NCBI GenBank assembly: GCA_900323505.1
Contig: OOIN01000011.1
Coordinates: forward strand, 496,001 to 560,000
Reading direction: 5' to 3'
DNA length: 64,000 nt
Source of the DNA: Ustilago trichophora
Lineage: Eukaryota > Basidiomycota > Ustilaginomycetes > Ustilaginales > Ustilaginaceae
Below, in pieces: positions 1 through 64,000 of this stretch. The notes under the pieces were generated by a model, which was not told where the DNA came from, did not search any database, and was given only the letters and a program-made list of their open reading frames with translations. The translations under genes and the position numbers were made by a program. The number at the start of each line of letters is the position of its first letter. Position 1 is the stretch's first letter.

Positions 1-1121
1 AGCATGAGCTTGTCGAGCTCGCCAGTGGTGAGAACACAGTCGACTTCTTTGGTGTTGGTAATGTCATCGTAGAAGTCGGGTCGAGATGCCTCGAGCTTCT
101 TGTCGTAGCATGGCATGACGGTGACGTGATAGATTGTGGGCTGAGTCGATGCTGCGTCTGCAGAGTCTGTACCGGGGAGCAAGCCCAGTCTCTCTGGGAG
201 GAAGCGCTTGGCAATGACGCCGGCTACTTGCTGAGGCGACTTTGTTGTCGAGACATAGGGCAAGAGCTCGCCGTGTGTCTTTTCGGCGTAGCAGATCCAA
301 CCTGGACAGGCACTGGCAAGCATGGGCAGCGTCGGCTCGTCTAACTGTTGGCTGTGACCGAGAGTGCCGGCGGCATTGTTATGCTTGGCACGTTTGTGGG
401 AATTGACTCGACGCTGAAAGAACTCCCTTTCGTGTTCCTTGAGGGCGATGTGGCGGGCAAACGTGGTGTCGTAGACGTGATCGAACTGAAAGACGGTCTT
501 GAGAAAGTAGGAGATGCGATGGAGCAAAACTCGCAGTGGAAGAGCCGACGGAGAAGCGGATGGTGCGGCTAGTGAATTCGAATCAGAAGAGGATGTTGTT
601 GTGGACTGCTGCTGCTGCTGCTGCTGCTGCTGATGCTGGAAAGTGTACTTGGCCGAGAGCGATGCGAGTGACTGAGTGCTGATGGATGCGACGAGCAATT
701 TGCGAGCCTTGGATTCGTTGATCTCGGTGACGGCACGTCGGAGCTCTTCCTGGCTTTGCATTGTGATCAAGACGCTCTCTGCGCTCGTCACACAGCCACT
801 GCATGCCAAGCAATCGTTGAGCGAGATTTCAGCCGTCTCGAGTTTGGTCCTCTGTCTGGGCTTGCTTGCAGAGGCAGAGGCAGAGGCAGAGGCAGAGGCA
901 GAGGCAGCAGATGACGACGACGGAGCAGCCGACTCGTAGTAAGATCCGTCATGATCGATGGCAATCTGGGTTGAAGCGGAAGCAGCTGGATCGATAGGTT
1001 CGGCTGCTCCGTTCTGCTCTTCTGACGGTGCATCGGCCCCTTCGATTGGTTTGATGCATGCCTGCGAAGGACCGAGATAGTCGTTGAGGTCAGTCAATGT
1101 GAGTGCGCCGGAGAATGCCAT
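1..1121 (-). CDS. NAR1: Cytosolic Fe-S cluster assembly factor NAR1 (3' end cut by window)
   Basis: An open frame runs from the ATG at 1121-1119 to the window edge without a stop (about 373 codons visible). The N-terminus (MAFSGALTLTDLNDYL, then PSQACIKP) and the segment NDCLACSGCVTSAE are hallmarks of the NAR1/NARF/IOP1 family, which carries two [4Fe-4S] clusters and, within the CIA machinery, helps move Fe-S clusters onto cytosolic and nuclear proteins. Cys22 and the CxxCxxC group are the expected ligands of the N-terminal cluster. The hydrogenase-like fold follows (LPMLASACPGWICYAEK, then SPQQ and YHVTVMPCYDKKLEASRPDF). Two low-complexity runs interrupt the family pattern: a serine-alanine repeat coded at about 867-910 and a glutamine run coded at about 606-633. 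The C-terminal part lies outside the window. The identification is firm; the low-complexity inserts are lineage-specific and probably disordered. Confidence 0.93.
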   Translation of the reverse strand, partial: MAFSGALTLTDLNDYLGPSQACIKPIEGADAPSEEQNGAAEPIDPAASASTQIAIDHDGSYYESAAPSSSSAASASASASASASASKPRQRTKLETAEISLNDCLACSGCVTSAESVLITMQSQEELRRAVTEINESKARKLLVASISTQSLASLSAKYTFQHQQQQQQQQQSTTTSSSDSNSLAAPSASPSALPLRVLLHRISYFLKTVFQFDHVYDTTFARHIALKEHEREFFQRRVNSHKRAKHNNAAGTLGHSQQLDEPTLPMLASACPGWICYAEKTHGELLPYVSTTKSPQQVAGVIAKRFLPERLGLLPGTDSADAASTQPTIYHVTVMPCYDKKLEASRPDFYDDITNTKEVDCVLTTGELDKLM

Positions 1122-3687
1122 GTTGGACCAAGTGAAGGTACGCAAGGAATCCGATGGGAAGCGATGACGAAGAGCAACCCTACTTTGCGGCTGCTAGAGA
1201 AGGTGATCTATTGTATTCTCGTGACTGAAGATGGTGGAAGGTGCAAAGGGTCAGAAGTGGTTGAGGCCAAGTGAAGCTGAGTCCGGATCGAATTTTAAGA
1301 ATGTCGACTTTGAGAAAGACTGACCGCCGCGCCGGCATGATCTTCGGTGAATTCTGGTTTAGAGCTCCTTTCTTCTCTTGCCACACAAATCCAAAATACA
1401 CACCACACAAGACAAGGTTGGCTGACGAATCATGGCGAGGCCATTTGAAAATCAAAAAAAAGGTGTGAGATTGTTCCGGAAGTCACGTTTTAGGCTTGAT
1501 TTTTCTAGCCTCAATTTGCTTGAATGCATTTTGTGCACACCTTGTCAGGTCTCGAGATTCGTGTGTGGAAGTGGACCATGTTTGACCACGTTGACGATCT
1601 TTTGTTGATCATGTGCTGACCTCGCAAAGAATCCTGAATCCATGGCTGGTATGCCACATATCAACAGACAGACCCATCATTGCCGCTGAACGAACTCACT
1701 CCCCTACCTCGCTGTCAGAGTATCATGTCGACCGAGCCTTTCGCCGCGACAATGTCGACTCAACATGAAGCATTTTCAAGGTCCGGTTCTCTTTGATGCT
1801 CAGCGAGAAGCACTTATGGTAGCATAGCTCCAGTCTCTCTCTCAGCTCAAGGTCAATCGACCTTTGAGTACCCACATCCCCGTGACCTTGACGCTGCCCG
1901 GGCCGACCCAATCTCCCACACCGCTTTGAGTCGGTGGCAGCCAGATCGCCGATGCTCAAAACATGAACGCAGATGATCTCAAGTCGTGCCCACAGGTCCA
2001 GTCTGAAGCTGTCGAGGAAGAAGAACAAACCGCCGCATGAACGTCAACAACGAATGGCACTGGTTCCACATGAGATCGACAAAGTCTCTCCACCAGATTC
2101 CAAGTGACAGTATCGGCACTGTACGTATATCAACAACAAATGACCAAGCTTTCACGACCTCAACTATCACGAACGACAATCTTACTCAACTCGACCAAGT
2201 CTTCATACCATGTTGGCGCAACCTTGGTCACGTGACATCGGTTCGTGGAGAGGCACATGATGAGCAACGAGGGGATTGCTTCCAATGCTGAACGAGCCTA
2301 ACCCGATTTGAAGCTTGGCCAAGAAGCCCGGCGATGAATGGTAAGCGGAGTTAACCAACGGGTCGACGCGGGAAATGAAAAAAAGGCTTTCGTCGTTGGT
2401 TATCATCTCGGATCAGATAATTTTGCAGCCAATCAATCCTAAAAAATCCAACCTGAATCAAGGGCACACTACAGTACTCTATCTCGTTTTCCGGCATGGC
2501 ACACTCGCTCACGCCCACGCCCACGCTCATGCGTCTCACTATATTTTGTGTGTTTGTGGCGGATGATGGGGCCTATCAGATTCGGCGGATCAAAGTCGAC
2601 AGCCGATGGTTTACCGCTTCGAAGCTTATGCAAAAAAGGCGGCTTCTGCCAAAAATGGCTCCTTCCGATTGGTTGACCTTTTCCAACCAACGGCGAACAG
2701 AGACAAGAATGGCGAAATGGCGAATGGAGCTGATCATGTCCGTCCAAACTCTCGGCGTGAAAATCGGCAAATTTGGCTCGACGAGATGGATTGCTGATAA
2801 CAGACCTTCTTCTTTTTCTCCATTTTGCGTGACTCGCGTGTGTCGCTGCTTCTACGAATTTCATATTTTCGACGATTTTGTGTTGAAAGCGGGTTGCGCC
2901 GAGATTCCTTCCTCGTCGCCCGTTTCTTCTTAAGGAGCTTGTGCGGAAATCAAGGGCAGGCGACGTCAGATATTGATCAGAATAAAAGTCACCGATTGGA
3001 CCCCATTCTTCTTCTGCAATCCTTATCTCTTGTTGCCAATCAACGAATCACGTATCGCCATCTGGCTTCCCACTTTGCCTTGCTCTCCACCTTGATCTTT
3101 CTGGCTTCCGCATGCTCACACTCGTGGTGACGGTGTGTGAGAGTGGCGGCCAAGTTTCCGCTTCCTTCCGTTGACCCCGGTTTTGAAATGATTGATGAGC
3201 ACACGACGCTGTCGTAATCGGCCTAATCTCTACCTTGTTCGCCTGCCATTTCCGCTACCAGCCATCGCTATTCTTCAAGATGGTTGGCTGGTCGCTCGAA
3301 TCTGCCAGTGAGCGGGGACTCCAGGTGACTCACACTCACACTCATTCTCGTTTCTTGATGTTGAGCTAATTCGGTGTCTCTCGGATCCAACCGCGGGTGC
3401 CCTCCACCTTTGCAGAGACGTGGACACCAGCGCATACAGTAGAAGCCGTCTTCTCAGCCTGTCTCGGTAATCCATAGTTGGTGGAGCCAAAATTCTTCTC
3501 ATCGATACCACTGCAATGAGGAGTTCCACTAGGCCCTTCCGAATCTGAGCCCTTGAGGATGCTATAAAGACCTTACTCTCCATCCCATTCCCTCTTCGCC
3601 TCTTGCTCGGCCTCTAGACGTTTATACTTTCTTCCTTCTCACAACCCCCTCTTTCTTAAGACGCATCACATCACATAACACATAACA
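1122..3687. other. Intergenic region between divergent NAR1 and GDH genes
   Basis: About 2.6 kb of non-coding sequence separates two divergently transcribed genes. Short open frames (for example 2496-2933 +, 145 codons) have no recognisable domain and no clear splice partners, so I do not call a gene. It contains a short CACGCC-type tandem at about 2507-2529, two copies of the heptamer TACAGTA (2470, 3435), a GATA-factor type CTTATC at 3022-3027, and a TATA box close to the GDH start. Confidence 0.6.
3563..3569 (+). promoter_or_regulatory. TATA box of the NADP-GDH gene
   Basis: TATAAAG lies 119 bp upstream of the GDH ATG. It is followed by a pyrimidine-rich leader (about 3585-3660), the usual layout of a strongly expressed fungal gene. 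Position and sequence are seen; use as a TATA box is inferred. Confidence 0.55.
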
Positions 3688-5052
3688 ATGTCGAACCTCC
3701 CCTCCGAGCCCGAGTTCGAGCAAGCTCTCAACGAGCTCTCCACCACCCTCGCACCCTTCCTCGAGCAGTACCCCGAGTACAACAAAGCTTTCGAGATCAT
3801 CCAGATTCCCGAGCGCATCATCCAGTTCCGCGTCGTTTGGGAGGATGACAACCACGTTGCTCACGTCAACCGTGGCTACCGTGTTCAGTTCAACTCTGCC
3901 CTTGGTCCTTACAAGGGTGGATTGCGTCTGCACGAGACTGTCAACCTCTCGGTCCTCAAATTCCTTGGCTTTGAGCAGATCTTCAAGAACGCCCTCACCG
4001 GACTCAACATTGGCGGTGGTAAAGGTGGCAGTGACTTCAACCCCAAGGGTAAGAGCGATGCCGAGGTGCGACGATTCTGCAAGGCTTTCGCCACCGAGCT
4101 GCAGAGGCACATTGGTCCCAACACGGATGTTCCTGCCGGTGACATTGGCTTCTCGACCCGAGAGGCTGGATTCGTCTTTGGTACATACAAGCAGCTCAGG
4201 AACGAATGGACCGGTGTCATCACGGGCAAGGCAATGGACTGGGGAGGAAGCAACATTCGACCCGAGGCCACTGGTTACGGTTTGATCTACTACGTCGAGC
4301 ACATGATCAACCACGTCGAGCAGGGCAGCAACGGATTCAAGGGCAAGAAGGTCGTCATTTCCGGTTCGGGCAACGTCGCCCAGTACGCGGCGCTCAAGGT
4401 GCTCGAACTTGGCGGTACCGTTCTCTCCCTGTCAGACTCCAAGGGCTCCCTCATCGCCAAGGACGGCAAGGGATTCACCGCCGAGATGATCCACAAGATT
4501 GCCGAGATCAAGTACAACCGTGGTGAGCTCTCTGCCTTTGGCAACGCTTCTGGCTCTCTCGAGTTCCACGAGGGTTCTCGACCCTGGACTCTGGTCTCCT
4601 CTTACGACGTCGCTCTTCCCTGCGCCACCCAGAACGAGCTCAACGACGAAGAGGCAAAGGCTGCCCTCGCCGCTGGCTGCCGCTACGTTGCCGAAGGATC
4701 CAACATGGGTTTGACGCAATCTGCCATCGACGTCTTTGAAAACTCGCGTCTCACCTCGTCGTCTCCATGCTGGTATGGTCCCGGCAAAGCCGCCAACTCG
4801 GGTGGAGTCGCGGTCAGCGGATTGGAGATGGCACAGAACTCGGCCCGTCTCACATGGAGCCACGAGGAGGTTGACCAGAAACTCAAGGATATCATGAAGA
4901 ACGCTTACGACAACTGCTTCAGCACCGGCCAAAAGTTCCCCGCAAAGGACGACAAGGTGGCAGAAAAGCTGCCCAGCTTGGTCGGAGGCGCCAACATTGC
5001 AGGTTTCAAGAAGGTCGCCGATGCCATGCGACAGCACGGCGACTGGTTCTAG
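3688..5052 (+). CDS. GDH1: NADP-specific glutamate dehydrogenase
   Basis: A 454-residue intronless protein, the normal length of the hexameric fungal NADP-dependent enzyme. It catalyses reductive amination of 2-oxoglutarate with ammonium to glutamate and is the main cytosolic route of ammonium assimilation. Visible signatures: the glutamate-binding stretch GPYKGGLRLH with Lys76; the catalytic region NIGGGKGGSDFNPKGKSD with Lys112; PAGDIGFSTREAGFVFG with Asp152; then the Rossmann dinucleotide domain with VVISGSGNVAQYAALK at about 222-237. The ATG is preceded by AACA, a good fungal context, and a TATA box lies 119 bp upstream. It is convergent with the MLRQ gene downstream (406 bp between stops). 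GATA-type CTTATC at 3022 would fit nitrogen control, but a single short site is weak evidence. Confidence 0.97.
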   Translation: MSNLPSEPEFEQALNELSTTLAPFLEQYPEYNKAFEIIQIPERIIQFRVVWEDDNHVAHVNRGYRVQFNSALGPYKGGLRLHETVNLSVLKFLGFEQIFKNALTGLNIGGGKGGSDFNPKGKSDAEVRRFCKAFATELQRHIGPNTDVPAGDIGFSTREAGFVFGTYKQLRNEWTGVITGKAMDWGGSNIRPEATGYGLIYYVEHMINHVEQGSNGFKGKKVVISGSGNVAQYAALKVLELGGTVLSLSDSKGSLIAKDGKGFTAEMIHKIAEIKYNRGELSAFGNASGSLEFHEGSRPWTLVSSYDVALPCATQNELNDEEAKAALAAGCRYVAEGSNMGLTQSAIDVFENSRLTSSSPCWYGPGKAANSGGVAVSGLEMAQNSARLTWSHEEVDQKLKDIMKNAYDNCFSTGQKFPAKDDKVAEKLPSLVGGANIAGFKKVADAMRQHGDWF

Positions 5053-5458
5053 AGCAGGAGCCGCAGTAGCTCGTATAGATATGCCATCCCCCTTGCCAAC
5101 CAAAGTTGTAGTCTTTGTCTTTCTTTCTTTCTGTGTATTCCTAATGATGTCCCGGTCTTTCGTTCATTCGTTCGCAATAGAATTTCATACCATTCATCCC
5201 CACGAGAAAGTATGCTCCCAGTGTGCTTGATTGTCATGAACCAATCCACCATCAGAGACGACCTTTGAACCACTCTTGCGACATTTTGCATGCATTCAGA
5301 CATGTTCGGGTCTCTGCTGCCGTTGCGGTGCTGGCCGTTCTGCCAAACGAGTTGCTCGCAAGATGATCCTTGGGGATTACAAGTCGGGAGGAAGGATTCA
5401 GATTTCGGATCTGGATACAAGATTTGGAATCATGAGCTAGGCCGGAAGAGTAGCTGGT
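5053..5458. other. Shared 3' intergenic region of convergent GDH and MLRQ genes
   Basis: 406 bp between two stop codons facing each other. It holds both 3' UTRs. It is T-rich just after the GDH stop, and I see no gene or repeat in it. Confidence 0.6.
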
Positions 5459-6331
5459 TTAGAGACGGTCACGCTTGTACGACTTGTCAAAGTGCTGGTT
5501 GACCGACATGAGCTTAGTGTTTGTACCAGGCTCAACATTGTTCCAAGGGGTAGGGTTGTTCTTGCGGTCCCAGATGACGTCTGGGCCACGTGCGAGGCGG
5601 CTCAAGTACCTGTTGAGTTGCGCGGCATCAAAAGGAGGAATGAGGGTTAGTACGGTGTTGTTGCGTGTGAAGAGAAGAGTATGTGGCGAATTGGCAGAAG
5701 GAATCGGCTAATGTGTGCAAGTCTGGCATCCGAGTTGAAGAATGGGGTTGGTGATGGGGTGAGAGGTTGTGCGTATTGTCTCGCTAGTGATTGATATGAT
5801 GATTGGTTGAAGAAAGGATGCGAGACGATGAAAAGGAAAGCCGAGTGATGTGTGGCGTGCGAATCGGATCGGATGCTTGCCGAAAGAGAGAGTATTCATC
5901 GATGCGTGCTTTCTTGGAAGGCGGTAGAATTGCCGATGCTGGTGTAATTGCCGGTTGCGGAAGCGAGAGAGGACGTATGACTTACCAGGTAGCACCACCG
6001 GCAGCAAGACCAGTGATAACGTAGATGGGAAGAACTTCGGGGGCGTACCTGTTCGCAGCAATGCAATGCAACAAAGATCAACAGGAGAGTCAATAATGCC
6101 ATTCGTTCGATCCTAGTTGCTAATTCTACCGAGATAATCTCGATATTCCCTTCTTCCTGAAGATCATCCACCGATGAGGAGCCATCCTCGATCGAGCTTA
6201 GGGAGGAATCGTGAGGAGGTTCAACAGATCCTGTCATGCATCAAAGTTGAAGGTGGGGTGAATACGCACCAGTTCTTCATGAAGAGCTGACGAGCCTTGT
6301 TCTTGGCTGCCTGAGCTGCTGGACCGGCCAT
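5459..6331 (-). CDS. NDUFA4/MLRQ-family respiratory chain subunit (3 exons)
   Basis: Three exons on the minus strand: 6270-6331, 5986-6048 and 5459-5609, joined by phase-2 GT-AG introns of 221 bp (GTGCGT donor) and 376 bp (GTAAGT donor). The spliced product has 91 residues: MAGPAAQAAKNKARQLFMKNW, then a single membrane helix (about 26-44, LPIYVITGLAAGGATWYLSRL), then the conserved GPDVIWDRKNNPTPWNNVEP and KLMSVN segments that match human NDUFA4. This family is an inner-mitochondrial-membrane subunit first assigned to complex I (MLRQ) and later associated with cytochrome c oxidase. Both splice junctions rebuild a tryptophan codon (TG|G). The single longest frame covers only part of the protein, so the gene is easily missed. 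Convergent with GDH. Confidence 0.88.
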
Positions 6332-7021
6332 CTTTGAATGATTATGGGGGGGGTGCTGTTGTGGATAAAGAGGGTGTTGGAGGTGATGGTTTTGGAGACG
6401 ATTGAGCGATATAGCCGAACAGCGACCAACCAACAACTTCTTTTCGCTCACATTGAAAGAGTTGATTTGGACACCACTCGCACGGCACCTCTGTCTCTCT
6501 GGCTCTGGAAGGTTGTTCGAGTTTGAAATCCAACCTCTCTCGCAGGCAAAAGGGCGAATTTCCGTAATTGACCGCGCTGCGACGCGAGATTTCGGTTCCG
6601 AGTGGCGGTAGCCCGAAATTAAAGATGTGTTAGAGCGAGCCTTGGTTCCATCATGCGAGCCACTTTTTCGGGCGAAACAGCGTGGCGACGAAGCAACCAC
6701 GACTGAACTACGAGACGCGGGGTTGCGAGGAAAGCGCCACCTTCCCTTCGCTTCTCTGTAGCTTCTCCGCAATGGTGATTTCAAGATGGCGTTGTTTCTT
6801 CTTTTGTTCGGTCTTCCTCGTCAATTCCAAATGTTCTCATTGGAATCAAGTGAAAATGGCTCGACAAGAGGCAGCATTTGGTCCGGGGCGCAGGCGTCTT
6901 GGATTAGAGATGCGACGGCAATGGCATGCCAACTTTCTCGGAGAAAAAGGAGTTGTGTGACGTTGACGAGAATTACTGTAAGGCGGAGACCAACACCGGA
7001 CACGCCAAAACACAAACAAAA

Positions 7022-7067
<46 letters not shown>

Positions 7068-7997
7068 GGATAGGCGATTCCGTGCAATCATGTTGTGGTT
7101 GCATTGCTTCGAAGACCGTCTTTCTTATGGTGTCTCGTCCGCTTATCGTCATAATCATGATCCTCAGTCATTCTAGAGACGCTGCCGATTGGCTGCTCTT
7201 CCGATATGGAGTAGCCCCTGAATGACGATGAAGAGGCTGGCGAGGACGAGAGATGCCGAGAATGATTGATGTGAATGCGTGTGCAGAGATGCAGCGCATG
7301 CGTGTATGGGTGCCGTGTCGGAGTGTCTGCATGTGCATGTGCTTTCAGAAGAAAGAGAGAAAAAAACCAACACTTTGCTGGGAATGCAATCCAAGCACAA
7401 CCACGGATCAGTCGAACATCTTTGATACGATCAAAATCGAGAAGAGAGGGATGGGAGAGAGGTGGTGTTGTAGTTGGCTGTTTTGTGTTTCAAAGAATTT
7501 CTGGCTGGGGTTGCTGTGACGTCGAAAAGATGCCAAGCTGTGTTGTGGTGTGGTGCGGTGTGTGCAGTGCATATTTCCAACGCTCGGATCATCCGTCCGA
7601 ACAAGCACAGCCTGCCACTTTTCGTGCACCTTCTCCTCTTGTCCTTCTCCTATTTGCTTGTATGCAGCATCGCCATCTGCCTTGTCAAGGTTGTGGTTGC
7701 CAGCACGGCTCATCTCTCCTCTTCAACCATCACATCGATATCGACTCTGCAAGCTTGGCTCGCTTGGGCCCTTTTCCCGGTAACAAAGACGCTGCACACG
7801 AACTCTGTTGCACGCTTAAAGACCACCATCACTCGGCGCATCGCTCCATCCGACAGCGCCTCACTCCACCCTCTTCCTCACCATCCGACACTCACCCTGC
7901 TGCCATCGTCTCTTGACTTGTCCGGGTAACCTACACAGCTTCTTCACACATCGTTGACACCATCACTTCGTCTGTGGCTTGTGGAAACCCTCCAACC
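6332..7997. other. Intergenic region between MLRQ and PSD genes
   Basis: 1.67 kb of divergent promoter sequence. It contains a (CA)n microsatellite (7024-7066), one TACTGTA heptamer (6974) and, from about 7600, a C/T-rich stretch that is probably the leader of the PSD mRNA. Open frames of 100-210 codons at 7275-7929 overlap one another in several frames, have no family features, and are judged spurious. Confidence 0.55.
7024..7066. repeat. (CA)n dinucleotide microsatellite
   Basis: An uninterrupted CA tract of 43 bp in the intergenic region upstream of the PSD gene. Simple repeats of this kind are length-variable between strains. Confidence 0.97.
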
Positions 7998-10900
7998 ATG
8001 GCATCGCACGGGCACACCAACACGACTCCGCCATCCCCGCCGCCAGGGTCTTCTTCGTCCACAACATCCTCAGCGCCACTATGCACCTTGCGCGTCCAAG
8101 TCCTCTCGGCCAGGAATCTAGCTGCCAAGGATAGGAATGGCAAGTCAGACCCCTTTGTCATTGTCAGCTTGCCCGGCTCAGCTGCCTCCTCCCATCATGC
8201 CGCTGCACCTCATTCACATACCACTGTCAAGTCAAAGACACTCGACCCGGTCTGGAAATCCGATGAGGCTACCTTCGACTTTCCCGTCTTTCCCGATTGG
8301 TTCGGTCCTCACTTTGCCGCCGTAGCCAGCGACGACATTGACTCGAGCGTCGTTCGTGCCGCCATTCAGCATGCTGTTGCCGACGCCAGCGCCCAAGCTG
8401 ATTCCACCCATCTCTCTCCAGATGCTGCTACCAAACCTCGTCCTCGTCTCGGTCTCCGTTCCGCTTCCACCAAAAAGATCTCGGGGGCTGCTTCCAAGAT
8501 CCTCGTCGCTCCCGTCAAACTCGGCGCTGCAGGTGCACGTGTGGTGGGCAGACAAATGCCCCGTCCCATGCGTCTTCGTCGACGAGCTCGTCCCTCTTCC
8601 TCTTCCCTCCCAACAGATTCTCTACCCTTGTCTAACTCCAGCGCCGCCCTCGACGCAAAACCGCCCCGCGGCTCTATCCAGCTCGACGCTTCTAATGGCA
8701 TGGTTTCGTCGCTCGAGTTTGTCATCTGGGATAAAGATCGCTTCTCTGGCAACGACTACATGGGCGAATGCTCACTTCCTGTAGCTCAATGGTGCAGAGA
8801 TGGCTTTGCTGAATGGTCAAAAGCTCAATCGCTCTGGTTGCCTGTAGAGTCTTCTCATCCCGATGCAAAGATCAGCGGCGAGTTGCAGGTCAAGATTGGC
8901 TTCGTTCCAACATCATCTTTCCCAGCTACCCAACAGCCCAAACCTGCCTCTGGTCCACGATCCTGGGCCGTCGACGAGGTCTATAACCGGCTTGTGCTGG
9001 CTGCGCTCGGCACTCAGGGCGCTGCCGTTCGTGCCATTCCCGCCTCCCAGTCGGTCGGTACAACCGCTGCTGCAGAAGCCTTTGTCGATGATGGACTGAG
9101 TAGCGACAGCGAAGACGAAGATGATGATGACGACGACGACGAGGATGATGATGACGATGATCTCGCCACCTCGGAAGGCGAACCCGGCGACCTCAACGAC
9201 GCCCTCGAGTTTGATTCTGACGACGAAGGCGTCTATGACCAGCACTACCAAACCATTGCTGGCGTCCCTGCATCGCCTCCTCAGGCTGCAGGCACCTCCC
9301 AGCCTAGCGGTACATTGCTCACACCACCACCTCAGCAGCAGTCCGGTGGCAAATTTGGACGCATCTTTTCTCGCAACAAAAGTCTCAAGTCTGCACAAAC
9401 TTCGGGCGCTGCCACACCCTTCGACGCAAGCGCATCTGATTTTGACCCTTCACGAGCCAGCACACCTGCCGAGTCGGTCGCCGCCACCGGTGCCAAGCCA
9501 CGTATAAGACGCCGCCTGCCTGGCGTCAAGCGTCTCAAGCAGAACGCTGCTCTGCCTCCATCTGCCGCTCATCTCGATGCGACAGCTGCTGCTGTAGCCC
9601 CATCGGCTCCTCTCCGCGCCAAACGACGTGGCGCAAAGCGACGCAATCGTGGCGAGTTTGCCTTCAAGGCCGAAATGGGCATGGACATCATCGGCATTGT
9701 CATGATGGAAGTCAAAGGCGCATCCGACTTGCCGCGATGGTCCAACATGACTCACACCGGTTTCGACATGGATCCTTTCGCCATCATCAGTTTCGGTCAA
9801 AAGATCTTCCGAACCCGAGTCGCCCGTCACACCTTAAACCCAACTTGGAACGAGAAGCTGCTCTTCCACGTCCGCAGACATGAGACCAACTTCCAGACCA
9901 AATTCATGATCTACGACTGGGACCGCATGTCGTCCAACGACTACGTGGGAGGTGCACAGATCTCGATTGCGGATCTGTTAGATGTGGCACCCAAGCCTGA
10001 TCCTCAGACTGGTCTGTACAAAGCGGATGAGGAAGGCATTCTGGGCTCGATGAAGGAGTTCGTCTTGCCACTTTCCCGTGTCGAGAAGGACGAGGAGGTC
10101 AAATTCAAGCGCACCAACAAGCACCCTGCGCTCACGATTCAGGCCAAGTTTACCCCCTACGATGCGCTCCGTCAGCGATTCTGGCGACAACTGGCACAGC
10201 AGTTTGACACCAACGACAGCGGTACGCTTTCGCGTCTCGAGCTCTCTAGCATGCTCGATAGCTTGGGAAGTACGCTCAGCACAACGACGCTCGACGGCTT
10301 CTTCTTCCAGGTCAATAAGAACCCCGAAGAGGACGAGCTGACATTTGAAGAAACCATTGTCGCGCTTGAAGCTGAAGTGCAAAAGCCATGGGATCTCAAG
10401 AGGAAGGCAGCACACGCAACGTCCAGCTTCAACAGCGGTACACATACCCCCGCGCTTGGCGGCGTAGGAGATATCGGAACTGATCTGAATCAGGACATGG
10501 ATTTTAGTGGAGCTGATGCATATAGTGCACACGGGTCTACAGATGGCCGACCTGTGCCGCCCGCCACCACAGCATCCGGTAACAGCAGCGGTGACGTCCC
10601 TGGAGCGAGCATGACAAACTCGGGCGGAATGATGCGGACCCTCGACCGCGACTTTTCCGCTTTGTCGATGACCTCTTCTACCGACTCGTCATCCAATGTT
10701 GGCGGCGCCCATCCTCTCAAACCCCGCAGTGCATCTGGATCGAGCTCCGGCATGCTCTCCACCTCGCCGACACCACCGCTTATTAACATTGAAGGCGAAT
10801 CGTCCTCCTACGAAGATGCCTCCACTCCCGAGCGCGTGGTTCGGCTGCAATCCTGTCCACTCTGTCACATGCCCCGTCTCCACAAGAAGGGCGAGATGGA

Positions 10901-11990
10901 CATCATCACCCACCTCGCCGTCTGCGCTTCGCAGGACTGGCGCCGAGTGGACAGTCTCACCGTCCGCAACTACGTCACTGCCTCTCAAGCACATCGCAAG
11001 TGGTACACCAAAGTGGTCAACAAGATCAGCCAAGGCAACTACTCTCTCGGTGCCAACAGCGCCAACATTATCGTCCAGGATCGCATTTCGGGAGAGCTGA
11101 TGGAGGAAAAGATGCAGGTCTACGTCCGCTTGGGCATCCGGCTGTTGTACCAGGGTGCCCGTTCCCGCATGGAGGGAGCCCGGGTCAAGCGCATGTTGAA
11201 GAACATGAGTGTCAAGCAAGGTGTCAAGTTTGACAGTCCAGCCTCGGCTCGAGAGATTCCGACATTCATCAGCTTCCACAACCTCGACACGGACGAGATC
11301 CGCGATCCACTGGACAGCTTCAAGACGTTCAACGAGTTCTTCTACCGCAAGTTGAAACCCGATGCGCGACCCAATGAGGAACCTGACAATGCGGGTAGAT
11401 TGGTCTCGGGGGCGGATTGTAGGATGATGGCGTTTGAGACCATCTCTGAAGCGACTAGGATTTGGATCAAAGGTCGAAATTTCTCCATTGCTCGCTTGCT
11501 CGGCGATGCCGTCGACCAGAAAGAGGCCAATGTCGAGGCGTACAGCGGCGGAGCACTGGCCATCTTCCGTTTGGCCCCACAGGATTACCACCGATTCCAC
11601 TGCCCCGCCGACGCCACCGTTGGCAAAGTGACGTGGATCACGGGTCAGTACTACACTGTTAATCCTATGGCCATTCGATCTGCTATCGATGTCTATGGCG
11701 AAAACATTCGCGTCGTTGTACCTTTCCACAGCGAACAGTTTGGCACATTCTACGCGGTCTGCATCGGAGCCATGATGGTGGGTAGCACCGTGCTCACCGT
11801 CAAAGAAGGTGAAAAGGTGCAGCGCGGACAGGAGTTTGGATACTTCAAGTTTGGAGGGAGCACCATTGTGCTCGTATTCGAAGAAGGGAGGGTGGTATGG
11901 GATCAGGATCTGGTGGATAATAGCAAAGCGGCGATCGAGACGCTCGTCAGGGTCGGGATGGGCATCGGGAGGGCCCAGGAGAAGGCATAG
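7998..11990 (+). CDS. PSD2: Phosphatidylserine decarboxylase, type II, with two C2 domains and EF-hand
   Basis: 1330 residues, intronless. The start is the ATG at 7998 (CAACCATGG, good context); the frame extends upstream only from a GTG. The enzyme converts phosphatidylserine to phosphatidylethanolamine in the endosome/Golgi. Order of domains: C2 domain 1 from about residue 30 (AKDRNGKSDPF, then WDKDRFSGNDYMGE after a basic low-complexity insert of roughly 110 residues); an acidic run coded at about 9105-9165; C2 domain 2 from about 561 (DMDPFAIISFG, YDWDRMSSNDYVGG); an EF-hand at about 736 (DTNDSGTLSRLE); a CPLC...H zinc-like segment; and the decarboxylase domain. The self-cleavage motif is GGST, with Ser1288 expected to become the pyruvoyl group; His1198 and His1201 lie in DYHRFHCP. 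Both C2 domains keep calcium-binding aspartates. The layout matches yeast Psd2 and its relatives. Confidence 0.93.
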   Translation: MASHGHTNTTPPSPPPGSSSSTTSSAPLCTLRVQVLSARNLAAKDRNGKSDPFVIVSLPGSAASSHHAAAPHSHTTVKSKTLDPVWKSDEATFDFPVFPDWFGPHFAAVASDDIDSSVVRAAIQHAVADASAQADSTHLSPDAATKPRPRLGLRSASTKKISGAASKILVAPVKLGAAGARVVGRQMPRPMRLRRRARPSSSSLPTDSLPLSNSSAALDAKPPRGSIQLDASNGMVSSLEFVIWDKDRFSGNDYMGECSLPVAQWCRDGFAEWSKAQSLWLPVESSHPDAKISGELQVKIGFVPTSSFPATQQPKPASGPRSWAVDEVYNRLVLAALGTQGAAVRAIPASQSVGTTAAAEAFVDDGLSSDSEDEDDDDDDDEDDDDDDLATSEGEPGDLNDALEFDSDDEGVYDQHYQTIAGVPASPPQAAGTSQPSGTLLTPPPQQQSGGKFGRIFSRNKSLKSAQTSGAATPFDASASDFDPSRASTPAESVAATGAKPRIRRRLPGVKRLKQNAALPPSAAHLDATAAAVAPSAPLRAKRRGAKRRNRGEFAFKAEMGMDIIGIVMMEVKGASDLPRWSNMTHTGFDMDPFAIISFGQKIFRTRVARHTLNPTWNEKLLFHVRRHETNFQTKFMIYDWDRMSSNDYVGGAQISIADLLDVAPKPDPQTGLYKADEEGILGSMKEFVLPLSRVEKDEEVKFKRTNKHPALTIQAKFTPYDALRQRFWRQLAQQFDTNDSGTLSRLELSSMLDSLGSTLSTTTLDGFFFQVNKNPEEDELTFEETIVALEAEVQKPWDLKRKAAHATSSFNSGTHTPALGGVGDIGTDLNQDMDFSGADAYSAHGSTDGRPVPPATTASGNSSGDVPGASMTNSGGMMRTLDRDFSALSMTSSTDSSSNVGGAHPLKPRSASGSSSGMLSTSPTPPLINIEGESSSYEDASTPERVVRLQSCPLCHMPRLHKKGEMDIITHLAVCASQDWRRVDSLTVRNYVTASQAHRKWYTKVVNKISQGNYSLGANSANIIVQDRISGELMEEKMQVYVRLGIRLLYQGARSRMEGARVKRMLKNMSVKQGVKFDSPASAREIPTFISFHNLDTDEIRDPLDSFKTFNEFFYRKLKPDARPNEEPDNAGRLVSGADCRMMAFETISEATRIWIKGRNFSIARLLGDAVDQKEANVEAYSGGALAIFRLAPQDYHRFHCPADATVGKVTWITGQYYTVNPMAIRSAIDVYGENIRVVVPFHSEQFGTFYAVCIGAMMVGSTVLTVKEGEKVQRGQEFGYFKFGGSTIVLVFEEGRVVWDQDLVDNSKAAIETLVRVGMGIGRAQEKA

Positions 11991-12122
11991 TGAAGCACAC
12001 GAGTCGTCTTGTTCAACGTCAATTTATAGCATCATACCTCATAACTTACAGACATTCAATGGAATCGCATCGCATCGCATCGCCTGTTCTCGAGCCTGAA
12101 CGAAATTCGGTTCGCATTCATT
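11991..12122. other. PSD 3' flank with short ATCGC repeat
   Basis: The 3' UTR of the PSD gene, including a short pentanucleotide tandem (CGCAT/ATCGC units, about 12065-12083), ends where the inverted-repeat element begins. Confidence 0.5.
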
Positions 12123-12186
12123 CATATCCTAAAAAAAGGAAAAATCCACCCCGGAGCCACCTCCTAGAGCCACCCCGGGTGGCTAC
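12122..12186 (+). repeat. Left terminal inverted repeat
   Basis: Pairs with 12533-12597. The outer 40 positions match except for about three changes; the inner part matches again over AGCCACCCCGGGTGGCT. The outermost T/A pair may belong to the target site rather than to the repeat. Confidence 0.85.
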
Positions 12187-12596
12187 ATTGCGAGGCCAGC
12201 TTTGGAGCCACCCCCGATTGGCTGGCTCCGCACCAGAGCCACCCTGAGTGGTCTAACATTCTAACAAAAAAAAACGAAAAATAAAAGAAAGGTTACCGGC
12301 AGGGGTCGAACCCTGACCTCCACCCAGACACGTGTCCGAAAATCTTCCCCTTTAACCGCTGTCCCACCTAGTCCACTTTTGAAAATTGATGGTTGACAGC
12401 AAACTATATGGACATTTATTTTCCAGATTTCACACAAAATTCTGAAAATTTTAAAGACAAAATTGCAAGATCCACCCCGGAGCCACCCAATGAAGCCACC
12501 TAGGGGAGGTGGCTCCGATGACGAGCCACCTTGCAGCCACCCGGGGTGGCTACGGGGGGTGGCTTCGAGGTGGATATTTCCTTTTTTTAGGATATG
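12123..12596. mobile_element. MITE-like element with about 65-bp terminal inverted repeats and tRNA-like core
   Basis: The outer ends are inverted copies of each other. The left end reads CATATCCTAAAAAAAGGAAA from 12123; the right end, read on the minus strand from 12596, gives the same 20 bases. Homology continues inward, with scattered mismatches, to about 12186 on the left and 12533 on the right, ending in a near-palindrome AGCCACCCCGGGTGGCT on both sides. Inside each end is an array of GAGCCACC/GGTGGCTC units. The middle holds a tRNA-like sequence (minus strand) and an AT-rich segment (12377-12470). ATT directly abuts both ends (12120-12122 and 12597-12599), a possible 3-bp target duplication. 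No open reading frame is present, so it would be non-autonomous. The structure is directly visible; mobility is inferred from it. Confidence 0.8.
12290..12376 (-). other. Degenerate class-II tRNA-like sequence with A and B boxes
   Basis: Read on the minus strand there is an A-box-like TGGGACAGCGG (12356-12366, one mismatch to the usual form) followed by GTTAA, and a B-box-like GGTTCGACCCC (12302-12312). The 54-nt spacing fits a Leu/Ser-type tRNA with a long variable arm. Oligo-T runs follow at 12290-12266, as in a pol III terminator. It does not fold as a working tRNA: the T-loop is one base short, the D-stem does not pair, and the ends do not form an acceptor stem. I therefore call it tRNA-derived or tRNA-like, not a tRNA gene. 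Confidence 0.6.
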
Positions 12597-12597
12597 A
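12533..12597 (-). repeat. Right terminal inverted repeat
   Basis: Inverted copy of 12122-12186; see the element entry. Runs of GGGTGGCT units lie just inside it. Confidence 0.85.
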
Positions 12598-12811
12598 TTG
12601 TAGAACTGAGCCGGTCGCAGGAAGCTGTTGCTGATCGCCCTCGGCCATCACAGGAGGGGGAAAAGGTTGGATCGCAGCCCATTGGTGGGAAACTTGCGGT
12701 TCGTTCCCTCGAGTAAAGGTGCGGATCCTTGACTTTGGGGGTATAAAATCTATTCCATTGCGCAAGAGAGATGTCGATATAACCTATTATCCGTTGATCG
12801 AGTGTATCAGC

Positions 12812-13583
12812 TTAGAAGCCTGCATTTGCAATAAAAGCCATTCAAAGTTGGGGGATCAGCGTACGATTCCACTTATCCAGTCTGACAGCATCCTGGAATG
12901 GTCTGTGGCTGGCGTTGGATGTTTTTGGAATACTTACAGCACTGACAATCGAACGGACAATCTGGCGTATCTCCCCCTTGGCCCAATTTTAACTCTTCTG
13001 CCGTGAAGATTCGTAATCCATCTTCGGTTCTTTTCCTCGTTGTACCTCTGCTATCTGTGAATTCGTCCAGATCGTCCGCTTGAACAGCAGCTGAAGATGG
13101 ACGTGAGGAAGAAGAGGATTTGGTCGAGGTTGGAAGGGTTGAAGGTGCAGTGTGAATTGGAATGGTGTTTGAGGTGTCGGTGATGATTTGAACCGCTCTA
13201 GATTTGGGTTTTTTGAGCTTTGCTTTGTCGGATTTGGTGTCTTTAGGGTTAGAGGCGGTGGAGGAGGAAGAAGTGACGATGGTGGATTCGGCTTCGGATC
13301 GCTTGCGCTTCTTCTCCTTCTTGGTCACCTCAGAGCTCGCCACAGCCTCATCCTTGGACATACTCTGCTTCTTTGAAACAGTCGACTTTAACCCCTCATC
13401 CACAGCTTTATCCTTCCCCTTACTCTTCCCCTTCTTGACCGCTTCGTTCGAGCCAGACACAGTGGCAGCGGTAGTAGAGGGCCCCGTAGAAAAGATATCA
13501 TCAATCTCGCTCATCCCACCCGATTTCTTCTTCGACGACCCCTGCGTCGTCGCTAACTTGTCCATGCTTGATTTTTTCGCCAT
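12812..13583 (-). CDS. DUF1764 family protein (2 exons, 8-nt last exon)
   Basis: Exon 1 is 12938-13583, starting at the ATG 13583-13581 (MAKKSSMDKLATTQ); exon 2 is only 12812-12819 (GC TTC TAA). The 118-bp intron has a GTAAGT donor and a GCAG acceptor. Splicing rebuilds the invariant family C-terminus, ending CPFDCQCCF; unspliced reading destroys it, which strongly supports the tiny exon. The 217-residue protein has a long lysine/serine-rich, probably disordered N-terminal half with KKEKKRKR-type basic runs, then the conserved module SRGTTRKRTEDGLRIFTAEEL and GGDTPDCPFDCQCC. The four-cysteine tail could bind metal. The basic composition would fit a nuclear or nucleolar protein, but the family has no established function that I know of. 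Confidence 0.85.
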
Positions 13584-14096
13584 GATTACCTCGCAAAACT
13601 CTGGCTTTTCTTGCAATCCCAATCCATTCGACCGACCTCGTGGAAATGAACGATGCGTGTCTTAACCGTTGGAGAAACAACTACGCAATGGTCCAAGGGG
13701 TGATTCAAGTACGGAGTGTGACTAAGGTGGTTGAACAGGAAGAAAAGGGTCGAGAGACAAAAAAGGAGCGGTCTCCTCCATACACGACACAAAAAAACAA
13801 AAACAAAAAATCGGGTTCAAAAGGCTCGGGATTCGGCCAACTACACATTCACACAAAACCTCCCTTGCCATCTTCGGCCGCACGTTCAAGGCAAGGATGG
13901 GAATGGATTGGACCCTCTTTCCCAAGGTGAATGCTGCGAATGGACTGGTATCAGACCATGTGAAGCTATCAATATTGATTCAGCCTGGTAGAATTTGAGG
14001 TGTGGTGTGAAGTGCCTTTGAGTCTCGATTAAATTGCTTGGAGAAGGGCATATCACCATCAAGCGACCAAGTTTTATCCATGTCAAGGCTGTGGTA
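13584..14096. other. Intergenic region between DUF1764 and TPR genes
   Basis: 513 bp upstream of the DUF1764 ATG and downstream of the TPR gene stop. A-rich around 13785-13815. No gene, tRNA or repeat recognised. Confidence 0.5.
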
Positions 14097-14834
14097 TCAT
14101 TTCGCAGCAGCAGCATCATCATCTGTCTCTTCCTGGCCCTTGACACCATCTCCTGTGATCGTACTTGCCTCTGCTGCACCACTAACATCGAACACCTTGG
14201 GATTCTTCCCCAAGAACCCTTTCCACTTGTTCCTCCCTGCCGCCTCTTTCGCCTCAATCGTCTTCTGCACCGCTTTGAGTTCCCTTTCGAAATCATCCAC
14301 CGCCTCTTTCTCTTTCTTCCCCTTTCTCGCCTTCATCCCTTCAATAGTATCCTCCAACACCGCTTTAGCCTTATACACATCCCCACTCAACCTCAGCGCC
14401 TGCACCTTTCGAAACTTCGCTTTGACATTGCGAGAATCGCACTTCAGACTCTTGTCTGCCGTCTCTATCGCCCGAGGATAGTTGTTCTGCTTGAGATAGC
14501 ACGCTGCCATGTTGGAATAGACGATACTGAGCTGTTTTTCGCCTTCGCCTTCTTTATGCTCGGATTCGGATTCGTCGTCAGAAGAAAGATCTTCTGGTCG
14601 TCCATCTTTGCCCGAATTCTCACCGACCAGACCCAGGATACTGCGCTGTTCGAGACCGGAAAGATAGAGTACAGCGTGGTGGTACGAGGAGAGGGCGGAT
14701 TTGATGTCGCCTTGGGTGAAGGAGGTGTTGCCGCGCGATTTGTGCTCGAGGGCCGTGCGCAGCTTCGCTTGGCGTTCTGCTAGGGCGGGGTTGGAGGCGG
14801 CGGAGGAAGAGGATGAGGCGACGTTGGATGCCAT
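14097..14834 (-). CDS. TPR-repeat protein (TTC1-like, co-chaperone-type)
   Basis: 245 residues from the ATG at 14834-14832 (ACAATGGCATCC). The frame stays open for 86 more codons upstream but that part has no family features and lies in promoter sequence. TPR units are visible: KSRGNTSFTQGDIKSALSSYHHAVL (about 33-57), then after an acidic insert (SSDDESESEHKEGEGEK) SIVYSNMAACYLKQNNYPRAIETADKSLK and NVKAKFRKVQALRLSGDVYKAKAVLE. This is the three-TPR arrangement seen in small co-chaperones that bind the C-terminal tails of Hsp70/Hsp90. The C-terminus (WKGFLGKNPKVFDV) follows a charged coiled-coil-like helix at about 170-205. The exact orthologue is uncertain. Confidence 0.75.
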   Translation of the reverse strand: MASNVASSSSSAASNPALAERQAKLRTALEHKSRGNTSFTQGDIKSALSSYHHAVLYLSGLEQRSILGLVGENSGKDGRPEDLSSDDESESEHKEGEGEKQLSIVYSNMAACYLKQNNYPRAIETADKSLKCDSRNVKAKFRKVQALRLSGDVYKAKAVLEDTIEGMKARKGKKEKEAVDDFERELKAVQKTIEAKEAAGRNKWKGFLGKNPKVFDVSGAAEASTITGDGVKGQEETDDDAAAAK

Positions 14835-15217
14835 TGTAGCAAAGATGGATTGGGAGGTGTGATGGCGGTGTATGCTGATGGTGATGATGGCGAGAAGGGA
14901 ACAGGCCCGAGGCTGAGCTGCTGAGCAAAATGGTATAGGCAAGTGTGTGACTTTGTGGAGAATTGTGATTTTCGAGTTGGATCTCATGCGTGCAAAGAAA
15001 TTTCTAGCACACTCACCACCACCATCTCGGATTCCTCCCGACCACGGCTCACAACCTCTTTCCCACGCTACAGCTGTCATCCTGCTCATCAATCATATTT
15101 CACAGCCATCACACGCATTCGGTTGGGAGGGAGAGAGACATCGTTCGAATGACTATTCTAAAGGAAAGTGTGCTAGACAGAGAGAGGTGCAAAAGCTCTA
15201 TACAAAAAAAAGCAAGA
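14835..15217. other. Intergenic region between TPR gene and ABC transporter
   Basis: 383 bp containing the TPR gene promoter and the ABC transporter 3' UTR. No additional feature recognised. Confidence 0.5.
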
Positions 15218-18200
15218 TTAACGGTTGCTGAAGTGGAAGATCTTGGTGAACAAGATGGTAGCGAAGCAGTTGAAAGCGACGAAAGCGAGCAAGATACCTG
15301 CATCCCTGCCACGTTCGCCAAAGGTGATGCCGAAGGCCCGGTAAAACTCTTCACCGTTTCGGTAGGTGCAGTACATGCACTCGGTCATGGCGTTGGGATT
15401 GGCCAAGTAACCGCCGATGCGAGCGATGTAGTTACCAGCCCAGGCTTCGCACGTCTGCCCTGCGGGAGGGTTGAAGCGCGAGAACTCGTTGGCAGCGCAC
15501 TGGACGGTGAGGCCTTCGAGTTCGTTGGCGATCAGCGGCGAGATGGTGAATCGGATCGGGTTGACGTTGTACAGGAATTTGCTGTAGAGCGAACTCGACA
15601 TGCTCTGCGGTGGCGACAGGATACCACAGGTCAAGCTGAGTACGATGGTCAAGAAGGGGACGAAGAGCGAGGCGAAGTAGGCCGACTTGGAGAACGAGGC
15701 GATCATGGTACCGATCGAAATGGCGAACATCTCGAGCAAGAAGGTCATGACCCAGAAGTATCCGGCGCGGCTCGAGTCCGTGTTGAAGCCAGAGAGGTAG
15801 TAGATCAGAATGAAGAAGAAGGTGGCGCAAACCAGCGCATAGGGCACCTCCGAGATCAGCTGGGTGGCAGCGAATACGGTACCGGCAAACGTCTTACTCG
15901 TCTCCTCACGGATCCAGATTGACCTCGACATGATCCAGAAGGGCATGATCTGTGCCATGATAATGGCGGGGATAATCGACAGCGTGAAAATGACGAAGAG
16001 ACGGTACTGGAGCGAAGCAACGTTGTTGCCAAGCTGCAAGAAGAGCAATCCGGTGAGCAAAGCGAAAGCCAAGTGCTGGAAGAATCGAGTGTACTGGTAC
16101 GATGGTTGACGCCACGTGCTGAGCATGGTACGCTTGAGAACCACCTTGAACTGGTACATCCAGGGGGCGGCGTACTCGCTCGTTCGCTCCTCGCTCTTGG
16201 GCTTGGCAGCACCTTCTCGGTTGATCTCCTCGATGACGCGCAGGTTGTCCTGGTGCATGTCCGACTCGAGATACCAGTCTGCCCAGTCACGGTCACCGAC
16301 ACGAGGCTGGCTACCAGCTCCGATGGCATCAAGCATGTACTCTGCCGGGTTGACACCAGGAGGGCACTGTGCACCACGAGCGGCAAAGTAGTTGATGACG
16401 TGCTTGCCATCCTTACCAATGGGACCCGAGTAAACCGTGTTACCACCACGCTGCAGCAACAGAAGGCGGTCGAAAGTCTCGAACAACAGAGCGCTGGGCT
16501 GGTGAATCGTGCAAAGAATCGTCTGGCCGTTGTCCGCCAGCTTACGAAGCAATCGGCAAATGGTGAAGGCGGACTGACCGTCGAGACCCGAAGTAGGCTC
16601 GTCGAGGAAGAGAAGCATCGAAGGCTTGGCAGCCAGCTCGACACCGATCGTGACACGCTTGCGGTCACCGACACCGAGACCGAATCCGGGGTAACCGATG
16701 ATGGCATCGGCAATGTCCGAAAGTTCGAGAAGTTCGATGATGTCCTCGACGTACTGGTTCTTCTCTTCCACGGGGGTGTCGTGACTCTGACGCAGGTAGG
16801 CCGAGAAGCGAAGGGCCTCACGGACACTGCACATGGGTTCGTGGATGTCCTGCTGCTCGGCGTAACCGCACTGGCGCTGGAAAGAAACGTCGATGGGCTT
16901 GCCCTCAATCAGTCGGTCACCGCTGATGACACCGATGGTCTTGCGGTCAGCCAGAACGTCGAGCAGCGTCGTCTTTCCAGCACCACTCGATCCCATCAAA
17001 GCCGTCATCTGACCGGGCTTGACATATCCGTAAACCTTGTTAAGCAGCTTTCGCTGTCCACCTTGAACGGGCACAGTGTACTCCAAGTTGGACCAGGTGA
17101 AAGCCTGACCGTGCACCTCGAGCTTGGCCTCAGTCTTTTCCGAGGCACCGGAACGACGATCCATGAGCTTTTGGTTGAGCTCCTGCTCCTCCTTGTTAGG
17201 GGGCTTCTTGACAACCATGGCCGATGCAAAGGCGCCTTGGTCCATCTTCTCGACGACCAGACCGGTGATGGCGATCAAACCAACCAGGAAGGCGATCAAG
17301 ATTCCGACGTTGCGCCAGAGGTGGTTTTCCTGGTAACCGAAGCTGGCGGTCAGGTAATCGATACCGGGGATCTGGTTGCTACCAGGAGTGGAACCGGCAA
17401 GCGTGCAGATCTGGTTGTCGGTCAACTGGGTCGGGTAGCCAGGTCCCGAAGGGATAATCTGGGCACCTTCGCAGGTGAAGGTGATGCGCTTGAACTCATT
17501 GATCATCAATGCCTCGAAAGCGTAGAAGACAGGGTTGATGTACGAGATCCAGAACAACCACCTCCTCATCGCCGCCTGGGGGATAACGTATCCTGCCCAG
17601 AGGACGAGCATCGACATGACGATGGCAGCCAAACGAGCGGCCGAGTAGAAGTTTGTCGTGATGGCACCAAATAACGAGAAGAGAGCACGGAAGGCGTAGT
17701 ACGAGATGAGGACGATAAACCATGCGGTGAAGAAGGCGCCCGCGCTACGTTGCAATCCGGCCATAAAGTAGAGGATGATGACGAAGAGCGTTGCACGAGG
17801 CACACCGAAGGGCAAATCGGCCAGCAGCTGGGCCAAAGTCAAAGCAGAGGGACGGTAGAAGGCGAAAGAGGTCTGACGAGCCAAAATGGGCCTTCCCATC
17901 ATCTGGGTAGGCAATTCGGCGAAAGCCGTCAGCGAGTTGAAAAGGAGCAAGATGAAGAGGCATCCACCACGGGTGAAGACACCGGCCGAAGTGGTAGGCA
18001 AGTTGAAAAAGATACCACCGGTGAGGAGGGCAACGACGATGGCGGTGACGTACGACATGAAGATGTCGAACTTGTCGCCGAGGAGCATCTGCATCTGACG
18101 GAGGAAGAGGGCCTGAACCTGGGCAGTGTAGGAGACGGTGTACTGGGACTTGCTGCGCACACCGCGGTGCTTGGATTCAACGACGGCCTGCTTGAACTCC

Positions 18201-19588
18201 TTGGTAGCCTGGGCGTCGGCGGTAGCGACGGCGTCGAAAGCCTTCTTCTCCTCAAGGGCCTGAGCGAAGAATCGGCTGTTGCGGTAGGCAGCCTCGAGAG
18301 CTTCGGGTGTGGAGGGGACCGAGTTCTCATCCTTGCCCTCTTGGAAGATACGCTCATACTTATCGGTGCAACCAGTGATGTAATCGGCACTGGTCTGACG
18401 AGGACGATCGGCAAAGCCGAGGTTGATAAAGTACTGCCTTGCCTCGGTCCTGGGACCAAAGTAGACACATCGACCATCCTCGATAACCAAAACCTTGTCG
18501 AACTGTTCCCAGATTCCCTCGGAAGCCTGGTAGAGCGAGACAAACATGGTCGCCTCCAACAGGTCGGTCAAGACACGCATGCTCTTGACATAGTCCAAGG
18601 CGGTACTAGCGTCCAAACCACGGGTCGAGTTGTCCCAAGAGAAGACGCTGCCACCGGAAGCCAGACCTTCCAAGATCGAGACACGCTTACGTTCACCACC
18701 ACTGACACCGCGGACGGTGGCGGAACCGACGAGGGTGTGCTTGGTGTGTTCGATGTTGACCATCTTGAGGAAGGTGTCTCGGATCATCTTGCGGTAGGTC
18801 TTTTTGGTGTGGTTGGGAAGCATCTTGGCGTGAGCCTTGAGACGCAGAGCGAAGTCGATGGTTCGAGCCACGGTGAGGGTAGCATGGTGCTGGTCATCCT
18901 CTTCCGAGTAGACAACCTCACCGAGATACCTCTTTGCCATCTCCTTGGCCGGGATACCACCGTAGTGAACTTCACCCTGGGTGTCGATGAATCCGGAACG
19001 CTTGTTGGCAATGGTCTTGAGGAAAGTACTGCAACCAGCATTGGGTCGTCCGATGACCAAAACCATCTCGCCTGGTTTGGCACATCCGTTGAAACCCTGC
19101 AGAAGATCCCTAGTCTTTCCTTTGGTCGGGTCGAAACCAAATAGTTTCAGGATGCCGAAGATGGGACCGATGACCTCGAACAGAGCCATACTTGGAATGG
19201 TGGGAACGTTCAGATCGCGCGAAGCCGTACCGATGACCCGCAAGTCTTGCCAAGAGACACCGAGTTTCTTGCGCTTGGTTCCCATGGCATCGGCCTGCTC
19301 CTGAGCGCTCGAAAGCCACTCGCGAAGGTCAAAGACCTCTCCCTTCTCGACATCAGAGTCTTTACCCTGCTTGGAAGAGAGCTGACGTGCGAGTTCGCCA
19401 AATTGGCGTTCGGCATCGGCGACATCGACGGGACGGTCAGAGTTGGATTCGACGGAAGGAGTGGCAGAGGAGGCTCCTGTGTCACTGTTGGGTCGCGTCT
19501 CTTCGTCAGGCTGGTGGGTATGGTGGGTGGCAATAAAGCTGTCGGCGCCAGAAGCATTGCCTTGGCCAGTGGGGCCCATTGCCGACAT
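15218..19588 (-). CDS. PDR/CDR-family ABC multidrug transporter
   Basis: 1456 residues, intronless. The frame opens further upstream only from a TTG, so the ATG at 19588-19586 (MSAMGPTGQGNASG) is the start. Full-size PDR layout, (NBD-TMD) twice. NBD1 has the fungal-type Walker A GRPNAGCSTFLKT near residue 177, signature VSGGERKRVSI and Walker B-like SWDNSTRGLDAST. After the first membrane domain, NBD2 has a canonical Walker A GSSGAGKTTLLDVLADRKT near 864, a degenerate second signature GVGDRKRVTIGVELAA, and LLFLDEPTSGLDGQSA. This asymmetry, one canonical and one deviant site in each half, is typical of Pdr5/Cdr1 pumps that export azoles and other xenobiotics across the plasma membrane. About 1.1 kb upstream is a cluster of PDRE-like octamers, consistent with induction by a Pdr1-type regulator. 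Confidence 0.95.
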   Translation of the reverse strand: MSAMGPTGQGNASGADSFIATHHTHQPDEETRPNSDTGASSATPSVESNSDRPVDVADAERQFGELARQLSSKQGKDSDVEKGEVFDLREWLSSAQEQADAMGTKRKKLGVSWQDLRVIGTASRDLNVPTIPSMALFEVIGPIFGILKLFGFDPTKGKTRDLLQGFNGCAKPGEMVLVIGRPNAGCSTFLKTIANKRSGFIDTQGEVHYGGIPAKEMAKRYLGEVVYSEEDDQHHATLTVARTIDFALRLKAHAKMLPNHTKKTYRKMIRDTFLKMVNIEHTKHTLVGSATVRGVSGGERKRVSILEGLASGGSVFSWDNSTRGLDASTALDYVKSMRVLTDLLEATMFVSLYQASEGIWEQFDKVLVIEDGRCVYFGPRTEARQYFINLGFADRPRQTSADYITGCTDKYERIFQEGKDENSVPSTPEALEAAYRNSRFFAQALEEKKAFDAVATADAQATKEFKQAVVESKHRGVRSKSQYTVSYTAQVQALFLRQMQMLLGDKFDIFMSYVTAIVVALLTGGIFFNLPTTSAGVFTRGGCLFILLLFNSLTAFAELPTQMMGRPILARQTSFAFYRPSALTLAQLLADLPFGVPRATLFVIILYFMAGLQRSAGAFFTAWFIVLISYYAFRALFSLFGAITTNFYSAARLAAIVMSMLVLWAGYVIPQAAMRRWLFWISYINPVFYAFEALMINEFKRITFTCEGAQIIPSGPGYPTQLTDNQICTLAGSTPGSNQIPGIDYLTASFGYQENHLWRNVGILIAFLVGLIAITGLVVEKMDQGAFASAMVVKKPPNKEEQELNQKLMDRRSGASEKTEAKLEVHGQAFTWSNLEYTVPVQGGQRKLLNKVYGYVKPGQMTALMGSSGAGKTTLLDVLADRKTIGVISGDRLIEGKPIDVSFQRQCGYAEQQDIHEPMCSVREALRFSAYLRQSHDTPVEEKNQYVEDIIELLELSDIADAIIGYPGFGLGVGDRKRVTIGVELAAKPSMLLFLDEPTSGLDGQSAFTICRLLRKLADNGQTILCTIHQPSALLFETFDRLLLLQRGGNTVYSGPIGKDGKHVINYFAARGAQCPPGVNPAEYMLDAIGAGSQPRVGDRDWADWYLESDMHQDNLRVIEEINREGAAKPKSEERTSEYAAPWMYQFKVVLKRTMLSTWRQPSYQYTRFFQHLAFALLTGLLFLQLGNNVASLQYRLFVIFTLSIIPAIIMAQIMPFWIMSRSIWIREETSKTFAGTVFAATQLISEVPYALVCATFFFILIYYLSGFNTDSSRAGYFWVMTFLLEMFAISIGTMIASFSKSAYFASLFVPFLTIVLSLTCGILSPPQSMSSSLYSKFLYNVNPIRFTISPLIANELEGLTVQCAANEFSRFNPPAGQTCEAWAGNYIARIGGYLANPNAMTECMYCTYRNGEEFYRAFGITFGERGRDAGILLAFVAFNCFATILFTKIFHFSNR

Positions 19589-19816
19589 GTTGGCGGTAAA
19601 ATAGGCGGCGCTAGTGCTGCCTGTTGCCAATGTGGGGATGTTGTTGTAAAAAGGGGGGGGAGAAGTGCCTGGCGTGTTCAGCCGGCTTTAATAGAGCTTC
19701 GCTGCTACTCAAAAAGACGAGGAGCGGCGATGATGAATTTGAGGAAGATATAAGAAAAAGGGGTCTTGTAGGAAGAAGAGACGAACTTTCATATGTAACG
19801 TTCGGAATCTGGTCTC

Positions 19817-19822
19817 TATATA
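19817..19822 (-). promoter_or_regulatory. Possible TATA box of the ABC transporter gene
   Basis: TATATA, 229 bp upstream of the ABC transporter ATG. Sequence seen; role inferred. Confidence 0.35.
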
Positions 19823-20000
19823 GCATCTCCGTTTCGACGGCCTTCCAAAACAGCCCTTGTTTTGCGGAAGGCAGCTGTTCAGCGGAGACTCAAAAAAAGG
19901 CGGTGACGAACCAACGGAAAGCTGACAGCATCACAGTATCGCGGGCCGAGGGAAACCAACACATTCTCCCCTTTTGCCATGACTGTGCGGTTCCAGTTGC

Positions 20001-20042
20001 AAAAAAAAAAAATAAAAAAAATAAAAAAATAAAAAAAAAAAA
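20001..20042. repeat. A-rich tract interrupted by single T
   Basis: Runs of 7-12 A separated by single T over 42 bp. Probably a nucleosome-depleting poly(dA:dT) stretch in the ABC transporter promoter. Confidence 0.8.
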
Positions 20043-20676
20043 CAGAAAGAGTTGTTTGCTTCCTCACTCGCTCGCACTGCGCGGAGGTCCACGGCTTCCA
20101 CGCTCTTGAGGGAAGCCAAAGATAGGGCATCTGGATCCGATGCAAAACACAGACTCACAAAGGCACAAATAGCTCCTCGGAGATGGCGTTCCGCGCTTGG
20201 TGTCGGTGAAAATCGCCAAGACCTCCCACTCGTACAGTCCACACCGAAATGCAACAGAAACGTCCTTGCACGAAAACAGCGGCAGCACACCTACAGGCGG
20301 CTTCTCAGCGTCGGCAAAACGTTTTCGCTCCTCAAAAGAGGACACTGCTCATTCGCTCTTAGGCTACTGGCAGCGGTAACGGCATTTCCATTCCGAAGGA
20401 ACTAAGTCACCCACATTCAAATTCAATTTCAGATAGAAAACGCCAAAAAGCGAATCCCGAATTTGACACCCAAAAGAGAGAATGTCTCTCTCTCCGCGCT
20501 TCAATGACGACGAACCCTTTTTGAAACCCTTTTCGTTGGAAAATTTCAAATCAAAACACAAGCTCTGACGTGAAGTGGAATACAGTATTGGATGATCAGC
20601 TCATTTTTTGGCAAAATTGGGCTGGGTTGTACGGCTGTACAGTTGAGGAATTGTATCGGCCCGATTGTAACTTGTC

Positions 20677-20759
20677 TCCGCGGACAGTCCACGGAAGCCT
20701 CTTTCCACCAAGCATAGAGTCAACAATGACTCTGACCACAGGTTGACTCGGTCCACGGA
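20677..20759. promoter_or_regulatory. Cluster of three PDRE-like octamers upstream of ABC transporter
   Basis: TCCGCGGA at 20677-20684, TCCACGGA at 20688-20695 and TCCACGGA at 20752-20759. In Saccharomyces, TCCGCGGA and TCCGTGGA/TCCACGGA are the exact sites bound by the Zn2Cys6 regulators Pdr1/Pdr3 in front of PDR5. Here they lie 1.09-1.17 kb upstream of a Pdr5/Cdr1-type pump. Sites are seen; binding by a smut regulator is inferred. Confidence 0.5.
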
Positions 20760-20766
20760 GTCAACC
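20741..20766. repeat. 9-bp inverted repeat enclosing a PDRE-like site
   Basis: GGTTGACTC (20741-20749) and its inverse GAGTCAACC (20758-20766) flank the third PDRE-like octamer. The arms contain TGACTC, a Gcn4/AP-1 half-site; further TGACTC/GAGTCA copies lie at about 20717-20732 and 20769-20775. Confidence 0.75.
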
Positions 20767-22117
20767 CTCTGACTCTGAACGAAAGTCTCACGGAAGTCGG
20801 AAATCGCACATATCAGCATCTTCCAGCCAAACTTCAGCAAAGCTGTACAGTAGTAGGTTGTGATGGTTGATGGTTGGATCGTTCACATCCGCGGCGGCTG
20901 CTGATCATCGTACGTTTTCTCCATCCTTTATCCATAGCTATCGCACGTGGAAGCCACCCTCCTCATGGCGATCTACAGGATATCTTCTGCCGTAGCCTTT
21001 TCCATGTCATGCAATGTACTATACTCCTGAAGGGCCCTTTTTCCAAGCGTCATTTGTTTCTGTAGCGCCAAGTTAATTCTTACTACCGTGTCCAAAAAGG
21101 GTTCCTAGATCTTGACGTATTTCCCGTCATCCTTTCCTTTACACCCTGAACCCCACATGGCGAGCGCTGGGTGGTCATCATCTTGCCTACCGAAGTGACG
21201 GGTATCGGTGGATCAATCCTCTCCACAGATCAACCAAGATTGCGAGCGAGACAAGGGCTTGGGACAGGGAGATAAAGGCCAAGACCATAAGATGACGCAA
21301 ACCAACAACCTATTGTATCGTCAAAATATTCCATCGGAAAATCCTGGATTTGAAAAAGACCGAAAAAAACGCACGCACGAATCGACACCCCACCGTAACC
21401 GCACCGCATTGCATTGCATTGCTCTTTTTGCTTTTTTTCCATTTTGTCCGCACAACAATCTCGACTCCACACACCCAACCCACCTTGCTCGAATTCAGAA
21501 GATGTCCCCACAGGCAAACCGATCAAACGACCTTATCACACAAACCTCTCAAGCAGTCCTCTCCCCATTGCAAAAGGGTTCATCACCAACCCGCACCTAC
21601 ATCAGACTTGTTCCCATACTAAATAAGGGATGAGCAAAGAGAAGACACCCTCCTTGCATACAGTACAGTACACTACTGTACGTCAAGTTCATTTTCATTG
21701 CATGCGGATATTTCTCCCTTCTCGCTGTTTGCGCGTGTTGCTCGCAAAAGAAATTCTCCTTCCGACGTACGCACAAGTGTTGAAAAAACAACGGCGAATT
21801 TCTACCCTCCTGATTTGGCTTGGTTTCGGAAACGCCATTCCGTCCACCTCCGCGGAGGATGGATTTGGTAACCCTTTCCCTTTTGGCGGCTTCAAATTCC
21901 TCACTGCATCTCTGTCCCGATTTTACTTGGCCCCGATTTCCAACTTTCTCTCAGCATGAACCACACATTCGCGAGGGAAGAAGCAGTCGTTGAACTTGAA
22001 ATGGCATTTCGTTGCGTAGCGTTCAATCGTCAAAAAAGGGTATCTATCTATGGTGGAAAAAGTTGGGTTGTTAGAGTCCGAGCGTCTCCGTCGAGCGTGT
22101 TGCTTTACCCGGAAGTC

Positions 22118-25100
22118 TCATCCCGACCGCTCTTCTCCGCGCGGCGCGGGCGACACAGCAGGCACTTCGACGTGCTGATCCAGTGCAGAGGTACGGCTGG
22201 CTTCTGCCGGAAGGGCCATCTCGGTGTTAATCCTCTCTGGCTGCGGCGCCACTTGCTGCTCCTCCTGTTCTTCATTCTTGGCTTCGGCTGTGGCTGTGGC
22301 TGGAGCTGCAACGTGCGCGTGGCTTGCGCTATTGGCCGTGTCGGGACGAGTGCTACTGAGCTCTTGCATGGGCACCGAAGCTCCTGCCTGATGAACTTCA
22401 CTGGCCCTGTTGTTCCTGGAAAGACTCAAAACACCCAGCGCAGCAGATCGGAATCGTTTGCCGCCAAAAGCATTGCTTCCACTTCGATCCAACCCCTGCT
22501 GCTGGTGCGCGTAATCTCCGAGATGCGAGCCCTGCGACACGTCTCGACGCATCACACCATCCCGCTGCGGCGTCAACTGTCCAAACTCGCTCGCCTGTCG
22601 TCGACGATGCTGTTCCTCGTATCGCCCCATGATGCTGCTCAGATTTGCACCTCTGCGGGTAGCACCTTCCTCGGCCTCGTCTTCCTCATCCGCGTTGGCT
22701 TCCTCTAGACCTTCGAGGTGGGCAGAGGCTTCACGAGATGCGTTGCGCTTCTTGCGTCCCTTGGCGGCTGCGAGCCTCTCCTTGAGTGTGAATCGTCTCT
22801 CTTCCTCGAGCGCTTCAGCCCGCAATGCTGCTTTGAGTGTCACCGTTTTCTGGGTCGTACCTCCCGAGAAGCCGCTGGCGCGACTCAATGCTCCCGAGGC
22901 ATCACGGCGGTACGTCCTTCGCGAGATGTTGCGCTCCAGCGTCGTCGACGTGTCTCGTGCCTTTCGAGGCGTCACGGCCACCATGTGGTCATCACCAGCT
23001 GTAGGCGATGCGCCAGCAGCGGCGTCTTCAACGTCTCCAGCACCCCCATCGGCTTGATCCTTGCTGCGCTTGTTGCGACGGCTCGAGCTGCGACGAGGGA
23101 TCATCACTCCACCCTCAGCCACGCTGGCAAGAGGCTCGGAATCTCCCGTACCAGGTCGTTGCGCTGTTCGCATCGAGATCGGACTTGCAGGCGCCAAGCT
23201 GCCATCAGCACTGCGCCACGAACCGTGCGATGGTACGTGCAACAAGGATGGACCGGCGTAGCCTTTCCCGGTAGGAGACGAGGGCGACGATAGATTGCTG
23301 CCCCGCCTGAACAAGCTGGACGGAGAGCGCTGGGATGCACTTGCCTCGGATCCAGCTCGTTCGTTGCGACGAAGTGCGCGCTTGTAGTCCTCCATCATGT
23401 TCTTGGGCACACTTGCCGCTGGATCCACCACTTCCTCGACATCTTGCTTCTCCTCGAGATGACGAGCGAGCTGATCGGGCAACACAATCTCCTCGTTGCC
23501 GTCAAACATGACATCATTGGGCCTGGCAAAGGTAGCGGCCTCGCCACCGAGCGGGATCTCGTCTTCGTGGAAAGCATGCTTCTCATAGTGACTAGCGTCC
23601 TCGTCGTCATAGTCCTCATCGTCCTGATCCTCATCCCATTCACCGACAATGCCTCCACCGCCCTGCGAGCTGACAAGTGCCGGTCCATACCACTCGATTG
23701 TGTCGAAGAGGTCCAGCGGCGCCAAAGGGTTGCGCGGCAACCAAAGGAAGTCGTCCATCTCCTGGTTGTAAAAGGGATTGTTGTAACGCGCCGTGTTGTT
23801 GGGCGTGTCGTCCCAGCGAACAGGAGGGTGAGGTCGCACGAGCTCCCGACCTTTGAGCGAATCGTCGTCATCAAAGAACGAATGTTCGCTCGACTTGCCC
23901 CATCCACCTTCTTCGTAAGAACGCCCAACAGTCTGAGTAGCATGCCTGCTGTCATGCTTTGTAGGTGATGCCTTCTGATAAAGAGGATCGCTGCTGGATG
24001 TGCCTTCGGCAGGCTCGCGCATTTCGTAACTACCCGAGCTTTGTGGCAACTCCTCGTCGGTGACAGTGGCGAGCTGGCTTGGCTTCCTTCGAAGCGTTCC
24101 ATAGGTACGGCTGCCTTGTCTCCTTGAGCGTCGGCTAGACTGGCGCAAGAGATGACCCTCCTCGTCGTGTTCCAAGAAGGGAGCATCGCCATCCTCAAAG
24201 CTGAGGTCGTAGTCATCCTCGCTTGGGAGCGGTGCATGAGCGTTGACTGCATCGAAAGCAGACAGGAAAGGACGGTCCTCGCTTCTCGAACTACCACGTC
24301 GACGGTGAACAACATGCTCACCTTTGGCCTTGCGCATCGCCGACTTGCCTCGCTGGAGAGCAGCAGACTGGTCGTTGGGTACCTCGCCATCCATGTGCTC
24401 AGTTTCGGCCGCTTCTCGCGAGTTGCGGAATGAGTGGACGTGAACCTGACTTGTGGGAGGTAGACCTGAGATGGGCCTGCGCTCTGCGGAAGGTCGGTCT
24501 CGACTTGGCCGTGGCGACGCGGCAAGGTCGTTCATCCCCAACGTGTTCTTGGCTGCATGGCGATAATGGAAGGCGTGCTTAGCTGTCTCTTTGACAAGGT
24601 AGCGAGGAGTCTTGGCGAGACCTTTGGCACCCAGGCCAACCGCACTAGTGGGTGCTTTGCCCTTGGCGTGCGCAGTGGCGAGGTAGCTTTGTCCGTCCAG
24701 ACCATTGGCATTGAAAGAGTCGTGAAGTCGCTGCCAAACACGTTGGAAGGCAGAGTCAGTCGGCGGAGGAGGAACGACGGAAGGATATCTTCCCGAAGCA
24801 AGCGCATCGAGGGGCATGCGACTGTCGCTTCCTTCCTCGACCGTGCTAGGACCCAAGTCGTGCCTCTGCATCTTCTGCCACAATGGACGCGAGTCGATGC
24901 CGCACAGCGCCTCGGCCTCTTCGTCATCCAACGCTCGACACTGCGACTTCCACAGGCGCGTAGCAATGAGCTTTGTGATGACGGTGAGGGGGATCAGCAC
25001 TGCCGACATGCCGAGGTAAACTGGGCCTTTGCGACTGACTGAGAAAAAGATTAGCAGAACGGCTTGCATCACGATAATGGCATCGAGACTGTATCGCAAC

Positions 25101-27928
25101 AGTCGGGTAAAGTAGATGACGCCCTCCATCTCATTGAATCGTCGGTAGTAGTGATAAGCAAAGTTCTTCTTGAAGATGACCAGGGCCAGTGCAAGGTAGA
25201 CGAGGGCGAATGGGATCACGAGTGGGTTGAGCAACGCAAAGATGAAAACGATAGCCATGATGTTGATGTGCAGCGGCAGCCAGTAGTATCTGTTAAAGTT
25301 GCGTGGAAGCGTCTTGATGGCTCTCGTCCTTGGGGTCGCTGCTTTGCGAGCACCCCAATGCTGCAGCAATGCAATCATGAAACCCATGTGCTCAAAGCCA
25401 GACTGCAGCGCCAACTGGAGGATCAAGTACGAGACAAAGAAGGGCGCAGCGGTGGGGAAAGCTTTTGCGACCGTGTTGAGAATGGTGTCTGAGTTGCCGA
25501 CTTTGGTGAGCACTGTCTCAATAACGGTTGAGCCGACACTGAAGAAGATAACGACGTTGCAAATGACAAACTTCCAGTATCGGGCGAGGCACATATCGTA
25601 GAGGGCACTGAAGGTGACGAAACCCTGGGCTCGCTTGCTGACTTGGAAGATCAGCTCGGGGACGGACATGGAGGCGAGCGAAACAAGCAGGGGTGGCAAA
25701 GTGATGGTGACAAAGCCAGTCAACTTGGGATTGTTGTTGAAGAAATTGCCGAGGCCGGGGATCTGCTTGAGCTTGTCAACGCTAAAGATACCAAGGACGA
25801 TGGCGTTGATGATGATGACCCAAAAGATGGTAAAGCCCCACGTGACGACGCTGACACCAAATCCACGCACGACATCGGCAGTAAAAGATGTCTTCATGAG
25901 ACGATCCCAATCGAGATCCTTTACCTCGGGCGCCAGACGAACTTTGACGACAATTTGATCCTTGAGCTCACGCCAGACCATGCGCGCCTGTCGTGGGTCG
26001 CGGAAGGTGACAAAGGCGGTCGAAGTGGGCTCGTAGCTGGTAGGAGGCCGGGAGCGCATCTCTGTGACGAGGGCGGTGAGCAGGTTGAGCTTGGCGAGCA
26101 GGTAGTCGATAGTAGGCACGGTCTGGCCACGGAAGAGAGCCGACAGCCTGGTTGCCGGTTGGAAAGGGTCGAGAAGCTCTCGAGGGAGTTGGTGGAGCGC
26201 TTCCCACACGGTCTCGGACATCTCGTGCTCAGCGTTGCCATCCAGGTTCTCGATTGCCTGTGCCTGCTTGGCGTGGAGACCACGATTGGTGGGGGAGAAG
26301 CGAGCGAGTCTTCGAGCGAGTTCTTCTTCGAGAGCCTTGCCCGTACTGCGTTGAGCGGGGCCAAGCTTCTCGATGTCAGGATCCAGTTGTTCGGAGGGCG
26401 TGGTATCGCCAGAGCTAGATCCGCTTGCACCTTGAGCGTGATTGGAATGCTTGCGCGTGCTGAAATGGCGGCGCAAGGAAGACGTGAGACGTTTCCACGT
26501 GGGGGAAGTTTGTTGGTCTTGTTCGTTTTGGTATGAGTTCTTTGCAGCTTCCTGTCGCTCCTTCTTGCGCATCTTGAGGGTTCGGCGTCCTACAGTCACA
26601 AGCACTTCCTGGGCGAGCTTGACGTGGGCAGCTTCTAGCTGGGTGAGCACCTCTTGCCTACGTGAAAGCATCGAGGCCAACTCATTCATCTTGCGCACCA
26701 GAACGACGGTTTGGATGGGACTCTTGAGGTGACGGTCGGGATGCAGGTCGGGTTGAGGGCCTTTTGGCGCATCGCTGTGCGTGGACAAGCGGACACGTCG
26801 ATCGTCAGAACGGTGGTCTGAGTCGGAACCCGAGGTGTGCTGAGCATCGGCTTCACCGGTATCGCGAGGAGAGCGGGGGGGTTCAGGAAACTGATAGCTG
26901 CCACTGTTGCCGTGACCTTCGTCGGACGAGGCATCGTCATCGTCAGGGCGCAGAAACTCTTCAAAGTATCGGCGGATGCTGGCTTCGTCGCGCATGGTTC
27001 CGGGCAGGTTCATGACCATCAGAGTTCTCTGCCGCCAACCATCGCTAGTATCCGACGAGAAGCCGTGCACGTTGGACATGGCCTGATAGGGATCACGTGG
27101 CAGCGTCTTCGAGTCGACCGAGGAAGGCAGAGCGCTGGGATCCGAGGCATCGTTTCTGGTTGGCTCTTTAGCCTTGAAGACCTTGACTCTTGTCTTTTCG
27201 ATCTGTGCTTTGCGCACTGCGAGGGAGCCTCTGCCGATCCACCAAAGCGCCAGGATCCAAGTGATGCTAAGATACCAGAGAAGCGTCAAATGAATCCACA
27301 GCAGAGACAGCCCCTTTTCGTTAGGGATCGTTTTGCATTTTTCCTCTTTTGTATCGACGCAACCGGGTATAGGAGTACTGACGAGGTAGGAGAGCGAGGC
27401 ACGTGCCATATCGGTGGTGCTGACGCCACGACTAAAGGTGATGTGGATGGACAGTAGGATTGGTGCTGTGGTCAAGGAGTGGAGAAAGACCCACCAAAGA
27501 CAGGCGCGGAGGAAGCGGACATAGACGACCGTGTCCATGCCCGTGTGCTCGGCATACCATTCATCGGTGAACTGGATGGCACGCTTGACCCAGGCGAATG
27601 GCCAGCGCGGTAAAGGTGGAGATGGTGTAGATGCATGAAAGACGCGGGAATGATAGAAGTGGCCCATCTCCCAATCTTCACACGTGTCCTTATCTCGAGC
27701 GTGAGCGGGATTGTCTTGGACGCCGCCTGGTGGATGGCGACGACGAGCATCTTTGCGCCAGAATTTGGTGAATCGCGTGCGTGGGAGACGTCGTAATTGG
27801 CGGAGAGATTCGTAGGTGATGGCAGATATACTTCCGACGACAGCGAAGATGACGCAGGTGGAGACCAGACCTTGGAAGTTGGAGTTGATCCCCCTTCCAT
27901 CGGCATTCCTCCCATCGAGATCGGCCAT
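22118..27928 (-). CDS. OSCA/TMEM63 (CSC1/RSN1-like) membrane channel with about 940-residue tail
   Basis: 1936 residues, intronless, ATG at 27928. Family layout: first membrane helix at about 21-45, further helices near 135-165 and 210-232, a cytosolic RNA-binding-like domain (about 290-690, with MVMNLPGTMRDE and AFVTFRDPRQARMVWREL), then the multi-helix RSN1_7TM core at about 695-995 (VTWGFTIFWVIIINAIVLGIF, LPRNFNRYYWLPLHINIMAIVF, FNEMEGVIYFTRLLRYSLD). The family comprises hyperosmolarity- or tension-gated cation channels (plant OSCA1, animal TMEM63, yeast Csc1, Rsn1, Phm7), which also act as lipid scramblases in some cases. After residue about 1000 comes a serine-, arginine- and acid-rich tail with a semi-conserved block DDFLWLPRNPLAPLDLFDTIEWYGPALVS, the fungal extracellular-tail-like segment. 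The tail is much longer than usual and is predicted to be largely disordered. Confidence 0.88.
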   Translation of the reverse strand: MADLDGRNADGRGINSNFQGLVSTCVIFAVVGSISAITYESLRQLRRLPRTRFTKFWRKDARRRHPPGGVQDNPAHARDKDTCEDWEMGHFYHSRVFHASTPSPPLPRWPFAWVKRAIQFTDEWYAEHTGMDTVVYVRFLRACLWWVFLHSLTTAPILLSIHITFSRGVSTTDMARASLSYLVSTPIPGCVDTKEEKCKTIPNEKGLSLLWIHLTLLWYLSITWILALWWIGRGSLAVRKAQIEKTRVKVFKAKEPTRNDASDPSALPSSVDSKTLPRDPYQAMSNVHGFSSDTSDGWRQRTLMVMNLPGTMRDEASIRRYFEEFLRPDDDDASSDEGHGNSGSYQFPEPPRSPRDTGEADAQHTSGSDSDHRSDDRRVRLSTHSDAPKGPQPDLHPDRHLKSPIQTVVLVRKMNELASMLSRRQEVLTQLEAAHVKLAQEVLVTVGRRTLKMRKKERQEAAKNSYQNEQDQQTSPTWKRLTSSLRRHFSTRKHSNHAQGASGSSSGDTTPSEQLDPDIEKLGPAQRSTGKALEEELARRLARFSPTNRGLHAKQAQAIENLDGNAEHEMSETVWEALHQLPRELLDPFQPATRLSALFRGQTVPTIDYLLAKLNLLTALVTEMRSRPPTSYEPTSTAFVTFRDPRQARMVWRELKDQIVVKVRLAPEVKDLDWDRLMKTSFTADVVRGFGVSVVTWGFTIFWVIIINAIVLGIFSVDKLKQIPGLGNFFNNNPKLTGFVTITLPPLLVSLASMSVPELIFQVSKRAQGFVTFSALYDMCLARYWKFVICNVVIFFSVGSTVIETVLTKVGNSDTILNTVAKAFPTAAPFFVSYLILQLALQSGFEHMGFMIALLQHWGARKAATPRTRAIKTLPRNFNRYYWLPLHINIMAIVFIFALLNPLVIPFALVYLALALVIFKKNFAYHYYRRFNEMEGVIYFTRLLRYSLDAIIVMQAVLLIFFSVSRKGPVYLGMSAVLIPLTVITKLIATRLWKSQCRALDDEEAEALCGIDSRPLWQKMQRHDLGPSTVEEGSDSRMPLDALASGRYPSVVPPPPTDSAFQRVWQRLHDSFNANGLDGQSYLATAHAKGKAPTSAVGLGAKGLAKTPRYLVKETAKHAFHYRHAAKNTLGMNDLAASPRPSRDRPSAERRPISGLPPTSQVHVHSFRNSREAAETEHMDGEVPNDQSAALQRGKSAMRKAKGEHVVHRRRGSSRSEDRPFLSAFDAVNAHAPLPSEDDYDLSFEDGDAPFLEHDEEGHLLRQSSRRSRRQGSRTYGTLRRKPSQLATVTDEELPQSSGSYEMREPAEGTSSSDPLYQKASPTKHDSRHATQTVGRSYEEGGWGKSSEHSFFDDDDSLKGRELVRPHPPVRWDDTPNNTARYNNPFYNQEMDDFLWLPRNPLAPLDLFDTIEWYGPALVSSQGGGGIVGEWDEDQDDEDYDDEDASHYEKHAFHEDEIPLGGEAATFARPNDVMFDGNEEIVLPDQLARHLEEKQDVEEVVDPAASVPKNMMEDYKRALRRNERAGSEASASQRSPSSLFRRGSNLSSPSSPTGKGYAGPSLLHVPSHGSWRSADGSLAPASPISMRTAQRPGTGDSEPLASVAEGGVMIPRRSSSRRNKRSKDQADGGAGDVEDAAAGASPTAGDDHMVAVTPRKARDTSTTLERNISRRTYRRDASGALSRASGFSGGTTQKTVTLKAALRAEALEEERRFTLKERLAAAKGRKKRNASREASAHLEGLEEANADEEDEAEEGATRRGANLSSIMGRYEEQHRRRQASEFGQLTPQRDGVMRRDVSQGSHLGDYAHQQQGLDRSGSNAFGGKRFRSAALGVLSLSRNNRASEVHQAGASVPMQELSSTRPDTANSASHAHVAAPATATAEAKNEEQEEQQVAPQPERINTEMALPAEASRTSALDQHVEVPAVSPAPRGEERSG

Positions 27929-30368
27929 CTTGAATTGTCGACGACTTCGTCGTCGCCGCGGTCGCGGCGGGGAAAGCTAAAGGGGTCAGAGAAGGACGAT
28001 CGATGAAGTGGCACGAAATGACAGAAGTCTTAAGAATGTAGCACGGCGAGGAAGCGGTGCTGAAAGCCAAGCAGATTGCGCCACAGAAACGCAGAGTCGA
28101 ACGACTCGAAAGGGCTGAGAAGGATGTTCGCGTGATCTGACTTGATAGCTGACGAAACTTGATCGGAAGAACGGCAAGCCTTCTTAGATGCCGAGTTGGG
28201 GACGTTCCGAGAAAGGATGCTTTGCAACCTTTTGCTGCGGGTGAAAATGAAGTGTGATGGTACAAGAGAAGTTGTGAGTGATTGATTCATTGATTGATTG
28301 GATACCAGTTCAGAGGAGCAACATCACATCACAGACGCGGGGTTCGGGAATTGCAGAGTCGCTGCTGCTGTTGCTGCTGTTGCTCTGCACATTCAAGGCC
28401 GGTTTCCAACCGTTGAATCATGCAAACGAGAGTCCGATTTAGCAGCCAAAAAGAAAAAGAAACAAGACAGGCAGCAGCAGAGCGCACTGTACTGTACAGT
28501 ATAGCGCGCGCCCTTCTCGAAACAGTTGCTGCTGCCGCCTCTTTTGGTTGTTGTTTCTTTTTCTTTGGCTGCACTGTGCTGCACGGCGACGCACAATCCG
28601 AAATCATGTTCAATCTCAACACTGGACACCTGCAAAACACAAAACATCAATCAACCCAATCGACCCACTTCGATACCTGCAATGACCTTGGAAACGCTTT
28701 GTTCTCCCTTTTGAGCTCAATTGACTAGACAATAGTCTGGGAACTCGAGCCGGATTGCTGCAAGTTCGGGTCAACATCAAGCCTGATCGAAGCACTCGTC
28801 TCTCTCTTTCTCTTTCTCTATCATATACACACACACACACGATCCACCATGATGTGAGGTGAACTGCTGAATCAGACTAATGAGTTAGGGTCCATATGAG
28901 GTGTTGCAAGCGACCGTCGCATCAGGGGTTCAACTCAAGTCGAGCCGAAAGAGAAAGGGGCAGGGGCTGATTCTGGGCTCTCTCATCAATCTATCTGCTT
29001 GGCATGCTCATCTTCCAAACGAGTGTGGGTCGAACATTTTCGACATCGCCGATCCTAGTTACGTCGTCGTGCAGCGCATTGCAAGCCTCTCCTTTTGGCC
29101 TCAACTTTCGCGCGAGTATCGACAATCAATCACCGATTTTAGCCTCGTACAGGATTCGATTACGATACAACGTCTGATTAGACCCTTACCATCTTGAGCC
29201 TGGAACCCTCGCTTAAATGGTCAAGTGACAGTACGCAACGCAGCGATCCGCGTTTGTACGTGCTTGTTCGAGAATCTGGCGTCAATCCGGCACTTGCCTG
29301 ATGACGGTCTTTCCGTTTGCCTTACCCACACCTCTGGAGCACGTTCTGAGAGATCAAGTTGGCATCATGGAGTGGCCGCAAAGATCGTCGTCATCGAATG
29401 CTCTTTCCATCTGGGCAGAATCTTGAGATGAGGCTGATGCACCGCAGTCAAGCAAAAGGGAGATGTGAACGGCACAACAACAACCGACAGCGCCAATGTC
29501 CATCTAAGCCGTTGTGGCCGAGCCATTCTGCCAAGCGCAGTGAAATCCGAACGCGCTGCCTTGCAGTTTCCATCAAATGGAAAACTGTACAGTTTTTTTT
29601 TTCTGCTCCCGAATCAAACTCAAAGCTCTCGTTCTGGTTGGCTCTCGTCTCACCAATACAGTACAAACTCTGACTGCGGCCTTTCCGACATGTTGGCAGC
29701 ACCTCTTCACACCCACATCCTCAGAATCCCCCTGACTATACTGTAAATAGCATCAAGCTTTGTGCTAAGCTATCTGATGATAAAGGAGAACGACGACGCT
29801 CAGAAATAAGAAAGGGAAAGGGAAAAGGGTCCAACCTCTCACTTTTTGTAATCGGAAATTGAAATTGTGCGCTGGATTGACCTCATTTTTCTTTTGTTGG
29901 TGGCACGCACCTCTGACCCCGTGACAAAGCAGCAGAGTAGCAAGTTGGGTGAGTGCGTGCGTGGCATGGGATGTGACGGGATCGGCTCCTTTTTCTTTTC
30001 CTTTTTCTTTTTCTCTTTGGCTTTGACAGCGGCAGTGCCTCGTTTCTCGCCTGCTGTCAACGTGGCTCGAATTGAGCAAAAAAAGAAAAGAAAAAAAAAA
30101 CAAAAAAAAAACAAAAGAGGGCAAAAAGGGTGGCTCGCTCTTTGCTTTGCAACCACCACCATCCCATCTCTCTCATATCGACATTTGCTCACTGTCGCGC
30201 TTTGCCCCTCTTCTAGGCGCAAACCGCTCGTCCTGATTCTTTCGTATCTCCAACAGATCGAAAGTCAGGCTCACCTCAAACAACGTCTCTTTTCCCTTCC
30301 TTCAATCTCATCTCACAAACTCTTTCAACAACCAACCTCGCTGTTCTCTTGCGAATACTCTTGCAACC
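27929..30368. other. Divergent intergenic region between OSCA-like and CBS genes
   Basis: 2.4 kb with no supported gene. Contains short GATT/ATTG tandems (about 28265-28300), a short (CA)n at 28828-28840, two palindromes, TACTGTACAGTA (28490-28501) and AACTGTACAGTT (about 29582-29593), further TACAGTA/TACTGTA copies (29657, 29739), and T- and A-rich tracts at 29990-30015 and 30078-30116 just upstream of CBS. A frame at 29867-30415 overlaps the CBS start, opens from GTG, and is rejected. Confidence 0.55.
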
Positions 30369-31583
30369 ATGAGACCTCAAGCTATCTTGCCAGATGCCCT
30401 CTCCGCTGTGGGTGAGACGCCGCTCATTCAACTGAACCGGATCCCACAGACAGAAGGCATCAAGTGCAACGTCATGGTCAAGTGCGAGTACTTTAACGCT
30501 GGCGGTAGCGTCAAGGACCGTATCGCTCGTCGCATGCTTCTCCAGGCTGAACAGGACGGTACCCTCATCCCTGGCAAGTCGGTCGTTATCGAACCCACCA
30601 GTGGAAACACTGGTATCGGTCTCGCCCTTGCCTGCGCCATCCGAGGCTACCGATGCATCATTGTTCTTCCCGAGAAAATGTCGGCCGAAAAGGTCAACAC
30701 CCTTCGTGCGCTGGGCGCCGAAGTCATCCGCACCCCTACCGAGGCGGCTCACGATGACCCCCGCTCCAACATCATGGTGGCTCGTCGTCTCGCCAAGTCG
30801 ATGCCCGACGCCGTGATTCTGGATCAGTACAACAACCCCAACAACCCCACTGCTCACTGGGCTACTGCTGAGGAGATCATCGAAGCCATCAAGGCCGGTC
30901 CCGCTCCTCCTTCCTCCACTTCGCTTCTTCACGGCATGGGTGGCCTTTCGCTCACCGACGACAAGGAACCCATCGACTCGGCCAACGCTCGTCCTCTCAC
31001 CCCGGACTCGAACCGCGGTGCCGACGAGCCCAACGGATCCACCCAGACCTACTCGGACAAGGTCGATGTCTTCATTGCTGGTGTCGGCACTGGCGGTACC
31101 ATCAGCGGAATCGCCTCGCGCCTCAAGCGAGCTGACCACAATCCCGATTGCTACGTGCTCGGTGTGGACCCAGTTGGCTCGGACCTGGCTCTGCCTGCTA
31201 CGCTCAACACCTTGCCCGAAGGATGCGATGGCTCGTACAAGGTCGAAGGCATTGGCTACGACTTTGACCCCAACACGCTCAACAAGAAGGTCATTGACGA
31301 ATGGTTCAAGACCGAGGACGAACAGAGTTTCATCTATGCTCGTCGTCTGATCAAGGACGAGGGTATCTTGGCTGGAGGTTCGTCCGGTGCCGCTGTCAAC
31401 GCCGCTATCAACTGGCTCAAGCCCGGTGGTGCTGGCTACGAAAAGTTTGGCTCTAAGGCTGGTCTCAACGCCGTCGCCGTTTTGCCTGACAGCCTCCGAA
31501 ACTACATCACCAAGCCCTGGTTGGTTTCGGATGCCAAGCCTGAACGTCGCGAGGCTGAGATCGACTTTGACAACTTCCAGTAG
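30369..31583 (+). CDS. CYS4: Cystathionine beta-synthase, catalytic domain only
   Basis: 404 residues, intronless. Condenses serine with homocysteine to cystathionine, the first step of transsulfuration. Type-II PLP signatures: Lys49 in NAGGSVKDR forms the Schiff base; SGNTG at 78-82 binds the substrate carboxylate; GTGGT at 240-244 holds the cofactor phosphate; GGSSGAAV near 336 lies in the active site. EYFNAGGSVKDRIARRM and the block YKVEGIGYDFDPNTL separate it from plain cysteine synthases. Two oddities. The protein stops after the catalytic domain (…RREAEIDFDNFQ), lacking the C-terminal pair of CBS domains that in yeast (507 residues) and human enzymes gives regulation. There is also an insert of roughly 45 low-complexity residues at about 178-228, before VDVFIAGVGTGGT. 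No N-terminal haem domain, as expected for a fungus. Confidence 0.88.
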   Translation: MRPQAILPDALSAVGETPLIQLNRIPQTEGIKCNVMVKCEYFNAGGSVKDRIARRMLLQAEQDGTLIPGKSVVIEPTSGNTGIGLALACAIRGYRCIIVLPEKMSAEKVNTLRALGAEVIRTPTEAAHDDPRSNIMVARRLAKSMPDAVILDQYNNPNNPTAHWATAEEIIEAIKAGPAPPSSTSLLHGMGGLSLTDDKEPIDSANARPLTPDSNRGADEPNGSTQTYSDKVDVFIAGVGTGGTISGIASRLKRADHNPDCYVLGVDPVGSDLALPATLNTLPEGCDGSYKVEGIGYDFDPNTLNKKVIDEWFKTEDEQSFIYARRLIKDEGILAGGSSGAAVNAAINWLKPGGAGYEKFGSKAGLNAVAVLPDSLRNYITKPWLVSDAKPERREAEIDFDNFQ

Positions 31584-32650
31584 CTTTGCCTCAGATCAGC
31601 TCAGCTCGGTGTCCGTTTCCGTTTCCATTCCGTTTCCCTCTCCGCTAGTTCCGCTAGTCGATGGCTGGCCGTCGCTGCTGTGCCTTGCCCCTAAATTTTC
31701 CACACAAATACAGATCTCCGACGTCAGGCACAGCAACTCTATCCGCGAGTGCTCAAGCTCAACTCTATCATAACAACCACCACCACCATCAAACCTCTAG
31801 GCGAACGTCTTGAATACCTGAACCGGGATGGGAGATGGAGTAACAGAGGGGGTCGGACCTCTGTTCTTGCAATACCCATGCGATGCTCTTTTCATCCCGG
31901 TTCGCAATCTTCCTACATACCCTTGGCTTTCCCCCTTTTTCCCCTCTCCACTTTGCTTCTACTTCACTATGCCATCCCCCTTTTACCAACTTGCTTTCAT
32001 CACCGCCCACCTCTTTAATATCTCTTGTCACTCCCAGCGTTGCTGATGTGGCATTCGGGCTTGGCCGTTTTTGCTCTTTTCCCTTTCTACCTTGGCCTTT
32101 CTCGAATCCTTTTTGCATCCTACTCCCTCCTTTTCAAACACAAAGTGCTCTTCAACTCGAACTCTTGTCGTTGTCGTCGTCGCATCTCTTGTTTTCTCGC
32201 ATCTTTCTCACTCTCACTCTCATACTCTCGCATCAGTCCCCGCTTTCAACACTGCATTCTGATTTTCTCGTTCGCAATCTTGCACTCTTCGCAACACTCG
32301 CATCTGTACAACTCCGACATGTTGTAATATTACCTTTACCGGCAGCTAATCGAATTTCTCCCCTAATCTTTCCCACATGTGCATACGTTTGCTGTTGCTG
32401 TCTGAAGTGATGATGGTGGAATGACGACGACGATGATGATGAGAAGGAGAAGGAGAGGAAAGGAAAACGATGGTGTGAATGGTGCGTGGGCTGCAGTGAG
32501 TGCCGGGATATCCGTCGGTTGACGGAGGTTGTACGGCACGAGTGAGTTATATCTTACAGGGTGCTGCATGGTGGGTCTTTGTTTGCATGCATCAGCTGAT
32601 GACTATCTCGTGACCCACGACGAAGGGAAAAGGGGTACGAGAGGCGCGCG

Positions 32651-33323
32651 CTTATCACGTCAACAACAGACTCTCTCACTCACACGAGGCGGCGGCAAGT
32701 GATAAGGGAGAGACCGCAAAACAGTCTAACACTACAAGTGTAAGGGCTGGCGCGGCGGCAGAACCCACGGTGAGATAGAGGGAGAGTGGCATTGCTGTGC
32801 AGGACCAAGGAGCGCCAAGCGCGGCTATGAGATGGACTGCAGCTGCAGTGTGGGTCACTCGACATCAGCATCCCGTGTGCCTGATCCTAATTGCACGGAG
32901 TCGAGACTGTGCAGTTCAGGGACCGCGATCAATTTCACCGCTATCTCTCTCGCTGAGCGCAATTTGCGCATATCCGTATCAGGCAGGCTCGGATGCCAAG
33001 AGTGAGAGTGAGAGAGAGAGAGGAAGAGAGGAGAGCTGATTTGGCGGTCCAATCAGAAATCGACGCTTCTGGACCCTGTCTCTGTTCTCCCACGCACTTT
33101 CCGTTCAGCGAGACAGCATAGTCGCTATTCCCCGCCTTTTCCGCAAAAACGCTTTAACCGCCCCTCGTCAAAGACCCTTCGTTAAGTTAAGACGTTGTTC
33201 GTTAAGCCATGCCTCGACCTTGCCAAGACTATATCCTTCCGCTCCCTCGCACCATTGATACGGTGTCTTCCTGACCCCCACATTCTCATCATCACCCATC
33301 CTACGAACCAATGAGGACGGATG

Positions 33324-33358
<35 letters not shown>

Positions 33359-33375
33359 TCCCCGCACTGCTTATC
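32651..33375 (+). promoter_or_regulatory. GATA-factor sites in permease promoter
   Basis: CTTATC at 32651-32656, GATAAG at 32701-32706 and CTTATC at 33370-33375, all upstream of the permease. HGATAR elements of this kind are bound by AreA/Nit2-type nitrogen regulators in fungi. Sites are seen; regulation is inferred. Confidence 0.35.
33324..33359. repeat. (CT)n microsatellite
   Basis: Nearly perfect CT tract of about 36 bp in the permease promoter. Confidence 0.9.
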
Positions 33376-33449
33376 TTGCAGCCGGTTCGCGCGTAATCTT
33401 GCTGCAGTGTCATCACCACCAAGCCACGATAGGTCCGGCATCTTTTCCA

Positions 33450-33456
33450 TATAAAA
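33450..33456 (+). promoter_or_regulatory. TATA box of the permease gene
   Basis: TATAAAA, 273 bp upstream of the permease ATG and ahead of a C-rich leader. Role inferred from sequence and position. Confidence 0.45.
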
Positions 33457-33722
33457 GCAGCAAGCGAACCTCGGATTGCCTTGCCGCCGCATATCTACCC
33501 ACCCAACTCTAGCCATAAAACTGCAACCTTGATCAGCTGATCTCCTTCCGTCCCACCCATCAACGCTTACGCCACTACTTAAGACCCGCAGCTCTTTTCT
33601 GCGCCACCCCGCCCACATCTCATCTCGTCTCATCTTTCGTCACTGGCAGCCGCAAGTGTAGCTAGTGCCTCTTCTTCTATACCCGAAACTGTTGGCCTCT
33701 GTCGCTTTATCTGTTTCCAAGT

Positions 33723-35369
33723 ATGGACCAAAAGCAAAGCGAGGTATACGATGACTCGTCGAAATCCAACTCTGCCGTTCTAGACTATCAGCATCCCGCT
33801 CCCACCACCCCTCTCGATCAGCAAAATGCTGTCAACGCTGCGGCTCCCCACAAGCACTTCGGAACCTTCGCACTGATCGGTTTATCCTTTGCCATCCTCA
33901 ATTCTTGGACAGCAGCATGTGCCGCGATCAACTTGGCGCTTGGTGCCGGTGGACCCGTTGGTGTTGTATACGGTATCTTGGTGGGAACTATTTGCGCTTT
34001 GACGATTGCATTTTCACTTGCTGAATTGTGCCACATCTTCCCCACCATTGGAGGGCAGTATCACTGGGCATACGCTATGGCTCCTTCGCGCATTCGCGCA
34101 CCTGTTGCATATTTCGCCGGATTCATCGGTACCACAGGTTGGATCGCCTTGGCATCCTCTGCTCCCCTCTACGCTTCTTCCACCATCATCGGCCTCATTT
34201 CGATCTACAAGCCAGATTATGTCCCCGGAATCTGGCTCACGTTCGTCATCTATATGGGCATCACAGTCTACTGTTGTCTGATCAACATTTTTGGCGCACG
34301 CCTGCTGAATCGGATGAATCAGGCAGCGTTGCTGTGGTCCGTTTGCGGGGCGGTCATCGTCTTTGTGACCTGCCTTGCCGTTCCTTCGGCACAGGGTCAT
34401 CGAGCCAGCGGCAAATTCGTCTTTACCGAATTCGTCAACTTGACAGGTTGGCCCGATGGTGTGGCGTGGATGATCGGTCTCATCCAGGCCCAATACTGCC
34501 TGGTAGGCGCCGATGGAGCAAGTCACGTCATTGACGAGATCGACCGTCCACACATCAACGCACCCAAGGCCATGGTTTTAGCTTGCCTCATCGGTGGTAC
34601 TTCAGCATTCTTGGTCCTCATCGCCGTTCTTTCTGGCATCAGCGACATGGAAGCCGTCATTGGTAGAGGAGCAGCAGGAATCGTAGAAGCGTTTTTCCAA
34701 GCTACACGCAACAAAGCCGCGACGCTCTGTCTCAACCTCGTCATGTTCGGTACCATCTTCTTTGCCGGTCCCGCACTGATGATCACTTCGAGTCGAATGG
34801 TTCAGGCATACGCAAACGACGGATGTCTGCCGTTCAAGAACAAGCTGGCAAAGGTTTCGCCCGATTACGAGGTCCCCGTTTACGCCGTACTCCTGTGCGG
34901 CGCTTGCTACGCCGTCTTTGGCGTTATCCTCTTTGGTTCGGTGATCGCGGTTCAAGCTATCATCAGCTCCTCTGTAGTCCTCTTGCAACTATCCTACGTA
35001 GTTCCCATTGCAGGAATGCTATTCGGGGGTCGCAAACGAATCTTCAACCCTTCAATCGACAAAAACAACGACGACGTTGACGACGAAATTCCCATCCCAA
35101 CAGAGATCAAATACAAAATGGGTCCCATCCTAGGCCCCATCATCAATACCGCTGCCCTCTGCTACATCTGCTTAACCACTGTCCTATTCCTCTTACCCTC
35201 TTACATCCCCGTACTGAGTGGGTCGATGATGAATTGGTCCGTCGTCGTCGTAGGAACCACATTCTTTATCGCTACCGTCAACTGGTTCGTTTTTGCCAGA
35301 AAGGACTATACGGGACCCAAGGATTTCAAACAGATCTTGGAGAGAGCTCATGTTCGAAGAGTAGACTAA
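33723..35369 (+). CDS. APC-superfamily amino-acid/GABA/choline-type permease
   Basis: 548 residues, intronless, ATG at 33723. The N-terminal 45 residues are hydrophilic, followed by HFGTFALIGLSFAILNSWTAACAAINLALGAGGP, the conserved first helix of the fungal GABA permease/choline transporter group (Uga4, Hnm1 and relatives). About twelve hydrophobic segments follow, with typical motifs EL(C)HIFPTIGGQYHWAYAMAP, VGADGASHVIDEIDRPHINAPKAM and RMVQAYANDGCLPF. The protein should carry an amino acid, GABA or an amine across the plasma or vacuolar membrane by proton symport or exchange; substrate cannot be read from sequence. GATA sites upstream fit nitrogen control. Convergent with the alcohol dehydrogenase gene (421 bp between stops). 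Confidence 0.88.
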   Translation: MDQKQSEVYDDSSKSNSAVLDYQHPAPTTPLDQQNAVNAAAPHKHFGTFALIGLSFAILNSWTAACAAINLALGAGGPVGVVYGILVGTICALTIAFSLAELCHIFPTIGGQYHWAYAMAPSRIRAPVAYFAGFIGTTGWIALASSAPLYASSTIIGLISIYKPDYVPGIWLTFVIYMGITVYCCLINIFGARLLNRMNQAALLWSVCGAVIVFVTCLAVPSAQGHRASGKFVFTEFVNLTGWPDGVAWMIGLIQAQYCLVGADGASHVIDEIDRPHINAPKAMVLACLIGGTSAFLVLIAVLSGISDMEAVIGRGAAGIVEAFFQATRNKAATLCLNLVMFGTIFFAGPALMITSSRMVQAYANDGCLPFKNKLAKVSPDYEVPVYAVLLCGACYAVFGVILFGSVIAVQAIISSSVVLLQLSYVVPIAGMLFGGRKRIFNPSIDKNNDDVDDEIPIPTEIKYKMGPILGPIINTAALCYICLTTVLFLLPSYIPVLSGSMMNWSVVVVGTTFFIATVNWFVFARKDYTGPKDFKQILERAHVRRVD

Positions 35370-35790
35370 GGTCAATATTCTCCCCTCTTCCTTACCATCC
35401 CCCTTTTTTGTATTCTTACCATGTCTTATAGTTTGTGCATCTGTCAATGTCGACGCTTTTGACTCAAATGACCACGTCATGTGTAAACGGAAGGGAAATG
35501 GGTGCGACTTGTGCTCCGTTTGTTGGACGAGATAAGAATGTTTAGATTGCACCGTCGATCTCCTCTCTTCACATTGATCACAATTCTTTGACGCTGGTAA
35601 AAGCCATATCTTTCATATGGTTTGCGTGTCGGAGTGCCTCTGAATCTAAGGGGTCCTGTTCCCACTGCACAACCAATCAAAACACCACAGCACATCACGG
35701 AGCCATAAACCACATCTACTTTCGTTTGTATCTGGTAAAGCTTCTACAACCCCGAAACCATGGTTGTGTTTCTAAGTCTTTAACCAACAT
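35370..35790. other. Shared 3' region of convergent permease and ADH genes
   Basis: 421 bp holding both 3' UTRs. No gene or repeat recognised. Confidence 0.5.
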
Positions 35791-37203
35791 TCACTTGTCG
35801 ACATCGAGCACGATCCTTCCAGCGATTTTCCCATTGATCATATCCTCAAAGACCTGCGGTAGATCGCTTAGACCCTTCAAGATGAAATGAACCTTGACTT
35901 TGCCTCTACTTGCGATCTCCAAGGCTTCGACGGCGTCCTGTCTGTTTCCGACTGCACTTCCGACGATTTTGTGGGTCATCAGGACGGTCTTGAAGATGGA
36001 AATGGGGAGGATGGAATTGGGCATTCCAACGATGACGAGGGTTCCTCGCGGACGGATGTAGTTGAGGGCCAATTCGTAGGCGGCGGGGCTAGCGGCGGCT
36101 ACTACGGCAGCGTGCGCTCCAATTCCGCCAGTGGCTTCTTTGATCGTTGCGGCTACGTCCGAGGTCGTTTTGAAGTCGACACTGCAAGAACAAAAAGAAG
36201 TAAAGAGAAAAAGGTGAGAGGCGGTAGCGGTTAGCAAAACAAAGTGACGGTGGTCGCAGTCGCACTGCGGGTGATAAGGAGGAAAGAGAAGGAGAAGGAG
36301 AAGGAGAAGGAGAAGGAGACAAACTCACAAAACTTCACACCCGAGTTCAAGACTCATCTTCTTCTTCTCGTCTCCGGTGTCGATTCCGATGACGCGCAGA
36401 CCGGCTTCTCTAGCATATTGAACACCCAAGTGACCCAAGCCTCCACCAGAACCGGGGATAACAACCCAGTTGCCAGCCTGCAAGTGGGCCTCCTTCAAAG
36501 CGCGGTAGATGGTGACACCGGCACAGAGGATCGGGGCGGCTTGTTCGAGCGACAAAGTGTCTGGAATCTTGGTAAGGTAGCGTGCTGTATGACGAACGTA
36601 TTGCTGGAAAGTTCCGTCCACCGCATCTGAATGCGAAACGAGATGAAAACATCCATAGCGTCAGCAAATACTCTCTGCTGCCTTCCAGGAGGAGTGAGGA
36701 GGTGAAACTTACATCCGCTAGGCTTGTACGAAGGACAATTGATCTCATGCGACAATCTGCAATACTCGCAGTTTAAACAGGCATCTGCAATCCATTTGAT
36801 GCCTACTCTATCTCCGACTTGAACATATTCTTCGGCCCCTTGACCAAGTGCAACTACGACACCTGCACCTTCATGTCCACCGATAAGTGGAAGTTTGGTA
36901 GGGGCGGGCCAATCGCCTTGCAAAGCGTGTAGATCGGAATGACATACTCCCGTGTACAAAACCTATCACCACACATTCAGAGTAGATGTCAATCAATGAA
37001 CAATGAGACTCACGAGGTCTTGAGAATGAGGAGGAAAGAGCAAGACTTACTCGAACGAGTACTTCACCAGGGTTGAGTTCGGATTGTTTGACATTGTCAA
37101 GTTGCTTGATTTGGATCTTGTCCGGTCCACCGTTCTCGTAAAAGATGGCAACTCGGTTGGAAGGAGCCAGCTCGAGTTGGGTTTCTCGAGGGTCTTGGAC
37201 CAT
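35791..37203 (-). CDS. ADH1: Zinc-dependent alcohol dehydrogenase (4 exons)
   Basis: Exons 37051-37203, 36713-36962, 36329-36626 and 35791-36181; introns of 88, 86 and 147 bp with GTAAGT, GTAAGT and GTGAGT donors. The spliced protein has 363 residues, close to yeast Adh1 (348). Zinc ligands: catalytic Cys58 (GVCHSDLH) and His81 (GGHEGAG) plus the cysteine in [13 protein letters not shown]; structural zinc Cys113, Cys116, Cys119, Cys127 in [16 protein letters not shown]. Splicing restores [13 protein letters not shown] and GCEVFVDFKT, both conserved in yeast ADHs. [14 protein letters not shown] binds NAD. It interconverts acetaldehyde (or other aldehydes) and alcohols; there is no obvious mitochondrial presequence, so a cytosolic enzyme is likely. 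The third intron carries a GAAGGA repeat. Confidence 0.93.
36286..36319. repeat. GAAGGA repeat inside ADH intron 3
   Basis: About 34 bp of tandem GAAGGA-type units, just downstream (in gene sense) of the intron 3 donor. On the ADH transcript it reads as a CT-rich tract. Confidence 0.85.
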
Positions 37204-38906
37204 GGTGGCTTTTGATGACGATGTGGGTGGGGTGAAGTAGGGTAGAGAGGGTGACAGATGGTGTTGAGTAAAGTTTGAGGAAGTGTGGGCTACGAATTTG
37301 TGTAGCAAAAGCTTGAGAAGGAGGTGCTCCTATTTATTCACAGAGAGAGAGAGAGTGTGTGTGTGCGTGAGAACCCTCGTTGTAGCAGAGGTGCAGAAGC
37401 GTGCGTCGTACGACATCTCTGATGCTGTACCACTCCCTCAAACACAAGACGGAGCAGAGCAGAGCAAAGCACCCAAGTGAGACACCGAAGTGCGGCAACG
37501 GCAGCAGGAGTCCGTGCGCAGAAAGAACAAAGCGCTTGGCATTCAATGCTGCCGCGAGATAGACTGCCGATAGAGTAGTACGTACAGTGCAGTACTGTAG
37601 GATGGCGCAAAAAGCACGATTACCCCACATGAAGCAATGCAGTATACTCGAAGCTCGGCTGTCATTCACTGCGTCGCTCTTTCAATTACAGCCAGATTTC
37701 AGTCTCCGGCTATCTCGGCACGACTTGATTCCCGGCGGAGCTCCCCTTTTTCCTCCCACAATTAACATCACAGGTTGCCACCATGACACTGCAAGCCACC
37801 CGTGGCTTTGCTCTGGTCATGCAACATTTGTCGCTGCCATCACAAGCGGAGGATGGAACGTTACCAGAGAGGGCCGGTCACCCGACATCAATCGAGCCTT
37901 CGCTTGTGCAAAAGATGCGTGTGTGCGGGCTAAAGCCGTGGATATGAAATTTATCGCAGCCACCACCACCGCCGTCGGATCTTGGCCCCCGTCTGAACTT
38001 CATCTTTTCCAGAAAGAAACGGTCTCGACCTCTCCATCATCTGTCATCGTCTTGCCGCTTCTCTCCCAAGCCACGAGTCGAAGGCGAGGCATTGTCCCAC
38101 ATAGTTAAGGTTGATCAGCCCCATCTCATCTCTTGTGGCGCCAGAAGAGCAAGGGTTGGTTTGCATAGCCGTCCCCACCACCGCCTGCTGTACGCCCACT
38201 CGTGGAAATGCAGCAACTATCACTTCTGGTTGACTCGCAGGGCAGACAGTTGTAGCATGAAGTGTTGACAGGTCGATTTCTTCCAATATCTTGCTGAAGC
38301 TTTCGCCCGTTCGCAAAACAGTCGAAAACGTTTGCATTCTTCTGCATCGATTGAACTGCGTGTCGTGTGCTCAGAATCGCTTGTTGTCCCATGGCTTCTC
38401 CCCGAGGAGCAGTAGGACGATGCAGAGATTGGCGGACCAAACCGCCTTGAGATTACTGTCATGCAAAGTGTCAATCTGCCCAATCTACACAATACTGCCA
38501 ACAAGACTTGGTGCAGACCAAAGGCTTGGAGCATGCTGTGGAGCAAGTATGAGACGTGCTGTCAGAAGGGATCTGCAAAGGCAAAAGGGTCCAAAGTATT
38601 CAAGACGAAGAGAAGGTACAGTATGTAGGAAGGAAAGAACGAGTGGAGGAAAAAGTAAAAATTGCTGAGTCGAGAAAAAAATGGCCACGCGCACAATTTG
38701 GCAGAAAACGCACAGATCAGTCTTTTACTGTAGGTGCAGAGAGAGCGGATTTGGTCATCTTCCACAGACACCACCATTATCACCACTATTGTCACCGACT
38801 CCATCTCGAACACACAACCACAGCTACTACAACGTAAAAAAGACATTCTTCGGCATTTCATCCCGGTCACCCACACACTCTTGTGGTGGTGACAAATCGT
38901 CACACG
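37204..38906. other. Divergent intergenic region between ADH and DDB1 genes
   Basis: 1.7 kb, no supported gene. AT-rich TATA-like TATTTAT (about 37330) lies some 125 bp upstream of the ADH ATG. Three TACTGTA/TACAGTA heptamers (37593, 38617, 38726) and a short palindromic-looking GTACGTACAGTGCAGTACTG at about 37579-37598. Confidence 0.5.
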
Positions 38907-41900
38907 ATGCTCTACGTTGCGCATGCTTACGAGCCATCGGCCATCCTTCAGACTCTGGTCTTACCTTCGTTCCTACCAACGGGCCCATGTCTGGCTGTGC
39001 TCAAACACTCTTCCGTCGAGTTCCTCTCGCTAGCTGCTGCTACTGCCGATGCAACCAGCGCTAATGCAGCGGCGGGCTTGCTCGAGACGGTCCAGACTGT
39101 CACAGTCCATGCTCGCATTCTAGCTGCACAGGCCGTCACAGATCCTTCCTCGGCTCAGGCCAACAACCAGGCGCTTCTCATCCTCACCGATCACTATCAG
39201 CCCAGGCTCATCTCTCTCGCAGCTACGCTCAATCCTCAAAATGGAGAAGTCGTTATCAAAACTGTTGCTACGCTGGCCCTCGATGAAGTGGCTCGCTCCC
39301 CCGCAGAATCAGCACTGAGCGTGTGGATAGAGCCTTTCTCCTCGACTACTCATCATGTCGGTCAGAGGGTTGCACTCAGCCACGTCTACAAAGGCATCCT
39401 CAAGGTCGTCCCACTTTCCGCGTCGGCAACTGCCTCTGGATCGCGCACTGACCAAGACCAAGATGAAATCATGAATGATGTTTCTCAACCAAACGCTCAT
39501 TCCCGGGCCGTCCAATTCTCACAATCCTTCGGCGTCCGATTGCCGCATCCAAATCTGCTATCATGTGCTATGCTCAGCCCGATCGATACCTCCTCCGTTC
39601 CAGCAGTCGCTCTCTTGTCTCAATCCAGCGTCCCTTCCAAGATTCCCGGCTTTGGCGAGCCCTGCCTTCCCGTCCTCTCTTTCCACTCGGTCGATGTCGC
39701 CACCCAGGATCTCTTGCCGCTTCCATGGGGTCCACCACGCAAACCTCCTCGCAGTGTCAAGGACGAAAGCGACGACAAACATCTTGATCCTCAGTCCTCC
39801 TCTGCTGCCACGCAGGCCAGTCGCGATGTCAAGACTTCGCAAAAAGACGACAAATCCTCGACACGCAAGAAGCACGGCCCAGCAGCCATGGGATCCAAAG
39901 CCACAGCCAACGATCTTCGAAAGAGGGAAGAGGAGTGGGCAAAGACTGATCTCGTTCAGTGTCATGTCCCACTACCCTTCGCCGATGCTCTTGGCGCGCA
40001 TTTGATTCATGCACTTCCTGCTCACGTCGGGGGCGGTGTACTTGTCTTTTCCGAATCTAGCATTCTCTACGTCCCACCGCCCGCCAATCCTCCGGTACAG
40101 AAGGCGGCAACTGATTCTTCAGCACAGACAGCAACCTTGGATGTTACCACCGACACCAAAGGAAAGAGGCGTAAGGCTAGCGAGGGTGGCGCCATCGAAA
40201 CCAGAAGGCGCTCCTCGGGTGCCCAATCACAACAAGCCACCGCCAAAGCCGTTGACCAGGGATCCATCTCAACCACTCCATCCAATGAGAACGGTAAGCG
40301 CAGACGCTCTTCTGTCGTTGCGCCATCCAGCAGCGCGGGCTCTCCTTCCAAGACCTCGGCTTCATCGCAAGCTCGTCCAAGGCTTCTGCGCGTCGGCCTG
40401 CCTCACCCGGTTCAAGTGGTCTCGGTCGTCAACATGGAAGAGCCCACGCAGACCCAGACTGGATCCTGCAAGACCTTTTCGGTTTTGTTTGGGTGCAGTT
40501 CGGGTGCTCTCAACGTTTTGCGCCTCACCCTTCCCGAAAACAACGATGGCGATGCTCAGATGGCGGCATCCTTCTCGGCTTCTCCTCACCCCAAGTCGAT
40601 CAGGGTAGAGACGCTCGGCACCACTTCGCAACCTGCTGGACCCCATGCACTCTCTTACCTCGGTGACGGCCTCGTCTGCGTCGGCAGTGCTACTGGTGAT
40701 AGCTGCCTCTACAAGATTCTGGAACAGAACGCTTCGGACGACACAATTTCGTCTCTCAATGCACAGCTCGTAACACCGCCCTCTTCACCTACGCAGTCAA
40801 GAAGGTGGCGGTCGTCTCAGGCTGCTGCTGGCGGCGCATCTTCCTCCCGCAGCACCAGCACAGAGCTTCCCTGCGGTGGATCCCTACTCACCCTCGAAAC
40901 ATGGCAAAATCTCGGCCCCGTTGTCGACTTTGTAGTCGACGATGGAGCAGGAGGCGATCCATCCACATCGTCCAGTGCCCAAGCCAGAATCGTCACCTGC
41001 AGCGGAGCCGGCCCTTCAGGAAGCATTCGAGAGGTTCGCAGTGGCGCTTCCATCCAAGACATCTCTTCCCTCCCCATCCCCAACGCGCAAGACATCTGGT
41101 CTGTTCATGCGGGTAGCAGTGAGTTGTCTAAATACACTGTTGGCCTGCTGGTTGGATTTGCCACCTCGACGGCATACCTGGAGTTTGACGGCAAGGGAGA
41201 TCTAGTTGATGTCACAGACCGTCTCGAGAAGGCGGGTGCGAAGATGTCGGTGCCTACGCTCGCCGCGGCTACTGTCTTGGACACTTCTCTCAGAACTCTG
41301 CTTGTACGTGTCGCAGGAAACGAAGCATCGCTCCTTCGTTTCCAGGATGAAACACTTACCCTGCTGCACCAGTGGACTCCCCCTGTCGGGATCGAGATAA
41401 CCACCGCCAGCGTCAACCCTAGAGGCCAGCTGGTTATGGCATTGAGTGACAAGAGCCTGCTCTACTTGACCGTTGAAGGTGGGGCATTGAACGAGGTTAA
41501 GAAGATTCAGCTCGATCACGAGGTTTCTTGTCTCGACATTAGCTGTTTGGTTTCAGGCCAAGCGGCGCAGTTCCTTGCTTGCGGATTCTGGCAGACGAGG
41601 ACGGTCCAGGTCTTTTCCCTACCGGATCTTTCACCCGTGGGACAGTCTTCTGTCGTGCAGCAGTCGTTCACAGCCGTGCCACGATCCGTTCTTCTGCATC
41701 GTTTCACCAGCAATTCGCAGCAGTCAGACGGCGGCCAATCAACAAAAGCATCCATCAGCAACCGAGATGCTTTCACTCCGCACCTACTCATCGGTCTCGG
41801 CGATGGCAACCTCATCTCGTTCGCCTTGAACCTCCCCAACCCCGACAGCTTTTCCCGCACCGTGGGACTCTCTGACCACAAGACCGTCTCTCTAGGAACA

Positions 41901-43553
41901 CAATCCCTCAAGCTCTCTGCCATTTTCACTTCTACCGGCGCCCACGCCGTTGCCGTCTCTGGCAGCCGCCCGACCTTGATCTACGCCGACGCGAAGCGAT
42001 TCTCGTACAACTCGCTTAGACACAAAGACCAGCGAAGCGTCGCTACACTGTACTCGGGCCCGGAGCGAGCTTTCTGTGCATTTGCACTGGCCGGATCGGT
42101 ACAGTTGGCTTCCATTGGAGCTTTGAAGCAGCAAGATGTTCGTACTTTCCCTCTGGGGCTGGACCAACCGTTGGCGATTGCGCAGTGGCCCTCTCGAAAG
42201 GTTTTTGCCGTTTGTACGTGGACTTTCTTGCCCCGTGGATCCAGCACAGAGATGGAAAAGCCGAGAGGGGCGGTGCGCATTATGGACCAGATCACGTTGG
42301 AAACGTTGGACGAGATTCGTTTGGATCCCGACGAACGACCGAACTGTATCACTGTGCTACGTGCACAGGGGCACGAAATGCTTGTTGTCGGTACCGGATT
42401 TGTCTCAGCAGACGCTCAAGAAACTACCTCTGGCAGATTGATCGGATACGACGTTTCCCCTTTGGTATCCCTCCCTTCGTCTCGCACCAAGTCGTCATCC
42501 TCGGACCACATCAGTCGGCGGCTAAAAACCCTCTTTTCACATCCCGAAAATGGAAACGTCTACAGTCTTCAACCCATCCGCCATCGTCTCGCTGCCGCCG
42601 TTAACTCCGAAGTCAAACTCTATAGCATTGTCGATCCTCGACCGCACGAAACCATCCCAGCTCCACGAATTTCCGTCCGACAAAGGGGTAGTTGGGCATC
42701 TTCGTTCATCGCATGCAATCTGGCTGCCGTTGTTTCTTCAGTGGAGGATGGGAAGGAGGAGGATCGTGTCATTGTAGGAGATGCGCTAAGGTCGATGAAC
42801 GTCCTCAAAGTAGATGGGATCAGTGGGAGGTTGAGCGAGATAGCGAGGGATTGTGAACCTTTTTGGACCAGTGCGGTGGAGAGTTTGGAAGAAGAGGTTT
42901 ACGTTGGGGCGGATGTAGGATTTAATCTGTTCACTAGTCATAGGGTGCCTCTGGGCGAAGAGGTGAAGGCGAGGTTGAGGAGGGGTAGAGAGAGGGAGAG
43001 TGAGCGAAGTATTCGAGCTTCCGATTCGGCAAGAGGGAAAGAGCAGGAGTATGCGCACGTGATGGAACGTAAAGCAGTCTGGCATTACGGAGACATGATT
43101 AACAAATTCGCTCGAACTTCTCTCGTTCCCACCACCGACAGTAGCTCTTCCAACTCTGCCATCTCACCTCGACTCATGTTCTGCACCGCGGCGGGAGCGA
43201 TTGGTGTCATCGCAATCATTCGCGACGCAGAAGCAGATCTGTTGGCTAGGGTGGAACGAAACATCACCACCACCATCCTCAACCCCCCTCCCTCCTCTTC
43301 TTCTTTGGGAGGTTCAGCAGGGGTGGTGGGAAACATTTCGCATACCGATTGGCGAACCCTGAGGACGGATCATCGAATTTCACCTCCGAGGGGTGTTCTG
43401 GATGGTAAAATCCTGCAAATGTTTATCGATGGTAGACTCAATAGGGAAGAAAAGGAGAAGGTGGTACAAGGCGTCAAGGCGGAGGTGGAGGTAGGAGGAG
43501 TGGAGAGAGAAAGCGTGGAACAAATGGTCGAGATGTTGAGTCAGATTGTTTAG
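38907..43553 (+). CDS. DDB1: DDB1 (UV-damaged DNA-binding protein 1, CPSF-A family)
   Basis: 1548 residues from the ATG at 38907 (MLYVAHAYEPSAILQTLVLP); the frame extends upstream only from a GTG. DDB1 is the triple beta-propeller adaptor of CUL4 ubiquitin ligases and takes part in UV-damage recognition. Alignable blocks, compared with human DDB1: SALSVWIEPFSS to YKGILKVVPL (first propeller), NLGPVVDFVVDD and IVTCSGAGPSGSIREVRSG, HEVSCLDISCL, LLIGLGDGNLISFALNL, SRPTLIYADAKRFSYN, IVGDALRSMNVLKVDG, IARDCEPFWTSAVESLEEEVYVGADVGFNLFTS, and the C-terminal VLDGKILQMFIDGRLNREEK. It is about 400 residues longer than animal DDB1 because of disordered inserts at roughly 284-348, 393-491 and 622-655. Rse1 and Cft1 are relatives, but the order of blocks and the C-terminus favour DDB1. 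Confidence 0.85.
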   Translation: MLYVAHAYEPSAILQTLVLPSFLPTGPCLAVLKHSSVEFLSLAAATADATSANAAAGLLETVQTVTVHARILAAQAVTDPSSAQANNQALLILTDHYQPRLISLAATLNPQNGEVVIKTVATLALDEVARSPAESALSVWIEPFSSTTHHVGQRVALSHVYKGILKVVPLSASATASGSRTDQDQDEIMNDVSQPNAHSRAVQFSQSFGVRLPHPNLLSCAMLSPIDTSSVPAVALLSQSSVPSKIPGFGEPCLPVLSFHSVDVATQDLLPLPWGPPRKPPRSVKDESDDKHLDPQSSSAATQASRDVKTSQKDDKSSTRKKHGPAAMGSKATANDLRKREEEWAKTDLVQCHVPLPFADALGAHLIHALPAHVGGGVLVFSESSILYVPPPANPPVQKAATDSSAQTATLDVTTDTKGKRRKASEGGAIETRRRSSGAQSQQATAKAVDQGSISTTPSNENGKRRRSSVVAPSSSAGSPSKTSASSQARPRLLRVGLPHPVQVVSVVNMEEPTQTQTGSCKTFSVLFGCSSGALNVLRLTLPENNDGDAQMAASFSASPHPKSIRVETLGTTSQPAGPHALSYLGDGLVCVGSATGDSCLYKILEQNASDDTISSLNAQLVTPPSSPTQSRRWRSSQAAAGGASSSRSTSTELPCGGSLLTLETWQNLGPVVDFVVDDGAGGDPSTSSSAQARIVTCSGAGPSGSIREVRSGASIQDISSLPIPNAQDIWSVHAGSSELSKYTVGLLVGFATSTAYLEFDGKGDLVDVTDRLEKAGAKMSVPTLAAATVLDTSLRTLLVRVAGNEASLLRFQDETLTLLHQWTPPVGIEITTASVNPRGQLVMALSDKSLLYLTVEGGALNEVKKIQLDHEVSCLDISCLVSGQAAQFLACGFWQTRTVQVFSLPDLSPVGQSSVVQQSFTAVPRSVLLHRFTSNSQQSDGGQSTKASISNRDAFTPHLLIGLGDGNLISFALNLPNPDSFSRTVGLSDHKTVSLGTQSLKLSAIFTSTGAHAVAVSGSRPTLIYADAKRFSYNSLRHKDQRSVATLYSGPERAFCAFALAGSVQLASIGALKQQDVRTFPLGLDQPLAIAQWPSRKVFAVCTWTFLPRGSSTEMEKPRGAVRIMDQITLETLDEIRLDPDERPNCITVLRAQGHEMLVVGTGFVSADAQETTSGRLIGYDVSPLVSLPSSRTKSSSSDHISRRLKTLFSHPENGNVYSLQPIRHRLAAAVNSEVKLYSIVDPRPHETIPAPRISVRQRGSWASSFIACNLAAVVSSVEDGKEEDRVIVGDALRSMNVLKVDGISGRLSEIARDCEPFWTSAVESLEEEVYVGADVGFNLFTSHRVPLGEEVKARLRRGRERESERSIRASDSARGKEQEYAHVMERKAVWHYGDMINKFARTSLVPTTDSSSSNSAISPRLMFCTAAGAIGVIAIIRDAEADLLARVERNITTTILNPPPSSSSLGGSAGVVGNISHTDWRTLRTDHRISPPRGVLDGKILQMFIDGRLNREEKEKVVQGVKAEVEVGGVERESVEQMVEMLSQIV

Positions 43554-43757
43554 GTTCGTGTGCAGTTGCAACCTTTTTTTTCTTTTACCGACAGATAGAT
43601 GCACGAAAGGGTGTGAGCTTGTGCAGACAGTCAACGTCACTTGTGATGATGAGTTGCATGCAGGAGGGGCAGAGATGCATACAAGGCGCGAGGTTGAACC
43701 AAGCAACGGATGAGGGGAGTTTCTATAACTTTTCAATCGAGAATGATTTTGCAAAGT
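43554..43757. other. Short 3' region between convergent DDB1 and TRS65-like genes
   Basis: 204 bp; T-run right after the DDB1 stop. Both genes end here. Confidence 0.5.
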
Positions 43758-46580
43758 CTAGAACCCAACCGTAGGAGGACAAACATAAACCGATCCCAAA
43801 CCATCCAACACCATCACTTGTTCTCTTTCCCCTTCTGTACGCATCAACCTCAATTGAGGTATATTATGGTATCCCGGAGAAAGACATCGTAAACCCAAAG
43901 ATAATTTTCGACTTTGACCTGGTCCCAGTATACCACGCAAAACCACATTGTCCTGTATCGGTATCAGACCTGTTACAACACCAGCTTGGGTTGTAGTGCT
44001 CGACTTGTCTCTCGCAGTATCAGCATCCATTAGTCTACCTTTGTCGATAGATTCTCGATGCTGCTCAAAACAAGAGCCAAAGTTGACCCAAGATATCTCA
44101 ACATCGCCAAGATTTCCACCTTCAACATTACTCTTGTTGACAAGGCTCAATTCCACCATAACTACCTCTCCTGTTTCAATCCTCATCCCGATTCTATCAC
44201 GCCCATCCACCACAGTAGGAATGGAAGCAGGCGCCAAAAGCACTTTGGCTCCGGTGGAAATCGAACTCATCACCCCATCTTGACCCAAACTCGACTCGAA
44301 CCTTATTGCTCCTTCTCCATCGCCTGAGCCTAAAGCAGTGTGACCGACGCGACGCAGAGTAGAGAGCACCACCAATCCTCCTCCCTCCCTTGCTACAGCA
44401 GGAGGAAGCGCCGACGAATTGGTGCTCGTCATCCAAGGTTTGACCACCTTCGCCACCTCTGGCGCATCGTGCAATGATGCAACGTTGGATTGATAACGGC
44501 GAGTATTGGCTGCTCTAGCTTTTGCTCTTGCCAAAAACCCTCCTCCTTCTTCTTCTTGTACCGCTCCCGGAAGACAGGGAGGAAGCGCTGCTGCCCAAGC
44601 TGTGGTAGAAGAGTTTCGAGCCGAAGAAGTACGGAGAGGAGGAGGAAATCCCATCCCCAACTGTCCTGGTCTAGGAGTACGTGCGTCTTCCACTTGATCG
44701 CCTCCTCTTCGCATTCCCTCTTGTCGGTACCCTTCCAACTGTGCTGCTGCTCGTAGGGCACTTGCAGAGTACTGTCCATTCCCCGCGACCGGTCCACCAG
44801 CAATCATCGGCCTATCCATTCTACCCTTCGCAGGAGGACCACCAGCAATGAACCGCTTCTTCTCTGCATCAGCCAAAACAGGCGTCAGATCGAGCGCGCA
44901 ATTCCATTGCGAATCGAAGCTCTCTCCCATTCCCTCATCTTCTCGAATCGCCTTGGGCCGTCCGGAAACGGTGATGGTTACATTTCTGGCAGTGTTTCCT
45001 CCTCTGGTGACACTTTCTTGTCCCATGTCGGTTTCGACGGAAACGTAAAAGAGCAAGTTGTGCTGGCTACCTCTGGCCAAGTCTATGGGCAGGGTGGATG
45101 TCATAGCTTGCAGAGGTCTCGCCACGACAGCGACAGCGCTGGACGAATCGTTTTGATCCGAGTCCGGGTGGTTGATCTTGATCTGGATGTCGTTGACCGC
45201 AAAAGATGAGTCGGACTCGAATGGGTTTTCAAGTTCAACGCTGAGAACGAGGCTTGTACTCTCGAGCTCTGGTGTAGGCAAGCGACCGTGATGGACGAGA
45301 AACGGATCGTGATGTGTCACAAGTGTCCGCATGCGAACGTTGAGCCCAGTCTTCAAGGGCAAGACGTGTCGTGTACTTCGCTTGTAGATTTGCAATCCTG
45401 CTTGATGCTGCTCCGACTCGGACTGCGAGCGGGTTGCGCCTTGCGAGGACGGTGATTGTGCGAGGTTGGAGCTCGACGATGCGGTACGGCTGGAGAGAGC
45501 AGCGGCAAGGTCCCCGTTGCTATCTGGCTTGGAGAGCGAATTCGAGGAAGCAGCAACAGCATCGGTAGAGAGGGCGTCGTTCCTGCGTTGCTGTATCGCA
45601 CTCAAAGCAGCTGCACCCGATCGTGGAGTGACGACGGTATTGTTACCACCAACGACATCCTTGGGTAGATGGGCGAGATAGGAACCGAGACCATTGGGAC
45701 CGTCGAGACCGAGTGCGGAGGAAGCAGTTGCACGCGCCTGGCTCTGCAAGGGTGATTCATCCGGATAGACGGGACCTTCGTGCAAGGGCGCCAGGAGCGA
45801 ATGTGCAAATCCTGAACGGACAAAGGCACGAGAAGGCGAGCTAGGGAGGAACTGTTCGAGCAGCGCATGGTCTAGACGAAGCGTAAGCGCAGCAGTGATG
45901 GAGAGGAGCGGTTGAAAGGGCGTAGCGATGAAGTTGATGGGAACACGGCAGTGCCAGTGAACGCTCCAATGGTGTGCATCGTGGGTGAGATGGGCACGAT
46001 GCGAAGAGGATGATGAAGCGAGTGGGGAATTAGAGGCCTGAGGGTCAGCTGCATCCTTCAAAGTGCGATGCGGTTTTGGTGGCTGGTTGCCCGCCCAAGC
46101 GTTGGAAAAGGCACGAACGGCAGCATGCTGTGGCTGAGCGGGGTCTGCGTGAGGATTGTGCGAAGGTAGCAGCTGAAGGTGCTCGAATCGAAGCTGTACA
46201 GTCGACAGCGGCTCGTAAGGATTGGTGGATTTGGAGACATGTGTTGAAGAGGAGGACAGTTCGGGCACATAGTCGGTGAAGAGGTTCACGTGAAGACTGG
46301 CCAGGAGAGCGTTGAGATACGGTGGGATGCTCTGGTGGTCGGGGTGTGTGCGGGTTGGCAGTGTAGGTAAGGGAAGAGGACGCGAGAAGTGTTTCCCTTG
46401 TGCGGTCGAGCCGGAAGCGATGGGAAAAAGTGGATCTGAAGGTAGTGTTAAGACTGCTTCGACGTTGAGGACCTCATCGAAAAAGACGACCGATCTGGAA
46501 GTGGACGACGAAGAAGGGAGGTTGAGAGAGAGGCGAGCCTTGGAGAAGAGGTCGGCCAATGCAGCTGCCGAAGAAGGCAT
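43758..46580 (-). CDS. TRS65: Probable TRAPP II subunit Trs65
   Basis: 940 residues, intronless, ATG at 46580-46578 (MPSSAAALADLFSKARLSLNLP). The C-terminal 250 residues look like the Trs65 domain: an Ig-like segment IETGEVVMVELSLVNKSN…GDVEISWVNFGS, then GLIPIQDNVVLRGILGPGQSRKLSLGLRCLSPGYHNIPQLRLMR and a closing hydrophobic strand, the pattern of TRAPP subunits with tandem beta-sandwich domains. The middle holds SLVLSVELENPFESDSSFAVNDIQIKI, another beta-sandwich, and several disordered serine/alanine runs. Trs65 is a fungal-specific subunit of the TRAPP II complex that activates Ypt31/32 (Rab11) at the late Golgi. The call rests on recalled family patterns; a TRAPPC13-like relative is the main alternative. 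It shares a 420-bp bidirectional promoter with BCAT. Confidence 0.6.
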   Translation of the reverse strand: MPSSAAALADLFSKARLSLNLPSSSSTSRSVVFFDEVLNVEAVLTLPSDPLFPIASGSTAQGKHFSRPLPLPTLPTRTHPDHQSIPPYLNALLASLHVNLFTDYVPELSSSSTHVSKSTNPYEPLSTVQLRFEHLQLLPSHNPHADPAQPQHAAVRAFSNAWAGNQPPKPHRTLKDAADPQASNSPLASSSSSHRAHLTHDAHHWSVHWHCRVPINFIATPFQPLLSITAALTLRLDHALLEQFLPSSPSRAFVRSGFAHSLLAPLHEGPVYPDESPLQSQARATASSALGLDGPNGLGSYLAHLPKDVVGGNNTVVTPRSGAAALSAIQQRRNDALSTDAVAASSNSLSKPDSNGDLAAALSSRTASSSSNLAQSPSSQGATRSQSESEQHQAGLQIYKRSTRHVLPLKTGLNVRMRTLVTHHDPFLVHHGRLPTPELESTSLVLSVELENPFESDSSFAVNDIQIKINHPDSDQNDSSSAVAVVARPLQAMTSTLPIDLARGSQHNLLFYVSVETDMGQESVTRGGNTARNVTITVSGRPKAIREDEGMGESFDSQWNCALDLTPVLADAEKKRFIAGGPPAKGRMDRPMIAGGPVAGNGQYSASALRAAAQLEGYRQEGMRRGGDQVEDARTPRPGQLGMGFPPPLRTSSARNSSTTAWAAALPPCLPGAVQEEEGGGFLARAKARAANTRRYQSNVASLHDAPEVAKVVKPWMTSTNSSALPPAVAREGGGLVVLSTLRRVGHTALGSGDGEGAIRFESSLGQDGVMSSISTGAKVLLAPASIPTVVDGRDRIGMRIETGEVVMVELSLVNKSNVEGGNLGDVEISWVNFGSCFEQHRESIDKGRLMDADTARDKSSTTTQAGVVTGLIPIQDNVVLRGILGPGQSRKLSLGLRCLSPGYHNIPQLRLMRTEGEREQVMVLDGLGSVYVCPPTVGF

Positions 46581-47000
46581 GACAGCAGCAGTGCAGACAA
46601 CAGATGTCGAAGTTTTCTATGCTGCTGTTGCGACGACCTATAGGTGGGATGACGATGGTGGACTAGGAGGAGGAGGAGGAGGAACAAGAAGAAGGACAAA
46701 GATCGTGAATGTCAGAGTGAGTTGCGTGTTGGCCTGAGCGCATTTTCGTGCCAATTTGTTAGACCTCACTCTCTGACACTGCAAAATGGCGCCAACGCCT
46801 GGAAAGCGGACCATCGCCGGTTGATAAAGCGGGTGAATGGTTTTATGCATGGCCGAGTCATTGGACCGCTTCTTCTCAAAGTCACAGTTGGTTGCCGAGT
46901 GTCCCGAACGCACACCCACACGACAATCCCAACCCTCTTTGGTCTCTACTACCACCACGACCTTCCCACAACGTACATACACATCTCGACTTTCAGCATC
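46581..47000. other. Bidirectional promoter between TRS65-like and BCAT genes
   Basis: 420 bp between divergent start codons. It contains an ATG at 46845 that is in frame with BCAT (see findings), so part of it may be coding in a longer transcript. No other feature. Confidence 0.55.
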
Positions 47001-48378
47001 ATGTCGGCAACAAACGGTCGCATCGCCACTGCGCCATCGCAATCCATCGACTGGGAAAAGCTCGGCTTCAAGGAGCGTGACGTCAACGGTCTCGTTCGTG
47101 TCACTTACAAGGATGGCAAGTGGGGTTCTCTCGAGATCAGCAAGGACAGCCACTTGAATGTTCACGCTGCTGCACCCTGTCTCAACTACGGCCAGCAGGC
47201 GTTTGAAGGCATCAAGGCCTTCCGATCTGCCACTGGATCCGTCCGAGTCTTTCGTCCCCAGGAAAACTGGAGACGCATGAACTTGAGTGCACGAATGGCA
47301 TCCATGCCCGAGCTGCCTCAGGAGCTTTTCTTGGAAGCCATCAAGGTTGCCGTTGCGCTCAACCTCGAATACGTCCCTCCCTACAAGAAGAACGCTTCCG
47401 GCGGTGCCCTCTACATCCGACCTCTTTTGCTCGCGACTGGTCCCATGCTCATCCTCGGCAGTCCAGACGAATTCACTTTCCTCGTTTGGGTCACTCCCGT
47501 TGGCTCGCTCTACGGAAGCGGTGCTGAAATCCCTGCCGTCGATGGATTTGTGCTCGACACTTTTGACCGAACCGCTCCCATGGGAACGGGTCACACCAAG
47601 CTCGGCGGCAACTATGCTCCCGTTTTCGCCCCCACCGCCGCGGCCAAAAAGCAAGGCTACCCCATCACGCTTCATCTCGACTCGGCCACTCACACCTATG
47701 TCGATGAATTTTCGACATCCAACGCCCTCGCTGTCCAGAAAGAAGGCGATGCCATCACCCTCGTCGTACCCGAATCCACTTCAATCCTCCGCTCTGTCAC
47801 CAAGCTCAGTGTAGTCGAGATCGCCGAGAAGCTCTGCGGATGGAAGGTCGATTTGCGCCAAGTGGCATTCGACGAGCTGAAGGACAACAAGTTTGTCGAA
47901 TTCATGGCGGCTGGTACTGCTGCGGTGAGTGTATCTTGACTTGATGCTCCACACATGCTGGTTATCAAAGAGTACTGACAATTCCAGCTGTTGACATCTC
48001 TTCCGCTTCTACAGGGCATCACACCCGTACGATCCATGTCGTACAACTCGCACAAGCCCCAACTACAGCACGAGAAGCTCTCGCCCGAAGGTCCCAAGTA
48101 CACCTTCCCTTCGGACAACAAGGTGATCCGTATCGACTTTGGAGATGGCAAGACTGCCGGCGAGTGCTCTCAGCGACTGTTTAACGAGCGTAAGTATCTA
48201 CCAAACTAGTGCAATACACGATACCGAACTATCATATGACAGAGCTTGAGAGCTGACTCAGGCTCGAATTTCGACCACTTGTGCAACAGTGACTTCGTAC
48301 CAGTGCGGCGACCAGGAGGACAAGTTTGGATGGCTCTGGCCGGAGCAAGGCATCGTTGCTGAGGATGCCAACCTTTGA
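47001..48378 (+). CDS. BAT: Branched-chain amino acid aminotransferase (3 exons)
   Basis: Exons 47001-47924, 48015-48189 and 48290-48378; introns of 90 bp (GTGAGT…ACAG) and 100 bp (GTAAGT…ACAG). The spliced product has 395 residues, standard for the class IV PLP enzyme that transfers amino groups between leucine, isoleucine or valine and 2-oxoglutarate. Lys200 in GHTKLGGNYAP is the PLP lysine; also visible are LNYGQQAFEGIKAFR, FRPQENWRRMNLSARM, GGALYIRPLLLATGP and FSTSNALAV. The first junction rebuilds AAGTAAGITPVRS and the second gives NELTSYQCGDQEDKFGWLWPE. A second CAG at 47985-47987 would add nine in-frame residues, but the conserved GTAA/ITPV junction favours 48015. From this ATG the protein has no clear presequence; an in-frame upstream ATG could give a mitochondrial form. 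Confidence 0.93.
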
Positions 48379-48970
48379 GCTTTTGGTATCATCTGCAACC
48401 GCCACTGTATTGCGTTACATCCATTCAATCTTAGAACCATCTTGAAACATTGACAATCATGTTGGCATGCCGACCTGTCATCTCGCATTCTTGGCAGTGT
48501 GCATGAGGTTGAGTCTAATACAGGGCATTGCGGCGGTTCGATTTTTGTTTGTATTTGTTAGATTCAAAACGATGTGCACGTGACGCGATGAGAGTGTGAA
48601 TTTGGAATGCCCCTGCAGCGTGTGTCTGTGCCACTCATTTGGAGGATGCGCCTGGACCACTCTTTGTCACACAAGCCAAGACCCGAATCGCAGTTTCTGA
48701 GAGTTTGACTCCATCTCTAGTCTACATTAACACATTCTCACGCTCACCTCTTCCTCCTCGGCACATCCTACAAGTGGTCAACTAACACGGATCATCCGAC
48801 ACTCTCCTCCACGGTGCTGCTAACACCTCCTTCGGCACTGCCATCACGACCACGGCGCGTTCCGATTCCACCACCACCATCGCAGTGGCGCTTGCGCAGC
48901 ACATACACCCTACCTTCAACACACTCTCCCTCTCCCTCTCACTCCTTCGAGAGCGCACATCTAGCCCATC
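48379..48970. other. Intergenic region between BCAT and VMA6
   Basis: 592 bp between tandem genes. The VMA6-proximal 200 bp is C-rich, typical of a leader. No other feature recognised. Confidence 0.5.
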
Positions 48971-50056
48971 ATGGAGATGATCTCATTCAACGTCGATCAC
49001 GGCTTTCTCGAAGGCGTCGTTCGCGGTTACCGAACCTCCCTTCTCACCGCCAACCACTACTCCTCCCTCACCCAATGTGAAACCCTCGACGACTTCAAGA
49101 TGCAACTTCAAGCCACCGACTATGGCAATTTCCTCGCCAACGAACCTTCCCCCATCTCCACCTCCACCATTGCTGAAAAGGCCACCCGCAAGCTCGTCTC
49201 CGAATTCGAGTACCTGCGTACCAATGCTACCCAGCCTCTAAGCAAGTTTCTGGACTACATGACATACGCCTACATGATTGACAATGTCATCCTGCTGATC
49301 ACGGGTACACTGCACGAGAGGGATACTCACGAGTTGCTGGAAAGATGTCACCCCTTGGGAGTGTTTGATACAATGCCAGCTCTGTGTGTAGCATCAACGG
49401 TGGAAGAGTTGTACAACTCGGTACTGGTCGAGACTCCCCTGGCTCCCTATTTCAGGGATTGTATCTCGGCGTCTGATTTGGACGATCTCAACATTGAGAT
49501 CATCCGTAATACCCTGTACAAGGCGTATTTGGAAGACTTCTATCAGTTCTGCAAGTCGCTTGGGGGTACAACGGCAGAAACCATGTCGGAGCTGCTCGCA
49601 TTCGAAGCTGACCGCCGAACCATTAATATCACCATCAACTCCTTCGGTACTTCCCTATCGAAGGAAGATAGAGCACGTCTCTTCCCCAACATCGGAAAAC
49701 TTTTCCCTGCAGGTAACAACATCTTGGCTAAAGCCGACGAGTTGGATCAAGTCAAAGCTGTCTGCGACAACATTCCCGAATATCGTTCCTTCTTTGACTC
49801 TTCTGCTGGAACTGGAACGGGTGGTGCAGCAAGTGGTGGCAGTGGAGGAGAGGCGAACGCAGACATGCTCGAAGACAAGATGTTCAAGTTGGAAGTTCAG
49901 ATGAACAGGATTCTCACCATCACCCAATTCCAATTTGGAATCTTTTACGCTTGGTTAAAGTTGAAGGAACAAGAGATCAGGAGTATCACTTGGATCGCAG
50001 AATGCATCGCTCAGAATGCAAGGGATAGGATCAGCGATTTCATTCCTCCGCTGTGA
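48971..50056 (+). CDS. VMA6: V-type H+-ATPase V0 subunit d
   Basis: 361 residues, intronless (yeast Vma6 has 345). It begins [25 protein letters not shown] and keeps YDNFLANEP-like [82 protein letters not shown] and the C-terminal [35 protein letters not shown]. Subunit d is the peripheral cap of the V0 ring that couples the central stalk to the proteolipid rotor on vacuole and endosome membranes. A glycine/serine-rich loop (about 278-298) is the only divergent part. ATG context is ATCATGG. Confidence 0.96.
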
Positions 50057-50834
50057 AAAAAAATACCCCCTTTTTTACTATATATATCTCGTGATATCGG
50101 TTCCCTTACGACGCTCTTGCAATACAGGTTTTGGTTCACTGAAGAAAAAAAATTGCTATCGTTGTTGAAGCTTGAAGAAGGTTGGGTTTTAGGTGGCTTT
50201 GGGAGAAAGCGGGATCTCTTGTTTCACAGAGCAGTCTTTTTGAGGAGATTTGGACGTGTTGACACTGCACAGTGTTGAGTGAAGATAAGGAACGCCAAAA
50301 GGACGGAATGTGGCGCAACTTGACTCGATACCAATGATAATGTGAAAGATGGTTTGTGTACAACTGGAGCTAAAAGATGAATGTGGGACTTGAAGGTGAG
50401 GGTTGTAAGGTGTGTTTTAAAACGGAGCTCGAATTCCTCATAGAGAGGCTAAGACAGTGTGTGAAATCTTGGGAAACAATCTTGTTTTCGTGACGGAGGT
50501 TGTCATTGTACCTGCGTAAGGATCACTTACTCACACAGAATGAAAGAGAGCGAACACATGATATACGACACACGCAGATAGAATCCCCCGCCTTTTCTTT
50601 TTTTCACGCTGGTTCTTCCGTGTCGATGCCGTCCTCTTACTGCTCTTCCAAAAGTCAGATGTAGTCTTGCTCGACTGAATGAAACGGAAAACCCCAACGT
50701 GAGTTGGACCATCGCAACGGAAACGAACTGCAGCTTCTTCATAGCCAAAGTCAACATGTCTCCACAGACATACAGACACACAACAACGAAGACAGCTTAG
50801 GAATTTGACTCGAGAAAAGGGCTTCAAATACGGC
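50057..50834. other. 3' region between convergent VMA6 and Zn2Cys6 genes
   Basis: 778 bp with two 3' UTRs. Small frames are not supported; no repeat or RNA gene seen. Confidence 0.5.
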
Positions 50835-53800
50835 TCAAAGCGGGATATCTACACCGTCCAAAATGGCCAACCAATCCGAGGTAGATAGAAGTAGAGGAAT
50901 ACCTGCCATACCATCTCCTCCTCCTACCCCTCCGCTTTCCGCACTTGTTTTGTCTGCTGATGCTGATGCCATAGTGGTGGAGGGGAGGATCCAATCCCAT
51001 CCATTTACACTTGGTGCTGGTGCGTCTTGATGTTGTTGTTGGGCAGAGGTGTGTGTGTACGTGTATGAATTATGCTGTTGTTGTTGTTGTTGGGGATGGG
51101 GGTATGTCGGGGGAAAGTTCGATTGCGAGGATGTTTGAGAAACTGTGTGGGTTGAGGATGCACTCCTTGCACTGTGACCATTGGTGTTAGTGGTGGTGTA
51201 GGTATCCACAGCATTCGCCAGATCATGCAAGGAAGGCGACTGAATCCTAGCTTCCTTTTCGCCAAACTCTCTCGTCAAAACGTCCCTCCTCGTCGCCCCC
51301 CTATTCTTCCCACCACCACCACCACCACCTCCTGTTCCTGCAGTAGTGGTTGGACTAGACATCGTACTTGGACTGGTGCCACTATGGTAACTACTTGGAC
51401 TACTACCTTTGCCAACGCTGGTAGCCATGACAAACCTCGTTAGATCTCTTTGACTTTCGAACTTCCCCACTGCCTCTTCTCCTCCGCCCATCGCTGCTGC
51501 TGTTGCTACGGGACGCCAAGTCTGATGTTGATGGTGATACTGTTGTCGTTGACCCAACTTGTCCAACACTCTATCCCTCAATTCCGCCCTCGAATTCAAC
51601 AGTGCGAGGATCAACTTTGTATTCACTCCTGCCGTTCGATCTCCCCTTTCCGCCAACTTTGAGAATAATTCTGCAATCTCTACCAGTTTGCCCGAAAACC
51701 AGTCCAGATCAACGCTCGAAGAACTGGGTAGACCCGCTGCGGCTGAAGCCGAAATAGCCTTTTCCCGGCTGCTGCTGCTCGAAGCCGGTTGAAGCTTAGA
51801 ATAGAACTCCAAACGTTGCACCTGACTCGGGGCGAAATCTCCCCTTTTCTCCTCTACAATCCTTGTCCCTGCTCCCCTAGCTGCCGCCTGCGCAATGGTG
51901 TCCTCGGGGGTATCACCGCCGAATCCCGTCGCCGTACTCTGCTGCCCTTGCGCGGCAACACTAGGTTCCTGTCCCAATATCGGTACACTTAGCACTGTAC
52001 ATGCCAAGAATAAATGCCTACTGATCCAACTCGAACTAAAAGAAACATAACGGCTACTTGCCATCATCCATATCCCCGGTAGTAGCTCGATCAACCTTCG
52101 CGCAAGATTCAACGCATAGTAGCGCTCGTGAGTATCATTGACCCACGGTAGGAACATCAAGTTGCTCGTTGTGAGACATCGTAAGGATAACCACGAGGAA
52201 GTGGTGACGAGAGCTTCGGCGAATTCTCGATGAAGTTGTGCCAGTTGCGAGCGAGAGAGGTGGGGGTGTTGATCGAGATTTTCGACTATGGAAGGGACTT
52301 CGGAGAGGATTTGGGCCGGGGATCGACCGTTTAGAGTTTTCCTCGGTGTGGAAGGGTCGTATATGTCACAGAGGCCTCTATCGAGTTCCAAGATGCGCGA
52401 TACAGCTTCGGCTTCCCTCGCTCGTTGGGTTGCGTAATCGTACATCTTACTTCGCGAAGTTAGGGCATTGAGTTGACTTGGAAGCACACGCAAACGTGAG
52501 ACGAATCGAGAAAATCGATAGCCTATTTCCTCGGTCTCAAATCGCCACTCGTTCGGCACCGGTAGTGCCTCCGCCTCGTCATCGATCATAGGTGGTCTGC
52601 CCGTGTAGAGACAAGTCCAACGTTCGAGCACGACCATTTGGGCTCCGATCCGTCGTCGTAGCTGAACAACTTCCTCCGGTGTATAGCTGAATGCCGGGTC
52701 GAGGTGGAAGAGTTCGGTGGTTTTGGGTGAAGTTTCGTCGAAGAAATTGATTCGTATCGCCCGACGCAAGGCTTCTCCGTTCACATGGTAGGCGAGTTCG
52801 CTCATTCCGAGAAGAGCGAAGATTCGTGCGGCGAGGGTTTCAAATGCAAACCGATCCAGGGAGGTATCGGTCAATACGTCGGCGTAGTGCAGCCAGCTTG
52901 GATTGGTCGAAATGGAGGATGAAGAGGATGGGACGGGGAGAATGGTTCCACTTCGAACAAGGGCAAGAGCGGCGGTGATCCATCCATCTCTCTGCTCGGC
53001 CATTGGTCTTGCGAGCTGCAACTCTTCCTCCATCTTCTCCGGGATCAGGTAGCTCGTACACGCCAGACAGAGAAGCAAGCTACCGACCATATTTCGTGAG
53101 ATACCCACCACTTCTCCTCCTCCTCCTCCTCCTCCTCCTCCTCCACCCTCTCTCTCTTCAGGTGAACGACCATCATCATCCCACGACGAGGCGGAAGAGG
53201 TGCCGGAAGTCAATCGCACCCAAGCGGGCCAAAGCTGTTTCTCCTGGACGGGGATCATGATGTAGATCATTTCCCGCAAAAAGCAGTCCAGGATCCGCCC
53301 GACATCTCGTTTCGGTGGGAAGAGATGGGCTACGTCATCCCACGTTAATCGCATGCTTGTTGTCAAGACAGGATTCCAAGACGTGGAGTTGGTGGTGGTA
53401 TTGTACGGCGAGACGGATTCCGACACCGATGGGATTTCTGTTGCTGTGACCGTGGGGACAAGAGAAGATTCAAGAGCATCGATAGTCTTGCGTAGTGTTG
53501 CAATGTGATCCTTGATCGCCGACTGATTTGTCTCAACTGCTGTTGCGGTTGCTGTTGCTGTCGAATGTGGCATCGATGGAATCTTGGTATTGGAAGCTGA
53601 ACCGGTTGCCCCTTTGCTACCAGCATGGCCGCTGACTCGAGGCTTCTTCCTCACCCTCTCTTCGCCCTCGACAACAGCAGCAGAAGGAGACCCGACCCCA
53701 TCCCCATCCTCGGTATAACATCTATCCTGAGTACCCCGTAAACAGCAACTTGCACATGGCTTTACACGATCGCATTTCGTCTTGCGCTGCTTGCAAGGTT

Positions 53801-53855
53801 GACAGTTGTATCGATACGCCGCCTGTTGCAAACCGTGAGATTTGAGATCTGCCAT
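50835..53855 (-). CDS. Zn2Cys6 fungal transcription factor
   Basis: 1006 residues, intronless, ATG at 53855-53853. The N-terminal binuclear zinc cluster is perfect: Cys18, Cys21, Cys28, Cys34, Cys37, Cys46 (CX2CX6CX5CX2CX8C) with basic residues KQRKTKCDRVKPC between. A nuclear-type KKPR segment and a short predicted helix (DHIATLRKTIDALESSL, about 115-131) may serve dimerisation. The fungal-specific regulatory domain (MHR) follows at about 180-660: VGRILDCFLREMIYIMIPV, LLLCLACTSYLI, SLDRFAFETLAARIFALLGMSELAYHVNGEALRRAI and FLPWVNDTHERYYALNLARRLIELLPGIW. The C-terminal third is low-complexity (poly-Gly, poly-Gln, poly-Ser), probably an activation region. A poly-Gly run in the MHR corresponds to a CTC-type tract at about 53116-53143. 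The target genes cannot be read from sequence. Confidence 0.9.
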   Translation of the reverse strand: MADLKSHGLQQAAYRYNCQPCKQRKTKCDRVKPCASCCLRGTQDRCYTEDGDGVGSPSAAVVEGEERVRKKPRVSGHAGSKGATGSASNTKIPSMPHSTATATATAVETNQSAIKDHIATLRKTIDALESSLVPTVTATEIPSVSESVSPYNTTTNSTSWNPVLTTSMRLTWDDVAHLFPPKRDVGRILDCFLREMIYIMIPVQEKQLWPAWVRLTSGTSSASSWDDDGRSPEEREGGGGGGGGGGGEVVGISRNMVGSLLLCLACTSYLIPEKMEEELQLARPMAEQRDGWITAALALVRSGTILPVPSSSSSISTNPSWLHYADVLTDTSLDRFAFETLAARIFALLGMSELAYHVNGEALRRAIRINFFDETSPKTTELFHLDPAFSYTPEEVVQLRRRIGAQMVVLERWTCLYTGRPPMIDDEAEALPVPNEWRFETEEIGYRFSRFVSRLRVLPSQLNALTSRSKMYDYATQRAREAEAVSRILELDRGLCDIYDPSTPRKTLNGRSPAQILSEVPSIVENLDQHPHLSRSQLAQLHREFAEALVTTSSWLSLRCLTTSNLMFLPWVNDTHERYYALNLARRLIELLPGIWMMASSRYVSFSSSWISRHLFLACTVLSVPILGQEPSVAAQGQQSTATGFGGDTPEDTIAQAAARGAGTRIVEEKRGDFAPSQVQRLEFYSKLQPASSSSSREKAISASAAAGLPSSSSVDLDWFSGKLVEIAELFSKLAERGDRTAGVNTKLILALLNSRAELRDRVLDKLGQRQQYHHQHQTWRPVATAAAMGGGEEAVGKFESQRDLTRFVMATSVGKGSSPSSYHSGTSPSTMSSPTTTAGTGGGGGGGGKNRGATRRDVLTREFGEKEARIQSPSLHDLANAVDTYTTTNTNGHSARSASSTHTVSQTSSQSNFPPTYPHPQQQQQQHNSYTYTHTSAQQQHQDAPAPSVNGWDWILPSTTMASASADKTSAESGGVGGGDGMAGIPLLLSTSDWLAILDGVDIPL

Positions 53856-54268
53856 CCTCTCCTCTTTGAAATCGGGCTCGGTGCGGTGGTTAGATCAGGG
53901 TGAAAGGCATCACCAGAGAGTTTGTTGCGGAAATGCCACAAAGCTCGATCGTAGACAAGGTCGAGGGATGTACCTGTGCTTCTTAGATGCGGTGGATTAC
54001 GATGAACGGTATGGATATGGAAGCGGCGGTTAGAGTAGCACGTGGATGGGAAGATGTCTTGCTGCATGAAGCTGCGCGATCTTTGAAATCCTATCTTTCT
54101 TTTTTTAGCTGAGCCAACCCGAACCGCGGAATCGGCGCGGCAGCGTCTATTTTTGTTTCACGCGATCCACTTCACCGTCTCCACCCAACTCTTCACTTTC
54201 GATCGATGGACATGCTGTACGATGTGTGTGTGTGTGTGTGAAATGCTACAATACAAATGATGATGATA

Positions 54269-54301
<33 letters not shown>

Positions 54302-54386
54302 CGAGAATGCAAATGAGCGCAGAGGAAAGGACACTTGCACAGATTTGGAATAAAACGTCCTCAAAACAACAAATTGCTGGGTTGCA
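53856..54386. other. Intergenic region between Zn2Cys6 gene and SEN1
   Basis: 531 bp: promoter of the Zn2Cys6 gene and 3' UTR of SEN1, containing two microsatellites (GT and GAT). No gene. Confidence 0.55.
54222..54301. repeat. (GT)n and (GAT)n microsatellites
   Basis: A GT tract at about 54222-54240 and a GAT/ATG tract at 54257-54301, close together just beyond the SEN1 stop. Any acidic or histidine-rich open frame here is an artefact of the repeat. Confidence 0.92.
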
Positions 54387-57300
54387 TCACTTGCGCTTCT
54401 TGACAAACAACGCATTCAGCGCGGCATTCGACGGCTTGGGCGGGCTAGCTGGTCTCCTAGGTAGAGCGGCCAGTCCACGTGGGCTTCCATTGCCATTGGC
54501 GGCGTTGCTCCTATCCGGCAATCCGATGCGATCCTTCGGACTGGCACCGGTCGGTGTGACGGGCCTTCGGGGGATGCCGGCGGGTACTTGTTGGTGCGGG
54601 GTTTGACGTGGGGTTACTTTTAGCTTGCCGGTGGGTAAGTCGTTTGCAGGTGCACCTGGCCGAGAAGGGGGTCGCATGGGTGGCGCAACGCCATTTGGAG
54701 TACTGGTTCGTTTGCCGTTGACAGCGGCGGCAGCGCTCGGTTTTGCGGGTGTGGAAAGGCCGGTAGGGGCTGGCCCGGAAGGACGTGGCTTGCCAGAAGT
54801 ATCGTTCTCATTCGACACGCGTGGCTTCTTGGCCACCATCCTGGGATCATCGACTACAATCGATTTGCGTTTCTCTCCACTGGGTCTAGAGGCAGGAATG
54901 CCGTTCGACCCCTGCATCGGTCTCTTCACCGGCACGTTAGCCGAGTTGGCAGCCGGAGGCGCATACGAAGTCGTGGTCGCCATTGGTGGTGGTCTGGCAG
55001 GCGGAGGTCCAGGTGGTCTCGCTGCTTTTGGATGGGTAGCACCAGCAGCAGGAGCCGATGGCGGCCGCCTGGCCTCGATCGCAGCGTGATTCTTTGCTAA
55101 AGTGCGATCACCCTTCTGGAGCAGCGCCACCGTAATAGGCTGCACCGCTCCCCGCTGCTCCGCCGTCGCCACCAAACTCTCCCAGATGGCATCCCCGCGA
55201 CGCAGATGCTCCGCATTACCAATGATGAACAGATTGCTCTTGGCACGCGTCACCGCTACGTTAAGACGTCGCCGATCGCTCAAGAAACCGATGCTGCGTG
55301 GTTCCGTCGCGGAACGTACACAGCTCAGGATAATGATGTCCTTCTCCTGACCCTGGAATCCGTCGACCGTGTTAAAATCGATGCGGTCCACAATGTCCTG
55401 TCCATAACGTTGCTGGAAGGTGCGCTTGAGCTCGAACACCTGTGCCTTGTACATGGTTACGATACCGATGCGATAGTCGAAGTTCTCGCGTGGGTTGTCC
55501 GTCCGCATTCGTTCGTAGAGCGCCAATGCGACGTTGGCCTCCTCCTTGTTGATGATCGAGTGCATCCGTCCTGGCTGCTCGGGCGCTTTCGTCGAGAAAA
55601 ACTTGAAAGGTCGTGTCAACTCGTACTTGTGCCATGGCTGGCGTGTCATTTCGGCCATATCGGGACCATCCTCCAGCTTCGAGTCGTAGAAGGCCTTGGA
55701 CGGGAAGACCGAGATCTCGGAGTGCATACGATACTGGATGCTCAGGAGATGCACTGCTTGAGGAGATCGTTCAAACATCCTTACGAAGAGTGACTGCGAA
55801 TAGCCAAGCTTCTCGGCCTGCTGCGAGATGACGGTGGGTGGCAGCTGGTTGGGGTCACCGACCATGATGCACTGCTTGCAACCGTAACGCAGCGGGATGA
55901 TGGAGCTCAACTCGACCGCCTGGGCAGCTTCGTCAATGACCACCGTCTCAAAGTCGAAAGCCACTCCGCTGAGCATCTCGTGTCCCGCACCCGAGAGCGT
56001 AGTGCAGATCACATCGGCGTCACCCAAGATCTCCATCCTCGCCCGTCTTCGATCGGCTTCGCGCTGTCGATGTTGGCTCTGCTGCTTGTCCTTGGCCTCG
56101 TCCAGCTTGGACATGACGCCGAGACGTTTCGCCGAAAGGTTGCGGATCTCTGCCTCGAGCTGCGTCACCATAGCCTGAGTGCCGTTGGCTCGTGCCTGCG
56201 AAAGCTCGGTCTGCTTCTGTTCACGCTGCATCTTGAGAGAGTGAATCTCGGCATGCAACGCGCTTGGGTCCGCTGTGGCGGTCCCGTAGCGGCCGAAAGC
56301 AGTGCCGCCTTCCAGACGCTGTTCGATGAGGTGTTCCAAAGAGATATCCTTGACAGCAATGTTGATTGTGTCTTCTCGTCCGACACGTACCACCTTGGGA
56401 TGGATCACCCTGCCATCCTCCAGGCGAATACCGGCTCTGGCACGCTTGGCCACTTCGTCGATAGCTGCGTTACTGGGCGCACAGAGCAAGATCTTCTTGG
56501 TGGCACCCACCTTGCCTTGCCCTTGTCCAGCCTGTACCGATGTCGACGGGCCCTTGCGGTTCGAAACGAAGGCGCCGATCAATGCACAGATCGTCTTGGT
56601 CTTACCGGTACCGGGTGGACCTTGGATGAGCGAGAAGCCTTCGGTCGCCAGAGAGCCGAGAATGGCCCTCGCTTGTGGCTCGTTGACCTGGTATCCCTGC
56701 ATCGCCTTGCGAACCTCGTCGGTGGTGAGCGTGACTTTGGGAGCGACACGCGCCTTGATGACATCGCTAAAGAGGTCAAAGTAGGGTGCCGCCATGAGAG
56801 CTGCAAACTCACGATGCAAAGTTGTCAGCGAGAAGAGCTTCTTGAGCTCCCATTTGGAGCGGTTCACCAGCGCTGTGCTAACACCTTGGCGATCTTCCGA
56901 CAAGCAGCAGCGCAAGGTAAGTTGGTGACCTTGCGGATGACGTTTGAACGCCTCTACTTTGGCCAATACGATCTTGGGCTGCTTGCCCGAAATGGCTGGC
57001 ACTCTTTCCTTCAAGCGCACGATCTCGGTGTCGTTAAAGTGCTCGGTGGGTGGAAGGAGGTCCGGTGGAATGGTGACGTTGACGTCGACAAATTGGTCGA
57101 CTGTTGATCGACCAGCCACTTCAAAGGGGATGCTGATGTTGTTCGAGTTGTCAGCCTCCTCCTTGGCTTGGCGGAATTGGGCCCAGCATTCGAGCAGGAG
57201 GAGAGGGCCAAATATGGACCCGTAGTCGTTGGCGTTGTTGAAGCTCGGCTGAATACGTCGATACTCGGGCTCCTTACCGGCAAGCGCTGGGGGTCGTTCG

Positions 57301-60300
57301 CCTTCGTGAGCATAATCCCAGGTCAAGATACTGCGATGCAGCGCAGAGAAATCGGGCGGACTACGCAGAATACGTTTGCGTTCGGCGTCGGCACGTTCCC
57401 GCCGAGCGCGTTCGAGATGGTGGTCCTCCTTGACGACAATCTGACGCCGCTGCGGCTGCGCAATCTTTGGCATTCGAGGTCGATCTGTCTTTGCACGAAG
57501 CGCTGCTAATCCTTTGGCCTCGCTCTCCTCGTCACTCGATTCAGACGAAGAAGATGACGAAGCTGTAGTGTCACTGTCGGCTCCACCTGCTTTCCTTGCT
57601 GCTGCTGCCTTGCCTGCTTCCGTGGTGGGACCGGGCATTTTGTTGATGAGTGCGCCAGTAACAGAGCTGACAGCGGCGGGTGCTTTGACCGTCACGTCAT
57701 CCTCGTGATTGCGGCCCCAGCGACCCTCGCCCCCTGAGCGCACATTGACGTTTTGCGGTCTAAAAGAACGACTTGTCCCACCCAGCTCCTGACGCAGCTG
57801 AGCCAACTTGCCCGTACTTGTCTTGGTGATGCCCGTTCGAGCGCTTGTGGAAGCACTTGAAGAAGGGTAGACGCCCCGAGCCGCGGCACCCCGGTATGCG
57901 TTGATGGGAGCAGAAGGAGCAGGTGCGGGTGTTGCTTTTGGTCGAGTAAAGTCGAGCGTAATGGGCTTCTTGGCCGTTCCCTCGGAGCGTTCCTCTTTAT
58001 CGAGATCGATGATATCATTAGGATCGACTTTTGCAAAGCTGAGCTTGGACTGCTTGAGCTTGTTCTTGCGACGTTCTTGGCTCTTGCTGAGCATGCCAAA
58101 ATTGCCGACGCCAGCCCACCAGTGCGAGTTGTCACTTTCCTCCTTGGGCCGTGCTAAGGAGGGCGCCGACGCTGAAGAAGGCTTGGAAGATGAAGATGCA
58201 TCCTCGACACGTCTTGAAGATGTCGATGATGTGGCTGTGACGGATGAGGTGCCGGTCGATTGTATGGTCTTGATATCATCGTCTTCGTCGCTGATCTCGA
58301 TAATACCTGCATTGGGATCAAGGCGCGCCTTGAGATCAGCAAGTTCGTCTAGCGAAAGCAGCGTATGCCGAGCTGCGGCGTCCTTGATGGCCATCTGCTC
58401 ATTGATAAAGCCGAGCATCTTGGTCTTGGATTTGGCCGGGAAATCGTACTCGGCGCCGAACTGGTCCAGCGCCTTCAAAATGAACGATTGAGTCTCGCGA
58501 AGAATGTCCTCATCGTTCATCCGAAGCCAGCTTGTAGCGCACTCGACTGGCAAGGCCAGTGCATGTACCATCATCTCGTCCTCTGCCGACTCCAAATCCT
58601 CTGCATCTTGTCCTACGGACTTGCCAGTCCAACGAGCAGGAGCTTCGGCAGCTCGGCGCACGACGTTTCGAAAGACTGCCAGTGCATCCACCATCTCCGA
58701 GGCAAAGATGGTCACATCTCGGAACCAAGCGACCATCTCTTCGCGGGCGAGCAAGGTGGACCAAGCAGGCGTGCGCTTGAAGATGGATGCAACGCTCTCG
58801 CACATCAGACGCCATATTGATGGGGCTTTGAGCGCCACAGCTTGCAACGATGAGCGATCCTCGATGAGAGTCCACGATGTTCCGGGCCTCAGCAGACCAT
58901 CGGTGCTGCCAGCCAGCACGTTGACAATGTCGGCGAAACTGCGTACCATCCATTTGGCCAACTCGTTGGCCTCGACCAATTTGACGGTAGCGCTGATGAA
59001 TTGCTGGAGGTATTCGACGAGGGCGCGAAGAGATGAGGTGTGGTTGATCTGAAACAAGATGCGGAAACAGTCGGCACGACTTTCCACAGTGCTGAAAGCC
59101 TGCCTAAGCAGGTTCTGAGCGGGACGGTAGACATCCGGATCCGGACAGAGGTTGAGGAGCAAGAGACTGTATGCGTCGGCAGTGCAAAGCTGCTGCACCT
59201 CTTCTTCGCGAACAAGCTCTCCAAAGTCGGCGAGTCGCTCGGCAAAGTCGGAGCGTCGCATGGTGCGAAAGGCGCTGAGCACGGTGGCGATGGATTGGCG
59301 CACACGTGTGACGTAGGTGTCATAGGCGGCGCTGGCGCCAGTGGAAGGCGGCTTGAGGATATGGGTCTGCAGAGAAGGCTGCGTGCAGACAGCGGTACGG
59401 GCCAGAGCGCCCAAAAGGATGCTAACGCCTTCCTTTGAAGAGCCAGCCGAGGTGACGCTGTATACTTCCTTCCAGAGCATGCTGCATATCTCGACCGTCG
59501 GATACTCTTGGCGAGCAGTTTCTTGAAAGAATGCCTCTGCAGAGACGACAGGTTTGTTGTCGCGTTGTGCGCGTGTTCGCTCCTTCCACTTGGCAGTATT
59601 TTGAGTGGATAGAGACGAAAGCTTGATGAGAGCACGCATGAGCGTTTTGGCGTCCCGCTCGAAAGCTTGTGCGATGAGATCGCGGGCAGCTCGTCGAGTT
59701 GATTCATCGGCCTTGCTGTCCTCGGCTAGAGCAATTTGTGCGATGGGGGCGGCGTAGAGATCGACGACCTGTCTGCTACTGGCTTCGTCGGCGTGATGGA
59801 GGACCAGGTCGATGGCTTCACTGAATGCGACGGCTCGACACTCGTTGGGTACATGGCCCTGCTGCATGCGTTCAAAGAGAAAGTTGGCGATGCGCTTGAT
59901 GGCCTCGTTGAAGAGCTTGCTGCCTTGCGGTTGGAGTGTGTCAAGATGGAGGCGCATCCAACCAAAAAAGAGGCCCCGATCGCGTGGACTCGAGACAGTA
60001 CGCGGTGATTCCAAGAGTGGCTTGGTGAAGTAGGGATTGTCGAGGATTCCGGAGAGAATGACGGTTGGGAACTCGTCGTCCTTATCGGTAGGAGCAAGTT
60101 GAGTAGCTTTACTCTGAGTCCATATCGCGGGGCCTCGTAGTTTCAAAAGGGCAGCGTACGCTTTGAGGACGTCACAGAAACGATCATCTCGATCATGAAC
60201 GTGGCTGAGAATGGCCGGGGTGAGTGCAGCAGCCGAAGTGGGAACGGCGTTAAGCAAGATGGAGAGAAGTGACCAGTCTGCTTCGGTGCCTTGATCGGAG

Positions 60301-61076
60301 TAACGCTTCTGGACCCGCTGCGCAGCTTGTTTGAAGATGCTGATATTGGCCATTTCTTGGGTGAGCGGTTTGAGCAGAAGCATCTGACGAGCCGCAAAGG
60401 CCCGGACCATGGCGACTTCGTCGATGCATAAGGTCAAGAGACCGGCGGGAAGTTCCTGGATGTTGGAGAGCTGTTCGAGCTTGATGTTTTCCTTGAGAGC
60501 GACGTTGAGTTTGGCAGCGTTGGGCGAAGCTATCAGTGTGAGGATAGCGTAAATCTCTGCACGAGTGAGCTTGCGGAGGACATCACCGGGAGTCTGTTTC
60601 GCCTTTTCGAGAACGTCGAGAGCCAATTGCTCCTCGACCGAGTCAAAGTAGGCAAAGAAAGCATCGAGCTTGTCAACGGGAAAGGAAGAGAGATGGACGT
60701 TGCGAAGATGGTCTTTTGCTCTGAGGAAGCCCTTGTAGCATTCGAGGCAGTTGGAGTAGATGGCGGAAGTGACGCGATTTCTCCATCGTTCGATGTTGTC
60801 ATTGGCACGAAAGCTGAAGATACGAAGCATGCAGCTCTCGAGTTCAAAGTCACATGGTCTGCCTACGGAGCAAAAGATGTGGGACTGTTTTGCTTTGCCT
60901 GAATCAAGATAGTCGCAAGCAGCCTGAAGCAGATCTGAAAAGAGGTTGACGTCCGACTGGTTAGAGCGCACACGATCGACGAGACGCTGGACTTTGTCGG
61001 GAAGCGGCGGGGGTGACGGCGGCTCTGAGCGAGCGGCAGCGGCGAGGCTGCTTGTCTGAGTGGCGGTGGAAGTCAT
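54387..61076 (-). CDS. SEN1: SEN1 RNA/DNA helicase (superfamily 1)
   Basis: 2229 residues, intronless. Start taken at ATG 61076-61074 (MTSTATQTSSLAAAARS); the frame reaches 61142 only from a TTG. Close in size to yeast Sen1 (2231). The N-terminal Sen1_N helical region covers roughly 60-870. The Upf1-like helicase core starts near 1370 (FSLIQGPPGTGKTKTICALI with Walker A near 1480; VVIDEAAQAVELSSIIPL near 1712; VGDPNQLPPTVIS; LSIQYRMHSEISVFPSKAFYDSKL near 1780; VDGFQGQEKDIIILSCVRS; RRRLNVAVTRAKSNLFI near 1940). The C-terminal tail is proline- and lysine-rich and ends KKRK, a likely nuclear signal. Sen1 (human senataxin) unwinds RNA:DNA hybrids, terminates non-coding RNA transcription with Nrd1/Nab3-type partners where present, and limits R-loops. 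Confidence 0.95.
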   Translation of the reverse strand: MTSTATQTSSLAAAARSEPPSPPPLPDKVQRLVDRVRSNQSDVNLFSDLLQAACDYLDSGKAKQSHIFCSVGRPCDFELESCMLRIFSFRANDNIERWRNRVTSAIYSNCLECYKGFLRAKDHLRNVHLSSFPVDKLDAFFAYFDSVEEQLALDVLEKAKQTPGDVLRKLTRAEIYAILTLIASPNAAKLNVALKENIKLEQLSNIQELPAGLLTLCIDEVAMVRAFAARQMLLLKPLTQEMANISIFKQAAQRVQKRYSDQGTEADWSLLSILLNAVPTSAAALTPAILSHVHDRDDRFCDVLKAYAALLKLRGPAIWTQSKATQLAPTDKDDEFPTVILSGILDNPYFTKPLLESPRTVSSPRDRGLFFGWMRLHLDTLQPQGSKLFNEAIKRIANFLFERMQQGHVPNECRAVAFSEAIDLVLHHADEASSRQVVDLYAAPIAQIALAEDSKADESTRRAARDLIAQAFERDAKTLMRALIKLSSLSTQNTAKWKERTRAQRDNKPVVSAEAFFQETARQEYPTVEICSMLWKEVYSVTSAGSSKEGVSILLGALARTAVCTQPSLQTHILKPPSTGASAAYDTYVTRVRQSIATVLSAFRTMRRSDFAERLADFGELVREEEVQQLCTADAYSLLLLNLCPDPDVYRPAQNLLRQAFSTVESRADCFRILFQINHTSSLRALVEYLQQFISATVKLVEANELAKWMVRSFADIVNVLAGSTDGLLRPGTSWTLIEDRSSLQAVALKAPSIWRLMCESVASIFKRTPAWSTLLAREEMVAWFRDVTIFASEMVDALAVFRNVVRRAAEAPARWTGKSVGQDAEDLESAEDEMMVHALALPVECATSWLRMNDEDILRETQSFILKALDQFGAEYDFPAKSKTKMLGFINEQMAIKDAAARHTLLSLDELADLKARLDPNAGIIEISDEDDDIKTIQSTGTSSVTATSSTSSRRVEDASSSSKPSSASAPSLARPKEESDNSHWWAGVGNFGMLSKSQERRKNKLKQSKLSFAKVDPNDIIDLDKEERSEGTAKKPITLDFTRPKATPAPAPSAPINAYRGAAARGVYPSSSASTSARTGITKTSTGKLAQLRQELGGTSRSFRPQNVNVRSGGEGRWGRNHEDDVTVKAPAAVSSVTGALINKMPGPTTEAGKAAAARKAGGADSDTTASSSSSSESSDEESEAKGLAALRAKTDRPRMPKIAQPQRRQIVVKEDHHLERARRERADAERKRILRSPPDFSALHRSILTWDYAHEGERPPALAGKEPEYRRIQPSFNNANDYGSIFGPLLLLECWAQFRQAKEEADNSNNISIPFEVAGRSTVDQFVDVNVTIPPDLLPPTEHFNDTEIVRLKERVPAISGKQPKIVLAKVEAFKRHPQGHQLTLRCCLSEDRQGVSTALVNRSKWELKKLFSLTTLHREFAALMAAPYFDLFSDVIKARVAPKVTLTTDEVRKAMQGYQVNEPQARAILGSLATEGFSLIQGPPGTGKTKTICALIGAFVSNRKGPSTSVQAGQGQGKVGATKKILLCAPSNAAIDEVAKRARAGIRLEDGRVIHPKVVRVGREDTINIAVKDISLEHLIEQRLEGGTAFGRYGTATADPSALHAEIHSLKMQREQKQTELSQARANGTQAMVTQLEAEIRNLSAKRLGVMSKLDEAKDKQQSQHRQREADRRRARMEILGDADVICTTLSGAGHEMLSGVAFDFETVVIDEAAQAVELSSIIPLRYGCKQCIMVGDPNQLPPTVISQQAEKLGYSQSLFVRMFERSPQAVHLLSIQYRMHSEISVFPSKAFYDSKLEDGPDMAEMTRQPWHKYELTRPFKFFSTKAPEQPGRMHSIINKEEANVALALYERMRTDNPRENFDYRIGIVTMYKAQVFELKRTFQQRYGQDIVDRIDFNTVDGFQGQEKDIIILSCVRSATEPRSIGFLSDRRRLNVAVTRAKSNLFIIGNAEHLRRGDAIWESLVATAEQRGAVQPITVALLQKGDRTLAKNHAAIEARRPPSAPAAGATHPKAARPPGPPPARPPPMATTTSYAPPAANSANVPVKRPMQGSNGIPASRPSGEKRKSIVVDDPRMVAKKPRVSNENDTSGKPRPSGPAPTGLSTPAKPSAAAAVNGKRTSTPNGVAPPMRPPSRPGAPANDLPTGKLKVTPRQTPHQQVPAGIPRRPVTPTGASPKDRIGLPDRSNAANGNGSPRGLAALPRRPASPPKPSNAALNALFVKKRK

Positions 61077-63834
61077 CGTACGATGTAGGATGACATGGCG
61101 GTCAGGACGATAGCAGAGAAGTCGAGAGTAGGTAGAGGTCAAGAATTGAGATTGTCGGTGGCGATGCTGGTGAAGATGAAGTGGTTGCGCAGGAGATTAG
61201 CGGAAGATGATGCGCAACAAAGTTTTGAGAGATGAAAATGCAATAAAGAAGATGACCCTTGGAAGAACACGGAATCGAAGGCACAGTCGATGCTTTTAGG
61301 CTCGAGCAGATGTATGGTGCAACCAGGAACGAATGGCGCTGGAAGCCGTGCGGGACCGAAGGTTGATGAACGATAACCTCGTTTGACGTCGCAGGAATCC
61401 GCAACAACGAGGACGATCAGCTGCGATCAGCGCCGTGATCGATGGGTTGATGGTAGTTGGACAAAGAGCAGTGTCCGTCCTCGGGGTAAAATTGGCCGAG
61501 TCGATAGGAAGAGCATCCGACGATGCTGATTGTACACACGCAGACACAGACTTGGCCGCAGCAATAGAGGCACAAATTCAGGCTCCCTGAGCAGGGTTTG
61601 GTGTGACTTTTCAAAAGACTCTTTTTTTGTGATTTTCGTGATTTTTGTGATTGCCGCAAAGATGCGCCGAATCCAACACCTTTTTCTCTTGCAATTTACG
61701 CGTCAGCCACTCCACTTTTTCTCGTCGGACAAAGCGTGAGATGACGCGACGAGGAGCTGCTATTTTCAAAGTGTTAGATCCGAATCTGTATCTAGAGACA
61801 AATATCACCGATCGATATGAAGCAACCATCCGACAAAAATTTTGTCTTTCCACATTCCAGAGGCAGACTCAGCCTCGCCTTCTCCCACACGCTGACAGTG
61901 TTTTGTCCCACCGACATGTTTCTATCAACACATGGCTCAAAAGAGGCGAAGTTTCCCCCACGTTCACGAAATAGGCTTAGCTTGCGGTTCCTGGTGATGG
62001 TTGTCATGCTCATACGAGAGTCGACAGTCGCTTGCTTGTACTGTATCTAACCTCATCAACGGTCGCACCGGGATGTGGTTCGAATTGGTCGGTTTCGGTT
62101 GTCAGGTACGCTCAGCCGTGGGGGGATGAAAACCAGATTCCGTGCATGAGACCCTGCATGTCACCGCCACTGCGTAGAGTCAAGCCCTACCTTCAGGCAT
62201 GCGAGGAACGTGCAATAGCGGAAAGCAAGCATCCGAAGGCAGCATGCTGACGAGGACATACAAGGTGCAAAAGAGAGCGTGACGACATCTTGGGGTTACG
62301 TTACAGGTAATTGCTGCAATCGGCTACTCTCGGTGGTCGTGTTGATTCGTGCGACAATTGGATGTGCAGCCTCGCATTCCTCTGAAAGTGTCCCGTGGAG
62401 TTTGAGGAAAGTTTCACGCCTCCTTCATTTGTGCCTTTCTCTCTCCTTCCTGAAAAGACTGGTTGGCTGTGCGGATCGGCAGAAGCAAGGTCTCAAAAGC
62501 ATACAATTGCGATAAGAGATCAACCGTGCTACAGACCGTGGTGTGAAACGGGAGGTAAAAGGATCGACGTCGGAATTTTCTGGCTGGTGACCCTTTTTTT
62601 AAGTGCATCGAATCGGATCGTCGACTGAGTGCCCGTAAGCGAAGGCGGCAGGCGGCGGTGTCGCGTGCTGTAGCGTGGCAATTGGCGACGCAAGCAAGCA
62701 ACGTGAAAACACTCAAAACAATAGGCGCAACAACGTTACACCAGATAGAGCATCTTCATATCAGTTCTCGCACAAGATGGACAATCTGTTCTGCCCGATC
62801 TCATACCTCTTTCTTCGCAGTACAAGCCGATCCGTTTGGAGATGGTGATGGATGTTTCGGCTACTTGACCTGACATCTAGTACAAATAGCCGGGATGATG
62901 ATCATGTGCACCAAAAAAAAAAAAAAAGAAAAAGAGGATCGTCATGGAGGAGGTGGAGCGTCAATAGCCGTTCAAAAACAGAAAAGAAAAGAAAATTGAT
63001 CAGCAGACACACATCACAAACACACAAATACGGAACGTCAAAATCCGACGAGAAAAAAGAAAAAAAAAATATTTTAGGGGTTCAAATTCGGGTTTGACGG
63101 TTCCTGGGGGCGCGTGTGTGCGCCTCTCTGCCTTTGCCTATGTTTGACAGCCGAGCCGCATCGGCATCATCTCAAAAATCTGCCATTGCACAGCTCTCGA
63201 ACCCTCGATTCTGACCGACAGCAGCAGCAGCGAGGTCGATCTTGCTATCATTCCACGGGAAGCGATTCGGCTCCTCTTCAGCCGTTCCCATTTCGGCGCT
63301 TTTTTAATTAGACTACTTGATGACGGCGTCCTCTCTCTAGGATTTCGGTTACTTGTTGCTCTCAAAACATTGCCCAGCTCGTCCCTCCGTTGCAATTACT
63401 GTAGCTGCTGTACACAGCGTGTGAGAATAATGAGGTGGCTGAAAATCAGGAATCAATGCAATCATCGAAAGACGACGTTGCTGGTTACCCACGGTGTTGC
63501 AAGGTGTTGCCTTGCTTTCGGCTACTGTATCCCCTCCCTCATGTGTCGGTGAGGCGGTGTGTTGTGCAACGAGCTTGAGTGTAATTATTTATCCTATCTG
63601 CCTCTCTGCCTTTTCGGCTACTTGGCACACCCAAAGCCCAAACTCTCCCTCTGCCTTTCTTTCGCCGTTCTACTTCATTTAGTATATACTCCTTTACCCC
63701 CTTTCTCTATCTCTCTCCCTTCTCCTCGTCCTCTTGCTCACCTTTTCATCCCCGCATTCCACCATTTTGCGCACTTCATCTCTTCACAGCATCAGCATCG
63801 TATCGCATCGCATCTATACCACATTCAGTCAATC
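61077..63834. other. Long intergenic region upstream of SEN1
   Basis: 2.76 kb between divergent SEN1 and the last gene. No supported coding region. Contains A-rich stretches (about 62912-62935, 63055-63075), three TACTGTA heptamers (62039, 63397, 63523), TATATA at 63683-63688, and a CT-rich leader (about 63690-63800). Confidence 0.5.
63683..63688 (+). promoter_or_regulatory. Possible TATA box of the partial gene at 63835
   Basis: TATATA 152 bp upstream of the ATG, followed by a long CT-rich tract as in other strong promoters of this window. Confidence 0.4.
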
Positions 63835-64000
63835 ATGGCGCGCCGCCCGCTCGATTCTAGCAGTCGCAACTCGTCCACCTCCTCCTTGGACGAAGCACTT
63901 CAGACGCCCGACTTTGTCACTCGTGCCAGCTCCCACCTCTCTTCTTCAGCCACTTCGGTCCATGATGAACCTTTCTTTTCCTCTTCCTCCCTGGGCGACA
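63835..64000 (+). CDS. Unidentified serine-rich protein (N-terminus only)
   Basis: An ATG at 63835 in good context (AATCATGGCG) opens a frame to the window end. The 55 visible residues begin MARRPLDSSSRNSSTSSLDEAL and continue with clusters of serine (SSHLSSSATSVHDEPFFSSSSLGD). This looks like a disordered, possibly phosphorylated N-terminal tail; no domain is reached. The promoter (TATATA plus CT tract) supports a real gene. I do not recognise the family. Confidence 0.7.
   Translation, partial: MARRPLDSSSRNSSTSSLDEALQTPDFVTRASSHLSSSATSVHDEPFFSSSSLGD

Follow-up and report, generated by a model that had tools for sequence, protein, structure and literature searches.

The 474-bp inverted-repeat element at positions 12123-12596 of the window (the whole 64,000-nucleotide stretch of Ustilago trichophora contig OOIN01000011.1 that was analysed) is identified with high confidence as a MITE-like non-autonomous cut-and-paste transposon of a CACTA/EnSpm-like family, whose ends are common to elements of 12.7-12.9 kb. 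Membership as a non-autonomous, MITE-like element follows from the shared ends, the target site duplications and an empty site in the same genome. With a coding capacity of at most 157 codons and no overlapping open reading frame of 200 or more amino acids, the element is without a transposase of its own and, judging from sequence, was very probably moved in trans by the transposase of the large elements. Counting against this reading, the transposase of one family of large elements scores under the Pfam cut-off, the flanks differ in two of the 22 end pairs, only seven copies of the core were found, and internal deletion of the large elements does not account for that core. The family is apparently undescribed and its mechanism ordinary, the pol III-like core being the one unusual part. 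The open-licence PMC literature yielded no description of the family or of a CACTA-type MITE with a tRNA-like core, and the accessible portion of a study of U. hordei that used MITE and SINE finders makes no mention of CACTA or of trichophora (PMC9603552).

The element and its large relatives

The inverted arms of the element (12119-12187 and 12532-12600) are 69 nt long and 87% complementary, with 57 of the 65 terminal bases matched and the outermost 20 paired perfectly. Twelve AGCCACC/GGTGGCT units lie within the 474 bp, compared to 11 in the remaining 63.5 kb of the window (Table 1). The layout described in the original prediction, with ends inverted over about 65 bp and identical in their outer 20 bases, two enclosed repeat arrays and ATT abutting both ends, is therefore borne out. 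A phosphatidylserine decarboxylase/C2 frame (7974-11990, plus strand) has its stop codon 132 bp before the element, which is followed on its other side by a DUF1764 frame on the opposite strand (12873-13622, minus strand).

Table 1. Positions of the element and its parts in the window
Feature	Position	Strand	Remarks
Complete non-autonomous (MITE-like) element	12123..12596	.	termini CATATCC..GGATATG; ends are copy boundaries; 472/474 identical to the C1 copy
Left terminal inverted repeat	12123..12187	+	outer 20 bp perfect
Right terminal inverted repeat	12532..12596	-	pairs with the left repeat
Left subterminal array	12155..12243	+	4 AGCCACC and 1 GGTGGCT; putative transposase-binding sites
Right subterminal array	12481..12564	+	AGCCACC four times, GGTGGCT three times; putative binding sites for the transposase
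Target site duplication ATT, left copy	12120..12122	.	3-bp rule in 20/22 end pairs; empty site in C11
Target site duplication ATT, right copy	12597..12599	.	3-bp rule; empty site in C11
Left-end segment common to the 12.7-12.9-kb elements	12123..12251	+	about 129-130 bp, 94.6% in 5/6; in C8 the first 62 bp only, 100%
Right-end segment common to the 12.7-12.9-kb elements	12464..12596	+	133 bp, 88.7-89.5% in 5/5
212-bp core	12252..12463	+	unmatched in the nine large elements examined; 7 loci, all beside the family's left end
tRNA-gene-like stretch	12290..12378	-	A/B box pair; no tRNA model match
A-box-like TGGGACAGCGG	12356..12366	-	one mismatch from the consensus used
B-box-like GGTTCGACCCC	12302..12312	-	one mismatch from the consensus used
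T-runs TTTT, TTTTT and T9	12266..12286	-	immediately 3' of the tRNA-like stretch; candidate terminator for pol III

Both ends are common to five large elements, four of which measure 12,658-12,891 bp (C15, C27, C6 and C8, named here by their contigs) and one 20,816 bp, with extra sequence inserted (C36). These five elements of 12.7-20.8 kb are the larger relatives, with the same ends and a transposase, that had been proposed as a check on the original prediction. A sixth element (C1) has the left end, with no matching right end in the 18.9 kb used. These elements are referred to as family A; the three large elements of family B (C31, C32 and C4; 11.5-19.3 kb) have related ends of 79-89% identity. 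At E 0.01 the 212-bp core, which lies between the two shared segments, is unmatched in all nine large elements of the two families, and a simple internal deletion of these elements therefore does not explain it.

Two of the large elements (C36:443380-464195 and C32:360312-379613) are longer by some 7-8 kb and contain extra open frames (1777 and 1658 codons); the additions are probably nested insertions of other elements. Separately, the minus strand of the family A elements includes, at about 1.6-3.5 kb from their left end (for example, 2142-4103 of the fetched stretch L009), a stretch of 1.74 kb or more with 97.8-98.7% identity to an NST1 (salt tolerance down-regulator) gene. The presumed host NST1 gene lies at C42:1156600-1158339, inside an open frame of 1689 codons, and the NST1-like copy in family B has 84-91% identity. 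It looks as if the large elements captured part of this host gene, perhaps on two occasions, and the fragment offers a natural case for the study of gene capture by transposons.

A Pfam scan of one copy per family identified Transposase_21 (tnp2, PF02992) in the long frame of family B (C4) at E 1.9e-7 and 30.9 bits, over the cut-off of 28.6, and in that of family A (C8) at E 3.1e-5 and 23.7 bits, under the cut-off; a relative in Sporisorium graminicola scores 35.2 bits, likewise over the cut-off. Among eight aligned relatives the first D is conserved in seven, the second D in six and the E in all eight, accompanied by a C(2)C motif in seven and an H(3)H motif in all eight; by analogy with published motifs, the D, D and E would be the catalytic residues. 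Beside the transposase lies a second protein, the two forming five pairs with consecutive locus numbers (UTRI_00963/00964, 04616/04617, 05705/05706 and 10690/10691, and EX895_001529/001530 in Sporisorium graminicola). The second protein has no Pfam match over any cut-off and may be a TNPA-like partner. A PDB sequence search returned nothing relevant (five rows, E 0.28-0.76), and the predicted structure of the transposase was too poor for use (mean pLDDT 39.3).

These features resemble those of CACTA/EnSpm and its non-autonomous derivatives (dSpm-type elements and MITEs), which likewise combine a transposase of Tnp2 type, bearing C(2)C and H(3)H, with CA..TG ends and 3-bp target site duplications. 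In CACTA elements the subterminal repeats also form arrays of either orientation, and a partner protein accompanies the transposase; such arrays and a linked second protein are present here. The differences are that the ends are CATATCC..GGATATG, rather than CACTA or CAC..GTG, and that the transposase is distant from the Pfam model. The EnSpm elements of rust fungi, in the accessible part of a paper by Kojima, have CAC..GTG ends and 3-bp duplications, and DDE motifs with C(2)C and H(3-4)H ahead of the E, CA..TG ends and duplications of 2-5 bp are there described as common to the CMCT group (PMC12730594). The same portion of that paper gives PlavakaB, of a fungal CMCT lineage, as having CATCA..TGATG ends and duplications of 2 or 3 bp (PMC12730594); PlavakaB is thus alike in its CA..TG ends and duplication length, but differs in its terminal sequence, and the Pfam Plavaka model scores 12.6 bits on the family A transposase (C8) against a cut-off of 26.3 and is absent from the listing for family B. 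Because CATATCC ends fit neither EnSpm nor PlavakaB exactly, the family is called EnSpm-like and not EnSpm proper.

Copies, target sites and movement

A search of the 38.8-Mb assembly (45 contigs, C10 being that of the window copy) with the whole element returned at least 106 matches, and the terminal 19-mer occurs at 193 sites genome-wide with two or fewer mismatches, compared to none for a reversed-pattern control. Other copies start and stop at the identical base amid different flanks, so that the ends of the element are the boundaries of its copies, and these ends, with 3-bp duplications, are common to copies ranging from 75 bp to 20.8 kb. The core was found at seven loci, all of which adjoin the left end of the same transposon family; three copies are younger (C10, C1 and C45, 95-100% identity for the core; 97-100% alike) and four are older (C36a, C36b, C44 and C20, 78-82%). 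The C10 and C1 copies of the element differ at two of 474 bases, a near-identity that would point to recent movement, and the C45 copy differs from that of C10 by nine substitutions and three gap positions. In the C44 and C36b copies part of the left array is missing, and their right ends were not found in the stretches read around them.

The smallest element of this type (C26:57147-57221, 75 bp, flanked on both sides by AAA) consists of almost nothing beyond its two ends and some array units and is a possible candidate for the minimum substrate. At C20:17293-18082 lies a 790-bp relative in which several hundred extra bases interrupt the core, with ACT as its duplication. Diverged elements with ends of this type also lie crowded together, several within about 0.5-1.5 kb (C1 744638-745307; C2 745199-746653; C29 81717-82325; C31 149261-149803; C41 245515-246271), which suggests insertion into or beside earlier copies.

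Target site duplications were assessed in 22 pairs of adjacent convergent ends, taken from stretches picked by their similarity to the element. Identical 3-bp flanks are present in 20 of the 22, where chance would give 1.7% per pair, and are absent from two; 18 of the 20 read ANT, and the remaining two are GTT and AAA. The complete elements C20 (790 bp) and C36a (464 bp) also have 3-bp duplications and stand outside this count, because the search that found them required duplications.

An empty site can be read within the same genome. A counterpart contig, C11, has 92% identity to the left flank of the element over 1.1 kb, and once the element and one ATT are removed the flanks align without a gap across the joint (GCATTC-ATT-GTAGAA in the window and GCATTC-ACA-GCAGAA in C11). 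This indicates either insertion after the two contigs diverged or precise loss from one of them. The counterparts of the C45 and C1 copies, identified on C31 and C2 by homologous flanks, have no matching element; their joints are unreadable because the flanks are too diverged, and alignments across them are unreliable. The assembly itself is about twice the size of the 20.7 Mb given for other U. trichophora strains in the available portions of two reports (PMC4966473; PMC8951962), and window positions 11000-12083 are 8% diverged from C11:400949-402036; the assembly is perhaps diploid, dikaryotic or hybrid. The MITE of the original prediction is thus upheld by multiple copies, in place of single-copy status, by exact ends with a shared boundary base, by 3-bp duplications, by the empty site in the same genome and by the large elements that encode a transposase between matching ends.

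It is suggested that the transposase of a large element, perhaps with the linked second protein, would bind the subterminal GAGCCACC/GGTGGCTC units, as is proposed by analogy, and would pair the CATATCC ends. The transposase would then excise the 474-bp DNA, and insertion would leave a 3-bp duplication, mostly ANT. The middle 212 bp would be filler, perhaps from a pol III-type gene with its A box, B box and T-run, that rides with the ends and is dispensable for movement.

The pol III-like core

The A-like and B-like boxes on the minus strand of the core lie 43 bp apart, a spacing that is tRNA-like, and each is one mismatch from the consensus. The pair is the sole hit in the window, and eight hits occur in 40 random 64-kb sequences when both strands are searched; it arises in just 0.035% of 20,000 randomised cores and is therefore above chance. 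T-runs follow the B box in all seven aligned copies of the core.

Searches for a tRNA gene were negative. ARAGORN found none in the element at its default settings and, with lowered thresholds, made eight calls in the window and none in the element; at the lowest setting it made 397 calls, including one tRNA-Leu with a 114-base intron at 12291-12493 on the minus strand, which at such a setting is meaningless. There is no Rfam match in the element at the gathering threshold, and permissive scans of the element and five core loci (C36a, C44, C20, C36b and C45) produced no tRNA match, the weak miRNA and sRNA rows that they did produce falling far under the gathering scores of those families. Of the at least 60 tRNA genes listed for the genome, 36 were compared with the core; the best local score, 27, is higher than the single-gene 95th percentile of shuffled cores (22) but unremarkable against the best-of-all-genes shuffles (mean 23.8, maximum 37). 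No cloverleaf was seen in the RNA folds of four copies of the core, whose z values of -0.59 to 0.79 are no better than those of shuffles, and the consensus fold, with two-sided change in five of 35 pairs, does not have the shape of a tRNA. A true tRNA gene was rejected on the absence of a default ARAGORN gene, an Rfam tRNA match and a cloverleaf. Since the box pair is above chance but has no tRNA support, the core is described as pol III-like filler.

These results divide what the original prediction had offered for the middle of the element. The A and B boxes that it named were confirmed in the form of the A-like and B-like pair. Its MITE with a captured tRNA pseudogene holds for the MITE, and agrees with the box pair and the T-runs, but the tRNA part found neither a matching model, nor a clearly similar tRNA gene among the 36 compared, nor a fold better than shuffles. 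For its further suggestion that the stem of about 65 bp and the pol III core act together, no evidence was found.

Alternative readings of the core and their meaning

The foremost alternative, which we regard as quite possible although it is not the reading adopted, is that the pol III resemblance is accidental, the core being arbitrary filler in which A and B boxes arose by chance. The failure to find a tRNA model match, a clearly similar gene among the 36 tRNA genes compared or a cloverleaf favours this, as does the fact that the box search was made after the boxes had been named. In addition, in each of the four older copies the left end is better conserved than the tRNA-like part (in C36a, 112/128 compared to 72/88). 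Against an accident stand the rarity of the pair in randomised cores, the T-runs directly 3' of the B box and the fact that in three older copies (C44, C36b and C20, though not in C36a) the tRNA-like part is better conserved than the stretch of core on its right side, a comparison that is disturbed by deletions and an insertion. As far as these alignments go, the conservation of the core gives no clear support to selection on it.

An origin of the core in a further autonomous member of the family, one so far unseen that itself has a pol III-like stretch, is unlikely; the MITE would then be a plain internal-deletion derivative of that member. The core is old, to judge from its four older copies, and lies beside the left end of the family at every locus, while the C20 copy is longer and contains extra internal sequence, all of which favours such an origin. 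However, the genome search with the core gave only its seven loci, and none of the nine large elements read contains a match to it. The source of the core was not found in the genome, and no coding fragment was recognised in it. In this respect the element differs from Pack-TYPE and Pack-CACTA elements, which, in the accessible text of one account, are alike in having non-autonomous ends around sequence foreign to the parent element (PMC8903248).

A further view sees in the core an active pol III transcription unit, retained by a CACTA-like MITE during two or more waves of movement because its transcription helps the element, which would make the element a DNA-transposon counterpart of the Helenus- and SINE-type pol III parasites; this view is improbable. 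Under it, transcription would, for example, open chromatin for the transposase or steer insertions to permissive sites. Helenus, a TRIM with tRNA-like LTRs from rusts and some mushrooms, is, in the part of its description that is accessible, alike as a non-autonomous carrier of tRNA-like sequence, but it is an LTR retroelement with duplications of 4 or 5 bp, whereas the 474-bp element is a DNA transposon with terminal inverted repeats and 3-bp duplications (PMC10886601). A fold-back element, in which the 65-bp stem is the functional unit and is independent of the large elements, would account for the 69-nt complementary arms but is very improbable, since these arms also form the ends of the 12-kb elements, with a spacer of more than 12 kb. 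The weakest reading, a SINE-like retroelement moving through a pol III RNA, would explain the boxes and T-runs but is scarcely credible and was rejected: the element has terminal inverted repeats, CA..TG ends, 3-bp duplications and ends common to transposase-encoding elements, and the genome search found neither standalone tRNA-like copies of the core nor retroposed copies with a 3' tail and without terminal inverted repeats.

The non-autonomous, CACTA/EnSpm-like reading of the element thus describes a two-part transposon system in a smut fungus, in which large elements are accompanied by short passengers, with near-identical copies and an empty site that is readable within one genome. Should the pol III-like core prove to be transcribed, a pol III unit would be serving a DNA transposon as cargo or helper; should it be silent, the element would be a clear demonstration that A and B boxes by themselves can mislead.
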